From Azotosporobacter soli (GTDB taxonomy: Bacteria; Bacillota; Negativicutes; SG130): 64,000 nucleotides of DNA. The translations under genes and the position numbers were made by a program. Shown here one piece after another: positions 1 to 64,000 of this stretch (positions are counted from its first letter, which is position 1; every line of letters begins with the position of its first letter). The notes beneath the pieces are model-generated. The model ran no database searches. It was not told the DNA's origin and was given only the letters and a program-made list of their open reading frames with translations. The stretch lies in contig NZ_JAUAOA010000002.1 of the NCBI RefSeq assembly GCF_030542965.1, positions 1 through 64,000 on the forward strand, in the 5' to 3' direction.

Positions 1-1364
1 TCATGCAGCGTCTGACGTTTGCCCATGCCAAAGATGTAATAGCTGGCAATGACGATCGCGCAGAACACTGCGCCGACGATCAGCGATACCTGCGTATCGG
101 AGTTGAACCACATGCCGACCAGTACGCAGCAGAGGAACACAATCGTGAAATAGTTGCTGATCGGATAGAACGGCGATTTGAAAGGATGATTCGGCATTTC
201 AGCCGCCCATTTCTTGCGGAAGCTCAGTTGCGCAATCGCCAAGACAAACCAGGGAATCATGCCAGGCAGGATGCTGGCGCTGTAGATATAGATGAACAGT
301 TTGGAATCCGGTGCGATAAAGTTGAAGAATACGCCAAGCAGCAGACAGCCGATTGTGGTCATGATGCTGTTCGACGGTACGCCGCTTTCGGATACTTTGC
401 CGAAGAATTTCGGCGCCTGGCCGTTTTGCGCCAGCGTGTAGAGCATGCGGCCCGCGCTGTAGATGCCGCTGTTACAGCCGGACATGGCCGCGGTTAAAAC
501 AACGAAGTTGATGATGCCGGCAGCGGCTACGATGCCGACTTTGGCAAAGGTCATAACGAACGGGCTGCCGATGGTGCCGATTTGATTCCAGGGATAGATG
601 GACAGGATAACGAAGATCGCGCCGATGTAGAAAATCAGGATACGCCAGATGATGTTTTTCGTTGCTTTGCGCAGCGTGTTTTTCGGATCTTCGGCTTCGC
701 CGGCCGTGATGCCGACGAGTTCAACGCCTTGGTACGCCGCGGTAACTAAACAGAGTGCGAAGAGGAAGCCTTCGAGACCGCCCGGGAAGAAACCGCCGTG
801 ATTAAAGAGGTTGCCGATGCCCATCGGCACGCCGCCGTTGCCGATACCGAAAGCGATGATGCCAACGCCGATGACCAGCATTGTGATGATGGCCGCTACT
901 TTAATGAGTGCAAACCAGAATTCGAATTCGCCGTAGTATTTAACTGCTGCCATGTTGGCCGCAGCGACGATCGCAACGCCTGCGAGTGCAGGAATCCACT
1001 GTGCGACGTCCGGAAACCAATAATTACAATAAATGCCGATTGCGGTGACCTCGGCCATGCCGACGGTGACCCAGAGGAACCAGTAACACCAGGCGGTCAG
1101 ATAACCGACCAACGGATGAATGTATTTATGCGCATAGGTGGCGAAGGAACCGGTGACCGGTTCGAGGAACAGCATTTCGCCCATGATCCGCATAACGAAG
1201 AACATAACCATGCCGGCTAACGCATAGGCGAGAAGAACCGACGGTCCTGCCCACTTGATGGTGCTTGCCGAACCCATGAATAGACCTACGCCGATTGTGC
1301 CGCCCAAAGCGATCAGTTCGATATGACGCGCTTTAAGACCCCTGGTAAGTTGTTTCTCTTCCAT
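1..1364 (-). CDS. Amino acid permease, APC superfamily (3' end cut by window edge)
   Basis: Proton-coupled amino acid uptake across the cytoplasmic membrane is expected from the family. The first 454 residues are visible; relatives are about 460-480 long, so only the tail is missing. The N-terminus has the APC signature [12 protein letters not shown], followed by [13 protein letters not shown], typical of the AAT group (GABA/proline/threonine permeases), and about twelve hydrophobic segments alternate with charged loops. The ATG at 1364 is preceded by a purine-rich stretch on the minus strand. It lies 17 bases after the threonine dehydratase stop, so the two are probably one operon and threonine or serine is the likely substrate. 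The substrate is inferred from context only. Confidence 0.88.
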
Positions 1365-1381
1365 ACTCTCTTACCTCTCTC

Positions 1382-2590
1382 TTATCGTATATTTACGCAG
1401 TATTGGTTTTGTTCCATCAGGTGCTTCAATCTTTGGATATGATCGTCATCTGCAGTCTCGAGTTCCAGTTCCACTCTGGCATAACCAAGCGAAACGCCGC
1501 GGTTTTCACGGTTGTGCGTAACGGCAACGACATTCGCGCCCGCACCGGCAATCAATTCGAGCAACTTGCAGAGCATGCCCGGTTTGTCCGAAACGATCGT
1601 GTCAAAAAACACTTTGCGTCCGGTCTTACCAAGGCCCTGGTTGATGATTCGACTCATCGTGTTGACGTCAATGTTGCCGCCGCTGATGATCGCCGCCATT
1701 TTCGTCTTTTGGAACTGCGGCAAACGATGCAGGATCGCAGCTACCGCTGCGGCGCCCGCGCCTTCAGAAACCGTCTTCACGCGTTCCAGAAGCAGGAGAA
1801 TCGCTCCGGCAATCTCTTCCTCATCCACCACGACGATGTCATCGACATATTTCTGCACGATGTCAAACGTCATGCTGCCCGGAGTCTTGACCGCAATGCC
1901 GTCGGCAATCGTCGGCGGTCCGGAAATCGTCGTTACCTTGCCGCAAGCGCGCGATTCGAGCATCGACGGCATATTCTTGGTCTGCACGCCGATCACCTTG
2001 ATCTTCGGATTGCTCTCTTTCAGCGCGATCGCCACGCCGGCAATCAAGCCGCCGCCGCCGATCGGCACCACGACAGTCTCCACCTCCGGCATATCCTCCA
2101 ACAGCTCCAGACCGATCGTCCCCTGTCCGGCAATGACCAAAGGATCATTAAACGGATGGATGAAGGTCGACTTCTCCTCCGCTTCAATCTGGCGCGCCAT
2201 TGCATAGGCTTCGTCATAGACATCGCCATGCAAAACGACTTTGCCGCCATAGCCGCGAGTCGCATTGACCTTGGATAATGGAGCATGCCGCGGCATCACG
2301 ATCGTCGACTTGATGCCAAACACCGTCGACGCGAGCGCAACGCCCTGCGCATGATTGCCGGCCGAAGAGGCGATCACCCCATGGGCCTTTTCCGTTTCAC
2401 TCAAATTAGCGATCTTATTGTATGCACCACGCAATTTGAACGATCCGGTTCGTTGCAGATTCTCCATTTTGATATGAACCAGATTACCGGTCATGTCGCT
2501 GACTGTATTCGTGTAAGCCAGGCTTGTCCGGCAAATAACCCCTGCCAAGGTTTCTCGGGCTTTCTCTATTTCTCCCAACGAGACATACAT
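1382..2590 (-). CDS. ilvA: Threonine dehydratase (threonine ammonia-lyase) with C-terminal ACT domain
   Basis: PLP enzyme that converts L-threonine to 2-oxobutanoate and ammonia. The PLP lysine is K52 in SFKLRGA; the SSAGNHAQG loop lies at about 74-82 and the glycine-rich phosphate loop GGGGL at 177-181. Residues from about 325 form one ACT domain, giving the 402-residue layout common in Firmicutes rather than the two-domain 510-residue biosynthetic IlvA. The ATG follows AGGAAGGAG at good spacing. Location between a YheO-like regulator and an amino acid permease suggests a catabolic role (TdcB-like) over isoleucine synthesis. Either symbol, ilvA or tdcB, could apply. Confidence 0.93.
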   Translation of the reverse strand: MYVSLGEIEKARETLAGVICRTSLAYTNTVSDMTGNLVHIKMENLQRTGSFKLRGAYNKIANLSETEKAHGVIASSAGNHAQGVALASTVFGIKSTIVMPRHAPLSKVNATRGYGGKVVLHGDVYDEAYAMARQIEAEEKSTFIHPFNDPLVIAGQGTIGLELLEDMPEVETVVVPIGGGGLIAGVAIALKESNPKIKVIGVQTKNMPSMLESRACGKVTTISGPPTIADGIAVKTPGSMTFDIVQKYVDDIVVVDEEEIAGAILLLLERVKTVSEGAGAAAVAAILHRLPQFQKTKMAAIISGGNIDVNTMSRIINQGLGKTGRKVFFDTIVSDKPGMLCKLLELIAGAGANVVAVTHNRENRGVSLGYARVELELETADDDHIQRLKHLMEQNQYCVNIR

Positions 2591-2710
2591 TTTGACTACT
2601 CCTTCCTATCCATACTATCCATAATTTTCGCACCACGATGTTCACTCTATATCGTAACCGGAGCAGCGATTTTTTTGCCGAAAGACCGTGCATCCGGGTG
2701 GTACCTGCTT

Positions 2711-3364
2711 TTACTTGTTTGACAGATAACGATAAATCGTACTTTCTGACGACTTCAAGCGAATCGCGACTTTGGGAATCGCGCCCTTGATCTTGAAGAT
2801 GCCGTTCTTACTCAACTCTTGGACGATTGCGCTTTTTTCCTCGCTGCTCATCCGTTCCACCGGCACTTTATACCTGGAAGATACTTTTTTGAACGCTTCT
2901 TCCACCACCAAGTCGAGCGAAGGCGTCAGCGACTCGGTCACTTCTTCCTGCTCCGAAATAACCGGCACATTCTGCAACAGCGTCGTCAGCGAATCGCCGA
3001 GAATTTTGCTGGCCTGATTTTCAGGCGAATTGAGGATGTTGACGCAAAGCATGCCGATCAACGTTCCTTCCTCGTCCTTTATATAATAGGTAGAAGAAAT
3101 CAATTTTTCGCCGCTGTCGGTACGGCTGCGATAATTAACCAAGGAATTCTGTCCCTGATAGCCTTTGTTTTCCAGCAGCTTGAATCCAAGATCCGTCAGC
3201 GGACAGCCTAGGTACCGGCCGCTGATGTAACCGTTGCGAATCGCAATAACCGAATTCTCCGCATCCACGATATCATGCAACAGCACTTCGCAATGCGAAC
3301 CGATGATATCCGCAATGAAATCCACCAGCGGAATATACATTGCAAGCTTCTTTTTATAGCTCAT
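2711..3364 (-). CDS. YheO-like PAS domain transcriptional regulator
   Basis: Cytoplasmic DNA-binding regulator of the YheO family, 217 residues. The N-terminal half is a YheO-type PAS sensor (VDFIADIIGSHCEVLLHD, later YYIKDEEGTLIGMLCVNI). The C-terminal 60 residues form a helix-turn-helix ending in KSSESTIYRYLSNK. Family members are often beside amino acid or enamine/imine deaminase genes. The chosen ATG at 3364 follows GAGGGTGG; a GTG nine bases upstream is less well placed. It is followed by ilvA after a 120-base gap and is probably the local regulator of threonine use. The effector is unknown. Confidence 0.85.
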   Translation of the reverse strand: MSYKKKLAMYIPLVDFIADIIGSHCEVLLHDIVDAENSVIAIRNGYISGRYLGCPLTDLGFKLLENKGYQGQNSLVNYRSRTDSGEKLISSTYYIKDEEGTLIGMLCVNILNSPENQASKILGDSLTTLLQNVPVISEQEEVTESLTPSLDLVVEEAFKKVSSRYKVPVERMSSEEKSAIVQELSKNGIFKIKGAIPKVAIRLKSSESTIYRYLSNK

Positions 3365-3664
3365 TGACGCCACCCTCTTGTAAACTTCCCAAATTATCTT
3401 TGTTTTCTTACTTCTTCATCGCGCGATAAATTCCTCCTATGCTAAGATTTTTTTATCATACTATTCTTTTAATTAACTACTATTTTTTATTTTGTTCTCC
3501 CCAGAAAGTACTTTAGTCTTTTAAGCGTCGTTTCAATTGTTTTATTCTTCTCACTTTTAAGATGTTTTTTCTTCATATGATAATTTTTTATCATCATTTT
3601 GACGCTAAAATTTTTTTTAAAAAATCCGCATTATTTTCAGTTACGCATAACAGCAGCAAACAAA
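3365..3664. other. AT-rich intergenic stretch without a gene
   Basis: Very AT-rich leader region upstream of the YheO-like gene, which presumably carries its promoter; I could not fix a convincing -35/-10 pair. There is a perfect inverted repeat at 3577-3594 (ATGATAA, four T, TTATCAT), a possible operator or small hairpin. On the minus strand an AGGAGG at about 3435 stands upstream of a three-codon frame (Met-Lys-Lys-stop), which may be chance. No coding capacity was seen. Confidence 0.5.
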
Positions 3665-3709
3665 AAGAAGTGTAACATATTGTCGTTTTAACAATACGCT
3701 GCACTTCTT
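3665..3709 (-). terminator. Rho-independent terminator of the orphan adaptor gene
   Basis: Inverted repeat AAGAAGTG / CACTTCTT with a second inner pairing TATTGT/ACAATA. On the minus strand the outer stem runs into a T tract. It lies 36 bases after the stop of the adaptor gene. Confidence 0.75.
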
Positions 3710-3744
3710 CCTTCTTATTTCGAACACTTCTGCATTAGCTTCAA

Positions 3745-4890
3745 CTACTCAACTTGTTTTCCGTCCCACAAAGTCTGCACGCCCGACACCACGACGACGT
3801 CGCCCGGCTGCAGACCGTCGACGATTTGCACGTTCTCCGCATCGCGGCTACGCAGTTTGACGACGCGCGCTACGGCGGCATGATCGACAACGACCCAGAC
3901 GGCGGGCAGTGCGTCACGCTGTATGACCGCGGTAAGCGGCACGATCACTTCCGGTTTCACCGAGCCGACGCCGCCCGCCGTTACGGCAGCCGTCATGCCG
4001 TACTTCACTTCCGGCGGCGGATTGATCAGTGTCAGGCGAACATTGGCCACATTCGCTCCGTCCTGGCTGACCGCTGATGTCGCATCACGCAGCCTGGCTT
4101 CGACACTCACACCAGGCAGCGCTTCAAAGCTGACCTTGATTGTCTCCATCTTGCGGAAGCCCTCGAGCTGCTCTTCCGGCACGACAATAGCAATTTCCTT
4201 CGCACCCGAACCTTCCCTGACCAAAGTCAGCACCCGCTGTCCGGCGCTGACCGAGTCGCCAAGCTTCGCATCCAAACCGATGACCATCCCGGCATAGTCT
4301 GTCTTGAGTACGCCCGGCGCGACCGGAGCGCTGCTGCGTGTAACGGTTCCACCGGCCTGCCGCGCTTGCTGCAGATTCGCCATGGCCGCATCATAAGCGG
4401 CCTGGTAACGTTCGAACATGACCCGGCTGATAGCGCCCTGCTTGTATAACTGGCCAAATGTATTCAGATTCGCTTCCGCCTTGGCGACTTCCGCCTGCGC
4501 CGCCTCGACGCCGACGCCGCTGCTCGTTCCCGCAGCTTCCTGCGTCACGGTGACCGCCAGTCGCATCAGAACGTCGCCGTTTTTCACCGCCGAACCGACA
4601 TCCGCCAAAATTTCAGAGACGCGACCGCTGGCCGAGAAACTCATCGGGATCTCATAGCGTCCGCGCACCACGCCGCTGAAGGCATAGGCGGTCGCATCAC
4701 CGGCCGGGCCGACCGTCTGCGTTTTCACAATCAAGCGATCCTGTACCCTGCCCTTTTCAAAAATCGCCTTGTATTGCCAGGCCGCAAACAGGCAGACCAG
4801 CACTAAGCAACTTGTCATAATATAATAAGCTTTACGCCCCAGCACGAATTCCTTCGTCGGAATGGGAATCTCTGTTTTATCTGGTTTCAT
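3745..4890 (-). CDS. RND efflux periplasmic adaptor (membrane fusion protein), orphan
   Basis: AcrA/HlyD-type adaptor that would link an inner membrane RND pump to TolC. It has one N-terminal membrane anchor at about residues 24-42. The barrel-sandwich motif SGRVSEILADVGSAVKNGDVL follows, then an alpha-hairpin (GAISRVMFERYQAAYDAAMANL), the second lipoyl half (SAGQRVLTLV) and a C-terminal MP domain ending LQPGDVVVVSGVQTLWDGKQVE. It resembles the adaptor at 14162-15259 closely in order and wording, suggesting paralogs. Unlike that one, no pump or TolC gene is next to it, so it either shares the pump 6 kb away or belongs to a distant one. The ATG follows TAGGAG. Confidence 0.88.
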   Translation of the reverse strand: MKPDKTEIPIPTKEFVLGRKAYYIMTSCLVLVCLFAAWQYKAIFEKGRVQDRLIVKTQTVGPAGDATAYAFSGVVRGRYEIPMSFSASGRVSEILADVGSAVKNGDVLMRLAVTVTQEAAGTSSGVGVEAAQAEVAKAEANLNTFGQLYKQGAISRVMFERYQAAYDAAMANLQQARQAGGTVTRSSAPVAPGVLKTDYAGMVIGLDAKLGDSVSAGQRVLTLVREGSGAKEIAIVVPEEQLEGFRKMETIKVSFEALPGVSVEARLRDATSAVSQDGANVANVRLTLINPPPEVKYGMTAAVTAGGVGSVKPEVIVPLTAVIQRDALPAVWVVVDHAAVARVVKLRSRDAENVQIVDGLQPGDVVVVSGVQTLWDGKQVE

Positions 4891-5036
4891 TGCATTTTAC
4901 TCCTATTTCTGAGCGTAACACGTTCTGCTTAAATAACTGTAACATAATATGCCCGCCCTGCCAACCTTTCTACAGGCAGGAAACAAGACCTGCCAACCCG
5001 AATTACCCTTTATAACCATACTAGGAGGGATGCAAC
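4891..5036 (+). promoter_or_regulatory. Divergent promoter region with competing CCTGCC/GGCAGG hairpins
   Basis: Intergenic region between the divergent adaptor gene and the 280-residue unknown gene. CCTGCCAACC occurs twice (about 4957 and 4990), with the complementary AGGCAGG at 4974-4980 between them. Two mutually exclusive stems are therefore possible in the leader of the plus-strand gene. TAACATAATAT at about 4939-4950 could supply a -10. No T tract follows the stems. Confidence 0.35.
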
Positions 5037-5879
5037 ATGGACCAACCCCATCATAAAGCCGGCAACGCCGCCTGGCATCGTCTGGCCAAAGCAGACCGGG
5101 ACTGGATTGCCGCCCTCTTGCAGGAACGCTACCAGCACACGGTCGGCGAACGCCGTGAAAAACCGAAGAAGCCGGAATGTACGGCGATCTTGCGCAGCGT
5201 CTACGAAGAAGTGCTCGCCAAAGATCTGCCGCTCAGCTATACGGATCTGATGGAATATTTTCTCGCGCATCTGGATCGCTATCAGAAGCGTCTGCAAAAA
5301 GCGGCCGGGCGGCAGCAAGTCTCCGCCAAACTGGAAGCAATCGAGAGCAGCAAGGATGTGCTCAAGACGAAGAAACGCACGCCGGCCGATGAGCCAGCCC
5401 GGCTTTGCGGCGTCTGGTTCGAAGGCTTTCAACCGGAGGAAAACGGCTTTACGGCGATTTTGCACCACGCTAACGTTGAGCTGAGTCAAATTAGCTTTGT
5501 CGATGACGAAGTGACGTTCATCCCCGAACCGGATAAGCATATGTTGCGCAAGATCTTAAAGATCCTGACGGAAAGCGCCAACAGCTACTATCATAAGAAA
5601 TTTCTCAACGCACCGGGCAAAAACGATCGTCTGCCGACCTTTCTGCGCCGTCTCGGCGAACTGCAGCTTCTGAAAAACCGTTATCTGGCTCAACGCGAAG
5701 CGCAAGGCGGACAGAACCCGCTGATGTTCCTGCCGGGCTGGAACCTGGGCAGCAGCGCAGCGCCGCCGTGGGAAGCGATCGTATTTCCTGCGACGGAAAA
5801 GGACTGCAATGCACTCTTGGCCGCACAGGGAAAAAAATCATTCGTCTTTCGTCAGCCGAATGATTTTTGGATTCAATAA
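5037..5879 (+). CDS. Hypothetical protein, 280 residues
   Basis: I do not recognise a family. The protein is soluble and highly charged, with no signal peptide or membrane segment. The N-terminal half is helical and rich in Lys, Arg and Glu (to about residue 115). The middle (CGVWFEGFQPEENGFTAILH to SFVDDEVTFIPEP) looks like an alpha/beta segment. A Pro/Gly-rich tail (FLPGWNLGSSAAPPW) precedes a short C-terminal unit ending in DFWIQ. The start is firm: AGGAGGG stands seven bases before the ATG. It is transcribed alone and ends in a strong bidirectional terminator, so it has no operon partner. Codon use looks like its neighbours. Confidence 0.8.
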   Translation: MDQPHHKAGNAAWHRLAKADRDWIAALLQERYQHTVGERREKPKKPECTAILRSVYEEVLAKDLPLSYTDLMEYFLAHLDRYQKRLQKAAGRQQVSAKLEAIESSKDVLKTKKRTPADEPARLCGVWFEGFQPEENGFTAILHHANVELSQISFVDDEVTFIPEPDKHMLRKILKILTESANSYYHKKFLNAPGKNDRLPTFLRRLGELQLLKNRYLAQREAQGGQNPLMFLPGWNLGSSAAPPWEAIVFPATEKDCNALLAAQGKKSFVFRQPNDFWIQ

Positions 5880-5886
5880 GAAACAT

Positions 5887-5930
5887 AAAACCCACGCGCT
5901 ACCGTAACGGCTTGTAGCGCGTGGGTTTTT
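5887..5930. terminator. Bidirectional terminator
   Basis: Perfect 12-base stem CCCACGCGCTAC / GTAGCGCGTGGG (5891-5902 and 5914-5925) with five T on the plus side and an A run on the other. It sits between two convergent genes and serves both. Confidence 0.9.
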
Positions 5931-5939
5931 CTCATTGTC

Positions 5940-7211
5940 TTACGCAGCCTGACGCAAAATTTCCTCTTCTTTTTTCTCGTCATACTGTTTTTCCGATTTG
6001 GAAATGACGATCGCAGCCAGTGCATTGCCGATGACATTGACGACGGTTCTGGCCATATCTAAGAAGCGATCGACGCCGGCAATGAACGCCAAGCCTTCCG
6101 CCGGAATACCGACCGTACCCAGCGTCGCCAGGAGCACGACGAACGATACGCCGGGAACGCCGGCAATGCCTTTGGACGTAACCATCAAGACCACCATCAG
6201 ATTGATCTGCTGCGCAACCGACAGCTCGATACCGTACATTTGTGCGAGGAAGATCGCAGCCACCGCCTGATAGAGCGTAGAGCCGGTCAGGTTAAACGAG
6301 TAACCGGTCGGGATCACGAAAGACGTGATCGCTTTCGGACAGCCCATCTGTTCCATTTTCGTCATGATGTTCGGCAGTACCGCTTCCGAGCTGGCTGTAG
6401 TATAAGCGAGAATCAATTCATCTTTCAACACGCGGATCAGGTTCATGATTTTCAGACCATAGACGCGCGCAATCAGCGCCAATACGCTAAAGACGAAGAA
6501 GAACATCGAACCATACACCGTGACGACCAGCTTGCCGAGCGGGATCAGCGACTGCAGGCCGAATTTGGCAACCGTGCTGCCGATCAGCGCGAATACGCCG
6601 AACGGTGCAAATTTCATGATCTGGTTGGTCACCCAGAACATTGCTTCGGCCATGCCTTCGAAGAAATGCAGAACCGGTTTGCCTTTTTCGCCGATGGCCG
6701 CAACGCCGAGGCCGAAGATGACCGAGAAGAAAATGATCGGCAGCATATCGCCTTTGGCCAGCACGTCAAATACGTTGCTTGGCACGATATTTACGAAGGT
6801 GTCGGCAAAACTGTGATGGCCGACCGATTCTGCCGTATTCACATAGTTTGAGATATTGCTTTTTGCCAACGAGCCCATATTGTCAATTCCAATGCCCGGT
6901 TTGACGATATTGCCGATCAGCAGCCCCATCACAATCGCAATCGTTGTGACGACTTCAAAAAACAGGATTGTTTTGCCGCCGATCTTGCCCAGTTTTTTTG
7001 TGTCACCGACGCCGGCAATGCCGACAATCAGCGAAGAAAGGACGATCGGTGCGACAATCATCTTGATCATGCGGATAAATATATCGCCGATGGGCTTGAG
7101 GTATCCCTCGATATTGGGATCGCCATAATAAAATGCGCCAACAGCGACGCCAAGGATAAGACCGATGAGGATTTGCGTTCCAAGACCAAATTTCATTTTT
7201 TTCATTTTCAT
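5940..7211 (-). CDS. Dicarboxylate/amino acid:cation symporter (DAACS family)
   Basis: Secondary transporter of the GltP/DctA family (glutamate, aspartate or C4-dicarboxylates with protons or sodium) in the cytoplasmic membrane. It has 423 residues, the usual length. Family landmarks are IKMIVAPIVLSSLIVGIAG near the N-terminus, the hairpin motif YTTASSEAVLPNIM, and NLTGSTLYQAVAAIFLAQ, which corresponds to the ligand-binding NMDGT region of the family with changed residues. The N-terminus is MKMKKMKFGLGTQ; the first ATG follows GAAAGGG. The gene is divergent from a GlnK/GlnL-like two-component pair, the most likely controller. The substrate cannot be fixed from sequence; glutamate, glutamine or dicarboxylates are candidates. 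Confidence 0.92.
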   Translation of the reverse strand: MKMKKMKFGLGTQILIGLILGVAVGAFYYGDPNIEGYLKPIGDIFIRMIKMIVAPIVLSSLIVGIAGVGDTKKLGKIGGKTILFFEVVTTIAIVMGLLIGNIVKPGIGIDNMGSLAKSNISNYVNTAESVGHHSFADTFVNIVPSNVFDVLAKGDMLPIIFFSVIFGLGVAAIGEKGKPVLHFFEGMAEAMFWVTNQIMKFAPFGVFALIGSTVAKFGLQSLIPLGKLVVTVYGSMFFFVFSVLALIARVYGLKIMNLIRVLKDELILAYTTASSEAVLPNIMTKMEQMGCPKAITSFVIPTGYSFNLTGSTLYQAVAAIFLAQMYGIELSVAQQINLMVVLMVTSKGIAGVPGVSFVVLLATLGTVGIPAEGLAFIAGVDRFLDMARTVVNVIGNALAAIVISKSEKQYDEKKEEEILRQAA

Positions 7212-7429
7212 CTACCCTTTCTTACTTCTCTGGTTGATGAGGATGAGTTGCATGGGCCTCTTCCAACCTCTGCTTTTACTCTATCACCCAGCCTACAGAA
7301 TCCAACAAAATCCGAAAAACTATCGGAAAATTTTTAATAGCCTGCCTAGAAGCATTCTCATTTTTCTGCTATCCTGTAACGAGGGTCACTCACTTTCCTG
7401 TTATACTATATAGAAAAGGGTTTTCATTT

Positions 7430-8722
7430 ATGAATAAGAATCTTTTGGCGTTGTGCCTCATGCTGCTCGTCGTTCCGCTCGCCGGCGAACTTAAGTTTTT
7501 CCCTTTCGGCGGCGATTTTCATTCGTTTCGCGTCAGTTTCGGTTCACCGGCTTTTTTGTTTTTCCTCCTCTGGCTGCGCCATATCTCCTTCGCGCGTTCG
7601 GGCTTTCTGACCGGTTGTTCCGTGTTGCTGTTTCGCATCGCATTGGACATCGGCAATGGCAATTACAACGCAACCGACAGCTTTTTTCTCCATCTGCCGG
7701 CCTTCTTTTACTACATCACCTACGCCCTGCTCTTTCAGCTTGGCCGCGCCAAAGAAGCCTACGACAGGCCGCTGCGCATCGGCGCGCTGGCCGTCAGCGC
7801 CGAAATCGGCGCAAGCCTGGCCGAACTCGTCTTATCGATCAGTCATGCCAATGCCGCAGCCATTTTCACTGCGCCGATCCTGACGGAAATTTTTATCGCC
7901 GCGATCATCCGCAGCTTTTTCGTTTTAAGTTTTTTCTTTATCATGGAACTTCGTCAGGCTGAATTCGTCACCGAGCAGCAGCGGGAACAAAATAAAAATA
8001 TGCTGCTGATCATTTCCGGCTTGTACGAAGAAGTGATCCAATTGAACAAATCAATGCAAAACGCCGAAGAGATTACGCGCGCGTGCTATACACTGTATCG
8101 CGATTTGCAAAACAGCCAGACGCTTTTCAATCGCAATCAGTTTGCGCAAAACATGTTGGAAATCGCCGGGCAGGTGCATGAAATCAAAAAAGATAACCAA
8201 CGTATTTACGCCAGTCTGAGCCGTCTCATTTCCGACGGCAAGCTGAATGATTATCTGCCGGTTTCGGAGCTGGCGGAAATCATCATCCAGTCGCATCAAA
8301 AATACGCCCGTTCGCTCAATAAGCTCATCACTTTTCATTTGCATGTCTTGGGCGATATTCCGCCTCTGCACGTCTATACCGTTCTCTCACTGGTCAATAA
8401 TCTGGTTGCGAACGCGGTCGAAGCGATCCAGGATATCGGCGCGATTGAAGTTTCCTTCCGTCGCAGCGCAGACTTTCTCGAACTGGGCGTGCGTGATTCC
8501 GGCCCCGGCGTCCCGACAAAAAAACAAAATCTGATCTTCCGCCCCGGCTACACGACGAAGTTTGATCAGTCCGGCACGCCTTCGACCGGGATGGGCTTGC
8601 CCTACATCCGCGATTTGGCGCAGAGCCTCGAAGGCAGCATCAGCCTGAAAACGCCCGACGACTCGCCCGGAGCCGTCTTTACGATCCGCCTGCCCCTGCA
8701 ACATCTGACAAAGGAGAACTGA
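7430..8722 (+). CDS. Sensor histidine kinase, GlnK (YcbA)-like
   Basis: Membrane sensor kinase of 430 residues. About six hydrophobic segments fill residues 1-175, followed by a coiled linker and a dimerisation region with the candidate phospho-acceptor His in VHEIKKDNQRIY. The HATPase_c domain shows the N box NNLVANAVEAI, G1 DSGPGVP and G2 STGMGLPYI. The HEIKKDNQ box and the YcbB-type regulator next door match the Bacillus GlnK/GlnL system, which controls glutaminase and glutamine transport. Four bases separate it from the regulator gene. It is divergent from the DAACS transporter, so the pair probably senses an amino acid or dicarboxylate and controls that transporter. The promoter is unclear, though TATACT occurs about 25 bases before the start. 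Confidence 0.85.
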   Translation: MNKNLLALCLMLLVVPLAGELKFFPFGGDFHSFRVSFGSPAFLFFLLWLRHISFARSGFLTGCSVLLFRIALDIGNGNYNATDSFFLHLPAFFYYITYALLFQLGRAKEAYDRPLRIGALAVSAEIGASLAELVLSISHANAAAIFTAPILTEIFIAAIIRSFFVLSFFFIMELRQAEFVTEQQREQNKNMLLIISGLYEEVIQLNKSMQNAEEITRACYTLYRDLQNSQTLFNRNQFAQNMLEIAGQVHEIKKDNQRIYASLSRLISDGKLNDYLPVSELAEIIIQSHQKYARSLNKLITFHLHVLGDIPPLHVYTVLSLVNNLVANAVEAIQDIGAIEVSFRRSADFLELGVRDSGPGVPTKKQNLIFRPGYTTKFDQSGTPSTGMGLPYIRDLAQSLEGSISLKTPDDSPGAVFTIRLPLQHLTKEN

Positions 8723-8726
8723 AGCC

Positions 8727-9650
8727 ATGCGTTTTTTTATTGTGGATGATGATGAAGCAATTCGCTCGATGCTCAGCGAAATCATCGAAGATAACGATTT
8801 AGGTGAAGTCGTCGGCGAAGCCGACAATGGCGCTTCCGTCGACGCTCCGCTGTTAGCGATGAAGCGCGTCGATATTCTGCTGATCGATCTCTTAATGCCG
8901 CTGCGCGACGGAATCGAAACGGTACAGGCGATTCAGCCCGCTTTCGCGGGCCGCATCGTCATGCTGTCGCAAGTCGAAAACAAGGAAATGATCGCCTCCG
9001 CCTATCAGCTCGGCATTCACTACTACATCACCAAGCCAATCAATCGTATCGAAGTTCTCAGTATTTTGAAAAACGTGCTCGAACATGTCCGGCTGCAAAA
9101 AACGATCCGCAGTATCGAGCAAAATCTCTTCGCGCTGACGACCGGTCAAACCGCCTCTCCTCATGCTGCGCCAAGCTGCAAGCGCAGCACGCTGCGCTCC
9201 GCCGGACAGTTTTTGCTCGCCGAACTCGGCATGATCGGCGAAAGCGGCGGCAAAGACCTGCTCGACATCCTGGAATTTCTTTTTCAGCATCAGGAAGCGC
9301 ATCCGCTCGACTACGAATTCCCCGCCCTGAAAGATATGTTTTCCCATGTCGCAATGAAGCGCCTGCAACTCAGCGACGCCGAGCACAGCGAAGTCAAAAA
9401 GGAGTGCAAGGCGCTCGAGCAGCGCATACGCCGGGCTATTTTCCAGGGTCTGAACCATCTGACCTGCTTAGGCGTCACCGATTACAGCAATCCCAAATTC
9501 GAGGAATACGCGCCTAAGTTTTTCGATTTCAGCCAGGTTCGCAAAAGCATGCAGACGCTGCAGACCGAAGACAAGCTCTCGATCTCCGACACGCACATCA
9601 ACAGCAAAAAATTCATCAAGGTTTTATTTTTAGAAGCGCAAAAGCGCTAA
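8727..9650 (+). CDS. Response regulator, GlnL (YcbB)-like
   Basis: Cytoplasmic response regulator of 307 residues. The receiver domain covers about 1-120: acidic pocket DDDE at the N-terminus, phospho-acceptor Asp in LLIDLLMP, conserved Lys in YYITKPINRIE. The C-terminal half (from about 145) is the YcbB-type output region, with LLAELGMIGESGGKDLLDIL and a helix-rich end, as in Bacillus GlnL. It is co-transcribed with the kinase. The target is inferred to be the divergent symporter, as GlnL-type regulators act on neighbouring amino acid transport genes. Confidence 0.85.
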   Translation: MRFFIVDDDEAIRSMLSEIIEDNDLGEVVGEADNGASVDAPLLAMKRVDILLIDLLMPLRDGIETVQAIQPAFAGRIVMLSQVENKEMIASAYQLGIHYYITKPINRIEVLSILKNVLEHVRLQKTIRSIEQNLFALTTGQTASPHAAPSCKRSTLRSAGQFLLAELGMIGESGGKDLLDILEFLFQHQEAHPLDYEFPALKDMFSHVAMKRLQLSDAEHSEVKKECKALEQRIRRAIFQGLNHLTCLGVTDYSNPKFEEYAPKFFDFSQVRKSMQTLQTEDKLSISDTHINSKKFIKVLFLEAQKR

Positions 9651-9684
9651 TACTCGCTATTCTTTTAGCCATTACATATAATAA

Positions 9685-9730
9685 AAAAGGGCTGTGGATG
9701 ACTTATCGCTAAGTTTTCCACGGCCCTTTT
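9685..9730. terminator. Bidirectional terminator
   Basis: AAAAGGGCTGTGGA pairs with TCCACGGCCCTTTT (one G-U pair), flanked by A and T runs. It serves the regulator gene on the plus strand and the TolC-like gene on the minus strand. Confidence 0.85.
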
Positions 9731-9738
9731 CATCATTC

Positions 9739-11046
9739 TTAATTTACTGTAACGCCCATTGCGTGTTCAACCTGCGCTTTTCCGGTATTGTAGTCATACA
9801 GTGCCTGCGTATAATTGGTTCTGGCTTTCGCTAACGCCAATTCGGAATCGATGACGTCGAGATTCGTTCCGACCCCCGCTTGATATCGTTCCTGCGCCAG
9901 TGAAAAATCGAGTTCGGCATGCTCGACCGCCACCTTGTTTGTCTCAATCCTTTTTTCCGCTTCTTTCAGCGTCAGATACGCACTGCTCGCTTCGAGCGAT
10001 ATCGAATCGCGGGTCTGCTGCGCCTGCTGTCCGGCGATTGTAAGTGCAGCATCAGCCTGTTTGATTTTCGACTCCGTCTGGCCGGAATCAAAGATATTGT
10101 ATTTTGCCAGCAGCGTTATGCTTTTCGTATTGTAGTTCCAGCCCGGCGAAGCCGTATCCTGCCAGCTTGAGCTGGCGGTAAGAGCGACGCTCGGCAGCTT
10201 ATCCCCTTTGGCGATCTTGATTTGATCCTGTGCGACGCCGAGTGAGAGTTGCGCCTCCGCCATTTCCGGCCGCTTCGTCAGGGCCGTGTCTACGCATTCC
10301 TCGATCGTCAGCGGGTACGGCTGGTATTCAAGGCTTTCTTTTGTCCTAATGCTTTCGTACAGAGGTAAACCCATGATCGTATTGAGATTGAAAACCGCAA
10401 CATCATAATTGTTTTGCGCCTTGATCAAACTATCCTGCGCATTGGCCCATTGCACCTTCGTCTGCAGCACGTCCACTTTAGCAACCGTACCGGCATCAAA
10501 CTGGTTCTGCACATTTTTCAGATGCGCCGCAAAATCATCGACCGACTGCCTGGCAATATCACGCAGATTAAGGCTTTGCAGCACATTAAAATAGGCGCGC
10601 GTCGTATCCAATTTCAACTGCTGCTTGGTTTGGCTTTCGCTCAGTACAGCAATTTGACTGCTCTTTTTCGCCTGCGCAATCGTATTCTCCACCTTGCCGC
10701 CGGTATAAAGAGACAGCGTAGCACTAATCTGATTGCTAAAGTGATTATAATACGGCACCTGCCATACCGCCGACTGATTCACCCAGGACGGCGGCGCATC
10801 CGTGCGCGTTTGCTGATAGGTATAATCGATACTGACGCCTTGGGCGGCCTGCGCCTGCTTGACTGTCCAAGCCGCCTTTTCTTTCTGCCCTTCGGCAATC
10901 TTTATGCTGGGATTGTTTTTCAGAGCCAACTCAATGCTCTCCGACAGCGTTAATTCGCGTCCGGTATTTTCCATCGCCCAGGCAGACGGCCCCGCCAAAA
11001 GCAGGAGCATCGCCAAGGCCGTCAGGCAGTATCGCACTCGTTTCAT
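9739..11046 (-). CDS. TolC family outer membrane efflux protein
   Basis: Outer membrane channel of the RND efflux system. After a signal peptide (RVRYCLTALAMLLLLAGPSAWAM cut region) come two long helical repeats typical of OEP domains: LTLSESIELALKNNPSIKIAE at the start, and TNLDVIDSELALAKARTNYTQALYDYN near the end. The length of 435 residues suits the family. I chose the ATG at 11046, preceded by GGAAGGA; a GTG at 11073 overlaps the pump stop codon and would lengthen the signal peptide. It is the last gene of the adaptor-pump-TolC operon. Its presence requires an outer membrane, which is the main clue that the host is a diderm. Confidence 0.92.
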   Translation of the reverse strand: MKRVRYCLTALAMLLLLAGPSAWAMENTGRELTLSESIELALKNNPSIKIAEGQKEKAAWTVKQAQAAQGVSIDYTYQQTRTDAPPSWVNQSAVWQVPYYNHFSNQISATLSLYTGGKVENTIAQAKKSSQIAVLSESQTKQQLKLDTTRAYFNVLQSLNLRDIARQSVDDFAAHLKNVQNQFDAGTVAKVDVLQTKVQWANAQDSLIKAQNNYDVAVFNLNTIMGLPLYESIRTKESLEYQPYPLTIEECVDTALTKRPEMAEAQLSLGVAQDQIKIAKGDKLPSVALTASSSWQDTASPGWNYNTKSITLLAKYNIFDSGQTESKIKQADAALTIAGQQAQQTRDSISLEASSAYLTLKEAEKRIETNKVAVEHAELDFSLAQERYQAGVGTNLDVIDSELALAKARTNYTQALYDYNTGKAQVEHAMGVTVN

Positions 11047-11069
11047 TCGTTCGTTCTTCCTTCCACTTT

Positions 11070-14000
11070 TCACTCTTTAACGCTCGCCGGCACATCTTCC
11101 TGGTGACAGCTCGGCGGATAGACCTTATACCAGGCCGCGTACATCGTCGGCAGCACCAAGAGCGTCAATACGGTAGCGCCAAACAAGCCCGCCGCAATCG
11201 CGACAGCCATCGGCCCCCAGAATACGCTGCTGATCAGCGGGATCATGCCCAAGATCGCGGCGGCTGCCGTCAGCATGATGGGCCGGAAACGGATTACGGT
11301 TGCCTTGATAATCGCATCCCACATGCACTCGCCTGCAACCATCAATTGTTCAATCTGATCCATTAAGATGATGGAGTTACGCATGATGATCCCGGCCAAG
11401 GCCAATATCCCCAGTTGCACAACAAAGCCCATTGCCTTGCCGGTGATCAATAGTCCCAAGCTGACGCCGATAATGCCAAGCGGCGCGGTCAAAAGCGTCA
11501 GGAGCATCTTGCCCATATTTTGCAGTTGCAGCATCAGCAAAACCAAAATAATAATGATCATCGCCGGTACCGGCCCCAGCATCAACTTGCTTGATTTTAT
11601 GCTTTGTTCGAGCGGCCCGTCGAGTTCGATACTGTAGCCGGGCGGCAAGCTTTGGCGCAGTTGCGCCAAATCATCATAAATCTGCTGCGCTACATCATTG
11701 CCGGTAACGCCCGGTTCGATCTCGCCCTGAATGATAATCGTCGGTTTTAAATCACGTCGCCAAATTAAGCCTTCTTCGGCGTCATACGAAATCTTCGCAA
11801 TTTGGTCAAGCGGCACGTAGCGTCCGTTGCCGATATGCACATTGCAGTTCTTTACCTGTGCTAAATTATTTCGATCGAGTGAGTCCATACGGAACACGAT
11901 ACCGACCGTCTTGTCATTTTCCCTGAACTCACCGATGCCCACGCCGGACAGTTGCGTCTGCAGCGATGTCGCGAGACTTTTCTTATCAACACCCAACATT
12001 CTTGCCTTGTCCTGATCGATTTCAAGCCGCATGACCTTGCTTTTTTCGTCCCAGTCATAACTGACGCCGCGCATCTTGCTGTTTTTTTGCATCGCATCGC
12101 GCACTTGCTTGGCAATTTCGCGCACCTGATCCGGATCATAGCCGCTTGCGCGAAGCATGACCGGATACGCGCTGGGCGGCCCGTTCGGCAATACCTTGCT
12201 GTGCATTCGTACGCCGGCAAACGTTTCATCTTCAGCAAACATTTTCTCCATTTTTGCCGTGAAAGCATCTCTGGCTTTCGCATCTTTAGCGACAATAACG
12301 AACTCAGAGTAATACGGTTCGTTAAAGACCGGTTCCGCACAGAGCACGAAACGCGGCGCGCCTTCGCCGGTATGATAACTGTAGCTGGCTAATAACGGAT
12401 CACCGTCAATGGCGGCGGCAAACTTTGCCGCGACATCTTCCGTCGCTTTAAGCGACGAACCGACCGGCAGCGTCAATCCGACGATCAGTTCCGGCCGCGT
12501 CGAGCTCGGGAAGAATTCCATCTTCACCAGCCCCATCAGACCGACTGCAGCGATGAAAGCCGCCAGTGTCAGCAAAAGCACCTTCTTGCGCTGATTTAGA
12601 CACCATGTCAGAATCGATGTGAAGCGGCGATAAAACGGCGTATCGTAGATCGCATGCTCATCCTGCATCTCTTCGCCCGGCTTGATGCGGATGAACAGAT
12701 AGCCGAAGAGCGGCGTCGCGGTACAGGCAACCACCCACGACAGCAAAAGTGCAATCGTCACTACGCTAAAAATGCTGCCGACATACTCCGAAGCTGTACC
12801 TTTTGAAAATCCTACCGGAATAAATCCTGCGCAGGTAATGAGCGCACCGGCCAGACGCGGATAAGCGGTCGCAGTATACGCATAGCAGGCTGCATTAAAG
12901 CGGTCATATCCCTGCTCCATTTTCACGACCATCGTTTCGATCGTGATAATCGCATCGTCAACGAGTAATCCAAGCGCAATGATTAACGCACCAAGCGAAA
13001 TCTTTTGCAAATCAATGCCCAAAAGATACATGCATGTAAAGACGCCCGCAATGACCAGCGGAATGCACAGCGCGACAATCATGCCTGAACGCGCGCCGAG
13101 ACTGATAAAGCTAACAATCAACACGATCAAGACCGCTTCCATCAGCGACTTGACGAATTCGTTGATGGATGTTTCAACCACCTTCGGTTGATTGGCCACC
13201 TGTCCAATTTCCATTCCGAGCGGCAGTTCATGTTTCAGCCGATCCACCGTTTCCTGCAGATTTTTTCCCAGCGTCAGTACATTGCCGCCTTTTTCCATCG
13301 ATAAAGCTAAACCAATCGCCGGTTTACCGTTAAAGAACATTTTCGGATCGGAAGGATCGCTGTAGCTGCGAGTAACCTTCGCAATATCGCCCAAACGGAA
13401 CGTTCTGTCGTTAGCTCGAATCGGCATACTGCGAACATCGTCCAGCTGTTCAAACATGCCGCTGATTCGCAAATTCACATTGTCGCTTGAAGTTTGCAAC
13501 ATGCCTGCAGCAGCCACTGCATTTTGCCCTTGCAATGAAGATATGATCAAGCTTGGATCAATACCGAGTTGCGCTAATTTGGCATTTTCCACTTCAATAT
13601 AAATTTTTTCTGTCTGCACGCCAACCAGCGTCACTTTCTTAACGCTCGGCACGCCAAGCAAAATACGACGAATTTTTTCCGCCGACTCACGCAGTTCTTC
13701 ATAGGAATATCCGTCGCCGCTGAGCGCGTAAATATTACCGAACACATCATCAAAGCGATCATTGAAGATCGGTTCCTGCACGCCGTCCGGCAACGACGAG
13801 CGAACATCGCTGACCATATTGCGCACTTCAAGCCAGGTCGGTCGTACCGCGCTTTCCGGCACCGTGTCTTTTAAATTCACATAAATAACAGTTTGTCCGG
13901 CCATCGAATAACTTTTCAAGTAATCGAGTCCTGGCGTATCCTGCAGCTTTTTCTCCAGTTTATCGGTCACCTGTTCTTCCACTTGCCGAGCAGTTGCTCC

Positions 14001-14165
14001 CGGCCAAACGGCAACGACCAACATTTGCTTGATCGTAAAATCCGGATCTTCCATTCTCCCCAGGTTGCGATACGAAAATACGCCCATTACAAACATTAGG
14101 ATAACGAAAAACCAAATCAGCTGTTTGCGCGCCAGCGCCCACTGCGTAAAATTAAATTGTTTCAC
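11070..14165 (-). CDS. RND family multidrug efflux permease (AcrB-like)
   Basis: Inner membrane proton-driven efflux pump of 1031 residues, the normal AcrB-class length. It has an N-terminal membrane helix (LIWFFVILMFVMGVFSY), two large periplasmic porter loops and twelve membrane helices. The proton relay Asp pair is present in GLLVDDAIITIE in TM4. The style (TRPELIVGLTLPVGSS, VVACTATPLFGYLF) resembles the group of single-protein RND pumps seen in Firmicutes with outer membranes. The GTG start overlaps the stop of the upstream adaptor (GTGA), indicating translational coupling. Substrates are unknown. Confidence 0.95.
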   Translation of the reverse strand: MKQFNFTQWALARKQLIWFFVILMFVMGVFSYRNLGRMEDPDFTIKQMLVVAVWPGATARQVEEQVTDKLEKKLQDTPGLDYLKSYSMAGQTVIYVNLKDTVPESAVRPTWLEVRNMVSDVRSSLPDGVQEPIFNDRFDDVFGNIYALSGDGYSYEELRESAEKIRRILLGVPSVKKVTLVGVQTEKIYIEVENAKLAQLGIDPSLIISSLQGQNAVAAAGMLQTSSDNVNLRISGMFEQLDDVRSMPIRANDRTFRLGDIAKVTRSYSDPSDPKMFFNGKPAIGLALSMEKGGNVLTLGKNLQETVDRLKHELPLGMEIGQVANQPKVVETSINEFVKSLMEAVLIVLIVSFISLGARSGMIVALCIPLVIAGVFTCMYLLGIDLQKISLGALIIALGLLVDDAIITIETMVVKMEQGYDRFNAACYAYTATAYPRLAGALITCAGFIPVGFSKGTASEYVGSIFSVVTIALLLSWVVACTATPLFGYLFIRIKPGEEMQDEHAIYDTPFYRRFTSILTWCLNQRKKVLLLTLAAFIAAVGLMGLVKMEFFPSSTRPELIVGLTLPVGSSLKATEDVAAKFAAAIDGDPLLASYSYHTGEGAPRFVLCAEPVFNEPYYSEFVIVAKDAKARDAFTAKMEKMFAEDETFAGVRMHSKVLPNGPPSAYPVMLRASGYDPDQVREIAKQVRDAMQKNSKMRGVSYDWDEKSKVMRLEIDQDKARMLGVDKKSLATSLQTQLSGVGIGEFRENDKTVGIVFRMDSLDRNNLAQVKNCNVHIGNGRYVPLDQIAKISYDAEEGLIWRRDLKPTIIIQGEIEPGVTGNDVAQQIYDDLAQLRQSLPPGYSIELDGPLEQSIKSSKLMLGPVPAMIIIILVLLMLQLQNMGKMLLTLLTAPLGIIGVSLGLLITGKAMGFVVQLGILALAGIIMRNSIILMDQIEQLMVAGECMWDAIIKATVIRFRPIMLTAAAAILGMIPLISSVFWGPMAVAIAAGLFGATVLTLLVLPTMYAAWYKVYPPSCHQEDVPASVKE

Positions 14166-15259
14166 AGGCCGCCACCGCCTGTCTTAACCTGCTGCCCCTC
14201 CCACAGTTTATGCACGCCAGCAGTTACGACCACATCGCCATTTTTCAGACCTTCAATAACTTGCACCTGGTCATTGCCAAAGGCGCGTATTTTTACCGTG
14301 CGCAATGCGACCTGATTGTTCTCCACCACCCAAACCTGCGGCGTGCCGTTGTTTTGATAAATGGCCGCCAGCGGCAGTTCGACGCTGCTCGACTCATTGC
14401 CGCCATCCAATACGACGGTCGCCGTCATGCCGTACTTCAGTTCTTCCGGCGGGTTGTTCAGCGTAATCCGCACCTTGAACGTCCGGGATACTTTATCGGC
14501 AATCGGAGAAATTTCCCTTACCTTGCCCGTTAACGTTACATCTTTCAACGCCCAGAACGTTACTTTGCACTCTTTGGCCTTGCGCAGCTCTTCCACACGA
14601 TTTTCCGGAACATTGATTTCCACTTCCTTCTCACCGTCACGCACCAACGTCAGCACTTTTTGCCCCTGACTGACAACTTGGCCGATTTCCGCATCCAGGC
14701 TGGCAATCACACCCGAACTGTCGGCGCGTAAGACGCTATAATCTAACTGATTCGCGCCCTGATTATATTGAGCCGATGCCTGCCTCACACTCGCAGCAGC
14801 CGTATCGTAACTGGTCCGATAACGATCATACTCCGCTTTGCTCACCGCACCGTTTTTATAGAGCTGCTCATAACGCTGCAGATTGGCCGCGGCCAGTTCC
14901 TGCTGCGCCTGCGCGGAGAAGACCTGCGCATCATATTGGTTGACGCCTTGCTGCAGATCCTTGCCGTCTATCGTCATCAGCACATCACCGGCCTGCACTC
15001 GGCTGCCCAGTTCAACGTTGCGGCGCAGAATCTTGCCGCCGACTTGAAAGCCCAGCTGCGTTTCATAGCGTCCGCGCACCTCGCCGGAATAGGAATAATT
15101 CTCTGCGCTGTTTTGTTGCGTGACCTGTTTTGTCCGCACGACCGGCACATGTTCGGCTGCGACCGGCGCGGAAAAAAAGCTGCGTCCGAGAAAGACCCCT
15201 GCCACAGCCACGCCGACGATCGCCGCGGCAAGATAATAATGATTGCGTTTCAAATTCAT
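14162..15259 (-). CDS. RND efflux periplasmic adaptor subunit
   Basis: Membrane fusion protein joining the adjacent pump and TolC. It has a membrane anchor at about residues 9-26. GKILRRNVELGSRVQAGDVLM is the first lipoyl half, and an alpha-hairpin with KNGAVSKAEYDRYRTSYD follows. The second lipoyl half is VSQGQKVLTLVRDGE, then beta-barrel and MP domains, ending GVHKLWEGQQVKTGGGGL. The ATG at 15259 follows GAGGAG; a start five codons upstream is weaker. It is the first gene of the operon. The promoter region upstream carries a perfect palindrome that is probably the operator of the TetR regulator. Confidence 0.93.
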   Translation of the reverse strand: MNLKRNHYYLAAAIVGVAVAGVFLGRSFFSAPVAAEHVPVVRTKQVTQQNSAENYSYSGEVRGRYETQLGFQVGGKILRRNVELGSRVQAGDVLMTIDGKDLQQGVNQYDAQVFSAQAQQELAAANLQRYEQLYKNGAVSKAEYDRYRTSYDTAAASVRQASAQYNQGANQLDYSVLRADSSGVIASLDAEIGQVVSQGQKVLTLVRDGEKEVEINVPENRVEELRKAKECKVTFWALKDVTLTGKVREISPIADKVSRTFKVRITLNNPPEELKYGMTATVVLDGGNESSSVELPLAAIYQNNGTPQVWVVENNQVALRTVKIRAFGNDQVQVIEGLKNGDVVVTAGVHKLWEGQQVKTGGGGL

Positions 15260-15290
15260 GTTTCCACTCCTCAATAAAATTTATATTTAT

Positions 15291-15316
15291 TTTAATTAAA
15301 CATTTGTTTAATTAAA
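15291..15316 (-). promoter_or_regulatory. Predicted operator of the efflux operon (12-2-12 palindrome)
   Basis: Perfect inverted repeat TTTAATTAAACA-TT-TGTTTAATTAAA between the end of the TetR gene and the start of the adaptor gene. Size and position fit a TetR dimer-of-dimers or dimer site blocking the efflux promoter. A shorter site with the same CATTTG core (TTCATTTGAA, about 16003-16012) lies upstream of the TetR gene and could mediate autoregulation. Confidence 0.7.
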
Positions 15317-15357
15317 TTGTTTTTAAACGGACACCTGATCGTGTCCGTTGTTGTTTA

Positions 15358-15969
15358 CTACTTTACCACACTGCGCAAAAATAATTCGATCGCTTCACGC
15401 AAATACCTTTCGCTTTGATCCTGTCCCGATCCATCTTCCAAAAAGACATTTGCCAGATCACGATCATTAAAATAGTATTGCGTCAAACTGACCAACGCCA
15501 GCGAAGCAACTCGTGTGTCAAAGTCAGCACGCAGTTCGCCGTCTGCGACGCCCCTCTTCAGAATCTCCCACATGTGCTTGCGAAATTTTTGCGCATGCTC
15601 AGCCATCTGCTCGGCATAAAATAGATTCGGATTTACGTTTTCACTCAACATCAGGCGATTAAAGCACGGACATTCTTCATAAACCTGTCGCGAAAAATTT
15701 GCAAATTGGCGAATTGCTTCAATTGCCGTTAGTTTCATATCATCCATCAATTGCATCAATCGATAGATAACTTCAAACTGCCGATCCAAAACTTCGACAT
15801 ACAGTTTTTCCTTGCCGCCAAAGTGGTAAGAAATCGAAGCAATGTTTACGCCAGCCGCTTCCGCTATTTCCTTAACTGAAACGCCGCTGAATCCTTTTTG
15901 CGCAAAGAGCAATGTGGCAGCAGCCAGAATCTTTGAAACGGTATTTTGTTCGCCCTGCCCTTCTCTCAT
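15358..15969 (-). CDS. TetR family transcriptional regulator of the RND operon
   Basis: Repressor of 203 residues. The N-terminal helix-turn-helix is classic: ILAAATLLFAQKGFSGVSVKEIAEAAGV, then SISYHFGGKEKLY. The C-terminal ligand domain is helical; the stretch ECPCFNRLMLSENVNPN resembles the CerR/YbiH-type C-terminal domain. It precedes the efflux genes in the same direction with an 84-base gap that holds the perfect palindrome. It most likely represses the pump operon and is released by a pump substrate. The ligand is unknown. The start follows GAAGGGTGG. Confidence 0.88.
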   Translation of the reverse strand: MREGQGEQNTVSKILAAATLLFAQKGFSGVSVKEIAEAAGVNIASISYHFGGKEKLYVEVLDRQFEVIYRLMQLMDDMKLTAIEAIRQFANFSRQVYEECPCFNRLMLSENVNPNLFYAEQMAEHAQKFRKHMWEILKRGVADGELRADFDTRVASLALVSLTQYYFNDRDLANVFLEDGSGQDQSERYLREAIELFLRSVVK

Positions 15970-16055
15970 TCAACGCAACCACCCTTCAAGACATTTTAAA
16001 CGTTCATTTGAATTTATTATATCGTTCCGCAACAAACTTGTCCAGCGGTTATTTT

Positions 16056-17030
16056 TTAGTGCTTACCTAATATTTCTATCATCTTATAGAGACGCGAAAA
16101 ACGCCCCTTCTCGCCTACCGTCCGCTCCGCATAGGGAACCAGGCAAGCCCGCTCCTGCTTCCAGCCGATCATGCCGCTGCCGCTTCGCTTGGCAATGCAC
16201 TCTACCGCATGAAAGCCCAGTTCGCTGCTGATCAGATTGTCGAGCGCGGTCGGATGGCCGCCGCGTTGGATATAGCCGAGCGCCGTCGTCTGGCATTTGA
16301 AACCGGTAGATTTTGTAATCTGCGCCGCCACATCATGCGCGTCGCCTGCCCCTTCGGCCACGATGACGATCGTATACAGCTTGCCGCGCTGAAAGCCGCG
16401 ACGCAGCGTGTCGCAAACTTCGGGCATTTCCATTTTGCGTTCCGGCACCAGCACCAGTTCCGCGCCGCAGGCGATGCCGAGAGTCAACGCGATATTGCCG
16501 GAATTCCGTCCCATGACTTCGACGACCGCTACTCGCTCGTGCGACTCGGTCGTATCGCGAATTTTGTTGATTGCATCGAACGCGTTGTTGACCGCCGTAT
16601 CAAAGCCGATCGTGTAATCAGTGCCGGCCATGTCATTGTCAATCGTTGCCGGAATCACATAGGTGCGCAGCCAGCCGCCGCATTCCTCCTCCAGTGCGAT
16701 CGCGCCCGCCATCGAACCGTCGCCGCCGATGACCACCAAATCTTCGATGCCCAGTGATTTTAGCTGCTCTGCCGCCAGTTTGCGCCCTTCCGGTTTGCGA
16801 AACTCTTCCGAGCGCGCCGTTTTCAGCATCGTTCCGCCGCGATGGATAATACCCGCAACCGCCTTGCTGTCAAGCAGCAAAAATGCGCCCTGCATCAGAC
16901 CGTCATAGCCTCGTTCAACGCCAAGCACCTCATAGCCATAATGCGCGCCAACCCTTGCCACCGCGCGGATCGCCGCATTCATCCCCGGCGCATCGCCGCC
17001 GCTGGTCAACACCGCAATTCGTTTCTGCAT
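16056..17030 (-). CDS. pfkA: ATP-dependent 6-phosphofructokinase
   Basis: Glycolytic enzyme that phosphorylates fructose 6-phosphate. At 324 residues it is the compact bacterial PfkA. The ATP loop TSGGDAPGMNAAIR starts at residue 9. GGDGS at 102-106 has the Gly that marks ATP rather than pyrophosphate use. TIDND at 129-133 carries the catalytic Asp, MGRNSG is at 173-178, and GYIQRGGHPTALD is the second substrate loop. The ATG follows GAAGGAG. The gene lies downstream of deoB-deoD, separated by a terminator and a palindromic repeat, so it is probably transcribed separately. Confidence 0.97.
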   Translation of the reverse strand: MQKRIAVLTSGGDAPGMNAAIRAVARVGAHYGYEVLGVERGYDGLMQGAFLLLDSKAVAGIIHRGGTMLKTARSEEFRKPEGRKLAAEQLKSLGIEDLVVIGGDGSMAGAIALEEECGGWLRTYVIPATIDNDMAGTDYTIGFDTAVNNAFDAINKIRDTTESHERVAVVEVMGRNSGNIALTLGIACGAELVLVPERKMEMPEVCDTLRRGFQRGKLYTIVIVAEGAGDAHDVAAQITKSTGFKCQTTALGYIQRGGHPTALDNLISSELGFHAVECIAKRSGSGMIGWKQERACLVPYAERTVGEKGRFSRLYKMIEILGKH

Positions 17031-17074
17031 AGCAAAATCTCTCCTTCATAAATAATTGACTGATGGATGACATA

Positions 17075-17179
17075 TAACACGAAGACACGAAGAAAAATGA
17101 AAAGGCACAAAGATATTTTAAGCAGCGACTCATTCATGATTTCTTCCCCTCTTTGTTTTCTCTTCCCTTCTTCGTGTTA
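17075..17179. repeat. Intergenic inverted repeat with CACGAAG ends, copy 1
   Basis: The unit begins TAACACGAAG and ends with the complement CTTCGTGTTA; the interior is purine-rich on one half and pyrimidine-rich on the other (AGACACGAAGAAAAATG against CTCTTCCCTTCTTCG). It can fold into a long imperfect hairpin. A related unit lies at 37931-38022. Both are purely intergenic, which fits a dispersed palindromic repeat family. Confidence 0.6.
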
Positions 17180-17200
17180 AAAACATTCCTATAAATCAAA

Positions 17201-17231
17201 CGCCGCAGCAGACTTTATTCTGCCGCGGACG
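17201..17231 (-). terminator. Terminator after deoD
   Basis: CGCCGCAGCAGA pairs with TCTGCCGCGG across a six-base loop, just after the deoD stop codon. The minus-strand T tract is interrupted (TTTGATTT), so strength is uncertain. Confidence 0.6.
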
Positions 17232-17236
17232 TTTTC

Positions 17237-17944
17237 TTACAGAGTAATGGCCGTCTCCAGCGCCACTTCGAGCATATCGTTGAATGTCGTCTGGCGCTCG
17301 GCGGCCGTGGTTTCCTCGCCAGTGATCAAGTGATCGCTGACGGTCATAATCGTCAGCGCTTTGACGCCGAAGCGGGCGGCAATCGTATAGAGCGCCGCGG
17401 TTTCCATTTCAACCGCCAGCACGTTGTGCTCCATCAGCTTTTGTACGGTTTTCTTGTCTTCGCGATAAAAAATATCCGACGTGAAGACATTGCCGACATG
17501 CAACTGCAAGCCTTTTTTTACGACATTTTCATAGGCCGTCTTTAAAAGAGCGAAATCAGCAATCGGCGCATAATCATAGCCGTCAAATGCATGCTCGTTC
17601 ATGCTCGAATCGGTACAGGCCGCCTGCGCGAGCACAACATCGCGCACGCGGATTGCTTTCTGCATCGCGCCGCAGGTGCCGACGCGAATTAAATTTTTCA
17701 CGCCATAGTCGCGAATCAATTCATTCGTATAGATGCTGATCGAAGGGATGCCCATCCCCGTTCCTTGCACGGAAATGCGCCTGCCCTTGTAACTGCCGGT
17801 AAAGCCGAGCATGCCGCGCACTTCATTGTAGCAACTCACATCGGTCAGATAGGTTTCTGCGATATGTTTCGCACGCAACGGATCGCCCGGCAGCAAAATC
17901 GTCTCCGCAATCTCGCCTTGTTTTGCGCCAATATGTATGCTCAT
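17237..17944 (-). CDS. deoD: Purine-nucleoside phosphorylase, DeoD type
   Basis: Hexameric phosphorylase that splits purine (deoxy)ribonucleosides into base and (deoxy)ribose 1-phosphate. It has 235 residues, as in E. coli DeoD. Landmarks are [14 protein letters not shown] near the N-terminus, the phosphate and ribose site [34 protein letters not shown] with the substrate Glu, and the catalytic Asp in [10 protein letters not shown]. It lies 16 bases after deoB and is surely co-transcribed; DeoB then converts the sugar 1-phosphate it releases to the 5-phosphate. Confidence 0.97.
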
Positions 17945-17960
17945 CTTTTAATTCCTCCCG

Positions 17961-19145
17961 TTATTTTAATTCCGCCAGAAAACTCGTCCCGTGCTTCGGC
18001 TGCGTAACCGAAAAGTTTTCTGCAATCGTCGCGCCGACATCGGCAAAATGCGTACGCGGCGCAAGACGGCTGCCGCCTTTTTTAAAGCGCGGCGAATAGG
18101 CTAGAAGCGGTACGTATTCCCTTGTGTGGTCAGAGCCGCGATAGCAGGGATCATTGCCATGATCAGCAGTCAAAATTAATAAGTCGTCCTCCGTCAGGCG
18201 CGCAAACACCTCCGGCAATCGCGCATCGAATTCTTCAATCGCGCGGCCATAGCCTTTGGCATCGCGCCGGTGTCCATACATCGCATCGAAGTCGACCAGA
18301 TTCAGAAAACTAAGGCCGGTAAAATCTTGCGCCAGCGTTTCGATCATCTTGTCCATGCCGTCCATGTTCGATACGGTGCGCACCGCATGCGTCACGCCTT
18401 CTCCGTCGAAGATATCATTGATCTTACCAAGCGCGATGACCGAGAAGCCGGCCGTTTTCAATTCATCCAGCACCGTGCGGCCGAACGGCTTCAATGCATA
18501 ATCATGGCGGTTCGAAGTTCGCTTGAAGCTGCCGGGCTGGCCAATGAACGGACGCGCGATGATCCGGCCTAGCATATAGGGGTCATGTCTTGTAATCTCG
18601 CGGCAGAAGTCGCAGATCTCATACAGTTCCTTCAGCGGCACGACGTCTTCGTGCGCCGCAATCTGCAGCACCGAATCGGCCGAGGTGTAGACGATCAACG
18701 CGCCGGTCTTCATATGCTCCTCACCAAGTTCATCGATGATCTCCGTACCGCTGGCCGGTTTGTTGGCAATCACCTTGCGACCGGTCTTCTGCTCGATCCT
18801 CTCGATCAATTCCGCCGGAAAGCCGTCGGGAAAGACGCGAAACGGCGCATCGATGTGAAGACCCATCAGTTCCCAATGTCCGGTCATCGTATCCTTGCCG
18901 ATCGAACCTTCCTGCAGCGCCGCATAATACGCCTCTGGCTTTTCCGCAGCGGCAATCTTATGCAGCGGGCGAATGTTGCCGACGCCCAGTTTTTCCAGCT
19001 GCGGAATGGCCAAGCCGTCGCAGGCCTCTGCAATATGGCCGAACGTATCGGAGCCTACATCGTCAAAAGCGGCCGCATCCGGCGCTTCTCCGATACCAAG
19101 CGAATCCATTACGATAATGTGTATCCGTTTAAATGTTTTTCCCAT
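17961..19145 (-). CDS. deoB: Phosphopentomutase
   Basis: Manganese-dependent alkaline-phosphatase-superfamily enzyme that interconverts (deoxy)ribose 1- and 5-phosphate in nucleoside salvage. Metal-site motifs are [12 protein letters not shown] at the N-terminus, [25 protein letters not shown] and LTADHGNDP, then [13 protein letters not shown] place the start at the ATG at 19145, directly behind GAGGAGGAAGAG; a TTG 33 bases upstream lies inside a palindrome and lacks a ribosome site. That gives 394 residues, the family norm. A LacI-type palindrome overlaps the leader and probably regulates the deoB-deoD operon. Confidence 0.96.
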
Positions 19146-19162
19146 CTTCTCTTCCTCCTCGG

Positions 19163-19178
19163 TTGAAACCGGTTTCAA
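19163..19178 (-). promoter_or_regulatory. Predicted LacI/CcpA-type operator upstream of deoB
   Basis: Perfect 16-base palindrome TTGAAACCGGTTTCAA ending 17 bases before the deoB start. It fits the LacI-family pattern of a symmetric site with a central CG step and resembles a catabolite-responsive element. No LacI-family gene is in the window. Confidence 0.65.
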
Positions 19179-19336
19179 TTCAAACCACTAAAAATGCGGC
19201 CTCTGTATAGCGCCGCTGATCAGGCAAATTTCTTGTTTTTTTGTCTTCTTTCCTTTAATAATATCATTTTTTCGCACTATTGAAAACAGGCTGCTCGTCA
19301 ATTTTCGCAGAATATTTTCACTCTTTTACGACGTAA

Positions 19337-19371
19337 TTAAACCACAGGCGGCAAAGTCGCCTGTGGTTTAA
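19337..19371 (-). terminator. Terminator-like hairpin after the GGGtGRT gene
   Basis: Perfect 14-base stem TTAAACCACAGGCG / CGCCTGTGGTTTAA with a seven-base loop, 23 bases after the stop of the GGGtGRT gene. The following minus strand reads TTTAATTA, a modest T tract. Confidence 0.75.
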
Positions 19372-19393
19372 TAGACGTTTTAAACACTGTTAG

Positions 19394-20395
19394 CTAACGC
19401 GCCGCTTCTTCGATCGCGACAGCTACCGCTACGCTCGCGCCAACCATCGGATTGTTGCCCATGCCGATCAGACCCATCATTTCCACATGCGCCGGTACCG
19501 AAGACGAGCCGGCAAACTGCGCGTCCGAATGCATACGCCCCATCGTATCGGTCATGCCGTAAGAGGCAGGTCCGGCCGCCATGTTGTCGGGATGCAGCGT
19601 CCGTCCTGTACCGCCGCCGGAAGCGACGGAAAAATATTTCTTGCCGTTTTCGATGCATTCTTTCTTATACGTACCCGCGACCGGATGTTGAAAACGCGTC
19701 GGATTGGTCGAGTTGCCGGTGATCGAAACATCGACGCCTTCGCGCGTCATGATCGCGACGCCTTCCATCACATCGTCCGCGCCGTAGCAGCGCACATCGC
19801 CGCGCTCGCTTGCCGAATAACGTTTCTCTTTGACAATATTCAGCTTACCGGTCGCATAGTCAAATTGCGTTTGCACATAGGTAAAACCATTGACGCGCGA
19901 AATGACCTGCGCGGCATCCTTGCCAAGGCCGTTCAAAATGACGCGCAGCGCCTCTTTGCGCACCTTGTTGGCCGATTTGACGATGCCGATCGCGCCTTCC
20001 GCCGCGGCGAAGGATTCATGCCCGGCTAAGAAAGCAAAGCATTTCGTTTCTTCTCGCAGCAGCATCGCGGCCAGGTTGCCGTGCCCGATACCGACCTTGC
20101 GGCTGTCGGCGACAGAACCCGGAATACAAAAGCCCTGCAAACCTTCGCCGATATAAACCGCTGCATCGGCCGCTTTCGTGCAGCCTTTTTTTATTGCAAT
20201 CGCCGCACCAAGCGTATACGCCCAGCAGGCATTGTCAAAACAAATCGGTTGGATTCCTCTGACGATCGCTGCGACATCGATCCCTTTCGCGTCGCAGATC
20301 GCCTTTGCCGCTTCGAGCGATTCGATGCCCTGCGCCTTAAGCGCGGCATTCACCGTTTCAATACGCCGTTCGTATCCTTCAAACATCGCCATCAT
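19394..20395 (-). CDS. GGGtGRT family protein
   Basis: Cytoplasmic protein of about 333 residues that carries the family's namesake motif GGGTGRT at residues 260-266, followed by LHPDNMAAGP and a glycine-rich C-terminus (GLIGMGNNPMVGAS). The family is conserved in anaerobic Firmicutes but, to my knowledge, has no assigned function. Cysteines occur in PICFDNACW and GCTKAAD. The start was put at the ATG at 20395, seven bases after GAGAGGGG. It is 17 bases downstream of an Fe-S scaffold-like gene and clearly in the same operon, the arrangement usually seen for this family. A role in metal-cluster or redox chemistry is an inference from that partner. Confidence 0.85.
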   Translation of the reverse strand: MMAMFEGYERRIETVNAALKAQGIESLEAAKAICDAKGIDVAAIVRGIQPICFDNACWAYTLGAAIAIKKGCTKAADAAVYIGEGLQGFCIPGSVADSRKVGIGHGNLAAMLLREETKCFAFLAGHESFAAAEGAIGIVKSANKVRKEALRVILNGLGKDAAQVISRVNGFTYVQTQFDYATGKLNIVKEKRYSASERGDVRCYGADDVMEGVAIMTREGVDVSITGNSTNPTRFQHPVAGTYKKECIENGKKYFSVASGGGTGRTLHPDNMAAGPASYGMTDTMGRMHSDAQFAGSSSVPAHVEMMGLIGMGNNPMVGASVAVAVAIEEAAR

Positions 20396-20412
20396 TACCA
20401 ATCCCCTCTCTG

Positions 20413-21105
20413 TTATTCGTGGCGGGGGTCGATATGCTTGACCCCTTCGTCGAATCTGCCGTATTTTCCGGTCGCTTTTTTCAGCGCTTCATTGGCATCG
20501 GTTCCTTTTTTGATCATTTCCATCATTTTGCCGAGATGCACGAATTGATATCCAATGATTTCATTGTCTTCGTCGAGCGCCAGCGAAGTAATATAGCCTT
20601 CTGCCAATTCCAGATAACGCGGCCCTTTGGCCAAAGTGCCGTACATCGTACCGATCTGGCTGCGTAATCCCTTGCCAAGGTCTTCGAGTCCTGCGCCGAT
20701 CGGCAGACCGCCTTCGGAAAACGCAGTCTGGCTGCGGCCATAGACGATTTGCAGGAACAGTTCGCGCATCGCGGTGTTGATCGCGTCGCACACGAGGTCG
20801 GTATTGAGCGCTTCTAAGATCGTCTTGCCGGGCAGAATTTCCGATGCCATCGCAGCGGAATGCGTCATACCGCTGCAGCCGATCGTCTCGACCAGAGCCT
20901 CTTCGATGATCCCGTCCTTCACGTTCAGCGTCAGCTTACAGGCGCCCTGCTGCGGTGCACACCAACCAACGCCGTGCGTCAGGCCGCAAATATCCTTCAC
21001 TTCTTTGGCCTTGACCCATTTTCCCTCTTGCGGAATCGGCGCCGCACCGTGGTTGACGCCTTTGGCGACACAAGTCATCTCTTCGACTTCGGATGAATAT
21101 TTCAT
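20413..21105 (-). CDS. Fe-S cluster assembly scaffold-like protein (NifU/IscU N-terminal-like), partner of GGGtGRT protein
   Basis: Protein of 230 residues with a NifU/IscU-like core: VETIGCSGMTHSAAMASEIL then PGKTILEAL echoes the IscU pattern G-C-xx-S-xA-S followed by the GKT loop. Further cysteines lie in EMTCVAKG, DICGLTHGVGWC and QGACKLT. The N-terminal third with these extra cysteines is not found in ordinary IscU. The ATG at 21105 follows GAGAGGAGCG; a TTG 51 bases upstream has no ribosome site. It is first in a two-gene operon with the GGGtGRT gene. A cluster-carrier role is plausible but unproven. Confidence 0.82.
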   Translation of the reverse strand: MKYSSEVEEMTCVAKGVNHGAAPIPQEGKWVKAKEVKDICGLTHGVGWCAPQQGACKLTLNVKDGIIEEALVETIGCSGMTHSAAMASEILPGKTILEALNTDLVCDAINTAMRELFLQIVYGRSQTAFSEGGLPIGAGLEDLGKGLRSQIGTMYGTLAKGPRYLELAEGYITSLALDEDNEIIGYQFVHLGKMMEMIKKGTDANEALKKATGKYGRFDEGVKHIDPRHE

Positions 21106-21171
21106 GTTAACGCTCCTCTCGCTTTTGTCTATAAAAATTATACTGTTTGTTGGCAATTCCTGTCAAACGCA

Positions 21172-22089
21172 TTACTTGCGTGAACGAAAGACGCCGACAA
21201 CACCGAGTACGACCATCAGCGCACCAAGCAGCGTCCAAACTGTGATCGCTTCATCCAACAGCCACCAACCTAAGAACAGGGCCAATACCGGATTGACGTA
21301 GGCGTAGGTCATCGCAATGTTGATCGGCAGCAATTGCAGCGTATAGATGAACGAAGTGAAAGCAAAGATTGAGCCGAACAAGACCAAATATCCCCAGGAA
21401 AGCCAACCGGCCATACTCGGCGCGGGCCACGCTTCGCCAAGCAGCAACGCAAGCGCAAGAAAGCCGAAACTGGCAAACAAATGTTGATAACCGGACGAGA
21501 CCGGCGCGGATATCGCGACCGGATGGCGCGTCTGGACTACCGATCCGGCGGCCCAGCTGATCGAAGCCAGAAAGAGCGCACCGCCGGAAAGCAGTTCCCG
21601 ACTATCCCAAGCCAAGAGCGCCGGCCCCATTAATACGGCGAGTCCGGCAAAGCCGAAGAGCAACGAGCCAATCAACAGCAGTGACGGTCGTTTACGGTCC
21701 AGCAGCGCATTGATCAGCGCCGTCCAGATCGGTGCGGACGCAACCATCAGCGCCGTAAAGCCGGAGTTGGCATATTGTTCGGCCCACATCACCAAACCGT
21801 TGGCGCCGACCCAGAGCAATACGCCCGATAATGCCAATGTCTTCATTTCACGCAGGCTGATCTTCACTTGTTTTTTTCTTAAATACGCAAAGGCAAGCAA
21901 AAGCAGCGCACACACGATCATTCGGCTGGCGCCCAGATAAAACGGCGGAAAGCCGCCGCCCTCACCGACCGCGATGCGAATGAACAAGTACGTGCTGCTC
22001 CAGATTGTATATACGACGAATAAATGAAACAAGCCGGTCATCGGCAGTTTTTGCCCAGCCAGCCGTCCCGGTTCTTTGCCTTCTTCCAT
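21172..22089 (-). CDS. EamA/DMT family transporter
   Basis: Inner membrane transporter of the drug/metabolite superfamily, 305 residues with ten predicted membrane helices in two EamA repeats. The first repeat starts FVVYTIWSSTYLFIRIAVGE; the second contains SISWAAGSVVQTRH and ends PVLALFLGWWLLDEAITVWTLLGALMVVLGV, a family hallmark. It resembles the YedA-type exporters. RBS AAAGGAGG precedes the ATG. The substrate is unknown; amino acid or metabolite export is usual. It stands alone between the scaffold gene and the RTX-caspase gene. Confidence 0.92.
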   Translation of the reverse strand: MEEGKEPGRLAGQKLPMTGLFHLFVVYTIWSSTYLFIRIAVGEGGGFPPFYLGASRMIVCALLLLAFAYLRKKQVKISLREMKTLALSGVLLWVGANGLVMWAEQYANSGFTALMVASAPIWTALINALLDRKRPSLLLIGSLLFGFAGLAVLMGPALLAWDSRELLSGGALFLASISWAAGSVVQTRHPVAISAPVSSGYQHLFASFGFLALALLLGEAWPAPSMAGWLSWGYLVLFGSIFAFTSFIYTLQLLPINIAMTYAYVNPVLALFLGWWLLDEAITVWTLLGALMVVLGVVGVFRSRK

Positions 22090-22179
22090 GCTGCCTCCTT
22101 TGCTGCGAAATCATTTCCGAATGCAGTATTTATTTCCCTTCGGTATTATTTGGCGTTATCCTGCAATTTTTCCGCAATA

Positions 22180-22210
22180 AAAACGAGAGCACCTGACATT
22201 GTCAGGACAC
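22180..22210 (-). terminator. Terminator of the RTX-caspase gene
   Basis: CCTGACA / TGTCAGG core stem, extended by GAG/CTC pairs, followed on the minus strand by five T. It lies about 25 bases after the stop. Confidence 0.8.
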
Positions 22211-22230
22211 TCCCGCTTTTCGCTTGCTGT

Positions 22231-24330
22231 TTAGCCAATCACATAGCTGCCGTTTGAACCGTCATACATTTGCATGTGGTCTTTGCTGCTATAGCTGGTG
22301 TAGGTAGGGCTAGTAATATAATTAAGCACTTCCGACGTCGTAATCTTATTGTCGTGGTTCAGATCGGCCTTGCGCCCGTTCAATGCATCATCCATCAAGT
22401 AATGGGTAAAGAGTCCGTTTGTACCGATATCCCAACTCACTTCACTCGAAGAGGAAGCGCTAATCACCGTATACTGGCTTCCGCCGCCCCGACTCTTGAA
22501 ATAGTCGACAAAACTTCCCGAGAAGCAGGAATCGAGAACAAATGTCACATGGCCGCCGGCACCTACTTTATTGCCTAAGCCGACAATGCTGTCATACATC
22601 ATTTGCGGCGTGACTGCAGCCATATCATATGCGACCATATTGCCGCTGCCGCTGTAACCGTGCCCGGAATAATAGAGGAAAACGTTATCGTTAGCATCCA
22701 CTTTGCCGGCAAGGCTGTTGATTGAGTTCAAAATATTATTCTTCGTCGCCTGCGCATCGGTCACTGTGGTTAAATTCGTTCCAGTCCACAGCGAATCCGT
22801 CGTCAGAAATTGCTTCACATCGGCAACATCATACTTTACTCCGGCCAAATCATTGCTTGTCCCTGCATAATCGCCGATTCCGATTACCACGCCGTAATTG
22901 GTTCGCCCGGAAGTAGAACTCGGCGGTAGCGGCGTTAAATAGTCGCTGATCCGTTTGCTGGAATTGTCCGCAAAACGTAAACTGTCAAGCTTAGAGGCAT
23001 CCCAGTTTTGAATCGTGATATCGCCATGTCCTTGCACTGTAATTGTGACATTCGTGCCGACATGACTCACGCTCAAATTTTGCGCTGTAATGCCGGCGCC
23101 GAACAGCAGGTTGTCGTTATTGTTGCTTGCATCATAGCTTATCGTATCGCTGCCCCAGCTGTTTGCAAACTGATAGGTGTCGCTGCCGTCGCCGCCGTTC
23201 AGCAGATCATTGCCTGCGCCGCCATTGAGCAGGTCGTTTCCGGCTCCGCCCGACAAGCTGTCGTTACCGCCGCCGCCGAGCAGCGTATCATTGCCGTTGC
23301 CGCCGCTGATCGTTTCATTGGCCGCGCTGCCGCTGATTATGTCGTTGCCGTTGCCGCCTATGAATGTGCCAATATTGCTGATACTTCCGTTCGCAGCATT
23401 CCAGTTCACCGCCTGATTCTGTCCCGCAGCCGTTAAGGTATTCACACCGCCGCCGCCGTTGATCGAGGTCGCATTGCCGCTCCAGATAAACGTATCATTA
23501 TAAGCCGAACCGACGAATTGCTCGATATCCTGGTATGCGGCAAGATTCCAGTTAACCGCGCCGGCACTGTCCGCCGCAGTCAGCGTATCGATTCCCGCAC
23601 CGCCGGACAGCACGCTGTCGGACGCATCCCAAATTAAGACATCGTTGCCGTCGCCGCCGTACATTGCATCACTACCGCTGCCGCCGTTTAACGTATCGTT
23701 ACCCGCTCCACCATATAGCACATCGTTTCCGTTGCCGCCATATAAAACGTCATTGCCTGCGCCGCCATTTATCGTATCATTGCCATTTCCGCCCGTCAGC
23801 ACATCATTGCCTGCCGTTCCGATCAGATTAAGAGGTGCTGCCGGATCTGTCCAACCTACTTTGCCATTGATAAAATCGGCGGTAAAGTTGCCGTCGGCGA
23901 AAACAAAATCCTGAATCTGATAGCGCTGGCCGAGAAACCAGTTTTGCACCCTGACTTCCGAGTTCCCTGCCGTATATTTAATTAATAAGTCGTTACCGCT
24001 CTTGATAAAGCTAAATCCTTTTAAACTGTACCGGGAAAACGACAGTTTATCATTACGGACCGCACTTGCACTGTCGTAGTTATCGATCGTAACGCTGACA
24101 TTGCTTAGAATCGGCGCATACGTATCGTATCCGGCGCCGCCGCTTAGCGTAGCGGTGGCAGCGCCGGCGCTGCCCTGAAACTGAATCCAATCATTGCCCG
24201 CCCCCGAATTAATTACCGCATTATGTGCGGTCACGCTGATAACATCATTTTTCGCCGTCCCGGTCACCTGCAGCAGATATTTGCTCAATAAGCCGTTTAG
24301 TGCTGCCAACGCCGTCGTTAAAGAAGCCAT
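22231..24330 (-). CDS. RTX (haemolysin-type Ca-binding) repeat protein with C-terminal caspase-like (C14) peptidase domain
   Basis: Protein of 699 residues, probably exported and calcium-dependent. There is no Sec signal peptide, as usual for RTX proteins. GGxGxD nonapeptides occur in two blocks, about 170-235 (GGNGNDTIN, GGAGNDVLY and similar) and 335-400, with a beta-rich stretch between. A Ser/Pro linker (PLPPSSTSG) leads to a caspase-fold domain from about 478: NYGVVIGIGDYAG, catalytic His557 in LYYSGHG and catalytic Cys602 in FVLDSCFSG. Residues 656-667 (DLNHDNKITTSE) form an EF-hand/dockerin-like Ca loop. It is transcribed alone behind a c-di-GMP-I riboswitch. An RTX secretion signal normally sits at the C-terminus; here the caspase occupies it, so the export route is open. 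No type I exporter is adjacent. Confidence 0.92.
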   Translation of the reverse strand: MASLTTALAALNGLLSKYLLQVTGTAKNDVISVTAHNAVINSGAGNDWIQFQGSAGAATATLSGGAGYDTYAPILSNVSVTIDNYDSASAVRNDKLSFSRYSLKGFSFIKSGNDLLIKYTAGNSEVRVQNWFLGQRYQIQDFVFADGNFTADFINGKVGWTDPAAPLNLIGTAGNDVLTGGNGNDTINGGAGNDVLYGGNGNDVLYGGAGNDTLNGGSGSDAMYGGDGNDVLIWDASDSVLSGGAGIDTLTAADSAGAVNWNLAAYQDIEQFVGSAYNDTFIWSGNATSINGGGGVNTLTAAGQNQAVNWNAANGSISNIGTFIGGNGNDIISGSAANETISGGNGNDTLLGGGGNDSLSGGAGNDLLNGGAGNDLLNGGDGSDTYQFANSWGSDTISYDASNNNDNLLFGAGITAQNLSVSHVGTNVTITVQGHGDITIQNWDASKLDSLRFADNSSKRISDYLTPLPPSSTSGRTNYGVVIGIGDYAGTSNDLAGVKYDVADVKQFLTTDSLWTGTNLTTVTDAQATKNNILNSINSLAGKVDANDNVFLYYSGHGYSGSGNMVAYDMAAVTPQMMYDSIVGLGNKVGAGGHVTFVLDSCFSGSFVDYFKSRGGGSQYTVISASSSSEVSWDIGTNGLFTHYLMDDALNGRKADLNHDNKITTSEVLNYITSPTYTSYSSKDHMQMYDGSNGSYVIG

Positions 24331-24370
24331 TCTTCAACACCCCTTACATTTTTTCACGCAGTCGGCTAAC

Positions 24371-24400
24371 AAAAACAGACTGACAATAAAAGCAGCCTGT
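24371..24400 (-). terminator. Terminator in the riboswitch expression platform
   Basis: On the minus strand ACAGGCTG pairs with CAGTCTGT (eight pairs, one G-U) over a ten-base loop and runs into five T plus GTT. It sits between the c-di-GMP aptamer and the start codon of the RTX-caspase gene, as expected of a transcription-attenuating riboswitch. Confidence 0.75.
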
Positions 24401-24432
24401 TATGGAACATCCCGACTCCCAGAAAGGAATGA

Positions 24433-24512
24433 CAACCTGGCAATCATAGCCGTCGTCAGACGACCTTAGACCCAATGCTTTGCGTCCCCAGTTTTCACTG
24501 AGTTTGCCCAGT
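24433..24512 (-). ncRNA. Cyclic di-GMP-I (GEMM) riboswitch aptamer
   Basis: Read on the minus strand, this has the core features of the GEMM-I aptamer. GGGCAAAC precedes a hairpin CAGT-GAAA-ACTG (24489-24500) with a GNRA tetraloop. The invariant GGACGCAAAGC follows (24477-24487). The tetraloop receptor halves are UCUAAG (24465-24470) and UAUGA (24444-24448), flanking the P2 stem built on GTCG/CGAC. CTGG and CCAG close the base. It ends about 100 bases before the RTX-caspase start and is followed by an intrinsic terminator. Whether ligand turns the gene on or off cannot be decided by eye. Confidence 0.92.
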
Positions 24513-24547
24513 ATGCAATTTTCGTTTTGCTTGCATCTTCCAATTCC

Positions 24548-24576
24548 ATTATTACAAGACTGTATAGTCGATTCAA
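24548..24576 (-). promoter_or_regulatory. Predicted promoter of the riboswitch/RTX-caspase transcript
   Basis: Minus-strand TTGAAT and TAATAAT separated by 16 bases, placed just upstream of the aptamer so that the transcript would start near 24540. This is a moderate match to the vegetative consensus. Confidence 0.45.
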
Positions 24577-24906
24577 TAGGGCTGACGACCTATTTTTTGA
24601 CAGCATTTTCTAAAAGCACGGCCATCTCAACAAGGACATTTTATTCCGTCAAAATAACCGCTTTCTTATTCTCAACCGCCGAACCGCAGCGATATGCTGC
24701 AGCTTCTCACGAATCGTACGCATCATCTCGACCACGCCCGGCGAAATCTTACGACAACAGTTTCGTAGTCGCCGACGCCAAAACATTTTTGAGCGTGCCT
24801 GCCGCTTTATGCAACAGGGGAAAGCAGGATTTCTTCTAATAAATAGCAAATAATAGATAGTTACAACTAGTCTTCATAAACCAGACTGGGAAAGAAGGTG
24901 TTTTCT
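24577..24906. other. Intergenic region without a convincing gene
   Basis: Divergent control region between the riboswitch transcript (minus) and the binding-protein gene (plus). Short frames here have basic, low-complexity translations and no ribosome site. The stretch 24650-24840 has gene-like composition, so a decayed gene fragment is possible. The last 60 bases are AT-rich and probably hold the promoter of the binding-protein gene. Confidence 0.4.
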
Positions 24907-26184
24907 TTGCGCCGATCGTTGTCCGCCTTACTTCTACTTGTCTGCTTCGTCACCATTTCCGGTTGTTCCCCGTTTGCTAAAGACGCCGTTCCCCCGGCCG
25001 AACCTAAGAAAAAAATCAGTCTGCTGCATTATTTTTCCGGCAGCCTTAGCGGCGGCTTGCAGGAAATGGTGAACGCGTTTAATAAAGAATCGTCGCAATA
25101 TCAAATGACCGCCACACCGCTTGACCACGAGGCATTCAAGACCAGCATCCAAGATACGCTCGCCTCGCCCAGTTCATCCGATCTTTATTCATATTGGGCG
25201 GGTTCCCGGGTACGATCGGTCACTGCAAAATTGACGCCGCTTGACGACGTTTGGGAACGTGCGCAACTTTCCTCGTCTGTTTCGCCTGTCGTCGCCGATG
25301 CTTGCACCTACGACGGCAAAAAATATATGCTGCCGCTCACGCAACACTATGTCGCATTTTTTTACAACAAGAAAGTCTTCGCCCGCGCCGGCGTGAAACC
25401 GCCTAAGACCTGGGATGAATTCCACGCTGTCTGCGCGAAACTGCAAGCAGACAATATCACGCCGCTTGCACTTGGCGCGAAAGATAAATGGCCGGCGCAA
25501 TTTTGGTTTGATTATCTTTTGCTGCGCACGGCGGGCTATGACTATCGGCAAAAATTGCTGGACGGTTCGCTTTCCTACAACGATGCACCGGTGCGACGGG
25601 TCTTTGATCTCTGGGCCGACTTGGTCAAGAAAGGTTATTTTACCCCTAATCCGCTGCAAACCGCCTGGGACAGCGGCGCCAATGAATCCGTTTATAAGGG
25701 GACGGCCGCGATGACGCTGATGGGCACCTGGATCATTGGCTATTACGGCGACGCCGAGCATAATTGGCAGCCCGGCGAAGACTATGACTATTTCGCCTTC
25801 CCGACGATCGACGAAAACATCCCGGCGTACACGCTCGGTCCGATTGACGGCCTCGTGCTTTCAAAGAATGCCCTCCAACCGCAAGGCGCGAAGGAGGCGC
25901 TTGTACATCTGACCGCACTGGACTCGCTCAAAACGATGAGTCGTGGTTCCGGCGCCTTCGTGCCCCGCAGCGATGTGCCCGCCGCTTTTTATTCTCCGAT
26001 GCAGCAGCGCATGGCCGCCGAACTGGGCGCCACGCCGCGCTGGGCGTTCAATTATGATTTATCGACGCCGCCCGCCATCGCAAACGCCGGTTTGGTGCTT
26101 TTTAGCGAGTTCCTTGAATTTCCCGATCAGCGCAATGAACTGATCACCCGCACGGCGACAAAGATTTCCCGGCTTTGGCGTTAA
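24907..26184 (+). CDS. Extracellular solute-binding lipoprotein (sugar ABC type, family 1)
   Basis: Lipid-anchored periplasmic binding protein of about 425 residues. A signal peptide RRSLSALLLLVCFVTISGC ends in the lipobox ISGC. The mature protein has the family 1 fold: ISLLHYFSGSLSGGLQEMVNAFNKE, the hinge VAFFYNKKVFARAGVKPPKTWDEF, and AMTLMGTWIIGYY. I prefer the TTG at 24907, eight bases behind AGAAGG, over the GTG at 24898 that abuts it. No ABC permease or ATPase gene follows. The next gene is a HAMP-PAS-GGDEF protein, so the binding protein probably serves as a periplasmic sugar sensor subunit rather than a transporter part. Confidence 0.9.
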   Translation: MRRSLSALLLLVCFVTISGCSPFAKDAVPPAEPKKKISLLHYFSGSLSGGLQEMVNAFNKESSQYQMTATPLDHEAFKTSIQDTLASPSSSDLYSYWAGSRVRSVTAKLTPLDDVWERAQLSSSVSPVVADACTYDGKKYMLPLTQHYVAFFYNKKVFARAGVKPPKTWDEFHAVCAKLQADNITPLALGAKDKWPAQFWFDYLLLRTAGYDYRQKLLDGSLSYNDAPVRRVFDLWADLVKKGYFTPNPLQTAWDSGANESVYKGTAAMTLMGTWIIGYYGDAEHNWQPGEDYDYFAFPTIDENIPAYTLGPIDGLVLSKNALQPQGAKEALVHLTALDSLKTMSRGSGAFVPRSDVPAAFYSPMQQRMAAELGATPRWAFNYDLSTPPAIANAGLVLFSEFLEFPDQRNELITRTATKISRLWR

Positions 26185-26210
26185 CCGATCAGCTGACAGG
26201 AGGCCTGCTC

Positions 26211-28073
26211 ATGAAGCTCAACATTACCTTCCGGCAAAAATTAGCCTTATCCTTTGCCTTGCTCTTGTCCTTGCTTTTGCTTCATGGCGCAATTTCCTGG
26301 TTTGTACTGCAGGAATCGGAAAACCGTTTCGCCGAGCTGCGCGATGTCGATCAGGCAATCGAACTGACGCTGCGTGCGCATATGAACGAAAAAGATTATC
26401 TTCTGACTCAGGATCGCCGTCTCGCGGCGACCGTTTTGGAAGAGCTGACGTCCGCGCAGGAACGGCTCGATCAAATCGCCGCTCGAACAGAGATGCTCGA
26501 CAAGCAGACGCTCACGGCGATGAATCGTTCGCTGGCGCTTTATCAGATGACGTTTTCCCAGTATGGAATTTACGCCGATCAGATTCGCGCTTTGCACAGC
26601 GAACTGCAGCAAATCGGCAGCGACTTAGGCAATACAATTGAAGAACTGCATCAAAGCGACAGCGTGCCGCTGGCCGAGATCAACCGCCTGCACCATTTTT
26701 TGCTTTTGCTGCGCGACCAAGCCGTGCCGCTCAATCCTGAGCCGTCGAGCGTGCAGGAGATGCTGTCCATCGCCGGCGCATTGCGCTACGGCCCCTACGG
26801 CAGCGATGTCCAGCTGACCGCGCACCGCATCATCAGCGATCTTGAAACGTACCGCACGGTAACGGCTAAAATCGAAGAATTAAAAACCCGGCAGCGCGCG
26901 AATGAAACGGATATGAAAGCCGCCGCCGAAACCGTCCAGTCCCTCGGCCAGTCGATCAAAGATCAGCAAAATGAGCAGCTGCGCCTTCGTCAGTCCGGCA
27001 TTACGCGCATCCTGCTCGGCGTTTTCTTCCTTTCCCTCACCATCGCGGCCTGGGGCACGCGTTCCTTATCGGCACGCCTGATGAAGCCGCTGCAGGATCT
27101 GGTACAGATCACCGCCGCGCTCGGCCAGGGTAATTTTAAACAGCGCATTGATATTCAGGTCGATGACGAGTTCAAGACGCTCCTGCTCAGCGTCAACCAT
27201 ATGGCGGAGAACATCGAAAACCTCAATGCGCACATGGAGGAACTGGTCGCCGAACGCACACAAGCGCTGGAAGAGGAAAAGATCCGTTTCGAGCAACTCT
27301 TTAAGCACAGTCCCGAAGGCATCCTGATCTTCGATAAAGACCTGCACGTCATCGACGCCAATAATGCTTTCACGCTAATGTTCGGCTACACGCTGCCGGA
27401 AATCAGCGGACACAATCTTTCCGACTTCTTCCTCATGGAAGACTACGTGCCCGGCAATCAGACAAGCCGCATTGAGGCGCTGCGTCGCTGCAAAGACGGT
27501 CGTTTGCTGCCGGTCTCGATCGTCAAATATTCCTTCCCCGAAGCCAGAGGCCAGATGCTCTATTACGCGATTTACACGGACGTGTCCGAACGCAGAGCCG
27601 CCGAAGAACGCCTAGAGTATCTCAGCCTGCATGACGGCCTTACCCAGTTGAAGAACCGGACTTTTTTCGAAGCGGAAATGAAGCGCCTGCAAGCGGAGCA
27701 AACCCGCTGTAGCCTGCTGGTCTGCGACGTGGACGGGCTGAAAGAAATCAATGACCGCTTCGGACACAGCGAAGGCGATCGACTGCTGCAGGATGCCGCA
27801 ACCGTGCTGACGCGCGCCGCCGGTCATCACACCGTAGCCCGTATCGGCGGCGACGAATTCGTCGTCTTTTTGCCCGATACCTCCGCCGCCCTGTTGCCGA
27901 CGCTGCTGCAAAACATCAGCGACGCACTGGCCGAATGCAACCTGCATCGCGATCAAGCGCTGCGCATTTCCGTAGGCTTTGCACACCGGCCTGACGGCAG
28001 CATCGCAATGGAAGATTTATTCAGACAGGCGGATCAATTGATGTATGCGCAGAAAAAAAGCCGCCGCACGTAA
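26211..28073 (+). CDS. Membrane diguanylate cyclase: sensor-HAMP-PAS-GGDEF
   Basis: Makes c-di-GMP from two GTP if active. Order of parts (620 residues): TM1 about 8-28; helical periplasmic sensor to about 265; TM2 ILLGVFFLSLTIAAW; HAMP (RLMKPLQDLVQITAALGQGNF); coiled coil; PAS (FKHSPEGILIFDKDLHVIDANNAF); GGDEF with intact ARIGGDEFVVFLP. The RxxD inhibitory site that should precede it reads AGHH, so product feedback is probably lost. The ATG at 26211 follows ACAGGAGG. It begins 26 bases after the binding-protein stop, so that lipoprotein is its likely input. A c-di-GMP riboswitch gene lies back to back with this operon. Confidence 0.92.
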   Translation: MKLNITFRQKLALSFALLLSLLLLHGAISWFVLQESENRFAELRDVDQAIELTLRAHMNEKDYLLTQDRRLAATVLEELTSAQERLDQIAARTEMLDKQTLTAMNRSLALYQMTFSQYGIYADQIRALHSELQQIGSDLGNTIEELHQSDSVPLAEINRLHHFLLLLRDQAVPLNPEPSSVQEMLSIAGALRYGPYGSDVQLTAHRIISDLETYRTVTAKIEELKTRQRANETDMKAAAETVQSLGQSIKDQQNEQLRLRQSGITRILLGVFFLSLTIAAWGTRSLSARLMKPLQDLVQITAALGQGNFKQRIDIQVDDEFKTLLLSVNHMAENIENLNAHMEELVAERTQALEEEKIRFEQLFKHSPEGILIFDKDLHVIDANNAFTLMFGYTLPEISGHNLSDFFLMEDYVPGNQTSRIEALRRCKDGRLLPVSIVKYSFPEARGQMLYYAIYTDVSERRAAEERLEYLSLHDGLTQLKNRTFFEAEMKRLQAEQTRCSLLVCDVDGLKEINDRFGHSEGDRLLQDAATVLTRAAGHHTVARIGGDEFVVFLPDTSAALLPTLLQNISDALAECNLHRDQALRISVGFAHRPDGSIAMEDLFRQADQLMYAQKKSRRT

Positions 28074-28077
28074 AACA

Positions 28078-28125
28078 AAAAATTCCAGGCACGAAAGGAC
28101 GCTCCTTTCATGCCTGGAATTTTTA
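28078..28125. terminator. Bidirectional terminator
   Basis: AATTCCAGGCA / TGCCTGGAATT with an inner GAAAGGA / TCCTTTC stem, followed by TTTTTATTT. It lies between the cyclase gene and the convergent hypothetical gene. Confidence 0.9.
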
Positions 28126-28126
28126 T

Positions 28127-28624
28127 TTACTCGGCGGGAAACTGGTACGCTTTTAACGTGCCCTCAATTGATTGCGTGGTAAGATTACCGCTAAACGCAT
28201 TCACACCGGGGATAGTGCGCGTCCGGCTGCCGATACTGGCGGTCAGTTTGCCGTCCTGGATCGTCAGCGTCAGCGGGGTTCGTGCGCTGATTGCGCTTAC
28301 CTTTTCGCTAAAGAGCGCCACCTTCTTGTTTTGCAGACGAAGCTCGACCATGCCGCCGCCAAAGCTAAGCATCAGCCAATCGTCGCCATTATCGGTCTGC
28401 AGATAAAAAATCATGCCTGCACCGGCACCCCAAAGGTTTTTCACATTGGAGAATTCCACCTTGCCTGGTGCGGGTTGATCAAAGAACGAAAAATCGATCG
28501 GCGTGACATTCTTATCCGCCACGACGTCGACCGTTTGCACCAATTGCGGCGCTGGAGCGGCTTGGACAACTTGTCCGACTGCCATCAGGCACAAGACCAG
28601 AATCAGTAAAAGGATTTTTTTCAT
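28127..28624 (-). CDS. Hypothetical exported protein, 165 residues
   Basis: I do not recognise a family. A clear signal peptide (MKKILLLILVLCLMAVGQVVQA) leads to a mature part of about 140 residues. That part is beta-rich: PIDFSFFDQPAPGKVEFSN, IFYLQTDNGDDWLMLSFGGGMVEL, then LTLTIQDGKLTASIGSR. This looks like a small all-beta periplasmic or surface domain. The start follows AGGAGGATG at good spacing. It is transcribed alone toward the diguanylate cyclase gene. Confidence 0.85.
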   Translation of the reverse strand: MKKILLLILVLCLMAVGQVVQAAPAPQLVQTVDVVADKNVTPIDFSFFDQPAPGKVEFSNVKNLWGAGAGMIFYLQTDNGDDWLMLSFGGGMVELRLQNKKVALFSEKVSAISARTPLTLTIQDGKLTASIGSRTRTIPGVNAFSGNLTTQSIEGTLKAYQFPAE

Positions 28625-28726
28625 CAGACATCCTCCTATGCATTGATTTGGATTTTATACCATTATAGTGCCCTCTTTATACAGCGCCAATATTATTTAA
28701 CTTTTTAAATTTATGCAAGCGTCGCA

Positions 28727-29140
28727 TCACGGTTTTACGTAAGCATAGCCTTCCGTCTGGCGCACGACAAGCCGGGTGATCGCGACCGGAACAATATTCA
28801 CAAAATCCGGCACGCCGTCTTCATGTACCGCATTGGCCTTCAGTGAATTTCTGCAGGCGACAATCTTCACATCCTGCTGTGCCAGATCTCGAATCGCCTC
28901 CAAGAACAAGCGGCGCATGACTTGGTTACCCTCCTGATCGGTAGCGTCAAAAATATTTACCGCCGTGGCATTGACCACGATTTCAAGTTCAAGTTGTTCG
29001 GCGCCGACGTCTTCCAGCAAGTTCTTCGCATTCGCGACTACGGTCCGCCATTTTCCGGGATCATTGATATGCAGCAGCGCTTTCAGTTTTTCCATCTTGC
29101 CCAACCCTTCTTTGGCCATTGCGGATTCTGTAACAGCCAT
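28727..29140 (-). CDS. DsrE/DsrF-like family protein
   Basis: Small cytoplasmic protein of 137 residues with the DsrE fold. LKALLHINDPGKWRTVVANAKNLL is the first strand and helix, ELEIVVNATAVNIFDA the second, and VKIVACRNSLKANAV carries the conserved Cys seen in sulfur-relay members. DsrE-type proteins move sulfane sulfur or act in uncharacterised redox complexes. I chose the ATG at 29140 (MAVTES), which follows AAAGGATAACGGTG; the frame is open another 240 bases upstream but that part overlaps the divergent kinase gene and reads as noise. Confidence 0.85.
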   Translation of the reverse strand: MAVTESAMAKEGLGKMEKLKALLHINDPGKWRTVVANAKNLLEDVGAEQLELEIVVNATAVNIFDATDQEGNQVMRRLFLEAIRDLAQQDVKIVACRNSLKANAVHEDGVPDFVNIVPVAITRLVVRQTEGYAYVKP

Positions 29141-29318
29141 TTCATTTTCACCGTTATCCTTTTTATTTTTCGACTTAAAGGCCAATAATTCCTGCCGTTT
29201 CCCGCAGCGCTCTTTTGCCCCGCAAAATAATTTCCTTTCGCTGAAAGGAAGTCTGCTCTTTGCAGAGAAGTTTTCCATATGATGTAAAACAATACGATAG
29301 TTAAAGGAGCGATGCGTG

Positions 29319-30617
29319 ATGGAACGTGCGGCTGAAAAAAAAGCGACTGTCTTTGTCGTCGACGACGACCGCTTTTCACGCACTTTATCGAATGACCTGC
29401 TCTCGAAAGAAGGCTACCTGATTGCCGAAGCCAAAGACGGTCAGGAAGCGGTCGAACAATTTGCCGCTCACGCACCGGACGTGATCCTGCTGGACGTCGA
29501 AATGCCGCGCATGAACGGCTTTGAGGCCTGCCGCGCCATTAAAGCGCTGGATTCCGGCAGGGATATTCCGGTCATCTTTCTCACCTCGCGCGCCGACGAG
29601 GATTTCATCGCCGAAGCGTTCGCCAACGGTGCAGAAGATTATCTGCTCAAACCAGTCAATCCCGCGCTGCTTCGCCACCGCGTCTCGCGCGTCTTGACCA
29701 ACCAGCGCAACAAAGAGAAGGTTTTACGCCAAAATCAGTCCCTTGCACAAGCACTGCTGAAATTAAAAGAGACGCAGACGCATCTGATCCAACAGGAGAA
29801 GATGGCCGGCATCGGGCAGTTGGCGGCCGGCGTCGCGCATGAGATCAACAACCCGCTCGGCTTTGTCAGCAGTAATTTTGAAACTCTCGACGACTATGTC
29901 GGACGACTCGAGGCCGTCATGGCCAAATACCGTCTGCTGCGCCAGGAACTCTCCTCCGCCGCGACAAACGAAACGCTGCTCGCCCTGGCCAGCGAGATCG
30001 AGGAACTGGAACGCAAGAAAAAAATCGATTTCATCCTGGAAGACCTGCGTTCGCTCTTTAGCGAGTCGCGCGACGGGCTGGAGCGGGTGGCCAAGATCAT
30101 CAAAGCGCTACGCGCCTTCTCGCGCATCGACGTCAAAAACGAACTCGAAGACTACGATCTGAACGAAGGCTTGGAAACGACGCTGGTCGTCGCCCGCAAC
30201 GAGATCAAATACATTGCGGAAGTGGAGACGCACTTTGGCCAGCTCCCCAGCATCAAAGCTTTGGGCAACCAAGTCAATCAGGTTCTTTTGAACCTGATCG
30301 TCAACGCCGCACAGGCAATCAAAGGCGCCGAGATCAACAACGGCAAGATCCGTCTGGAGACGTTCGCCGACGCCAGCTACGTCGGCTGCGCGATCACGAA
30401 TAACGGCCCGCCGATTCCGGAAGAAATCCGGCACCGCCTCTTCGAACCCTTCTTCACGACGAAGCCGGTCGGACAGGGTACCGGCCTTGGGCTCAGCATC
30501 TCCTACGATATCATCGTAAGCCAGCACGGCGGGCAGCTGACCTTCACCAGCTCCAAAGAGAACGGCACCACCTTCATCCTGAAGATACCGCGCACAACAA
30601 AGATAAAAGAAGAATGA
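29319..30617 (+). CDS. Hybrid response regulator-histidine kinase (receiver-HisKA-HATPase)
   Basis: Soluble signalling protein of 432 residues. The N-terminal receiver (about 10-125) has VDDD, phospho-acceptor Asp in VILLDVEMPRMNG and Lys in LLKPVNPA. A coiled linker leads to the HisKA motif GVAHEINNPLGFVSSN and an HATPase_c domain with QVLLNLIVNAAQAI, TNNGPPIPEEI and GTGLGLSIS. There is no membrane segment, so input arrives through the receiver. AAAGGAGC stands eight bases from the ATG at 29319; a GTG at 29316 is adjacent. It converges on a receiver-HDOD gene, which may be its partner. Confidence 0.93.
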   Translation: MERAAEKKATVFVVDDDRFSRTLSNDLLSKEGYLIAEAKDGQEAVEQFAAHAPDVILLDVEMPRMNGFEACRAIKALDSGRDIPVIFLTSRADEDFIAEAFANGAEDYLLKPVNPALLRHRVSRVLTNQRNKEKVLRQNQSLAQALLKLKETQTHLIQQEKMAGIGQLAAGVAHEINNPLGFVSSNFETLDDYVGRLEAVMAKYRLLRQELSSAATNETLLALASEIEELERKKKIDFILEDLRSLFSESRDGLERVAKIIKALRAFSRIDVKNELEDYDLNEGLETTLVVARNEIKYIAEVETHFGQLPSIKALGNQVNQVLLNLIVNAAQAIKGAEINNGKIRLETFADASYVGCAITNNGPPIPEEIRHRLFEPFFTTKPVGQGTGLGLSISYDIIVSQHGGQLTFTSSKENGTTFILKIPRTTKIKEE

Positions 30618-30648
30618 AAGCGCCGCGCGGCGCTTTCATTCTTCTTTT
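30605..30648. terminator. Perfect 44-base palindromic terminator
   Basis: AAAAGAAGAATGAAAGCGCCGC followed immediately by its exact complement, with no free loop bases. It overlaps the last codons and stop of the kinase gene and ends 28 bases short of the receiver-HDOD gene. T/A runs at both ends allow use in both directions. Confidence 0.85.
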
Positions 30649-30676
30649 ATTGATGACATGGCCCTTTTTTGCCGCA

Positions 30677-31852
30677 TCAGCGCGGCAGATGGCTCACTAA
30701 GTCTTCAAACTCTTTTTTTCCGATGCCGAGCGCTTCGAAGACGCCGTCTTGCAAAACAGCCTTTGCCGTAGGACGCACAATCTTCCAGGCATAATAGTTG
30801 GCCGCATGCAAGAGGAGCAGCGTGTTCCTGTTCTCCGACGGCGCATGCAACGGATCATGATGGAACATCGCCGCTTCGACGAAGGCATAGGGCAGATTCC
30901 ACCAATTCAGGAGATAACCGCCGATTTCCTGATGCGAGAGGGAGAATGCTTCCGTTTCAACCGTGTCGATACTGCGCCCGCTTTCCTGCGCCGTCAAGAA
31001 GACCTCGACGTAACGCGCTCCATACTCTTTCAGCAGCACCACCTTGCCGATATTGTGAACCAAGCCGATGCTCGCGCGGTCTTCCGGCAAACGCTTGTGC
31101 AGCAACTGTTCCGCCGCCGTCTGCAAAATCATATTGGTCATATTCGCGTGGCTCCACAAGATTTCCATCACTTTCTTCGCCGATTTATCCAGCTGTCCGT
31201 CATTGAAGACGGTGCAGGCGAGAATGATGTTCTTGATCGCCGCCAAACCGAGATAGGCGACCGCCTGTTTAAGCGAACCGGTATGGACGCCGCAAAAAGC
31301 GGAATTGGCTATTTTCAGCACTTTCACCGCGATGACCTGATCCTCTTCGATCAGTTGTGTGATCTCACGGATATCCGCATCCTCTTCAATCAGCTTGTTT
31401 ATCTTCTCATATAATTCCGGCAGTGTCGGCAAACGTTCAAATTCATTCATCTTATCGAGCAGTTGCCGCTTGTTCAGCAGTTTTTGAATCTTGAACAGCT
31501 GTTCCACTTCCGCAAGCAACGCAAGATTGTCCCAGGGCTTAAGCAGATACATGCGCGACGCGCCGTCGAGCAACGAACGGAAGATTTCCCGTTCCTGCGA
31601 ATAGCCGCTTAGAATGATGCGCATCGTAGACGGATACTTTTCTTTTACGATACTCAACAGTTCATAGCCGCTCATCTGCGGCATCCGCATATCGCTGATC
31701 ACCAAGTCGACCGGATGCTCTTTTAATATCGCCAACGCTTCTTCACCGCTCGCTGCCTGGTGAAGCGTATAGCCGCTCTCGCGAAATAAACGAAATAGCG
31801 CACGCAGGATCGGCAGTTCATCGTCAACGAACAAAATACTGCCTTTTTCCAC
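30677..31852 (-). CDS. Response regulator with HDOD output domain
   Basis: Cytoplasmic two-domain protein of about 391 residues. The receiver has VDDELPIL, phospho-acceptor Asp in LVISDMRMPQMSGYE and Lys in YLLKPWDN. The C-terminal HDOD domain (about 150-345) includes LPTLPELYEKINKLI, VLKIANSAFCG, ASIGLVHNIGKVVL and LSHQEIGGYLLNWW. HDOD proteins are HD-related, usually lack the metal site and are linked to c-di-GMP signalling and stress. The GTG at 31852 follows GGGGAGG; a TTG 33 bases upstream has no ribosome site. It faces the receiver-kinase gene. Confidence 0.9.
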   Translation of the reverse strand: MEKGSILFVDDELPILRALFRLFRESGYTLHQAASGEEALAILKEHPVDLVISDMRMPQMSGYELLSIVKEKYPSTMRIILSGYSQEREIFRSLLDGASRMYLLKPWDNLALLAEVEQLFKIQKLLNKRQLLDKMNEFERLPTLPELYEKINKLIEEDADIREITQLIEEDQVIAVKVLKIANSAFCGVHTGSLKQAVAYLGLAAIKNIILACTVFNDGQLDKSAKKVMEILWSHANMTNMILQTAAEQLLHKRLPEDRASIGLVHNIGKVVLLKEYGARYVEVFLTAQESGRSIDTVETEAFSLSHQEIGGYLLNWWNLPYAFVEAAMFHHDPLHAPSENRNTLLLLHAANYYAWKIVRPTAKAVLQDGVFEALGIGKKEFEDLVSHLPR

Positions 31853-31939
31853 ACTGATCGCCTCCCCTCTTTGCTCCGCAGTCAAATTACATTATATGGA
31901 ATCTTCTCTGTCGAACGCGGTTTTCCTTCCCAAAGAGAA

Positions 31940-31971
31940 AAAAGAGAAAGACCAGCCGGTCTTTCTCTTTT
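31940..31971. terminator. Terminator after the cyclase family gene
   Basis: AAAAGAGAAAGACC / GGTCTTTCTCTTTT around a four-base AGCC loop, seven bases downstream of the cyclase family stop codon. Confidence 0.8.
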
Positions 31972-31977
31972 CTTCGT

Positions 31978-32625
31978 TTATTCTTCAATACCCGCCGTCG
32001 CCCGAACCGGTGAGCCATCCGCGCCTTCGATCCGAAGCGGTAGCGCAAAAAACTGACATTCCTCTGCCGGAATCGCATCGAGGCGCGTGAGATTTTCCAC
32101 AACCAACAGACCCGCACCCAACAAGATATGATGGATCGGATACGTCTTACTATCGATCGCGTCAATGGAAATCGCATCGATGCCGACGCCTTTCAGCGAA
32201 AACCGCGTCAGCCACTGCGCGGCCTCGACCGTCAAGCAAGGAAAATCGCCGTAATACGCTTCGCTGCCCCAATGGCGGCTCCAGCCGGTTTTGAGCAGCA
32301 GATACTCCGCCTGCGCAATCGCTTCTGCCTTTTTTTCAATATCCTGTAACGCAATCTGCGCCCTACAGCCTGTCACATCGACCACTACCGCACGTCCGTG
32401 GAAATGGTCGATTGCCATTTCGGCAAGCGTCGCTCCCTCTTCCAACATATGCGCAGGCGCATCGATATGCGTGCCGATATGATAATTCATGCTGATCGTC
32501 GAAACGCGATACCCTTCGCGCGCCACGCTGGTCACCTGGCGGATTTCAGGCGGCGGCGAACCGGGGAAGAGGGGCATTTCACTCTTTATCAAGTGAGTAA
32601 GATCGATTAACTGCATGACATTCAC
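31978..32625 (-). CDS. Cyclase family protein (kynurenine formamidase-like metal hydrolase)
   Basis: Hydrolase of 215 residues with the family metal-site motif HIGTHIDAPAHMLE at about residue 49 and the N-terminal IDLTHLIKSEMPLFPGSPPPE. Members hydrolyse N-formylkynurenine, isatin or similar cyclic and amide substrates, using Zn or Mn. No kynurenine pathway gene is nearby, so the substrate is open. The ATG lies behind AGAAAGAAG; a second Met is at residue 4. It is monocistronic. Confidence 0.88.
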   Translation of the reverse strand: MNVMQLIDLTHLIKSEMPLFPGSPPPEIRQVTSVAREGYRVSTISMNYHIGTHIDAPAHMLEEGATLAEMAIDHFHGRAVVVDVTGCRAQIALQDIEKKAEAIAQAEYLLLKTGWSRHWGSEAYYGDFPCLTVEAAQWLTRFSLKGVGIDAISIDAIDSKTYPIHHILLGAGLLVVENLTRLDAIPAEECQFFALPLRIEGADGSPVRATAGIEE

Positions 32626-32690
32626 TTCTTTCTCTTTGACTTTGCTTTTATTATATCATAGTCAAATTTTCTTGCATTGCCAAAAACAAG

Positions 32691-32738
32691 ACGGGGTTTT
32701 CACAACGGCGACATGTCGCGCTTTTGTAAAAACCCCGT
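32691..32738 (-). terminator. Terminator after the SYLF gene
   Basis: ACGGGGTTTT pairs with AAAACCCCGT around a 28-base loop that has its own partial pairing. It lies just after the SYLF stop on the minus strand. Confidence 0.65.
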
Positions 32739-32744
32739 TACTGT

Positions 32745-33317
32745 TTAGTTATTCAAGTTGCTGTCCTTGTAGTAGCGCGTTCCTTTTAACGCCAGCTCGA
32801 GCGCCAATCCCTTGGTCGTAAGTTGATACATCCACACGCCGGACGAGACCGAAACCGCGCCTTGCAGCGAATCGCCGCCGACGCCGTCCTTAGCAGCAGC
32901 CGTCGCCTGTCCGCCAAATTCCCAGCCGCTGTCGACAAACTTATTCCAGGCGCCCTGGTCTTCAAAGACGAAGATCAGCGCGAATTCCTTGATGCCAAGC
33001 CCAAGCCCTGCCTGCACTTCGGTCATCTTCATGAACACCTCGCGGCCGCTTTGGTTGTTCACCGCCATGCCGCGCCCATGCCCGCTGCCGAAGAACAGCA
33101 ACTTAAAACCGGTATTGTTAAAGACCGCATACCCGGCGGCATTTTCCACCGCCTGCCGCGCACTCGGCTGCACCTCATAGAGCTTATCGAGCGTCGCCGC
33201 TGTTTTTTGCCGCAGTTCTGCGCGTTCTTTATCCGGAGTGGCCGCAGCCGCGCTGGATACGCCAAGCGACAAGACCAACAACAGACACAAAGCCGCTTTC
33301 CAAATTAAAGACCTCAT
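32745..33317 (-). CDS. Lipid-binding SYLF domain protein
   Basis: Exported protein of 190 residues. The signal peptide is ALCLLLVLSLGVSSAAAA. The mature part matches the SYLF/YSC84 fold: AAGYAVFNNTGFKLLFFGSGHGRGMAVNN, then EVQAGLGLGIKEFALIFVFED, and a C-terminal Gly-rich region with GVWMYQLTTKGLALELALKGTRYY. SYLF domains bind phosphoinositides or phospholipids; bacterial members are periplasmic and poorly understood. AAAGGAGGG precedes the ATG. A small hairpin (33336-33353) directly before the ribosome site might affect translation. Confidence 0.88.
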   Translation of the reverse strand: MRSLIWKAALCLLLVLSLGVSSAAAATPDKERAELRQKTAATLDKLYEVQPSARQAVENAAGYAVFNNTGFKLLFFGSGHGRGMAVNNQSGREVFMKMTEVQAGLGLGIKEFALIFVFEDQGAWNKFVDSGWEFGGQATAAAKDGVGGDSLQGAVSVSSGVWMYQLTTKGLALELALKGTRYYKDSNLNN

Positions 33318-33410
33318 TAGAGTTCCCTCCTTTTGCCCGTCAGACGACAGGCCTCATTAAGAAACCTTCGCCGTGAAGCGCCTCAGCCCTGCCGTCAAAT
33401 TTATTAAATT

Positions 33411-34259
33411 TTACTGAAAGCGACGCCCGCCAACGAAAAATTTCTTATTCCAATTGTCAAATGACGCAACCATTACTGCTCCTTTGGCTCCGGGGCCCGC
33501 GCCGCTGGTATTTTCCGCGTCAATATATTTACCGTTTCCTAAGTAAATGCCGACATGCTCCGGCTCACCGCCATGCCAGGCAAAAAAGACCAGGTCGCCC
33601 GGCTGCAAATCCTTAAACGCAATGGCTTCCTGTCGATGAAATTGCACATCCGCGGTTCGTTCAATCGATACGCCCAGTTGCCCCAGCACATAATAACTAA
33701 GACCGGAACAGTCAAAACCTTCATCCGGCGATGCACCACCCCAACGATAGGGTTTCCCCTTCATCTGCATAGCCAGCGCAGCAATCCGCTCGCCCATGCC
33801 GCGCGCGACCGGTTTTACCGAAGCCTTAAAAACCAGTTCAGCGCCTTCTGCAGCAACGGCAATCTTAGCAAACGTCACTACCCGTGCATCCGTGCCCTGC
33901 GGTGGTTCCTCATCCTGATAATAGCGAAACTTTTCCTTGATCACCGGCAGTGCAATGGTATCCGAACGGTCGCCGCCGTTCCACGAAGCGCTGTAAAGAT
34001 AAGCATACGGCAAATTGACTGATTCCTTGAAGGAAAATTCCTTATGCTCACCGGCTGCTACATTATACCAACCGGCGCACACCCACTTGTCGACATTTTC
34101 ATCATAATACAAAATCGAAAATGACCGATTGTGTTCGTTTTGATTTGTGACCGACATTTTAAAAGCCTCTGCCTGCGCGGGCAAAAACGCACACAGCATT
34201 GTCAACAATGCCGTGACCAAGATAGTAGCAGCAGTACGCGAAAAAAATATTTTCATCAT
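33411..34259 (-). CDS. NlpC/P60 peptidase with N-terminal DUF1036-like domain
   Basis: Secreted cell wall hydrolase of 282 residues. A signal peptide ends at about QAEA. Residues about 28-110 resemble DUF1036 (SILYYDENVDKWVCAGWYNVAAGEH). The NlpC/P60 domain begins near 170: PYRWGGASPDEGFDCSGLSYYV has the catalytic Cys, and EHVGIYLGNGKYIDAEN the catalytic His. The third position, usually His in a (M/Y)IHA pattern, is Asp here. GAGAGG lies just ahead of a double ATG (34259/34256); an earlier in-frame start would precede a normal signal peptide with 17 extra residues. It cleaves D-Glu/DAP-type stem peptide links if active. Confidence 0.9.
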   Translation of the reverse strand: MMKIFFSRTAATILVTALLTMLCAFLPAQAEAFKMSVTNQNEHNRSFSILYYDENVDKWVCAGWYNVAAGEHKEFSFKESVNLPYAYLYSASWNGGDRSDTIALPVIKEKFRYYQDEEPPQGTDARVVTFAKIAVAAEGAELVFKASVKPVARGMGERIAALAMQMKGKPYRWGGASPDEGFDCSGLSYYVLGQLGVSIERTADVQFHRQEAIAFKDLQPGDLVFFAWHGGEPEHVGIYLGNGKYIDAENTSGAGPGAKGAVMVASFDNWNKKFFVGGRRFQ

Positions 34260-34342
34260 GAGCCTCTCTTTCGCAAAAAAATTACCACTTCTACTATACA
34301 CCAGCCTCACGTCGCTAATTATAAATAAAACTTAAACTTTTT

Positions 34343-34404
34343 AAAATAAGAGGACTGTCGCAAAATAGCGCTACCATGCTATTTTGCGACAGTCCTCTTA
34401 TTTT
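34343..34404. terminator. Strong bidirectional terminator (27-base perfect stem)
   Basis: AAAATAAGAGGACTGTCGCA...TAGC pairs perfectly with its complement over an eight-base loop, flanked by A and T runs. It ends just before the stop of the PAP2 gene on the minus strand. The length of the perfect stem is unusual. Confidence 0.9.
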
Positions 34405-34409
34405 TTCAG

Positions 34410-35045
34410 CTATTCGTTCGATGACTGCACCGTAGTCTTTTCAAATACCATGACGGCTGCGCTTACGATCGCGCCGCTAACGAAAAATCCGGCGAGTACG
34501 TCGCTTGGATAATGCATGTTCAGATAAATACGGCTCAGGCCAATCAGCAGCGTCGCGCATATACCCAGCGCCAGCGCCGCATTGCGTCCGGTGCGCGATT
34601 CGCAGTTGCGCCACGCCAGGTACGCCGCCGTCATGCAAAACGTAAAACCGAGCATCGAATGGCCGCTGGGAAAACTGTAGCTGCTAAGCGTCGCAATTGG
34701 CCGCGGTCTGGCGAACCAGTGTTTCAAAAACAGATTGCTCACGCCGGCGAGCAGGTTGACGCCGGCAAAAAGCAGCAAGCCCGGCGCCGCGCGTTTAAAA
34801 CGTTCACGCGCTAAAAGCGCAAGTGCGGCCAGCGCCGTGCTGATTTCGAGCAGCAGTTTAGGTGCGGCGAGCGTAGAAATCCACTGCGCCAGACGTTCCA
34901 GAGCTGCGCTCTTATCGCCTTGCAGCCAGCCTGCGACGCTTTGATCGAATGGCGCGACCTGTCCGCTTTTCATCCATGCGGCGAGCGCTATAAATCCGGC
35001 GAGGCAAAACAGCACGCTTTGCCAATAGCCTTTTTTCTTCTTCAT
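34410..35045 (-). CDS. PAP2 superfamily phosphatase
   Basis: Membrane phosphatase of 211 residues, five to six helices, related to undecaprenyl-diphosphate or phosphatidylglycerophosphate phosphatases. All three PAP2 signatures are present: KHWFARPRP, SFPSGHSMLGF and SRIYLNMHYPSDVLAG, with the catalytic His residues in the last two. The ATG at 35045 follows GGGAGG; 20 further codons upstream in frame are not preceded by a ribosome site. The likely role is lipid carrier recycling or phospholipid turnover. Confidence 0.9.
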   Translation of the reverse strand: MKKKKGYWQSVLFCLAGFIALAAWMKSGQVAPFDQSVAGWLQGDKSAALERLAQWISTLAAPKLLLEISTALAALALLARERFKRAAPGLLLFAGVNLLAGVSNLFLKHWFARPRPIATLSSYSFPSGHSMLGFTFCMTAAYLAWRNCESRTGRNAALALGICATLLIGLSRIYLNMHYPSDVLAGFFVSGAIVSAAVMVFEKTTVQSSNE

Positions 35046-35152
35046 TTTCCGACCTCCCGGCCCTGCGCGTACTTGTCGCAACGGCCGTTCTTGATTGTAG
35101 CACAAGCTTTTGCTTCCGACAAGGCGTGAAACGCTTAGGAGCTTCTTCCTTT

Positions 35153-36805
35153 TTACGGCAGATAGGGAAAGAACTTCACATCTTCTTTTAACAAGTGTTC
35201 CAGCACCAGATCGTCAACCAAAAAGGAGAAGAAGGCCGAGGGGCGGATCTCCTCGCTGACATAACCGTCTTTAAGGCGCACCGCTTTCGCGAGCAGTTTA
35301 TGGTGAAGTTTGCCATGCTCTTCCGCCTGCGGATAATTCACTTTTGCAAGAATCTTTTCTTCCGCCGAAAAATGATGACGCACATGTTCCAACAAGCGTT
35401 CCAGCGGCGGCAACAAGCTTTCCTTTGAAACATCCGGCCCGTTCGCATTCAATAGCACATTGGCCAACTCAAACATCTGTCGGTGCTGCGCATCAATCTC
35501 TTCCCATCCGGACTCCCAGCAACTGCGCCACTCCAGACTGATCGTAGCCAACGGCGCCAATTCCGGCTCGCTGCAGGAAGCGACGCAGTTGCGGCCGTTA
35601 TTCTTCGCCCGATACAAGGCTGCATCCGTCCGCTGGTACCAATTTTTGAACGATTCGCCTTTCATTCGCTGCGCCACGCCGAAACTGGCCGTCACCTGCC
35701 CCGCATGAGGATGGATGCATTGGCCGAGCGCGCTGCGAATTTTCTCCGCCGCCTTAACCGCGCCCGCCAGCGGAGTCTGGGGCATGACCAGCGCAAATTC
35801 CTCGCCCCCGATGCGCGCCAAAAAATCGCTGGAACGGATGAAATAGCGCGCGGTTGCCGCCGCTTGCATCAATACATCGTCGCCAACCAGATGCCCCCAG
35901 GTGTCGTTTACTTTCTTAAAATGATCCAAATCGAAAAGGACCATGCTCAGCGCCTCATCATAACGATCGGCGCGCTCAAACTCTTCCTGCAAGCGTTCTT
36001 CTAAAAAATAACGGTTATGAAGCCCCGTCAGCTTATCGGTAACGGCCTGCTTCGTCAGTCGTTCATTGCTTTCCTGCAATTTCAAATTCAGGCACATGGT
36101 TTCGCTCACATCTCTGGCCGAAGCATAAATATATTGGCCAATTGCCTGCAGATGCCATTCGATATATTTGTATTCACCGCTTTTCGTACGGCAACGATTG
36201 ATAAAACGTACACTTTTCTGTTGCGTTTTCATTTCCAGCAGCATATTTTCAGTCATTTCCCTGTCATCGGCATGAAGCAGGGAAAAAAGAGAACGTCCTT
36301 CCAATTTCTCGGATCGGTAGCCCAACACATCTTCAAATTCCTTGTTTTCTTTGACAAAGCAACCCGCCGTGTCGATTACGCACAGCATATCCAAATTCGC
36401 CTTAAGAAAGCCCTCCATTTCCTGCTCCTGAAGCACTTCCCTCGTGATATCCGTGCAAATGGAGGCAATGCAATCCTTATCTAAGACAAACAGGCTAATA
36501 CGCAGCCACTTTTTCAACGCTCTGACATACATATTAAATGTGACGCTTTCTCCGCTTGTCGCAACCTCATTCAACATCACAAGATAGCGTTCCGTCTTTT
36601 CATCCTGAATCGGATAAAATTCGCTAAAGCGCATCCCTTCAATTTCGCTCCGCGAAGCCGCAAACAGTTCGGCAAATTTCGGATTCACCGCCAGCAAAGC
36701 GCAATCGCAAACGCTGCCGTTCTCGTCCCAAAGCAACTCTTGATAGGCAATCGCGTTCGGCGATTTCTCAAATAGCATGCGAAAAAATTCTTCTTTCATC
36801 TGCAT
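35153..36805 (-). CDS. PAS-GGDEF diguanylate cyclase with C-terminal bacteriohemerythrin domain
   Basis: Soluble three-part protein of 550 residues. Two PAS-like regions lie at about 5-120 and 130-245 (FEKSPNAIAYQELLW; MLCVIDTAGCFVKENKEFEDVLGY). The GGDEF domain (about 255-415) has DKLTGLHNRYFLEERL and ARIGGEEFALVMP, preceded by RSSD, an intact RxxD inhibitory site. The hemerythrin-like end (WEEIDAQHRQMFELANVL, HVRHHFSAEEKIL, EEHGKLHHKLL, LVLEHLLKEDVKFFPYL) has the His/Glu/Asp ligands of a di-iron oxygen sensor. It therefore probably tunes c-di-GMP to oxygen or NO. GGAGG lies eight bases before the ATG. Confidence 0.94.
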   Translation of the reverse strand: MQMKEEFFRMLFEKSPNAIAYQELLWDENGSVCDCALLAVNPKFAELFAASRSEIEGMRFSEFYPIQDEKTERYLVMLNEVATSGESVTFNMYVRALKKWLRISLFVLDKDCIASICTDITREVLQEQEMEGFLKANLDMLCVIDTAGCFVKENKEFEDVLGYRSEKLEGRSLFSLLHADDREMTENMLLEMKTQQKSVRFINRCRTKSGEYKYIEWHLQAIGQYIYASARDVSETMCLNLKLQESNERLTKQAVTDKLTGLHNRYFLEERLQEEFERADRYDEALSMVLFDLDHFKKVNDTWGHLVGDDVLMQAAATARYFIRSSDFLARIGGEEFALVMPQTPLAGAVKAAEKIRSALGQCIHPHAGQVTASFGVAQRMKGESFKNWYQRTDAALYRAKNNGRNCVASCSEPELAPLATISLEWRSCWESGWEEIDAQHRQMFELANVLLNANGPDVSKESLLPPLERLLEHVRHHFSAEEKILAKVNYPQAEEHGKLHHKLLAKAVRLKDGYVSEEIRPSAFFSFLVDDLVLEHLLKEDVKFFPYLP

Positions 36806-36916
36806 GACGGTTTCCTCCTTTTCTTTTTTATACGCTCATGATATCTTATCGGTTAATTCCATATGGAAGCAGTGGTTTCCTGCCGCCCTCCTCTTTGCTA
36901 ATCCCATTGTTAACAG

Positions 36917-36957
36917 AAAAAAGCCTGCTCCCTCATTTATCCTTTTACAGAGCAGAC
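36917..36957 (-). terminator. Terminator of the repair gene pair
   Basis: On the minus strand GTCTGCTC pairs with GAGCAGGC (one G-U) and runs into TTTTTT, 45 bases after the stop of the TIGR03915-like gene. Confidence 0.8.
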
Positions 36958-37001
36958 TTCCTTCGCTGATCATTTTGTCAAACTCATCTGGCGCAGCTTG
37001 G

Positions 37002-37829
37002 TTACGCTTGGCTTGGCGGCAATAAACGCTGCGCATTCATTTTTTTCCTCTCTCCTATTTCCCTTTGCGGCGCGCTATTCTCGGCGGCAAACTCCGTCAT
37101 ATATTTCCAATACCGTTTTGGCATCTGCGTCATGCGACAGCGCGGGTTGTGGCGCGCCTTGATTTCGATGCTGTCGTAGAAAAGCCGCCACAATTTGCGG
37201 TAAGCCAGTTCCGTCTCATCCGCTTGCGGCATTTCCCATTCGTCAACCGCGATGATCATCGGGCGGTAAGGCTGGTAGATGAGCGCCATGCCATGGCTCC
37301 TATCATGAATCAGAAAACGTTCTTCGGGAAAACGCTGACAAAAATGTTCGGCCAGGAGCGGCAGCACGATATTCTTCGCCTCGATTTGCGCCGTTAGTAC
37401 ATTGTCCGTGATCGAAAAGCGGATAAAGCCTTTCAACAGATGGCTCTCACGTTCCAAATGCCGCACCGCCTTCATCAGACGGCTCACCGTCTCATCGGTC
37501 AGCATCTGCAGCACCGCCGGGCCATGTTGATAACCGAGGCGCATGAAACGCAGCAGCTGAACTTCCTTTTGCGGCAGACAGGTCAGAAAAGCCTGGCGGA
37601 TGAAGAAAAGCGCGTCCCGCCCCATCTTTTGCGGAATCGACGCCAGCACCCGCTGCGCTTTGTCAGACTCCGTCACAATCGTCCTATCGCGAAACAGCAG
37701 CCCCGCCGGCGCTGCATCAAGCAGGATATCCGCCGGAATTTCCTTCTTGTCATAGCTCTCAAACACACAGCACAGCAGCCCCTCAAAACTGCCATCATAG
37801 CGATACGTCACCTCTGATCGGACCTGCAT
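37002..37829 (-). CDS. TIGR03915-like probable DNA metabolism protein (DUF4130)
   Basis: Protein of 275 residues. The N-terminal YRYDGSFEGLLCCVFESYDKKEIPADI and the middle ESHLLKGFIRFSITDNVLTAQIEAKN, then HFCQRFPEERFLIHDRSHGMALIY, are typical of TIGR03915/DUF4130. The C-terminus (YRKLWRLFYDSIEIKARHNPRCRMTQMPKRYWKYM) is the family hallmark. Members are nearly always next to a TIGR03916 radical SAM protein, as here, and the pair is thought to act in DNA repair or modification; the reaction is unknown. AGGAGG precedes the ATG. The upstream radical SAM gene has a LexA box in its promoter, so the pair may be SOS-induced. Confidence 0.9.
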   Translation of the reverse strand: MQVRSEVTYRYDGSFEGLLCCVFESYDKKEIPADILLDAAPAGLLFRDRTIVTESDKAQRVLASIPQKMGRDALFFIRQAFLTCLPQKEVQLLRFMRLGYQHGPAVLQMLTDETVSRLMKAVRHLERESHLLKGFIRFSITDNVLTAQIEAKNIVLPLLAEHFCQRFPEERFLIHDRSHGMALIYQPYRPMIIAVDEWEMPQADETELAYRKLWRLFYDSIEIKARHNPRCRMTQMPKRYWKYMTEFAAENSAPQREIGERKKMNAQRLLPPSQA

Positions 37830-37930
37830 GCTTTCTCTCCTCCTGAAAAATTTCCATTACACTTCGAATACTATGGCCTCGAATTTTATTGAAACACAAA
37901 GGTGCAAAATCAAATCAAACGAGAGGTTTT

Positions 37931-38022
37931 TACACGAAGATTTGAAGAAAGGAAGATTTTTTTCCTTCTTCCTTTCTTCCCAACGGGCCGATACAATCGG
38001 CCCGCTTCGCTTCTTCGTGTTA
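37931..38022. repeat. Intergenic inverted repeat with CACGAAG ends, copy 2
   Basis: Begins TACACGAAGA and ends TTCTTCGTGTTA; inside are a purine-rich/pyrimidine-rich half-pair (GAAGAAAGGAAG with CTTCTTCCTTTCTTC) and a GGGCCGAT/ATCGGCCC hairpin. It resembles the unit at 17075-17179 in ends, size and strand asymmetry. It separates the two repair genes. Confidence 0.55.
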
Positions 38023-38031
38023 TCGGTTCCT

Positions 38032-39339
38032 TTATCCCTCAAGTAACGTTATCGCCTGTGCAGCTGGCAGCTCGAACAGCGACAGCTGTTCTGCACCTGC
38101 GGCCAGACCGCCTTGCGCGCGATACAGCGCCAGCGTCTTTTGCGACAATAGCGAGCGCAGCACCGTTTGCTGACTGCATTTGATCAGACTCGCACTCCTG
38201 CCGCCGCAGAGAATGAAGTGCTGCGCCCGTTTCAGCACGACGCCGAGCTTTTTCAAATCCGCCTCCTGCAGCGTCGCCATGCGCCGCGCCGCGATGATCC
38301 GCTTGGCGCTCATCACGCCGATGCCGGGTACCCGAAGCAACGCTTCATACTCGGCGCGGTTGACGTCGACCGGAAAAAATTCACGGTGATTCAGCGCCCA
38401 GTTGCATTTCGGATCGACAAACGGATTGAAGCTTTGATGCTCTCCATCAAGCAGTTCGTTGGCCGCGAAACCGTAAAAGCGCAGCAGCCAATCCGCCTGA
38501 TACAATCGATGTTCGCGCCAAAGCGGCGGCTGCGTATCAAGCGATGGCAGCAATGCATTTTCGGCGACCGGCAGATAAGCGGAAAAGAAGACCCGCTTGA
38601 GCTTATACTTTTGATAAAGACTTTCTGTCAGATTCAGAATCTGAAAATCCGTGTCCGGCGTCGCGCCAATGATCATTTGCGTGCTTTGTCCGGCCGGCAC
38701 GAATTTGGGCGCGTGGCGATACTTGACGATGTCTCGCGTCGCCTCCTGGATGCGCTGCTTGATGTAGCCCATCGGCGCTAAAATCGACTGTTTCGACTTG
38801 TCCGGCGCCAAGAGCTGCAGGCTGCGCTGCGACGGCAGCTCGATATTGATGCTCATCCGGTCGGCCAGCATGCCGAGCCGCTCCGTCAACCGATGATCCG
38901 CTCCTGGTATCGCCTTGGCATGGATATAACCATGAAAGCGGTATTCCTCGCGCAGGATTCTGAGCGTCTCAATCATTTGCTCGCAGGTATAATCGGGATT
39001 TTTCAGCACGCCGGAACTTAAGAACAAGCCTTCGATATAATTGCGTCGGTAAAAGTTCATCGTGAGCTCCGCCAGTTCACGCGGCGTGAACGCAGTGCGC
39101 TGCGTTTCGTTGGAAGAGCGGTTGACGCAGTATTGACAGTCATAGATGCAGGCATTGCTCAGCAAGACCTTCAGCAGCGAAATGCAGCGCCCGTCAGCCG
39201 AGAAGCTGTGGCAAATTCCGCTCGCCGCCGCACTGCCAATGCCGCCCGCTCCCGCCCGCTTGTCAACTCCGCTCGATGTGCAGGCGACGTCATACTTCGC
39301 CGCATCCGTCAAAATCTTTAACTTGTCAAACACGTCCAC
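38032..39339 (-). CDS. TIGR03916-like radical SAM protein, putative DNA modification/repair
   Basis: Radical SAM protein of about 435 residues. The cluster motif is CIYDCQYC (C-x3-C-x2-C), in the family setting LLKVLLSNACIYDCQYCVNRSS. Downstream are GLFLSSGVLKNPDYT and GQSTQMIIGATPDTD. A helix-hairpin-helix (GIGVMSAKRIIAARR) near the C-terminus suggests DNA binding. I place the start at the GTG at 39339 (VDVFDKLKILTDAAKYDV), eight bases behind AAAGGAG; an ATG 51 bases upstream overlaps the -10 box. Partner of the TIGR03915-like gene. The promoter contains a perfect LexA box. Confidence 0.92.
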   Translation of the reverse strand: MDVFDKLKILTDAAKYDVACTSSGVDKRAGAGGIGSAAASGICHSFSADGRCISLLKVLLSNACIYDCQYCVNRSSNETQRTAFTPRELAELTMNFYRRNYIEGLFLSSGVLKNPDYTCEQMIETLRILREEYRFHGYIHAKAIPGADHRLTERLGMLADRMSINIELPSQRSLQLLAPDKSKQSILAPMGYIKQRIQEATRDIVKYRHAPKFVPAGQSTQMIIGATPDTDFQILNLTESLYQKYKLKRVFFSAYLPVAENALLPSLDTQPPLWREHRLYQADWLLRFYGFAANELLDGEHQSFNPFVDPKCNWALNHREFFPVDVNRAEYEALLRVPGIGVMSAKRIIAARRMATLQEADLKKLGVVLKRAQHFILCGGRSASLIKCSQQTVLRSLLSQKTLALYRAQGGLAAGAEQLSLFELPAAQAITLLEG

Positions 39340-39360
39340 ACGATCAGCTCCTTTGCCAGC

Positions 39361-39390
39361 ATTATAATACAGAACATATGTTCTGTTCAA
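39361..39390 (-). promoter_or_regulatory. Promoter with LexA (SOS) box
   Basis: Minus-strand TTGAAC and TATAAT with an 18-base spacer. Inside the spacer is ACAGAACATATGTTCTGT (39369-39386), a perfect 18-base palindrome containing GAAC-N4-GTTC, the Gram-positive LexA/DinR consensus. Repressor binding would block the promoter directly. Confidence 0.85.
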
Positions 39391-39451
39391 GTTTTTTTCT
39401 TTTTTCTATTGCTCTGATCTTTAATATTTTTCCTACCGCGCCGCCGCTGAT

Positions 39452-39480
39452 TTGACGCTTGCCGCGAAATGATATATACT
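39452..39480 (+). promoter_or_regulatory. Near-consensus promoter before an attenuator-like hairpin
   Basis: TTGACG and TATACT with exactly 17 bases between; transcription would start near 39487. A terminator follows within about 50 bases, ahead of the DapB-like gene. Confidence 0.75.
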
Positions 39481-39508
39481 GCAATAAATAGAAGATTTTT
39501 CCTCCAGC

Positions 39509-39538
39509 AAGGAGCCTGCTATCGCAGGCTCCTTTTTT
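39509..39538 (+). terminator. Leader terminator (attenuator or small RNA end)
   Basis: AAGGAGCCTGC-TATC-GCAGGCTCCTT followed by TTTTG. No plus-strand gene precedes it, so it must end either a very short RNA from the promoter at 39452 or a regulated leader of the DapB-like gene. Confidence 0.8.
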
Positions 39539-39583
39539 GTCCCTGCAAACTAACCTGCATAGGTTGAAAGAGAAGGATATACT

Positions 39584-40345
39584 ATGATACGCATCGGCAT
39601 TTTGGGCTTTGGCAAGACAGGTAAGATCGTCGCCAACGAGTTTTTAAGCGATCCTCAGTTCCATTTGTCGTGGGTGATTCGCAACACGCACAACGCTTCG
39701 CACAAATATGCCAGCCGTTTATTGGGGCACGAATCGGACGCCGGTGAGATTTTTTCCAGCGCCGATATCGACGCCGCTTTTTTTATCGATCACCCGATCG
39801 ATGCGCTCGTCGATTTTTCCGGCTCCGGCGGCCTTACCTTTTATCAGCGCGCCGCCGAAGCAGGCGTCCCGATCATTTCAGCCATTTCAAACTACACGCC
39901 GCACGAACAGGCGTTGCTCCACTCTTTTAGCGCGTTAACGCCGCTTCTCTATTCGCCCAACATCACGCTCGGCATCAATGTGTTGTTGGTCGCGGCGCAA
40001 ATTCTGCAAAAGATTGCACCGCACGCAGACATTGAAATCGTCGAAGAACATTTCAAAGGCAAGAGCGAAGTATCCGGCACGGCGAAAAAGCTGGCACAGG
40101 TCCTGCAACTGGATGCAACGCAGCATGTAAATTCGATCCGGGTTGGCGGCGTAATCGGACGGCACGAAATTATTTTCGGCATGCCGAACCAAACGATTCG
40201 CCTCTCGCATGAGAGCATCAATCGCGCCGCGTTCGGTCAGGGCGCGATTTTCGCTGCTAAATTTCTTATCGGCCAGCCGCCCGGCCTGTACACGATGGAA
40301 ACGATTATCGCCGGAATGTTTCGGCAAAACATTCCAGTCTATTAA
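39584..40345 (+). CDS. Dihydrodipicolinate reductase (DapB)-like protein
   Basis: NAD(P)H-dependent reductase fold of 253 residues. The dinucleotide motif GILGFGKTGKIV starts at residue 5. DapB landmarks are ALVDFSGSGG, SPNITLGINVLL, EIVEEHFKGKSEVSGTAKKL (His and Lys of the catalytic loop kept, but the usual PSGTA reads VSGTA) and SIRVGGVIGRHEIIFG. The sequence drifts from canonical DapB in the active loop, so it may be a genuine but divergent 4-hydroxy-tetrahydrodipicolinate reductase or a paralog. No other lysine gene is near. AGAGAAGGA precedes the ATG. Expression is probably attenuated by the leader hairpin upstream. Confidence 0.82.
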   Translation: MIRIGILGFGKTGKIVANEFLSDPQFHLSWVIRNTHNASHKYASRLLGHESDAGEIFSSADIDAAFFIDHPIDALVDFSGSGGLTFYQRAAEAGVPIISAISNYTPHEQALLHSFSALTPLLYSPNITLGINVLLVAAQILQKIAPHADIEIVEEHFKGKSEVSGTAKKLAQVLQLDATQHVNSIRVGGVIGRHEIIFGMPNQTIRLSHESINRAAFGQGAIFAAKFLIGQPPGLYTMETIIAGMFRQNIPVY

Positions 40346-40349
40346 CGAC

Positions 40350-40388
40350 AAAGCACCCTGGATACTCAAACGAGTCCCAGGGTGCTTT
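40350..40388. terminator. Bidirectional terminator
   Basis: AAAGCACCCTGG / CCAGGGTGCTTT with an inner ACTC/GAGT stem, between the convergent DapB-like and M48 genes. T tracts are short. Confidence 0.75.
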
Positions 40389-40410
40389 GCCAGTTGAAGC
40401 GAAAAACGCT

Positions 40411-41523
40411 TTATTTTATTTCATTGAGAATTTTAGCCAAATCGTCGGCGTTGCCGTCGCCCGCAGTCGCCTGCACAATGGAGGTCTCGCCGATCTTGAC
40501 GACGCCGCTGTCATTGTACGCCTGTTCCGTCGCCGTCTTATTGTGATAGACGCTGGCCAGATGCCCGGCGATGAGGTAGCTGCGTTCCAGCGCGCTCATG
40601 CTGCCTGCGGCAGCCGGTTTCATAAACAGTTTGTTGTTGACTTTGACTTCGCCGCTCGCGGCGTTAACGCTCACTTTATTGTTGCTGTATTCGCTCAGCT
40701 TCTTCGCATAATTATCGCGCCGTTCTTTTTCGCCCGGATGCGTGGACGGATTCAAAAGATCATCCAGCACGCCTTTGCCTTTGCTGGTGCCCTTGTTGTC
40801 GATCACCTTCTGCCACACCGCAGCGGGAGCGCCCGGATTATAACCGGCATCCGTGATATAAGAGAATGCGATATTGTCCGCTTCCCATTCGTTCGGCTTC
40901 GTGATGCCGACCGCCTTGACGTTCTTGGCGATGACATCGACCGCCAGGCGACTGCCGCCGTTCATTTGCGAACCGGCGACCTTCTTTACGAAATCGACCG
41001 TCATCTTTTGCTGCGCGCCCTTGTACGGATGCTGCTTCTGTCCATGCACCATCTCATGCGCGACAACGACCGCGATCTGCTCTTCGTCATTGTCAAAGAA
41101 AGAGAACACGCCGGCATTTACTGAGACATTATGCCCCAGCGTACAATACGCATTAAATTCCGCCTGCGGATTGATAAAATAATTGTACGGCTTGTTTTTA
41201 ATCGACGGTTCCGTTTGGGCAATCGTACCGCTCAGACGTTCCATGATGCGGCTTAATTCTTCATTCAGATAGGCATCATCGACCACGCCGTCCGATTTTT
41301 TTATTTCTTCAAACAGTTCATTTCTGCCGTCGTTCTCATAATAATCCAGTGAGTCCTTGACCTTCTTCTGTTCCACCGCCGTGTTAAGAACCGCGTCGCC
41401 AAAACTTCCCAAACTAAACGCTTCACTTTTGCTTGGTTGCACTAAGCCGCTCGCCAGCGACAGGCAAAGCGCCAACGCACTGACGCCGACTACTGTCTTA
41501 CGAAAAATTTTTTCCCGTTCCAT
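40411..41523 (-). CDS. M48 family metallopeptidase, exported
   Basis: Zinc peptidase of about 370 residues. A signal peptide (VVGVSALALCLSLASGLVQPSKSEA) is followed by the M48 domain: NPQAEFNAYCTLGHNVSVNAGVF, the zinc motif HEMVHGQKQH and the third-ligand helix EWEADNIAFSYITDAGYNP, then HPGEKERRDNY. This matches periplasmic BepA/LoiP-type or Ste24-related proteases that clear damaged envelope proteins. The C-terminal 100 residues (SVNAASGEVKVNNKLF onward) form an extra beta/helical part. The ATG at 41523 follows GGGGTG at a wide spacing; a further 23 codons in frame upstream do not look like a signal sequence. Confidence 0.9.
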   Translation of the reverse strand: MEREKIFRKTVVGVSALALCLSLASGLVQPSKSEAFSLGSFGDAVLNTAVEQKKVKDSLDYYENDGRNELFEEIKKSDGVVDDAYLNEELSRIMERLSGTIAQTEPSIKNKPYNYFINPQAEFNAYCTLGHNVSVNAGVFSFFDNDEEQIAVVVAHEMVHGQKQHPYKGAQQKMTVDFVKKVAGSQMNGGSRLAVDVIAKNVKAVGITKPNEWEADNIAFSYITDAGYNPGAPAAVWQKVIDNKGTSKGKGVLDDLLNPSTHPGEKERRDNYAKKLSEYSNNKVSVNAASGEVKVNNKLFMKPAAAGSMSALERSYLIAGHLASVYHNKTATEQAYNDSGVVKIGETSIVQATAGDGNADDLAKILNEIK

Positions 41524-41688
41524 CTGAAAGAACACCCCATTCCATTTTTTAACGCCGCGCAAATACAGCAGCCAAGCAATGCTTTTCATCACTTGGCTGC
41601 GTTCACAGACACTTTATTATACCCTATTAACATAACACTATTAATAGGACGATTCTCTCATTTTTCACAAACAATTCCACGACGGCGC

Positions 41689-41725
41689 AAAAAAAGTCCC
41701 AACCAGACTCACATCCGTTTGGGAC
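41689..41725 (-). terminator. Terminator of the tautomerase gene
   Basis: On the minus strand GTCCCAA...TTGGGAC followed by seven T. It lies about 10 bases after the stop codon. Confidence 0.8.
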
Positions 41726-41734
41726 AGCCGCTTT

Positions 41735-41995
41735 TTAAAACTCATTCTCGTCGCGCCGCGTTTCCGGCAAATTTTCCGTCGCCGTAGTCGGCACCGCTTG
41801 CAAGCGCTCTTTTTTCACCCGGTCCAACGGCTTGCCGCCGACGCCGATATTCTCATCAGCCATTTCTTTGAGCACCACAATAAACGCATCCGGCGGAATT
41901 TTTGTGATCGTCGCAGCCGTCTTCGTCAATTCCTCGATCAATTCGGCTTTTTTCCCGGCTTTCAAAGGCCCGATCGTTAACTCGATGATAGGCAC
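41735..41995 (-). CDS. 4-oxalocrotonate tautomerase family protein
   Basis: Small tautomerase of 86 residues. The GTG start at 41995 puts Pro directly after the initiator Met (PIIELTIGPLKAGKKAELIEE), giving the catalytic N-terminal proline that defines the family; AAGGAGG precedes it. The core ends at about GGKPLD. The last 25 residues (VKKERLQAVPTTATENL and a charged tail) are an extension beyond the usual 60-residue length. The substrate is unknown. A frame opening 45 bases upstream is not plausible because it would bury the proline. Confidence 0.88.
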   Translation of the reverse strand: MPIIELTIGPLKAGKKAELIEELTKTAATITKIPPDAFIVVLKEMADENIGVGGKPLDRVKKERLQAVPTTATENLPETRRDENEF

Positions 41996-42216
41996 CACAC
42001 ATCCTCCTTTTCCGTGCAGTGCGGCAAAACGGTAAGGCATCGCCGCCTGATTCTTATACTATTCTGCAATTCGTTTCCGTTCCCTTCCTGCAGCGGAATC
42101 GTTGTTCTTTCGCTTTTCAATTTTAAAGAGAGCGCGCACCGTTTCCCGACAGGAAATAAAAAAACTTTCCAGAACGTATCTGATAATACGCGAAGCTGAC
42201 TGGAGGATCTTTTTTC

Positions 42217-43968
42217 ATGCCTATATCCTATCCGCACTTGCCAAGCATCGGAATTCATTTATTCGTCATCATAGCGCTGACCGCCTTGGTCGCCTATCTC
42301 TGGCACTATCGCCGCGTGCCCGGCGTAGCGACATTCATGCTCACCACAGTACTTCGCGTCCTCTGGCTGACCGGCGCAGTGATCATTTCGGAAAGTTCCA
42401 GTCCGTTCTGGCAGTCTTTCTGGAACAAGGTATCCTGGACCGCCGGCATCGCCCTCGTCCCTGCCTGGCTGGTGCTGGTTCTGCAAATTTCCGGCCAAGA
42501 CGCCTGGCTCACCCGACGCCGGTTTGCGTCGCTTGTTGCGCTGCCGATTCTCTTTTCGCTGCTGGTCTTCAGCAACGAATGGCATGGCTGGCTGGACACG
42601 GGTACGCCTCTGCATTGGATGATACTTGGCTACAGCTATTTGCTGGTTCTATTCTGTTACTATTTCAATTTGCGCTGGATCAGGCAGTCCTCCGGTTTGC
42701 GTCGTTGGCAGGCGATCGCCGTCGCGCTTGCCCCGCTCTTCAGCGTTGCCGGTCAGGTTCTCAGCGTCAGTGCAAACTTAACCAACCAGTCGTCTGATTT
42801 TAAGTTACTCCTGCCAATTGGTTTTCTGTTGGCAAGCTTGATCTGGTTCTGGGCGCTCTTGTATCTGCGCGTCTTTACGCTTGTACCGGTTGCAAAAGAC
42901 GCCGTAATCACTGCAATGAGCGACGGCTTCGTCGTGGTCGATTACCAGGGTTACATCTATGAATTGAATCCGGCTGCGGCAGCAACATTGTCGATAGCGT
43001 CAGGCGAAGCCGTCGGGCGTCCTGCAACCGAAATCTTCTCAGTTTGGCCGGCACTAAATGAGATCGCATTACAGCGTAACGTGACGGAGCAGGAAACGCT
43101 CTATGAGCGCGCCGACGGCGATCGCTACTACACACTGCAGAGCGCGCCGCTGAGCGATCCGGGCGGCCGTTTTCTCGGCACGGTGATTATCTGGCACGAT
43201 ACCACCGAACGCCACCTCGCGCACGCGCAGCTTAAGCTGATGGAAGAATCACGCCGCCGTCTGCTGGCCAATATTTCGCATGATTTGCGTACGCCGGTCA
43301 GTTCCGTTCTGGGGCATTCTGAACTGTTGTTAGAAGAGATCATCGATTCGCCCGAACAGCAACGAACCTACCTGAAACGCATCCATGCCAAGATGCTCGG
43401 CTTCAACCGCCTGATCCAGGATCTCTTTGAGCTGGCCCGGATCGAATCGCAATCCGATCGCTTTCGCATGGCACGCCTGCCGCTCGCGCCGCTGATTGAA
43501 AAAGTGTATGAAAAATACCTCTCCGATGTGCAAAACGCCGCAATCCGCTTCCACTGCGACATTTCCATTGCAGCCGACATTTTCGTATCGGTCGATGAAG
43601 ATCGCCTCGATCAGGTCTTTGCGAACCTGATCGCCAATGCGACGCGCTACGTCAGCAAACAAGGCTCCATCGTCATTCGTTGCTCACTTACGGCTCTCAA
43701 TCCGGAAGGCGAAGCATTCCCCGACGGCAAATCGATGGCACTGCTGTCGGTAAGCGATGACGGGCCGGGAATTCCGTCCGAACACATCGCCAATATTTTT
43801 GAACGTTTCTACCGGGGCAACGAATCGCAGAGCGCCGCTTCGGAACATAGCGGTCTCGGCTTGGCCATCTCCAAGGAAATCGTCATCGCACATGGCGGCA
43901 AAATCTGGGTCGATGAAGCCGCACAACAAGGCTGTACCATTTGTTTCTCTTTGCCCATCCTCGATTGA
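42217..43968 (+). CDS. Sensor histidine kinase with 7TM N-terminus and PAS domain
   Basis: Membrane kinase of 583 residues. Seven hydrophobic segments fill residues 8-225, in the style of the histidine-kinase 7TM region. A PAS domain follows (VITAMSDGFVVVDYQGYIYELNPAA). HisKA has LLANISHDLRTPVSSVLGHSELL with the phospho-acceptor His, and HATPase_c has VFANLIANATRYV, SVSDDGPGIP and HSGLGLAISKEIV. No response regulator is adjacent, so it is an orphan kinase. TGGAGGATC lies ahead of the ATG. Confidence 0.94.
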   Translation: MPISYPHLPSIGIHLFVIIALTALVAYLWHYRRVPGVATFMLTTVLRVLWLTGAVIISESSSPFWQSFWNKVSWTAGIALVPAWLVLVLQISGQDAWLTRRRFASLVALPILFSLLVFSNEWHGWLDTGTPLHWMILGYSYLLVLFCYYFNLRWIRQSSGLRRWQAIAVALAPLFSVAGQVLSVSANLTNQSSDFKLLLPIGFLLASLIWFWALLYLRVFTLVPVAKDAVITAMSDGFVVVDYQGYIYELNPAAAATLSIASGEAVGRPATEIFSVWPALNEIALQRNVTEQETLYERADGDRYYTLQSAPLSDPGGRFLGTVIIWHDTTERHLAHAQLKLMEESRRRLLANISHDLRTPVSSVLGHSELLLEEIIDSPEQQRTYLKRIHAKMLGFNRLIQDLFELARIESQSDRFRMARLPLAPLIEKVYEKYLSDVQNAAIRFHCDISIAADIFVSVDEDRLDQVFANLIANATRYVSKQGSIVIRCSLTALNPEGEAFPDGKSMALLSVSDDGPGIPSEHIANIFERFYRGNESQSAASEHSGLGLAISKEIVIAHGGKIWVDEAAQQGCTICFSLPILD

Positions 43969-43974
43969 AAAACG

Positions 43975-44006
43975 AACACGCCCCAACAGCAGTTGAGGCG
44001 TGTTTT
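43975..44006 (+). terminator. Terminator after the 7TM kinase
   Basis: AACACGCC / GGCGTGTT with an inner CAAC/GTTG stem and a short loop, followed by TTTT, directly after the stop. Confidence 0.8.
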
Positions 44007-44085
44007 CATTTCCCACTCACAGACCATCGTCGCATGACGCTCGCGCAAAAAAAACGCGGCGATTACCTTGGTCTGCATGCTTTTG

Positions 44086-44745
44086 CTATGCGCGCGCCAG
44101 ATTCGCCTCGCGCCGCAGTTTTTTCTTGCTGTTTACGATTTCATTCACCTTTACGGCCATGATATCGATGGCCACTTTATTGTAGCCGCCTTCGGGTATG
44201 ATAATGTCAGCATAGCGTTTTGTCGGCTCGACAAATTGCAGATGCATCGGTCTTACCACATTCAAATATTGCTCGATGACCGAGTCGATCGTTCTGCCGC
44301 GCTCTTTTATATCGCGCTGCAGCCGTCTCACAATGCGGACGTCTGCGTCGGTGTCGACGAACAGCTTGATATCAAGCATGTTTCTGATTTCCGGTTCGAC
44401 CAGTATCAAGATTCCCTCTAAAATGATGATGTCTTTTGACGACACGCTGACCGTTTCAGGTTTGCGATTATGTATTTCAAAATCGTAAATCGGCTTTTCG
44501 ATCGACTTGCCGCTGATCAAAGCCTGTAAGTGACTTAGCAATAGATCCGTATCAAACGCATCCGGATGGTCGTAATTCGTCTTGATTCTTTCTTCAAACG
44601 ACAGCGCGCTTTGATCCTTGTAATAACTGTCCTGTTCAATCTTGACGATGCTCTCTTTCGGCAGCGCATTATAAATTTCATTGGCCACCGTGCTCTTTCC
44701 GGATCCGGTTCCCCCCGCAATGCCAATTACAATCGGTTTATTCAT
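44086..44745 (-). CDS. udk: Uridine kinase
   Basis: Pyrimidine salvage kinase (uridine/cytidine to monophosphate), 219 residues. The P-loop GGTGSGKST is at 11-19. [28 protein letters not shown] is the family substrate region, and [15 protein letters not shown] and [27 protein letters not shown] are also characteristic. The C-terminus ends [24 protein letters not shown]. The ATG at 44745 follows GGAGGAG; an upstream ATG pair precedes the ribosome site and is rejected. A TATAAT at about 44795 could be its -10 box. Confidence 0.95.
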
Positions 44746-44930
44746 CTGTGGTTGCTCCTCCGCGTCAACTTTCATCATTTTCTTTTAAGTATTATACCTT
44801 ACGCAGCAAAAAATTTCCGCTACATTTCAAAAAACAGTGCTCTCTTTTTAAACGAAACAGGTTCCATTCGACAAAACACTCAATCTCCTGTACCATTAAA
44901 AGACCGAAAAACAATTTTAAAGGAGCCATC

Positions 44931-45425
44931 ATGAAAAAAAGCATGCTGTTCATCTTTTTCCTCGTCGCATCCCTTGCCGCGTACGCCTATCACAGTACTT
45001 TAGCCTACGATCAGCGCAGCGCCGCAAACTTATCGGCCTACTGCAACATTGATTTTCGCAGCGTCCTCGAACCGCAAACAAATCAGATTACCGGCGCCAC
45101 CTTATCGATCGTCGATTTCCGTTACGCCGCCCCGCCGCTGGAAAGCTTTTTCCGCATCACGGTCGACGGTCAATCCTATACGCTTACTGCCGTGTCGATT
45201 TCCGCGAGGCCGCCAAGCTATTCTCCCGACGGCTTAGCAAGCGGAAAATCGCTGCAGCACACCAATACTTTATTCGTCGCTTTCCCGCGCCCCGTTCTTG
45301 CGGCCATTGCGCAGGCTCAAACCGTAAGCGTTTCCTTTAAATACGCCGACAGCGCTTCGCCAATCGAACTGCCGCTAAGCGCCGTAGATTTGCAGTACTG
45401 GAAGAAACAACTGCCCGCTTTTTAA
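44931..45425 (+). CDS. Hypothetical exported protein, 164 residues
   Basis: No family recognised. A signal peptide or membrane anchor (KSMLFIFFLVASLAAYAYHSTLA) leads to a beta-rich mature domain: CNIDFRSVLEPQTNQITGATLSIVDFRY, FFRITVDGQSYTLTAVSISA, VSFKYADSASPIELPLSAVDLQYW. It could be a small periplasmic beta-sandwich. AAAGGAG stands six bases before the ATG. A plausible promoter (TCGACA, 17 bases, TACCAT) lies at about 44869-44897. It is monocistronic. Confidence 0.8.
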   Translation: MKKSMLFIFFLVASLAAYAYHSTLAYDQRSAANLSAYCNIDFRSVLEPQTNQITGATLSIVDFRYAAPPLESFFRITVDGQSYTLTAVSISARPPSYSPDGLASGKSLQHTNTLFVAFPRPVLAAIAQAQTVSVSFKYADSASPIELPLSAVDLQYWKKQLPAF

Positions 45426-45469
45426 GCTTGGCCATACTCTCTCAGCACTTCGTATCACCGTTCATTTAA

Positions 45470-45505
45470 AAGAGCACTGCAGGGCCATCGCCTTGCAGTG
45501 CTCTT
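45470..45505. terminator. Bidirectional terminator
   Basis: AAGAGCACTGCA / TGCAGTGCTCTT around a twelve-base loop, between two convergent small genes. Confidence 0.85.
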
Positions 45506-45520
45506 ATTTGCTTGTCGAAA

Positions 45521-45847
45521 TTATTTCTTTGTTTTTCCGCCGTTTAGGTTCTTCTGCAGCATCATCGCAGCCGCCTGCACTTCATTTTTCGTCTTACCGC
45601 CGATGACGATGCGATATTCCGGTTTCCACCACGATCCGCCGACTTTACCGAAGAGAATGTTGATCTTCGGATGCGCTTTCGTTGTTTTCTTAATGCCGCG
45701 CAAAATATAGCCCTTCAACAGAACAAATATCGTCAAGGACAATTCGCTGCGCATCGGATTTTGCACCCGGTATAGTTTATTGTCACCTTTAACCACAGGT
45801 TTGTCATTCAATTGCATTTGCATTTCTTGTTTATATTGATGTTGCAC
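45521..45847 (-). CDS. Hypothetical protein, 108 residues
   Basis: Unrecognised small basic protein. It has no signal peptide; one moderately hydrophobic strand-helix (SELSLTIFVLLKGYILRGI) is flanked by Lys-rich segments, and it ends KNEVQAAAMMLQKNLNGGKTKK. The GTG start at 45847 follows AGGAGAGAG. The middle (INILFGKVGGSWWKPEYRIVIGGKTKNEV) resembles a small alpha/beta domain with Trp pair. It sits downstream of the thiol-redox operon with a 97-base gap. Confidence 0.65.
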   Translation of the reverse strand: MQHQYKQEMQMQLNDKPVVKGDNKLYRVQNPMRSELSLTIFVLLKGYILRGIKKTTKAHPKINILFGKVGGSWWKPEYRIVIGGKTKNEVQAAAMMLQKNLNGGKTKK

Positions 45848-45943
45848 GTGTCTCTCTCCTAATTCGCATTTTATTTTGATTTTATCAGGTATTCTGCAAA
45901 AAACATATACCAAACGAAAAAAAAGTTGCCGTGCGCGTAATTT

Positions 45944-46444
45944 CTATAGTCCGCTCAGTACGTTTTCCAACTCAGCCATCGTCACCGTTCCCGTTTTGCG
46001 ATAACGGATTACGCCCTGCGCGTCGACGACGAGCGTCGTAGGCACGGAACGTATCCTAAAATCACGGGCAATGTTGCCTTCCGCATCGAGCAATACCGGA
46101 AAATCATAGCCGTTATTGCTTAAAAATGCGCCGACGGCATCGCCGGATTCCTGAATATTAATCGCCTTGAATTCAACATTCGCCGAATACTGTTTGGCAA
46201 ATTGATTCAGTTCAGGCAACTCTTCCCGGCAGGGCGGACACCAGGTAGCCCAGAAATTCAAGACATACGGTTTGCCTGGCATGCCGACTTGGACGCTCTG
46301 CCCGTTCAAATCACTGGCGTTAAATAGCGGTATACTCTTGCCGACCGTTACGCCCGTTTCCTCGGCGGCAGCTTTATCGATAAACGCAAAGCCAAGCAAA
46401 AACGTGAAAAGAAGCAAACCCGTCATCCAGCGTGATTTACACAT
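45944..46444 (-). CDS. TlpA/ResA family thiol-disulfide oxidoreductase
   Basis: Membrane-anchored or exported thioredoxin-like protein, 166 residues. After the signal anchor (RWMTGLLLFTFLLGFAFIDKAAA) comes FNASDLNGQSVQVG, then the redox site NFWATWCPPCREELPEL and the cis-Pro loop SVPTTLVVD. It receives electrons from CcdA and reduces periplasmic disulfides, for example in cytochrome c maturation. The ATG at 46444 is eight bases from AAAGGAG. It is the last gene of TetR-TlpA-CcdA-TlpA and a close paralog of the gene at 47168-47704. Confidence 0.92.
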   Translation of the reverse strand: MCKSRWMTGLLLFTFLLGFAFIDKAAAEETGVTVGKSIPLFNASDLNGQSVQVGMPGKPYVLNFWATWCPPCREELPELNQFAKQYSANVEFKAINIQESGDAVGAFLSNNGYDFPVLLDAEGNIARDFRIRSVPTTLVVDAQGVIRYRKTGTVTMAELENVLSGL

Positions 46445-46457
46445 ACACATTTCTCCT

Positions 46458-47159
46458 TTATGCAAATAAGGACCAGATGATTCCGATCCCTTTCCCCAGC
46501 CAGTCCAGCCAAATCAACAAACCCAGCAGAATCAGCAGATAACCGGCTGCGCGTTGTATCTGCGGCAAATATTGATAGACAGCGCGCAGTCGAAACAAAT
46601 AACGCCGCAAGACAACGACCAAGAGAAAAAACGGGATGGAAAAGCCCAGCGCATAAACGAAAAGCAGCGCCGCGCCAATGCCGACCGTAGCCGAACCGCT
46701 CGCATAAACGAGAATCGCCGCAAGAATCGGCCCTGTGCAGGGCGTCCAGCCGACCGTAAACGAAACGCCCAAAAGGAATGCGCCGAACGGTCCCTGAAAC
46801 GCCCGGGACAGCAGCGGCCGGTACTCCCGCTCCAGCAGGCCAATGCGAATAACGCCCGACAACGTCAGCCCCATTACGATGATGACTAACGCGCCTATCT
46901 TTTGAATTTCCAACTGATACTCAAAAAACCATTCGCCGAGCAGCGATGCGGTAGCTCCCATCAAAATAAATACGACCGTAAAGCCGGCCAAAAAGCACAG
47001 TGCATTGACGTATATCTTCCAGGAACGTTCATCCTCTCCGTCAACCGAACCGGCCAGCACCGCAGAAAAAGTCGGCAGCATCGGCAATACGCACGGTGAA
47101 ACAAAGGAGAGCAGCCCTGCCAAAAAAACGCCGATCAGACTGATATTTCCCAACTCCAT
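46458..47159 (-). CDS. ccdA: CcdA-type thiol-disulfide transmembrane electron carrier
   Basis: Six-helix inner membrane protein of 233 residues that passes electrons from cytoplasmic thioredoxin to periplasmic thioredoxin-like partners. Paired cysteines lie in SFVSPCVLPMLP (helix 1) and VGWTPCTGPILA (helix 4). GVFLAGLLSF at the start and LLVVVLRRYLFRL are typical. The ATG at 47159 follows TAGGTGG. It is flanked by two TlpA-like genes with 8- and 13-base gaps, which are surely its partners. Confidence 0.93.
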   Translation of the reverse strand: MELGNISLIGVFLAGLLSFVSPCVLPMLPTFSAVLAGSVDGEDERSWKIYVNALCFLAGFTVVFILMGATASLLGEWFFEYQLEIQKIGALVIIVMGLTLSGVIRIGLLEREYRPLLSRAFQGPFGAFLLGVSFTVGWTPCTGPILAAILVYASGSATVGIGAALLFVYALGFSIPFFLLVVVLRRYLFRLRAVYQYLPQIQRAAGYLLILLGLLIWLDWLGKGIGIIWSLFA

Positions 47160-47167
47160 TTTTCCAC

Positions 47168-47704
47168 CTACCATCCTTTGATAACTGATTCCAATTCAGC
47201 CAGCGTAACCTCGCCGCTTTTACGATAGCGGATGATGCCTTTGCCATCAATCACGAGGGTAGTCGGAATCGCCGTAATCTTATAACGTTGGGCAACCGTA
47301 CCATCCTTATCCAAAAGCACTGGCAACGCATAGCCGCCCTGACGCAGAAAGTCGTCCACTTTCTTTTCGGATTCCTGCAAATTAATCGCCTGAAATTCAA
47401 CCTTGCCCTGATATTTATGCGCAAACGCAACCAGTTCCGGAAATTCTTCACGGCAGGGCGGACACCAACTGGCCCAAAAATTCAAGACATAGACCTTGCC
47501 GACTTCACCGATCGGCGTCTTTTTGCCTTCCAGACTATCCAGCGTAAACGAAGGAGCGACTTTGCCGACGGTCACGCCCGTTTCGCTCGTCGTTTGTTGC
47601 TTTTCAGGCATCTTTTCCGCGGTCTTATTCGTGCCGAACAAACTGTATCCGCCAATGAGCAATGCAATAATGAGTACAATGCCCCAAACATATTTACGCA
47701 ACAT
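47168..47704 (-). CDS. TlpA/ResA family thiol-disulfide oxidoreductase
   Basis: Membrane-anchored thioredoxin-like protein, 178 residues, with N-terminal anchor YVWGIVLIIALLIGGYSLF. FTLDSLEGKKTPIG leads to the redox site NFWASWCPPCREEFPEL and the cis-Pro loop AIPTTLVID. Its C-terminal half is strongly similar to that of the second TlpA at 45944 (GVIRYRKTG/GIIRYRKSG), so a duplication around ccdA is likely. The start at 47704 overlaps the end of the TetR gene by 11 bases. Confidence 0.92.
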   Translation of the reverse strand: MLRKYVWGIVLIIALLIGGYSLFGTNKTAEKMPEKQQTTSETGVTVGKVAPSFTLDSLEGKKTPIGEVGKVYVLNFWASWCPPCREEFPELVAFAHKYQGKVEFQAINLQESEKKVDDFLRQGGYALPVLLDKDGTVAQRYKITAIPTTLVIDGKGIIRYRKSGEVTLAELESVIKGW

Positions 47705-48296
47705 CCTCTCTCCCTTCATCCGCAATATTGACCATTTTTTTTATCACGTCGGCAATATCAGCCAGCGTTTGAACGTCCTGCCTGTTTTTCATCAGCATAA
47801 TACCGCCTTCGAGCATCGCCACAATGGACTGCGCTAATTTTCCGCTCTCCATCGGAAGCGGCAGTTCTTCCTCTTCTCTGATTTCATCCAGAATTATTTT
47901 CAAGTGACTGATCCATACTTCAAACATCCGATTTAATTTTTGCCGAAACAGTTCATCATGTTCACTGAGCTCGAGCGCCAAATTGCCGAAAAAACAGCCG
48001 CATTTACCGCCGTCCGCCTTTTGATTGCAAAGCGCGCCTTCCAGCATCTTTCTGATTTTGTCCTTAGCCGTCATTTCCGCAGTAAAAATGCCGCACACTA
48101 CACGCTGGTTCCATTTTTCAAAACAATAGTCGACAATCGCCAGCCCCAACTCCTGTTTGGAAGAGAAATAATGATAAAACTGCCCTTTGCCGATTTGCGC
48201 CGCCTGCAAAATACCCTGCAGCGAAGTGCTTGCATATCCTTTTGAATGCAGACTTTCCACTGCACTTTCAATAATCTCCTGTCGTCGCTCCGCCAC
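47694..48296 (-). CDS. TetR/AcrR family regulator of the thiol-redox operon
   Basis: Repressor of about 200 residues. DNA-binding part: QEIIESAVESLHSKGYASTSLQGIL, then IGKGQFYHYFSSKQELGLAI. The ligand domain contains a cysteine pair in LCNQKADGGKCGCFFGNLALELSEH, possibly redox- or metal-responsive. It overlaps the downstream TlpA gene and so heads the operon. The GTG at 48296 fits the spacing from GCGGAG; an upstream in-frame part covers the promoter. A TACCAAC-CA-GTCGGTA palindrome lies 24 bases upstream and is the probable operator. Confidence 0.87.
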   Translation of the reverse strand: MAERRQEIIESAVESLHSKGYASTSLQGILQAAQIGKGQFYHYFSSKQELGLAIVDYCFEKWNQRVVCGIFTAEMTAKDKIRKMLEGALCNQKADGGKCGCFFGNLALELSEHDELFRQKLNRMFEVWISHLKIILDEIREEEELPLPMESGKLAQSIVAMLEGGIMLMKNRQDVQTLADIADVIKKMVNIADEGREDVA

Positions 48297-48319
48297 GCCA
48301 TCATCTCCGCTATTTTCTA

Positions 48320-48335
48320 TACCAACCAGTCGGTA
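48320..48335 (-). promoter_or_regulatory. Predicted TetR operator of the thiol-redox operon
   Basis: TACCAACCAGTCGGTA, an inverted repeat with one mismatch per arm, just ahead of the TetR gene. The ACC-AGTC-GGT theme resembles sites of Bacillus LmrA/YxaF-type repressors. Confidence 0.6.
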
Positions 48336-48389
48336 CAGAAACAGTATATGGCATCTTCTTTTGCGAGTCAAATGACGCTTCCAATTTTA

Positions 48390-49343
48390 CTAATACGCAA
48401 GCATATTAAACAGATAGCCCGTCACGATAATGGATACGGTCAGAATTCCTGCGAACAGCATGATCAATTGCGTCTTCATGACTTTGCGCAAGATGATCAT
48501 TTCGGGAAAACTGATCGCCGAGACCGCCATCATAAACGCCAGCACCGTACCGACCGGAAGCCCTTTTTCCATCAACGCATAGATGATCGGCACCATCCCT
48601 GACGCACTGTTGTATAGCGGAATCCCGATGCCGACGACAAGCGGCACTGCCAACACATTCTCTCTTCCGGCATAGGCGACTAAAAAATCTTCCGGCACAT
48701 AGCCATGAATAAAACCGCCGATACTGAGCGCGACCAGGATATACGGCGTGATCTGACGCAATAAGCTAAGCGTAAACTGCAACGCTTCTTTGCACCTTTG
48801 ATAAAACGTCAGCGTAAGCCTTTCCACCTGCTTCTTGCAACTCGTTAGCTGGACATCTTCTTCCAACAAACGTTCCATTCCCAGTTTGCCGATAAGGATG
48901 CCGCACAGGACGGCGATGATAAAGCCGCTTGTCACATACATCAGGGCGACTTTCCAGCCAAATAGGCTCCACAGCATGATCACTGCGACGTCATTGACCA
49001 TGGGCGATGCGACCAGGAACGAAAACGTTACCCCAAGCGGAACGCCCGCCTCTATCAAACCGATAAAGAGAGGCACCGCCGAGCAGGAGCAAAACGGCGT
49101 GGCTACGCCAATCAGTCCGGCTGTAATATGGCCTGTCAACGTTCGCTGTCTGCCCAGCAGTTCTTTTACCTTGAGCGGTGAAATGTACGAGCGGAGAACT
49201 GAAATGATAAAGATCGCACAACTAAGCCAAACCAGTATTTTCGGCGTATCGTAAATAAAAAACTGCAGCGCAGCCGCCAAATGATCCTCTTTTGCCATGC
49301 CCAGCCAACCGTACACAACCAGGTTTGCAAATTCTTCAAACAC
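48390..49343 (-). CDS. Permease of the ArsP/DUF318 family
   Basis: Inner membrane permease of 317 residues with about eight to ten helices. The family motif ATPFCSCSAVPLFIGLIEAGVPLG carries a Cys-x-Cys, and a second repeat has GIPLYNSASGMVPIIYALMEKGLP. Members include ArsP, which exports trivalent organoarsenicals, and related metal permeases. The gene follows ArsN1- and ArsN2-like genes, which supports an arsenic role. A central cytoplasmic loop has one Cys (QLTSCKKQ). The GTG start follows GAGGCG. Confidence 0.88.
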   Translation of the reverse strand: MFEEFANLVVYGWLGMAKEDHLAAALQFFIYDTPKILVWLSCAIFIISVLRSYISPLKVKELLGRQRTLTGHITAGLIGVATPFCSCSAVPLFIGLIEAGVPLGVTFSFLVASPMVNDVAVIMLWSLFGWKVALMYVTSGFIIAVLCGILIGKLGMERLLEEDVQLTSCKKQVERLTLTFYQRCKEALQFTLSLLRQITPYILVALSIGGFIHGYVPEDFLVAYAGRENVLAVPLVVGIGIPLYNSASGMVPIIYALMEKGLPVGTVLAFMMAVSAISFPEMIILRKVMKTQLIMLFAGILTVSIIVTGYLFNMLAY

Positions 49344-49376
49344 AATGATCGCCTCTTTTCCTTACACGTTTCATTT

Positions 49377-49865
49377 TCACAAAAGTTTTTCCATCAGCAA
49401 TACATCCTGCCACTCGCCGTCCAGCTTCCCCTGGCGCTGGTATACGCCCACCTCCCTGAACTGCATCGCTCGATACAGACTCTGGCCGGCTTCGTTGCGC
49501 TTCAGCGCGCTCAGCACGACCTTGTGGAATTCCAGTTCGCAGGCTAAACGCAGTATCGCTTCCAATAACAGTTTCCCCAGCCCGACGCCTCGACGCTCGC
49601 GCTGAATGTAAATCGACAGATCCGCCACACCGGCATAACAGTCGCGCGCACTGAACGGATTCAACGAAGCCCAGCCCACGACAGCGCCCTCTTGTTCCGC
49701 TACCAAGACGCGATAGCGCGCGCCGCGCGCGGCAAGCCATTCCTTCATATCCGCTTCGCTGCGCAGCCTTGTTTCCATTGTGGCTTGCCGATCTTCGATT
49801 CCCTGGTTATAAATTTCCGCAATTTTTGCCACATCGCCGCTTTCGGCGTCTCTCACCTTTATCAT
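49377..49865 (-). CDS. ArsN1-like GNAT acetyltransferase
   Basis: Acetyl-CoA dependent N-acetyltransferase of 162 residues. The opening IAEIYNQGIEDRQATMETRLRS, the acetyl-CoA loop ERRGVGLGKLLLEAIL and the C-terminal FREVGVYQRQGKLDGEWQDVLL match the phosphinothricin/arsinothricin acetyltransferase group, specifically the ArsN1 type that detoxifies the arsenical antibiotic arsinothricin. AGGAGG precedes the ATG. Gene order with ArsN2-like, MarR and an ArsP-like permease supports the arsenic assignment. Methionine sulfoximine or phosphinothricin are alternatives. Confidence 0.83.
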   Translation of the reverse strand: MIKVRDAESGDVAKIAEIYNQGIEDRQATMETRLRSEADMKEWLAARGARYRVLVAEQEGAVVGWASLNPFSARDCYAGVADLSIYIQRERRGVGLGKLLLEAILRLACELEFHKVVLSALKRNEAGQSLYRAMQFREVGVYQRQGKLDGEWQDVLLMEKLL

Positions 49866-49892
49866 GCCTCATACCTCCTTACTTGACGTTTT

Positions 49893-50357
49893 TTATTCCT
49901 TTTCTTCCTCAAGCAAGCTGCGATATAGACAATCGCTGCAGGCCGAGCATGCATTTTCCATCCCGGCGTCTTGCAATAGCATCGGCGGCAAAGACGCTCG
50001 ATCCGTCAGGCTAAATCCCTTGCGCAGAAAATAATCTTTCGCAGTACCGGTAAGCAGATAGATTTCCTCTATCTTTGCCTGCCTCGCATTAAAAAGAGCC
50101 TCTTCTAGCAGCGCTTTTGCAATGCCGTTATTTCGGTACGCTTTCGCCACCGCCAGCGAACGCAATAGCCCTCGTTTTCCATTTCGCCCTAAGCCAATCA
50201 CCCCAACCGCTTCCCCTTTCTTCACGGCAAGCCAGAACTGTTGTGAACCACCTTGCAGACCGCAACTCGGCAAGTCATTCGCGTTCAATAATTGAACAAT
50301 CCGTTCCGTATCAGCAGTCGTTGCCGGACGGATTTGAAAATCGCTTTCCGTTTTCAT
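49893..50357 (-). CDS. ArsN2-like GNAT acetyltransferase
   Basis: GNAT protein of 154 residues. IVQLLNANDLPSCGL, VGVIGLGRNGKRGLLRSLAVAKAYRNNGIAKALLEEAL and IYLLTGTAKDYFLRKGF, ending in ACSACSDCLYRSL, follow the ArsN2 family pattern, including the Cys-rich end (C-P/S-A-S-x-x-C). ArsN2 genes occur in ars operons but the substrate is not well established. It begins three bases before the MarR stop, so the two are co-transcribed. GAGGTGAG precedes the ATG. Confidence 0.85.
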   Translation of the reverse strand: MKTESDFQIRPATTADTERIVQLLNANDLPSCGLQGGSQQFWLAVKKGEAVGVIGLGRNGKRGLLRSLAVAKAYRNNGIAKALLEEALFNARQAKIEEIYLLTGTAKDYFLRKGFSLTDRASLPPMLLQDAGMENACSACSDCLYRSLLEEEKE

Positions 50358-50359
50358 TT

Positions 50360-50836
50360 TTATCTCACCTCGCGTTTATTCTTTGTCTCCCGATTGCGAA
50401 TCGTCGAAACGGCATTGCCGAGAAGTTCAATGCTTTCTACGATCTGCATTCTTTTTTCCTGCGGCAGAGCAGCCAGCACTTCCATAAAATGATCGCCCAT
50501 TTTTGTTTCTACGCTTTGAAACACGGCCCGTCCCGCTTCCGTAAGGATCAATGAACTATAGCGACGATCCGCGCTATTTTCCTGCCGGTCGATCAGTCCT
50601 TCCTGCACCAGTTTGTCCACTAGGCGACTGACCGTACTCTTATCGAGATTTAAGACAAGCGCCAGTTGCATCAGCGACATTTCGCCACTGCGGCCAATTT
50701 CGATAATCGCATGACACTGTCCCAAACTCAGTTCGCAGCAACCTGCCTCACTTTTTTCTAAAACCCCCAGTCCTCTTACCAATTGCCGTGTTCCCTCACG
50801 CAAGCGTCGGGCTCCCATTTGCTCTTCATTTTCCAT
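50360..50836 (-). CDS. MarR family transcriptional regulator
   Basis: Regulator of 158 residues with a winged helix: LSLGQCHAIIEIGRSGEMSLMQLALVLNLDKSTVSRLVDKLVQEGLIDRQ, wing ENSADRRYSSLILTEAG. Cysteines lie in SEAGCCELSLGQC, just where arsenical or thiol sensing could occur. It is the first gene of a probable MarR-ArsN2-ArsN1-permease operon. A TAGTTG-N7-CAACTA palindrome overlaps the -35 box and is its likely site. AAAGGAGG precedes the start. Confidence 0.88.
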   Translation of the reverse strand: MENEEQMGARRLREGTRQLVRGLGVLEKSEAGCCELSLGQCHAIIEIGRSGEMSLMQLALVLNLDKSTVSRLVDKLVQEGLIDRQENSADRRYSSLILTEAGRAVFQSVETKMGDHFMEVLAALPQEKRMQIVESIELLGNAVSTIRNRETKNKREVR

Positions 50837-50869
50837 CGCTGCAATTTGCCTCCTTTTTTTCTTGTCTAT

Positions 50870-50901
50870 AGAATACCTCGATTAGTTGTATATTGCAACT
50901 A
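50870..50901 (-). promoter_or_regulatory. Promoter with MarR operator
   Basis: Minus-strand TTGCAA and TATTCT with a 17-base spacer. The palindrome TAGTTG-TATATTG-CAACTA (50883-50901) covers the -35 box, typical of MarR repression. Confidence 0.75.
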
Positions 50902-50945
50902 TTAGTTTTTGCATCTATATTTCTTTTTTTCTTCCTGCAAAAAAA

Positions 50946-50985
50946 AATAAGATGGCCTGCGTCTGTTTGACGCATCCATCTTATT
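50946..50985 (-). terminator. Terminator of arsR-arsD
   Basis: AATAAGATGG / CCATCTTATT with an inner TGCGTC/GACGCA stem; on the minus strand a run of T follows. It separates arsD from the MarR promoter. Confidence 0.88.
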
Positions 50986-51008
50986 CCGTGCGATTGCCGT
51001 TCCTGTCC

Positions 51009-51377
51009 TTAGCAGCAGCCGCTCGGGCAGCAGCAACCGCCGCTTTCTTTTTTAGCCGGAGCAATCTCTTCGATTGCCACGCCGGCCCATTGAGCAAATT
51101 CCGCATCACTAGGATATGTTTTCGTCTTCACGACCTGTCCGTCCACAACGGTGATCGGCAGTACATCGACTTCCTCTTTCATCAAATATTCATTAACCAT
51201 TTTATTATCGACAAACGCCTGCGGTTCACTGGACAGACCATAGCGAACCACCTGAACGCCTTTAGTGGTCAGTGCATTTATCACCGTCGTCACCCGCAAC
51301 AGTTCCGTATCAATGCTCGGACCGCACAAACCTGTAGCGCAACACATCGCCGGATCATAAATTTCAATCTTGCTCAT
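51009..51377 (-). CDS. arsD: ArsD family arsenite metallochaperone/regulator
   Basis: Cytoplasmic protein of 122 residues with the ArsD pattern: IEIYDPAMCCATGLCGPSID carries Cys12-Cys13 and Cys18, the arsenite triad. The middle has EVDVLPITVVDGQVV. The C-terminus GGCCCPSGCC adds vicinal cysteine pairs as in E. coli ArsD. ArsD hands arsenite to ArsA and weakly represses ars genes. No arsA is in the window, so its partner is elsewhere or the protein acts alone. AAGGAGAG precedes the ATG. It lies 63 bases after arsR. Confidence 0.93.
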   Translation of the reverse strand: MSKIEIYDPAMCCATGLCGPSIDTELLRVTTVINALTTKGVQVVRYGLSSEPQAFVDNKMVNEYLMKEEVDVLPITVVDGQVVKTKTYPSDAEFAQWAGVAIEEIAPAKKESGGCCCPSGCC

Positions 51378-51440
51378 TTCATTCTCTCCTTATCTTCACT
51401 TTCTTTACATGGCAACAGCCCATTAAACCACACATTTCGT

Positions 51441-51788
51441 CTACGGTAACGGCTGGCATACGCCATTTGTCTCGCGATATTGACGGAGTTTTGCAATTTC
51501 CGCTTGATAGCGAGGATTATTCGCCAAGTCTACCTCGACTAATGTTTTAAGAAAAGGCTGCGCCGCCAACAGCTCCTGGTTAATTTCGTAATATACCCAT
51601 TGCGCGCGCTTATCGCTGATAATAATTTCTGCTTCACGCAGTTTTGCAAGATGCCGCGATACATTCGACTGGCTGTTTTGCAACACGGCTTCAATTTCGC
51701 AAACGCACAAACTTTCCACACGCAAAAGATTAACGATGCTTAACCGCGTTTCATCGCTCAAGGCTTTCATTATTTTTGTCAAATTCAA
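51441..51788 (-). CDS. arsR: ArsR family arsenite-responsive repressor
   Basis: Winged-helix repressor of about 115 residues. KALSDETRLSIVNLLRVESLCVCEIEAVL contains the Cys-Val-Cys arsenite sensor in the recognition helix region, followed by NSQSNVSRHLAKLREAEII and the wing KRAQWVYYEI. The N-terminus uses a TTG at 51788 or at 51782; the second is better spaced from GGTGG. It is followed by arsD. An ArsR-type dyad lies upstream at 51837-51856. Confidence 0.93.
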   Translation of the reverse strand: MNLTKIMKALSDETRLSIVNLLRVESLCVCEIEAVLQNSQSNVSRHLAKLREAEIIISDKRAQWVYYEINQELLAAQPFLKTLVEVDLANNPRYQAEIAKLRQYRETNGVCQPLP

Positions 51789-51836
51789 TCCACCAACACC
51801 TGCCTCTGACGCAATTCATTTTGGGGGCGTATTCTT

Positions 51837-51856
51837 ATATTTGATTTCAATCATAT
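51837..51856 (-). promoter_or_regulatory. Predicted ArsR operator
   Basis: Dyad ATATTTGATT-TC-AATCATAT (perfect TGATT/AATCA core) in the gap between the DUF2703 gene and arsR. A second TTTGA/TCAAA pairing follows at about 51862-51880. Both resemble the ATCAAATA-type sites bound by SmtB/ArsR proteins. Confidence 0.6.
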
Positions 51857-51924
51857 ACAGATTTGAAGCATTTGTCAAATTTCTTTCGCATGCTTACCTT
51901 TATTGGCGAAATACTAAGACGCCT

Positions 51925-52476
51925 TCAAGTGTTCTCTTTATCTTTCTTTGCCGCAAAAAACTTTTTTAAATTCAAAGGCAGATCTTGAAATAACGTTTCC
52001 CCTTCAATGTGTTTATCGCCGTAGACCGCACGTAAAATCCCATCGACAAGCATCTGCTTCGGCGGTACTGCGTATTCTTCACCGCGCCAAACCCAAACCC
52101 GGCAATCGATCTCCTCGCCGCAAATCGAGCCGCACGCTGCGCATTGACTTTCCCGAACATCCATTTGAAGATCCTGTCCGTTAAGTCGGATGGTTGGCGA
52201 ACTTAGCAGGCAAAGATCGCGAGCCTGCTCTTCCGTCGACACCAGCGTTTTTTTTATTTCAAGAGCAAAGCCGCTCATTCGCAAGACCGGCGCTACTGCC
52301 GCAATGGCGGCTGTCAAGATTTCTTCCGTCTTCATGCAACGTTCACAAGTAGTAAGATCGATGTAGAAAAACTCCAACAACAACTGCCTGTTTTTTTCTG
52401 CACTTCGCGTATCCTCGTCGCAACAGGATTTCATTTGATTAAGAGAACTGCATCCGCAACCGTTCTTCTTATCCAT
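51925..52476 (-). CDS. DUF2703 domain protein of the ars region
   Basis: Cysteine-rich protein of 183 residues. A short N-terminal arm (CGCSSLNQMKSCCDED) precedes the DUF2703 part: LLLEFFYIDLTTCERCMKTEEIL, then SSPTIRLNGQDLQ and ESQCAACGSICGEEIDCRVWVW. The Cys-x2-Cys after the first strand suggests a thioredoxin-like or metal-binding role; thioredoxin-like DUF2703 proteins are common in ars clusters. AGGAGG precedes the ATG. It is probably under ArsR control or its own promoter; the gap to arsR is 136 bases. Confidence 0.82.
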   Translation of the reverse strand: MDKKNGCGCSSLNQMKSCCDEDTRSAEKNRQLLLEFFYIDLTTCERCMKTEEILTAAIAAVAPVLRMSGFALEIKKTLVSTEEQARDLCLLSSPTIRLNGQDLQMDVRESQCAACGSICGEEIDCRVWVWRGEEYAVPPKQMLVDGILRAVYGDKHIEGETLFQDLPLNLKKFFAAKKDKENT

Positions 52477-52606
52477 ATCTATCCTCCTACACTTCTAATT
52501 GCACAAAGGATATTGACGTCATCGACACTTTGAATGAAATTACTTCGCCGCTAAGAGATCAATTCCTCTCTTCGCTAAAATCATTTGCTGGTCATGCATT
52601 AAACCT

Positions 52607-53230
52607 TCAACCAACACCTTTACCATTCAGCAACATCACGCGATAATTCCCATTCTCGCCCGCCAGAATATTGACGCAGGCATAGTCCTGACCGAGACGG
52701 AACATATTTTCGAGCGGCATGCCGAGGAGCTGCGTGAGCAGCAGGCGGTTGACGCCCGCATGGCCGACAATCAGGATATCCCCCTGCGTCATCGCCGTTA
52801 TTTCTTTGAAGGCCGCACTGACCCGCGCGCCGCACTCCGCGAAACTTTCCGCGCCCGGAATCCGGTAGTCCGCGATCCGGCTTCCCCGTTTCGCGTATTC
52901 GTCCGGATACGTTTGCGCAACTTCTTTGAACGTTTTCCCTTCCCATTCGCCCATGCCGATCTCTTTTAAATCGGGACGGATGAAGATATTCCCGGTCAGT
53001 TTGCGGCAAATAATTTTCGCTGTGGCAATCGAACGGATCAGATCGCTGCAAAACATAGCGGAAATGGTTTTGCCGCGAAAAGCAGCCTCCAACAAGCAGG
53101 CTTCGTGCACCCCATCCGCCGAAAGAGGCAGATCAAGCTGTCCGATATAGCGCCGCTCGCAATCCGGTTTTTCAATGCTGCCGTGGCGCAGCAGATAGAT
53201 ACGCCGTTCTTCTTTATTCAAACGCACCAC
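52607..53230 (-). CDS. Histidine phosphatase family protein
   Basis: Phosphoglycerate-mutase-like phosphatase of about 207 residues. The catalytic RHGSIE near the N-terminus follows RRIYLLRHG. RYIGQLDLPLSADG, MGEWEGKTFKEV, and the second catalytic His in ILIVGHAGVNRLLL complete the site. CobC (alpha-ribazole phosphatase) is one relative, but no cobalamin gene is near; as last gene of the molybdenum hydroxylase cluster it probably removes a phosphate from a cluster intermediate. I chose a GTG at 53230, seven bases behind AAAGGAG; this overlaps the CoA ligase stop. Confidence 0.85.
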   Translation of the reverse strand: MVRLNKEERRIYLLRHGSIEKPDCERRYIGQLDLPLSADGVHEACLLEAAFRGKTISAMFCSDLIRSIATAKIICRKLTGNIFIRPDLKEIGMGEWEGKTFKEVAQTYPDEYAKRGSRIADYRIPGAESFAECGARVSAAFKEITAMTQGDILIVGHAGVNRLLLTQLLGMPLENMFRLGQDYACVNILAGENGNYRVMLLNGKGVG

Positions 53231-54557
53231 ACGCACGCTCCTTTGCAACAGCAATCGACCTTTTGCCAAAGGCAATCGACCACTGACGGATAATTTCCAC
53301 CGCAAGAGACAGGTTCCCCTCCTGCTCCGTCGAACGAATCGGATCGAGTTGCCGGAGCGAACGCAGCACTATACGCTCATCAAACGAAACAGCGTCCGGT
53401 CTAATGGTCACAACCAGTTTCAACAGCATCATGCCCTTATCCGTCAGCTGTGCGCTGAAATCGACCACTTCCGGCAAGGCAAACAACGCTTCATCCAGAT
53501 CGGCCATTGTAATTTCATGCGTATTCGTCAAAGAAGCGATTCCATCGATTCTGCTTCTGACCCGCTCCAAACGGCGCAACTTACTGCCGCACGGGCAGGG
53601 TTCAATAATAAAGCGCGACAAGTCGCCGGTTCGGTAACGTATTAGCGGCATCCCCTGCCTTGTCAGCGTCGTAAAGACCAGCTCACCATATTCGCCATCC
53701 GGTACGGGTCGCAGCGAAAAAGGATCGATGATTTCAAAATACAGATCGGCTTCGCGCAGATGGTAGCCGCTTTGTGCCGCACATTCGATGCCGCCGCCCA
53801 AGCCCATTTCCGTCATGCCGTAATGGGCGTAGACCTCACAATGCCAAATCCGCTTCAACTCCTGCGCAACGATCTGCGGCACATGATCGGTACTCAGGAG
53901 AATCTGCTGCGGTCGCCAGCCGTTGCCGCCCTGCTGTTCCCAGCAGCGGGCCATCGCCAGCACCTGCACCGGAACGCCGACCAGACACGTCGCCTCTTCC
54001 CGGCGCATGACTTCGACGGCCTGCAGCGGCTGCGCAACGAGACCATAAAGGACGGACAGAACGCCGCTGCGTTCCAGAGCCTTTGCCAGCAAGTCGCCAA
54101 CGCTGCCCGGCCGTTCGCCCGGCAGCAGGATCAATACTTTATCGCCCGCCTTGGTCAAGGTCGACATGCCGCAACGAAAAAAATCAATCGTCAGTTCCTG
54201 ATCGGCGCGGCTGAAATAGAGCCGCTTCGGATCGCCGGTCGTCCCTGACGTATGCAGGGTAACGACCCGATTAATCTCACTTTGCGAGACGCAGAGCATT
54301 TGCGCCGCATAGCGCCTGACGTCATCCGCCGTTGTAAACGGATAGGCCGCCATGTCGTCCAATCGATAGATCGCTTTCAAACCGGCCTGCGCCAAATGCT
54401 GCCGGTAAAACGGACTGTAGCGCAGGACGCGGTCAAGCGTCACGTTCAGCATTTCCAGCTGATAAGCTGCGATGGCTTCGCGCGACAATCCGTCTGCCAA
54501 GCCGATTTTTTCCTCAATCCAATGTTCCAACGGTGTAAGAATTGCTTTTTCCATCAT
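53214..54557 (-). CDS. AMP-dependent CoA ligase (PaaK-like; DVU_1553 type)
   Basis: Adenylate-forming enzyme of 447 residues. TLHTSGTTGDPKRLYFSRAD is the AMP/phosphate loop; YAHYGMTEMGLGGGIEC, GELVFTTLTRQGMPLIRYRTGDLS and RVRSRIDGI complete the phenylacetate-CoA ligase pattern. The ATG at 54557 overlaps the radical SAM stop (ATGA), indicating tight coupling. A related enzyme stands in the Desulfovibrio DVU1551-1559 cluster. It probably activates a carboxylate during assembly of a cofactor or substrate adduct; the acid is unknown. Confidence 0.88.
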   Translation of the reverse strand: MMEKAILTPLEHWIEEKIGLADGLSREAIAAYQLEMLNVTLDRVLRYSPFYRQHLAQAGLKAIYRLDDMAAYPFTTADDVRRYAAQMLCVSQSEINRVVTLHTSGTTGDPKRLYFSRADQELTIDFFRCGMSTLTKAGDKVLILLPGERPGSVGDLLAKALERSGVLSVLYGLVAQPLQAVEVMRREEATCLVGVPVQVLAMARCWEQQGGNGWRPQQILLSTDHVPQIVAQELKRIWHCEVYAHYGMTEMGLGGGIECAAQSGYHLREADLYFEIIDPFSLRPVPDGEYGELVFTTLTRQGMPLIRYRTGDLSRFIIEPCPCGSKLRRLERVRSRIDGIASLTNTHEITMADLDEALFALPEVVDFSAQLTDKGMMLLKLVVTIRPDAVSFDERIVLRSLRQLDPIRSTEQEGNLSLAVEIIRQWSIAFGKRSIAVAKERACGAFE

Positions 54558-55942
54558 CCGTTCCTCCTGTGCAAAGCGCGGCCATGCCGGTCGGTAAGGT
54601 TGTATGCGCAAAAAGGAACCAAGCGCCCGTCGGGGGCGACGACGTGAATAAAACATTGCTGCAACCGCTCCAGATCGAGCGTCCAGGCATCCTGAAAAGC
54701 CATGCCGGATACGGCCAGTTTATACGTGTTCAGTCGCGCCAGGAATTCATCAAGGCTGTCCAGATTTCCGGCAGCGAGTCTCGTCTGTTCTTTTTCGCAA
54801 GCCGCTTTGGCAGGCTGCGCAGCGGACCACTGGCGGGCGACAAATTGCCGCGAACGTTTCGCCGTTTCAAGCGGAGCTTTCGCGCTGCAGCAAGCGCCGC
54901 CTTCCTGGAGCAGAGGCTTTAATTCCCCGTCCGGCAGCAACATGAAATCTCCATGAAACGAGCAATGCGCATGTTCGCCGCCGGGCGGTCTGAAATGCGC
55001 GGCTTGCATCCGTCCCGCCGTCTGTTTTTCAATTTCACGCAGCAGCTGCGGGATCGTTATCCGATCCTTCTCTTGCGGTTCTTTCGGATAACGTCCGAAA
55101 TAACTGATCGGTTGAAAATGTACGCCGCGCACGACCGGCATATTTTCGACCGCGAAATGCAAGATCGCGCCAATCTGCGCGTCATTGACACCGGGCTTCA
55201 GCGTCACGACCAATACGACGCCGAGTTCATGGCGAGCGCAGGCTTCGATCACTTGTTTTTTTCTTTCCAGCAGTGCCTGGCCGCGCAGCTTCGCATACAC
55301 CTGATCATCCAATCCGTCAAACTGCAAGAAGACGCAGTTCAGCCCGGCCGCTTTCAATCTTGCGACATACGAAGCGTCGCTTGCCAGGCGAAGGCCGTTC
55401 GTATTGACTTGAAAGAAGGTAAAGCCCAGCTCTTTGCCCAACGAAATAATTTCCGGCAGATCATCGCGCAGCGTTGGCTCACCGCCTGATAACTGGATGT
55501 TATAAGGCCCGCCGCTCTGCATGAGCATGCGGTACCAACCTTCAATCACGTCAAGCTTCGGATCCTCGTTGCTATCGGCTGAAGCCGAGGCAAAGCAGAC
55601 CGGACAGCGCAGATTGCAGCATTTTGTCACTTCCAGGAGTACGCAGCAGGTTTGCTGGCGATGTTTCGGACACAAACCGCAGTCAAAGGGGCAACCCGCC
55701 TCCGTTCCTGGCGCAGAAGCGCTCGGCGACGTCGGCGGTTGCAAATTGATCCATTCCTGATAATCCGGCTGTCCATGCCAGATGCAGACTTCCGCTTCGC
55801 CGTGTTCCGGACAACATTTTTTCAAAATTACGCGTTCGCCTCTTCGCACGCGCTGCGCCGGAATTCGTTGCAGACATTCCGGGCATACGCTTTGCGTCGC
55901 GGACAGCCATGTCTCTTGCGTTTTTAATTCGTTGTCATTCAT
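54554..55942 (-). CDS. Radical SAM protein, TrsS-like
   Basis: Radical SAM enzyme of 462 residues. A zinc-ribbon-like start (SVCPECLQRIP, KKCCPEHGEAEV) is followed by PFDCGLCPKHRQQTCCVLLEVT and the cluster motif CCNLRCPVC, then SGGEPTLRDD. I recall a family, TrsS, that is a selenoprotein in some hosts and belongs to the same cluster; here the TCC positions are ordinary cysteines. The C-terminal 130 residues hold more cysteines (GGACCSAK, CFIHVV). It is followed by the CoA ligase with overlapping stop/start. Reaction unknown. Confidence 0.87.
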   Translation of the reverse strand: MNDNELKTQETWLSATQSVCPECLQRIPAQRVRRGERVILKKCCPEHGEAEVCIWHGQPDYQEWINLQPPTSPSASAPGTEAGCPFDCGLCPKHRQQTCCVLLEVTKCCNLRCPVCFASASADSNEDPKLDVIEGWYRMLMQSGGPYNIQLSGGEPTLRDDLPEIISLGKELGFTFFQVNTNGLRLASDASYVARLKAAGLNCVFLQFDGLDDQVYAKLRGQALLERKKQVIEACARHELGVVLVVTLKPGVNDAQIGAILHFAVENMPVVRGVHFQPISYFGRYPKEPQEKDRITIPQLLREIEKQTAGRMQAAHFRPPGGEHAHCSFHGDFMLLPDGELKPLLQEGGACCSAKAPLETAKRSRQFVARQWSAAQPAKAACEKEQTRLAAGNLDSLDEFLARLNTYKLAVSGMAFQDAWTLDLERLQQCFIHVVAPDGRLVPFCAYNLTDRHGRALHRRNG

Positions 55943-55951
55943 GCGCAGCGT

Positions 55952-56263
55952 TCACTCCATCTCTTTGCTTTGCCGCTCCAGCAGTTCTTCCAATATGGTT
56001 TCAAATTGCGCCTTGCTCGTTTTCGGATCGTCGTCAGTATATTGCACTTTCATAACAGTATCGTTCAAGACTCCTTTCACCGTTGCGCCGTCCGCAAGAA
56101 CGACTTTGAAAAAAGGCCGGGGGAAATTCCGGTGGAAGGTCAAGGTACCGACGGCGCCAAGGGCGAGGATGAAGGCTTCGATCAATCTTACTCTTAGGCG
56201 ATACTCATAGATATGATTGCCGGCGAAACAGTTTTCCACTTTCCTGCACTCAATCTGTCTCAC
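55952..56263 (-). CDS. Small unknown protein of the molybdenum hydroxylase cluster, 103 residues
   Basis: No family recognised. YEYRLRVRLIEAFILALGAVGTLTFHRNFPRP has a short hydrophobic stretch; the rest (FFKVVLADGATVKGVLNDTVMKVQYTDDDP) looks beta-rich, and the end is a charged helix. The GTG start overlaps the last codons of the aminotransferase gene and follows AGGAG by nine bases, so the gene is real and coupled. Its place between the PLP enzyme and the radical SAM gene suggests a cluster-specific helper. Confidence 0.72.
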   Translation of the reverse strand: MRQIECRKVENCFAGNHIYEYRLRVRLIEAFILALGAVGTLTFHRNFPRPFFKVVLADGATVKGVLNDTVMKVQYTDDDPKTSKAQFETILEELLERQSKEME

Positions 56264-57389
56264 GCAGCATCGCTCCTATTGCGCTAAGGCAATCTTCAAT
56301 TTCCTGCTCCGTCGTGAAGCGCGACAGACTGAGACGCACAGTGCCTGACGGCGCTGTCGCCAAAAAAGCATGAGTGCGCGGCGCGCAGTGAAGCCCTGTG
56401 CGACTGACAATGCCAAAACTTTTTTGCAGTATCTCGCCCACCTCTTCCACAGCCCAGTTCTCCAACGTGAAGGAAACAACCGGCGTCCTCGGCGCCTCAA
56501 CGTCAATCACATTCGCCCCCAGCTCTTTTAATCCGCTACACAACCGTTCCGTCAAAGAATGTAGTCCCTTTTCTTCCAGCGGATGTTCGCTGCGCCAAGC
56601 CAACGCAGCCGCCAAACCGGCAAAGGCGCAATCATTCGGCGTTCCGGCTTCGAAATGCGTCGGCATCATGGACGGCATTTCATCCAGTTCGCTTTGAATT
56701 CCGGTTCCTCCGACCCAGACCGGTTCCAGTTCCGCCGTCATATGAGGCGCTATATATAGCCCGCCCGTTCCGGTCGGCCCTAGTAGATACTTGTGTCCAG
56801 TAAAGGCCACTAAATCGATTTTCCACTGTTCGGGAAAAACGGGGATGATGCCCATACTCTGCGACGCATCGAGCAGCGTGACGGCTCCAGCCTCTTTGGC
56901 CAGCTTCGCGAGCAGCGCCGCATCGTTGACCGCACCGGTCACATTCGAAGCATGCATAAAAACGGCGAGCTGCGGCCGGTATTTTTTTATGGCAGCCGCC
57001 CATTCTTCCACGACGATCCGTCCTGAATGATCGACGGGAACGATCCGAATTTGCAGCCCTTTCGTTTTGGCCAGATAATGCAGCGGGCGCAGCACCGAAT
57101 TGTGTTCCGCAGCCGACGTGACTACGTTCGCGCCGCTCTGCCAACGCAAACCATGCAGTGCGACATTTAAGGCATGGGTCGCGTTTGGCGCAAAGACGAT
57201 TTGCCGCTCATCGGTCACTTGAAGCAATTCGGCCAGCAAGGTGCGGCACGTTCCAGCTGCATCCGCTCGGTCAAAAGCAGCGCGCCCGCTATGGCAAGGG
57301 ACTTGTTGGATGCAGGCGGCCACCGCTTCACTGACCTGTAGAGGCTTCGGCCAGGAAGTCGCCGCATTGTTCAGGTATGCAAATTTCAT
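56250..57389 (-). CDS. Class V aminotransferase / cysteine desulfurase-like PLP enzyme
   Basis: PLP enzyme of 379 residues. YLNNAATSWPKPLQV opens the fold. APNATHALNVALHGL, AAEHNSVLRPLHYL and LLDASQSMGIIPV precede the PLP lysine in AFTGHKYLLGPTGTGGLYI. The C-terminus has SRTGLHCAPRTHAF, where Cys in the loop could be the desulfurase nucleophile. It is likely to supply sulfur (or selenium) for the molybdenum hydroxylase cofactor of this cluster. The ATG at 57389 follows GGGAGGGGGAG. Confidence 0.9.
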   Translation of the reverse strand: MKFAYLNNAATSWPKPLQVSEAVAACIQQVPCHSGRAAFDRADAAGTCRTLLAELLQVTDERQIVFAPNATHALNVALHGLRWQSGANVVTSAAEHNSVLRPLHYLAKTKGLQIRIVPVDHSGRIVVEEWAAAIKKYRPQLAVFMHASNVTGAVNDAALLAKLAKEAGAVTLLDASQSMGIIPVFPEQWKIDLVAFTGHKYLLGPTGTGGLYIAPHMTAELEPVWVGGTGIQSELDEMPSMMPTHFEAGTPNDCAFAGLAAALAWRSEHPLEEKGLHSLTERLCSGLKELGANVIDVEAPRTPVVSFTLENWAVEEVGEILQKSFGIVSRTGLHCAPRTHAFLATAPSGTVRLSLSRFTTEQEIEDCLSAIGAMLRETD

Positions 57390-57408
57390 TACGCTCCCCC
57401 TCCCTTCC

Positions 57409-58530
57409 TTATACTTGCAATTCATCAAAACTCTGCAGGCCTAAACGCTGCAGCGTTTTTGCGCCGATTGCTTCCGCCGTCTCTATTTTGCGGCGGATGG
57501 AAGCCAGCACTTCCTGGTTTCCGGAAAAACGATCCAAGGCCGGTCGGAAACGCTCCAAAAAATTCACCCGTCGATCGTCCTGCACCAATTTGTCCGCGAG
57601 AAAAACAATCGCCGTCTCGTCAATTATGCCGTCCGCACTAAATTCCATATCCATATGCGAGGCGATGATGCCGGATAACGCAGAAAATCCCCAACACGCA
57701 GCCAGTTTTCCGCCGCGCTTCGAGTGATTTCGCTTTCCTTTCGCCACATCGTGAACAAGAGCCCCCGCCGCAACCAGTTCAAGATCCAGCTGCAGTCCGG
57801 TCTGATTGAGCGACTCCGCTAAACTGCAACCGACAGCGGCCACGGCGCGTCCATGTCGCGCCACACCGCCGTCTTCCTGGTATTTCTTCAGCATGGCGTC
57901 ACATTCGGCAGGCGTCGGAATCTGGCGTCGCCGGTGATATTCGACCAGCTTCCGGTAATCCTCCTGCGTATCCACATCCATCAGGATGCCCTGATCCGCA
58001 ACGTCGACTTCCCGGGCCGTCGCGTCAAATTGAGTCAGAACGTTCCTTAAGCCGCCCGTTCCATCATGCGCAAGAATCCGCGCAAAGCACTGCGCGCTAA
58101 TTAGCGGCGGATGCCCCCGTTCAGCGGCGAAAACCGGATAGACAACGGCTGCGCCGGTCTTCCGGTAAACCTGTAGGATGTCCTTCACACTGTGCCGCCG
58201 GATCAGCGGCGTATCGCCGGGCAAAAGGAAAAAAGCCTCCGCCTCTCCCGCCAAACTTGACACGCCTGCGCGTACGGAAGAAAACATGCCATCTGCATAA
58301 GAAGTATTTTCAATGACCTTGACGCTCAGCCGCTCCAGTACGGGAGACAATTCTGCCGCGTTATGCCCCGTCACGACCCGGATGTCTTTGATGCCGGCGC
58401 GTCGCAGACTGTCGACAGCCGTCTCAATCACCGTTTTTTCGCCCAGCGGCAGTAACGGCTTAAAGACGCCCATGCGCGAAGAGTATCCTCCAGCCACAAT
58501 CAATCCGGCTATTTTTTCGCCGCTACGCAT
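57409..58530 (-). CDS. MobA-like nucleotidyltransferase fused to an HD domain (DVU_1551 type)
   Basis: Two-domain protein of 373 residues. The N-terminal NTP transferase has GLIVAGGYSSRMGVFKPLLPLG, then LLPGDTPLI, like MobA/MocA, which attach GMP or CMP to molybdopterin. The C-terminal HD phosphohydrolase domain (from about 205) has GALVHDVAKGKRNHSKRGG and IASHMDMEF. Fusion of a cofactor nucleotidyltransferase with an HD domain is characteristic of this cluster. It overlaps XdhC upstream by 22 bases. Most likely MocA-type cytidylylation of the molybdenum cofactor, by analogy. Confidence 0.9.
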   Translation of the reverse strand: MRSGEKIAGLIVAGGYSSRMGVFKPLLPLGEKTVIETAVDSLRRAGIKDIRVVTGHNAAELSPVLERLSVKVIENTSYADGMFSSVRAGVSSLAGEAEAFFLLPGDTPLIRRHSVKDILQVYRKTGAAVVYPVFAAERGHPPLISAQCFARILAHDGTGGLRNVLTQFDATAREVDVADQGILMDVDTQEDYRKLVEYHRRRQIPTPAECDAMLKKYQEDGGVARHGRAVAAVGCSLAESLNQTGLQLDLELVAAGALVHDVAKGKRNHSKRGGKLAACWGFSALSGIIASHMDMEFSADGIIDETAIVFLADKLVQDDRRVNFLERFRPALDRFSGNQEVLASIRRKIETAEAIGAKTLQRLGLQSFDELQV

Positions 58531-59570
58531 CTCTCACGCTCCGCTCTGGCCTTGATCAGTTCGGCCACAATGCTCACTGCGATTTCTTCCGGCGTTTCCG
58601 CGTAGATGTCGATACCGATCGGCGAGTATACGCGATTGAGTTGCTCGGCGCTGAAGCCTTTTTTCTCCAGCGCACCATACAAAGCGCTCCGCTTCTTCTT
58701 GCTGCCGATCATGCCAATATAGGCGGCCTTCGTTCCCAGCGCCTGTTCCAGCACGCTGCCGTCATGCAAGTGGCCTCTGGTCACGATGACAAGATAACTA
58801 TCACTGCCGATGCCTAACTCCGGCAGTTCCTCAAATTCCTCGATCAGTCGGACTTCCGCCTCCGGAAAACGTTCCTGATTGGCAAAATCGGCTCTGTCAT
58901 CCAACACCACCGTTTGAAAACCGACCATACTGGTCAAACGCGCCACCTGCTGCGAAACGTGACCTGCGCCAAACAAGTACACCGTACCGGCCGGACGGAT
59001 CGGTTCCATGATATACAGTCGTCCATCCCTGGCATCGGTATGGATCGCTATCGACGCCGGGGCCGCCGACAGACGCTTCAAAAATTTCTGTTCGCATTGA
59101 AAATCACCGATAATCGTACCATCCTTAAGCACCAGACACTGCTGCCTGCGCCGCACCCGCTCCGCATCCTGCGTCAGTTCAGTAATCAGCCATGCTTTCT
59201 GCGCATGTTCCAGTGTTGAAAGAAGCGCTTCATAGACTTGTTGATTCACGCCGCCTTCTGCGCTGACGTAATCGATGATCATTTTTCCCGCCCCGCCGCA
59301 GATCATACCTAATCCGGCCGAGTCATTCCCCGTAAGATCGAAAGGCTGAATGACAGGCAAACGGGTCGCATAGACCTCCTTGGCAAGGCGTATCGTCTCC
59401 GCCTCCAAGCGGCCGCCGCCGACCGTACCGATGATGGAGCCGTCAAAGCGCACGATCATCTTGGCTCCGGCTGAGCGCGGCGACGAACCGGAACTATGCA
59501 CGATCGTAGCCAAAACTATGCTTTCACCGGCTGACAGCAAGCGAACCGCTTCCTGATAAAACTTTTTCAC
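58509..59570 (-). CDS. XdhC/CoxI family molybdenum hydroxylase maturation protein
   Basis: Maturation factor of 353 residues that binds molybdenum cofactor and inserts the terminal sulfur (or selenium) in xanthine dehydrogenase-type enzymes. The N-terminal CoxI part has LATIVHSSGSSPRSAGAKMIV and GTVGGGRLEAE; the C-terminal Rossmann part has YLFGAGHVSQQVARLTSMVGF, LVIVTRGHLHD and YIGMIGSKKKR, ending YSPIGIDIYAETPEEIAVSI. It fits the molybdenum hydroxylase gene at the cluster head. The Cys-Gly in MICGGAGKM may bind the cofactor. Confidence 0.93.
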   Translation of the reverse strand: MKKFYQEAVRLLSAGESIVLATIVHSSGSSPRSAGAKMIVRFDGSIIGTVGGGRLEAETIRLAKEVYATRLPVIQPFDLTGNDSAGLGMICGGAGKMIIDYVSAEGGVNQQVYEALLSTLEHAQKAWLITELTQDAERVRRRQQCLVLKDGTIIGDFQCEQKFLKRLSAAPASIAIHTDARDGRLYIMEPIRPAGTVYLFGAGHVSQQVARLTSMVGFQTVVLDDRADFANQERFPEAEVRLIEEFEELPELGIGSDSYLVIVTRGHLHDGSVLEQALGTKAAYIGMIGSKKKRSALYGALEKKGFSAEQLNRVYSPIGIDIYAETPEEIAVSIVAELIKARAERERCVAAKK

Positions 59571-59594
59571 GCTTATCCCATCCTTCTCGTCGCA

Positions 59595-60044
59595 TTAACT
59601 ACTGTATTCACCCGAAGGCGAATAGCCGTTCGTCGCCAAAATGGCCATTACTTTTCCATACACATTCTGCACCAACTGGGGACAACGAGCGCTCCGGTTC
59701 GCCGGATTATTTTCCAGGATCGTATTGCAATCCGTGCCGCCGTATTTTGCCGTCTCTTCCTGTTCAAACCATTCGACAAACTCTCTGACCATCTCATGCA
59801 AACGGCTGTCTTCCATTTCTTCGGCCGAACCCTTTCCGGCATAAAGGCCAAGCAGACAAACACCGCCGGTCAGAGCGCCGCAAGTCTTGCCGCAGAAGCC
59901 CATTCCGCCGATCAAGCCGTTCATCGCGCGTACCAAATCCGGATTTTCTTTGCCCTGCGCCTCGAGGCCGAGCAGCAGCAAGATTTGACTGCATAAGAAG
60001 CCCTGTTGCGATAACTCGACCAGCTTGAAGAACAATTCATTCAT
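59595..60044 (-). CDS. C-GCAxxG-C-C family protein (DVU_1555 type)
   Basis: Redox or metal-binding protein of 149 residues. The family Cys pattern is visible: GFLCSQIL near residue 18, MGFCGKTCGALTGGVCLLGLY at 49-69, then GTDCNTIL and SARCPQL. Proteins of this family are thought to carry metal clusters or reducible cysteines; the exact role is unknown. It lies 24 bases upstream of xdhC. Related to the DVU_1555 protein of the Desulfovibrio cluster. Confidence 0.88.
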   Translation of the reverse strand: MNELFFKLVELSQQGFLCSQILLLLGLEAQGKENPDLVRAMNGLIGGMGFCGKTCGALTGGVCLLGLYAGKGSAEEMEDSRLHEMVREFVEWFEQEETAKYGGTDCNTILENNPANRSARCPQLVQNVYGKVMAILATNGYSPSGEYSS

Positions 60045-60065
60045 CTCGGTTCCGCCTTTCTTCGC

Positions 60066-60326
60066 TTAATGCTCGCTGCAGCGCGGGCGATCCGCCCCCT
60101 TGCCGAACAGTTCGCTGATCCGTGACAGCGCCGCGGTCGAAAGTAAATGGATATTCGCCGGTTTGCCGTCCAGAGTTTCACCGCACAGGATGATGCCATT
60201 GCCGTTTTCCAGATACTGAATCGGCAGGCTGCGGCGGAATTTTTTCCCGCTATGCTTGTCGATGACCTCGACTGTGATCATCTCGGCTTCGATCTGTTCG
60301 GGGAAATCGTCTCGTTCGTCTTGCAT
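60066..60326 (-). CDS. Small unknown protein of the cluster, 86 residues
   Basis: Unrecognised. An acidic start (QDERDDFPEQIEAEM) leads into a beta-rich core (ITVEVIDKHSGKKFRRSLPIQYLENGNGIILCGETLDGKPANIHLL) with one Cys, and the end has a second Cys and His (RPRCSEH). The ATG at 60326 is nine bases from GGAG; the frame continues upstream over the zinc-ribbon gene but without coding character. It may be a small cofactor-delivery or redox subunit; this is a guess from position. Confidence 0.7.
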   Translation of the reverse strand: MQDERDDFPEQIEAEMITVEVIDKHSGKKFRRSLPIQYLENGNGIILCGETLDGKPANIHLLSTAALSRISELFGKGADRPRCSEH

Positions 60327-60345
60327 CGTCTTTCTCTCCTTTTTT

Positions 60346-60522
60346 CTATTTCCCGCCGGACAGGACCAATCGCTGTCCCATCCTGCACTTCGGGCACTTT
60401 CGCCCCTCTTCCGTATCCGTACATTGTTTGCAATACACCGTAAAGCACCGGCAGCATTGATAGAGCGCAGCATTGTCCAACATCGCCTGATTGCAGCGCG
60501 GACATGGTTTATTTTCCATCAT
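60346..60522 (-). CDS. 58-residue zinc-ribbon protein
   Basis: Very small gene between the methyltransferase and the 86-residue gene. The product starts MMENKPCPRCNQAML and has nine cysteines in ribbon-like pairs: CPRC, CCRC, CKQC and CPKC, ending QRLVLSGGK. Three ATG codons in a row (60525, 60522, 60519) follow GGAAGG; 60522 has the best spacing. Gaps to the flanking genes are 18 and 19 bases, which fits the tight operon. It probably binds zinc or an Fe-S centre. It is short enough to be missed by automatic annotation. Confidence 0.78.
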   Translation of the reverse strand: MMENKPCPRCNQAMLDNAALYQCCRCFTVYCKQCTDTEEGRKCPKCRMGQRLVLSGGK

Positions 60523-60540
60523 CATTCATCCTTCCGTCTC

Positions 60541-61170
60541 TCATTTTTCAGCCGCCAGTAAAAAATAGCCAATTTTTCTTTTTTCTTGCCCGCTTTGCAT
60601 CCTGCAGCAGGGAAAACATTGTTGCAATGCCTCCGCTTCGCCGTAGCGCATAATATAGGAGGCGACAAATTCGCGCAAACAGCGCGATTGATCTTCAAAG
60701 ACCCGTATCCGAAAGCCATTCTCTCTGACTATCGCCAGCAAATCGACGCCCGTTTCCGGCAAATAACAGGTCAGCGTCTCTTCCTGAAGCCTGACATATA
60801 CATCGGTAATTCCAAGCGTTCCGCCGCTGCGCAGGATGCGATGAAACTCTTTAATCGCCTTTTCCGGATTTGCCATGACCGACAAGCTGCACTCGGCGAT
60901 GACTCCGTCCAGCGAAGCGTCGGGAAACGGCAGCCGTTCGCCGTTTCCCTGCAGCAGCGCCAAATGGGGCGCACGCTTTCGCCCTTCTGCCAAACGGTTT
61001 TCTGCGGAATCGACGCCGCAGGCGTCAAGACCGCGCCGCTCGCACAAATATTCCACCGTTTCGCCGCTGCCGCAGCCGACGTCCACAACAATTGCATTTG
61101 GCGAAAACGCACAACAGTCGATCAGCCTTGTTGTCAAAGCAGATCCGCCCGGATGTTGCTGCAGCATCAT
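60541..61170 (-). CDS. SAM-dependent methyltransferase, TrsM-like (DVU_1556 type)
   Basis: Class I methyltransferase of 209 residues. The SAM loop VVDVGCGSGETVEYL, acidic loop ACGVDSAENRLAEGR, and post-I motifs LLQGNGERLPFPDASLDGVIAECSLSVMANPEKAI then RILRSGGTLGITDVYV are the arsenite/ubiquinone methyltransferase pattern. Cys residues near the C-terminus (CFPCCRM) are unusual. It shares four bases with the preceding redox gene. Member of the DVU1551-1559-like cluster; substrate unknown. Confidence 0.87.
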   Translation of the reverse strand: MMLQQHPGGSALTTRLIDCCAFSPNAIVVDVGCGSGETVEYLCERRGLDACGVDSAENRLAEGRKRAPHLALLQGNGERLPFPDASLDGVIAECSLSVMANPEKAIKEFHRILRSGGTLGITDVYVRLQEETLTCYLPETGVDLLAIVRENGFRIRVFEDQSRCLREFVASYIMRYGEAEALQQCFPCCRMQSGQEKRKIGYFLLAAEK

Positions 61171-61376
61171 TTATCCTCCAGCGCCTCTTCTACCTGTTTC
61201 ATCTTCCCGGTCGCCAACGCTTCCGGGACATAAACCAAACCGCACTGCGAACACTTGTACAGTTCAACCGGAAAGCTGCTGCCGAGATAATCCAGCTTTA
61301 CACTTCCCAATGTCAGCTTAACTTTGCATTTGTCGCATTCAATATTCGCCTCTGCTTGCAGAATCTGATTGCTCAT
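61167..61376 (-). CDS. Small Cys-rich redox protein (DVU_1557 type)
   Basis: Protein of 69 residues with two Cys-x2-Cys pairs, ANIECDKCKVKL and YKCSQCGLVYVPE, forming a rubredoxin- or zinc-ribbon-like metal site. It lies between the flavoprotein gene and the methyltransferase gene; stop and start overlap by four bases. A rubredoxin-like electron carrier for the neighbouring flavoprotein is plausible. Confidence 0.83.
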   Translation of the reverse strand: MSNQILQAEANIECDKCKVKLTLGSVKLDYLGSSFPVELYKCSQCGLVYVPEALATGKMKQVEEALEDK

Positions 61377-61388
61377 CGCTCGCCTCCG

Positions 61389-63707
61389 CTACTCCGTAAT
61401 ATTGATTCTATGACAATACGCATTTCGCACAAGAAACGCATCGTTTTCGACAACATATTCCACCCAATACGTTACCGCTCCCAGTTGCCGATACGCGATG
61501 AAATTTCCGCTTTCCTGATTGGTAAGCCGCTCTTTGCTGCTTTCCGCATGCGCGATGACCTTGGCCGCGTCGGAAGCAAGAATCATTCGTTCTTCCATGA
61601 CCGCGCTCACACTTTCCGGAATGATAAGTTTAACCTCCGTTTGCGCTTCCTCCACGCTTTCACCCCAAACCTCTTTCAAAAATGCGATTTTTAGCTTTTC
61701 CCGGTTTTCCTGCCGCTGCGAATAGCCCGGCCCCATCTTTACGGCCCGCTCATCCGCGCCGTCATTAAAAACAAGATCCAATACATGATACGCACGTTTT
61801 CCCTGGCTGGCAAAATGATCGCGGCACATGCTGCAGTAGGTCAGATAGTCGGCTTCGCTTTCCCCAATCCGCCGTTGTATCGCCTTTTGCGCCACTTCTT
61901 TGTTCGCATGAATCAGCAGTCCGCCGTAACTGCAACAAGTCGTATGCTCACGGTTCAACGGCAGTTCTTCGATTGTAAAGCCGCGCTGCGCTGCGATACT
62001 GCGCACGCTGTCTTGCATTGTCTTCTCCAGCCGTGCCGCGCAGCTGTCATGCACCGCCAGCGTTTTAGGCGGCGCAAGCGGCGGCAGCGCTTCCGTCAAG
62101 CCGTGCTCGGCAAATACCGTCCATAAACTTTCGAGCGTCGCCTCCGGCAAATGCTGTTTAAAGAGACTATGGCAAGACGGACAGGCCGTTATCACGCGCG
62201 GCTTACCCAGTTCCCTCCACTTTAGCGCCAGGTTTTGCGTGGCGGCCTCGAATACCGCCTCTTGTCCCGCCCAGTTGGCCGGTGCGCCGCAGCAGCCCAG
62301 CATCAATCCGACGCCGCCGGATAACGTCTCCGTCAGAAAGGCGTAGGCCTGTCTTACCTGTTGCGGCGACGAAGCCGCCAATTGACAGCCGGGAAAAAAC
62401 AGATACCGACTCGAAGCAAAGCCCGCTTGGTGTCTGCTGAGCGCACAGTGCTCGCTGTTGCTGAACTGCATATCGCGCAGGGCAAAGTCATGCGTTGAAA
62501 GCGGCATTTTCCCTTTATCCACCATCATCCGCCGCGCTTTAAGACAAATCTCGCCCATATTCAAATTTCCCGGGCACACTCTTTCGCACAAACCGCACAG
62601 ACTGCAGGAATTGATCATTTTATTCGCACGATGGATTCCCATGACAATCGATAAGTTATTGTATATTTCACGCACATACCGTTTGGGATAAGAGCGGTAA
62701 TGAGCCAGATATTCACAAACTTTTACGCATTCCAAGCACTCGCACAATAAACAACGTTGCGCTTCCTTAAGCGCATCCTGTTCCGTATAGCCGCCGTCCG
62801 CACCGCTTGGCCGCACCATAGGTTCGGCAGGGACTCCTTCAATATTCGTGTACAAAGAAGTCGCATAGGGACCTTCCAGTTCCCGGTTTGCCGAAAGAGA
62901 CGCGCCTTGAAAAAGGCGGTCGATCGAAGTTGCGGCTTTTTTCCCGTCCGCAATCGACGCAATCGGCGAGTAAGACCGGCTTTCGCCTCTTAGACTGCCG
63001 CCGGCAAACACCGTTGGCAGATTGGTCGCAAGCGTCAGCGGATCAACGGCAAGCGCTTCTCTTTTATTCCGGTCTGTTGTACCATCCTGTTTCCAAAGCA
63101 GTTGCGCTCCGGTCGCCAAATAGACCGCATCAAATTCTTGCAAAAGCGGCTCTAGCGCCGTAATGGTCGTATGATAATGCATTGTCACAGGCAGTTTCGC
63201 AAAAACAGAAAAATCGTTGTCGATCACCTGCTCCGGCAACGTTTGCTTTGAAGAAAGCCAAATCAAGCCGCCCAAGCGTTCGGTGGCTTCAAAAATTTCT
63301 ACCGCGTATCCTTTTCGCGCCAGTTCAAAAGCCGCCGTCAGTCCGCTTAAGCCAGCGCCCACAACAGCCGCCTTTTTATTTTTTAGCGGCAACGGTTTTA
63401 GCGCGACATTGACCGGATTCTTAGCGACGCAGATTTGCTCGACCGCTCTGACGAACACCGCCTCATCCAGCTCACTGCGCCTGCACTGTTTCCGGCAAGG
63501 CTGGTCGCAAATTCTACTGATAATGCCCGGAAAAGGAAGCGCGCGCTGGTACAAGGCCAGTCCTTTTTCATACTCTTTCTTGCAAACAGCGTCCACCATG
63601 CCTCTGACGTCAACATGAACCGGACAGCCACTCGTACAGCCCGGCGGATTCTCCTGGCTGCATTGCGCCTCGCGTTGGCGCAATAATTTTTGATCCGTTT
63701 GATCCAT
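61389..63707 (-). CDS. Flavin disulfide-reductase/Fe-S dicluster protein with heterodisulfide reductase-like domain
   Basis: Large redox protein of 772 residues. The N-terminus resembles the glutamate synthase small subunit: NPPGCTSGCPVHVDVRG and ICDQPCRKQCRR are Cys sites, then an FAD fold (AAVVGAGLSGLTAAFELARKGYAVEIFEA). The centre has Fe-S motifs (LLCECLECVKVC and SCSLCGLCERVCPGNLNMG). The C-terminal half has two CCG-type repeats of HdrB/GlpC proteins (GCCGAPANWAG, TACPSC, DSCAAR, TCCSYGG, YCSMCRDH). It is probably the electron-transfer partner of the molybdenum hydroxylase. The ATG at 63707 follows GGGAGGAGGGGG; an upstream frame of 34 codons covers a hairpin. Confidence 0.88.
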   Translation of the reverse strand: MDQTDQKLLRQREAQCSQENPPGCTSGCPVHVDVRGMVDAVCKKEYEKGLALYQRALPFPGIISRICDQPCRKQCRRSELDEAVFVRAVEQICVAKNPVNVALKPLPLKNKKAAVVGAGLSGLTAAFELARKGYAVEIFEATERLGGLIWLSSKQTLPEQVIDNDFSVFAKLPVTMHYHTTITALEPLLQEFDAVYLATGAQLLWKQDGTTDRNKREALAVDPLTLATNLPTVFAGGSLRGESRSYSPIASIADGKKAATSIDRLFQGASLSANRELEGPYATSLYTNIEGVPAEPMVRPSGADGGYTEQDALKEAQRCLLCECLECVKVCEYLAHYRSYPKRYVREIYNNLSIVMGIHRANKMINSCSLCGLCERVCPGNLNMGEICLKARRMMVDKGKMPLSTHDFALRDMQFSNSEHCALSRHQAGFASSRYLFFPGCQLAASSPQQVRQAYAFLTETLSGGVGLMLGCCGAPANWAGQEAVFEAATQNLALKWRELGKPRVITACPSCHSLFKQHLPEATLESLWTVFAEHGLTEALPPLAPPKTLAVHDSCAARLEKTMQDSVRSIAAQRGFTIEELPLNREHTTCCSYGGLLIHANKEVAQKAIQRRIGESEADYLTYCSMCRDHFASQGKRAYHVLDLVFNDGADERAVKMGPGYSQRQENREKLKIAFLKEVWGESVEEAQTEVKLIIPESVSAVMEERMILASDAAKVIAHAESSKERLTNQESGNFIAYRQLGAVTYWVEYVVENDAFLVRNAYCHRINITE

Positions 63708-63812
63708 AATATCCCCCTCCTCCCGGATGCGGAAAACCGAAACGAACGGAAAGCCTTGCAGCTTTCCAATCCGTTTCAGTTTTTCTGCTTTTCCGGTATT
63801 TCGCAGCAACCG
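63708..63812 (-). other. Intercistronic gap with hairpin between hydroxylase and flavoprotein genes
   Basis: GAAACG / CGTTTC and GGAAAGC / GCTTTCC stack into a hairpin at about 63739-63777, with only a weak T tract on the minus strand. It may act as an RNA processing or stability element rather than a terminator, since the downstream genes lack another obvious promoter. Confidence 0.4.
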
Positions 63813-64000
63813 TTATTTGGGGGTAGATAATGCATCCAGTCCCGCTTTGATTTTCTCCGGCAATGCGGGAACTGCAAAAATGCGAACGCCGCAGGCGTTG
63901 TAAATCGCATTCAGGATCGCCGGATGCGGCGACGTCAGCGGGCCTTCGCCTACGCCGGCCGCGCCGTATGGTCCCAGTTCGCGCGGCGTGATATTGTAGA
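63813..64000 (-). CDS. Molybdopterin-dependent aldehyde oxidoreductase/xanthine dehydrogenase family, C-terminal end only
   Basis: Only the last 61 residues are in the window. They read YNITPRELGPYGAAGVGEGPL and continue TSPHPAILNAIYNACGVRIF, ending near PEKIKAGLDALS. The GVGEG motif carries the conserved catalytic glutamate of the molybdenum hydroxylase large subunit, and the following NAIYNACGVR is typical of Desulfovibrio Mop-type aldehyde oxidoreductase. The gene heads the maturation cluster that fills the next 11 kb. The substrate cannot be told from the tail. Confidence 0.88.
   Translation of the reverse strand, partial: YNITPRELGPYGAAGVGEGPLTSPHPAILNAIYNACGVRIFAVPALPEKIKAGLDALSTPK

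Follow-up and report, generated by a model that had tools for sequence, protein, structure and literature searches.

A promoter-proximal terminator and a riboswitch remnant ahead of a DapB-like gene in Azotosporobacter soli, and the T1 hairpin element of Negativicutes

What is a strong promoter for, if a stable terminator follows it after about 50 nt and ahead of the gene? The leader of a DapB-like gene raises this question in the window, the 64,000-nt stretch of Azotosporobacter soli DNA analyzed here. A preliminary description had named two possible answers: a transcription attenuator sensing an unknown signal, or a short independent RNA. We compared the leader with those of orthologous genes and with known RNA families. 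The reading we prefer, and consider fairly probable on these comparisons, is an attenuator, static and leaky, whose ancestor was a two-input switch for cations and c-di-AMP. The main interest lies in a family of small hairpins found in relatives, called T1 here, rather than in the window's presumably eroded copy.

Promoter, terminator and riboswitch tail of the leader

The coordinates of the features are given in Table 1. The near-consensus promoter of the preliminary description was recovered in a promoter scan of positions 38500-40500, which returned six promoter-like sites (one site being counted twice, as overlapping variants) vs 1.8 ± 1.1 in shuffles, and no further + strand site of at least 9/12 was found between the hairpin and the gene. 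The stable terminator about 50 bases after the start was likewise borne out: its stem and T-run are preceded by a predicted start, and the predicted 55-nt transcript folded at -21.2 kcal/mol (z -3.98), a value equaled by 0 of 200 shuffles. A simple terminator scan gave overall only slightly more hits than chance (5 vs 3.1 ± 1.8 expected); of the five stems, that of the window hairpin is the longest and the richest in G+C. The gap from the hairpin end to the ATG, described as 50 bases, measured about 45-50 nt. No competing structure appeared in the fold of the 5' part of the leader.

Table 1. Positions of the DapB-like gene and of the elements in its leader
Feature	Positions	Strand	Basis and details
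Sigma-70-type promoter TTGACG-17-TATACT	39452-39480	+	Promoter scan, 10/12 consensus bases; predicted start near 39487
Predicted short leader RNA, ~50-55 nt, ending at the terminator	39487-39541	+	Fold-based prediction
Intrinsic terminator hairpin	39509-39538	+	11-bp stem AAGGAGCCTGC/GCAGGCTCCTT (39509-39519/39524-39534) with loop TATC (39520-39523), spanning 39509-39534; T-run 39533-39538
Remnant of the c-di-AMP (ydaO/yuaA) riboswitch 3' end	39550-39577	+	Local alignment; intact riboswitch in orthologues
DapB-like protein, 253 aa, reading frame intact	39584-40345	+	Pfam DapB_N + DapB_C

The only Rfam match at gathering level in the window is a c-di-GMP-I riboswitch (24428-24518, minus strand, 68.9 bits), and none lies in this leader. 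A T-box or lysine riboswitch, dismissed earlier on the length of the leader, gave no match at the gathering score anywhere in the window. Four weak sub-threshold Rfam matches near the leader, three of them on the other strand, look like chance. The upstream neighbor is encoded on the other strand and matches TIGR03916 (putative DNA-repair radical SAM protein), so no + strand gene just upstream evidently feeds the leader.

A perfect palindrome, ACAGAACATATGTTCTGT (39369-39386), overlaps the promoter-like site of the divergent TIGR03916 gene. It resembles a Gram-positive LexA (SOS) box, whose consensus is GAAC-N4-GTTC, and its exact 12-mer GAACATATGTTC has a single occurrence in the genome.

The DapB-like protein scored below the equivalog cut-off of TIGR00036 (DapB, 4-hydroxy-tetrahydrodipicolinate reductase; 104.9 vs 122 bits), and its best solved relative is 1vm6, a dihydrodipicolinate reductase. 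A frame on contig C5 of the same genome, which matches the protein weakly over 50 residues, is probably the ordinary DapB of this genome.

Just before the gene lies a riboswitch tail that the preliminary description had missed. The window retains CTAACCT-GCATAG-GTTGAAAGAGAAGGA, and the conserved 3' block of RF00379 (CUAACC...GUUGAAAGAGAAGGA) is present at the orthologous place. In local alignment to a 3' block query written from Sporomusa orthologues the remnant scored 37; the next best place in the window scored 25, and when the 193-nt leader was dinucleotide-shuffled 5000 times, no shuffle reached 37 (maximum 26). The 14-mer TTGAAAGAGAAGGA of the remnant occurs once in the 3.78-Mb genome. 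Scans by cmscan of 39400-39640 and of 39541-39583, with hits up to E 10 admitted, gave no RF00379 match. Judged by the sequence, the aptamer core is gone and the last ~28 bases of the aptamer are left; their GAGAAGGA end is now likely the ribosome-binding site. Two intact c-di-AMP riboswitches are found elsewhere in the genome, so the loss is local to this locus. In the tree the window branch falls unresolved in a group of 23 rows, and 14 of the 22 others retain the riboswitch, which makes loss in the window lineage the simpler reading.

Leaders of relatives and the T1 element

Orthologues at 60-75% identity came from Negativicutes plus a few others; the searches turned up no second genome of the window's own family. 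Three Rfam scans of orthologue loci found RF00379 directly upstream in 9/20, 8/20 and 4/7 loci, from lists that include duplicates and non-orthologous loci. Among 13 distinct orthologues at ≥70% identity the riboswitch is intact in 10 (the exceptions are L007, L038 and L039), and in the tree it is present in 16 of the 31 rows beside the window. It ends right at the ribosome-binding site in L008, L107 and L041. A promoter and a hairpin with a T-run stand ahead of it in L008, L009 and L011; this promoter-proximal terminator element, T1, was recognized ahead of the orthologue's c-di-AMP riboswitch in these three loci, in L035, in L034/L163 and in G037 (= L010), and alone, without the riboswitch, before the orthologue in L007. 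In total, seven Negativicutes genomes have a recognizable T1 before the orthologue (G010, G027, G037, G045, G312, G313 and G050), and all except G050 also have the c-di-AMP riboswitch. The riboswitch is absent from 15 of the 31 orthologue rows and T1 from the majority, which indicates a high turnover of leaders. In a Clostridia locus (L049, DapB-like protein 51% identical), a Na+ riboswitch (54.2 bits, cut-off 40.5) is followed by a c-di-AMP riboswitch.

Two further stretches were noticed in these leaders. One, starting with ATGCAGRWTGA (L034 2935-2975, similar by eye in L035, L038 and L012), occurs in Sporomusa, Propionispira and G004, where it stops directly ahead of the DapB-like gene's ribosome-binding site, and is also present where no c-di-AMP riboswitch was found (L038, L012). 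It gave no gathering-level Rfam match and is perhaps a third control element. The other (L034 2575-2705, similar in L016) is a structured stretch directly upstream of the c-di-AMP riboswitch and looks similar to the end of an IS200/IS605-type element.

The T1 motif reads GGAGGAG-Y-CUGUCACC, followed by a U-tract. A 15-mer of the relatives' hairpin (GGAGGAGCCTGTCAC, ≤1 mismatch) was found in four of six genomes scanned, once in the window's own genome; its 11 places include at least one inside a coding frame that is not a hairpin, and the reversed control gave zero matches. A covariance model, R1, was then built on ten T1 examples with the window hairpin left out. At E ≤ 0.01 it matched in at least 92 of 380 Negativicutes genomes (a lower bound, owing to stricter filters), and at ≥32 bits it found 79 places in 51 of the 380, from 20 families. 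At E ≤ 0.001 the model matched in 66/380 Negativicutes genomes vs 5/341 genomes (≤30.8 bits) of the class to which L049 belongs, a contrast that is partly built in because R1 was made from Negativicutes. Among 16 genomes to which other orthologue loci had led, one matched (27.1 bits); this set includes the genome of L041, whose leader also occurs in a Negativicutes genome.

The preliminary description had proposed a comparison of related leaders for covariation, and in the T1 family some covariation was seen. In 95 aligned R1 matches (78 distinct) 89.6% of cells pair. Two-sided changes occupy 34 cells (14.5 in shuffles) and covariation is scored at 0.312 (0.237 in shuffles), values attained in 0 of 500 shuffles; because the alignment had been made to fit the structure, these figures are tilted in its favor. 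Counted by pair, two-sided changes are within the ordinary range (5 vs 3.8; 103/500 shuffles). The 5' arm and loop (GGAGGAG-Y-CTG-T-CAC) are near-invariant, and the 3' arm follows via G-U pairs and compensating changes. Such conservation exceeds the needs of a terminator and, by analogy, resembles the case of the HMP-PP (thiS) riboswitch. A promoter is also part of the pattern: the -10 ends 22-40 nt before the hairpin model at 46 of 71 places vs 4.7% of base-shuffled upstreams, where the promoter score is ≥8.7 (54 places) the spacing is 25-30 nt at 38, and no promoter candidate at all was seen in two of the 71. Two other mechanisms were considered. A leader peptide running through the T1 hairpins is disfavored, by eye, since an ATATG before the hairpin is common and not constant and the frames differ; an antiterminator formed by upstream pairing was not seen in the few single folds made (the window and four family leaders).

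We examined the genes behind 78 distinct T1 places (R1 ≥26 bits, copies of one place dropped), which are not independent: a single genus (g11) contributes 11, and others belong to sister species. A frame of ≥150 aa starts within 620 nt at 74 places and at four there is none; a few of the 74 picks are wrong frames. CitMHS is matched by 51 of the 74 proteins (48 ArsB/NhaD/MamN-like, and three that also match CitMHS_2), and the others include six DapB, five NhaA, four Na_H_Exchanger, three sCache sensor kinases and one LytB. NhaD (TIGR00775) is matched at E ≤ 1e-5 by 35/74, a match that does not establish the substrate. At the majority of these places T1 precedes ArsB/NhaD-type, NhaA or CPA transporter genes.

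At L157, L159 and L166, neighboring ArsB/NhaD-type permease genes ~1.4 kb apart carry one T1 copy each. An intact T1 is also present in the ArsB/NhaD-type leader L115 (G000:C4). Very strong T1 copies without a close downstream transporter gene were seen at L120, L122 and L125. Downstream of T1 at L120, no frame of ≥150 aa starts within 620 nt; at L122 and L125 the first gene behind T1 is a tRNA gene on the opposite strand, and L122 has an NhaA gene 404 nt downstream. These three copies could be stand-alone small RNAs.

No Rfam 15 family matched the T1 hairpin in nine loci scanned permissively or in gathering-level scans. The element was not recognized in the literature searched, most subscription journals being outside its scope; the accessible part of a dRNA-seq/Term-seq study of S. 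sphaeroides (PMC12456013) holds nothing on these leaders, and that of PMC6429828 nothing on T1. T1 is apparently undescribed so far and, by its sequence and gene company, looks like a regulated terminator whose associated genes form a coherent ion-transport set.

Origin and present state of the window hairpin

Is the window hairpin a copy of T1? In position it agrees with the family: it lies between the promoter and the riboswitch remnant, and the 25 nt between the end of the -10 and the start of the hairpin model is the commonest T1 value. By sequence it is divergent. With R1 it scored 10.0 bits (E 2.8) and other window hairpins scored up to 15.2. In the conserved arm and loop, GGAGGAG-Y-CTGTCAC, it has changes at G3, G4, T15 and C17, bases present in 93/95, 94/95, 86/87 and 87/87 of the R1 matches. 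In comparisons in which the copy L001 stands for the window hairpin, it ranked first among 173 generic terminators (itself included) against a consensus 13-mer, with 10/13 vs 9 for the next, and at each of the three positions where it departs from GGAGCCTGTCACC one pyrimidine replaces the other. It also shares 21/25 bases with the T1 member L149, the four differences again being transitions; among 241 hairpins L182 ties at 21/25 and L006 has 20, so a likeness of this degree can also be met in ordinary terminators of these bacteria. We concluded from position and sequence that the window hairpin is probably a degenerate copy of T1, common descent being reasonably likely, and that with four near-invariant bases missing this copy has probably lost sensing.

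The main alternative is that T1 was lost from this locus, or never there, and that the hairpin is an unrelated, newly arisen ordinary terminator, either the source of a short independent RNA or a barrier that keeps upstream transcription out of the gene. The low R1 score, the missing near-invariant bases and the plain terminators at L182 and L006 all fit this view. We nevertheless regard it as unlikely, given that both the promoter spacing and the position agree with T1 and that the hairpin came first of 173 for the motif 13-mer.

In the static-attenuator reading, the ancestral order would have been promoter, T1, c-di-AMP riboswitch and DapB-like gene. The aptamer would since have been cut down to its tail, kept as the ribosome-binding site, and T1 would have decayed to a perfect intrinsic terminator with an altered loop. 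Polymerase starting from the strong promoter would mostly stop after ~50 nt, the gene would be made via read-through only, and neither input (c-di-AMP or the T1 signal) would still act in this leader. In relatives, intact T1 is probably a regulated terminator, read through under cation or pH stress and placed in series with a c-di-AMP OFF switch; its sensing could be direct, embedded in the terminator, or could go via a protein that binds the conserved 5' arm and loop. The anatomy of the leader, the riboswitch remnant and the T1 family with its neighboring genes are observed; the transcript start in this scheme is predicted, and we infer the termination efficiency, the signal, the mechanism and a T1 ancestry for the window hairpin. 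Of the attenuator sensing an unknown signal, then, the attenuator part gains support from the conserved promoter-proximal terminator in the same slot of some relatives; the sensing part is doubtful here, since the window differs at positions that the hairpin of the relatives conserves.

That the window leader is still a working switch, a diverged T1 answering to the same or a different cue, appears improbable. The hairpin is strong and clean, the three differences from the consensus are all pyrimidine transitions and the gene is intact; against this, two loop bases of the family kept in 86/87 and 87/87 matches (T15 and C17) are changed in the window, and the fold of the 5' part offers no competing structure. 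Least probable of all, and only slightly credible, is a terminated ~50-nt RNA that acts in trans with the gene incidental, which would fit the very strong T1 members without a close transporter gene (L120, L122 and L125) but not the majority of members, located just upstream of transporter or DapB-like genes, nor the NhaA gene downstream of L122.

Comparison with known tandem switches

Tandem arrangements of Na+-I (DUF1646, RF03071) and c-di-AMP riboswitches before dapB or ablA are described in the accessible part of PMC9337991, where the Dehalobacter ablA tandem was tested as an 'A and not B' gate. As far as that part goes, the leaders studied here are alike in the kind of gene, the c-di-AMP module and a putative cation-linked terminator coming first. 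They differ in that the first module of the two-module Negativicutes orthologues is a hairpin without an Rfam match, not RF03071, and in that the c-di-AMP aptamer of the window is a remnant. RF03071 gave no match at the gathering score in the window and none in its own genome at E 0.01; across the 380 Negativicutes genomes none passed the cut-off and five weak matches were seen, under stricter filters. With no RF03071 match at nine R1 loci either, T1 was rejected as a relative of Na+-I. Because a Na+ riboswitch occupies the same slot at L049 and RF03071 passes the cut-off in 0/380 Negativicutes genomes, we infer by analogy, from gene company and position, that T1 fills the cation-sensing slot in this class.

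A second comparison is with the HMP-PP (thiS) riboswitch, a terminator-embedded aptamer for which, according to the accessible part of PMC6478431, conservation of the terminator loop gave an early hint. T1 shares with it, to that extent, a conserved loop in a classic terminator, a coherent gene set and a tandem arrangement with a riboswitch; it differs in sequence and genes, and in the few folds made T1 showed no alternative structure. HMP-PP (thiS) itself had no Rfam match in the window or in the nine T1 loci.

Taken together with the gene set, these parallels lead us to suggest, tentatively and at slightly less than even confidence, that T1 is a new, very compact regulated terminator with an internal sensing site, which controls sodium/proton-antiporter-type genes across Negativicutes and, together with the c-di-AMP riboswitch ahead of the DapB-like gene, forms a two-input gate. 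If so, T1 would do in Negativicutes what the Na+-I riboswitch does in Clostridia, and the window would be a natural case with both inputs decayed. Were T1 a direct sensor of cations or pH, it would rank with the smallest RNA switches and would explain the control of antiporter-type genes in a class where RF03071 is lacking above the cut-off. The window copy would then offer a natural loss-of-sensing comparison, and the locus an example of how tandem riboswitch leaders may erode while the gene survives.

A second copy of T1 is present in the window's own genome (L154 2044-2083, minus strand; G000:C1:401643-401682) and scored 43.5 bits with R1. It has TGACACC where the family has TGTCACC, and lies ~1.1 kb upstream of a same-strand glycine riboswitch; the gene behind that riboswitch is, judging from its start, presumably gcvT.
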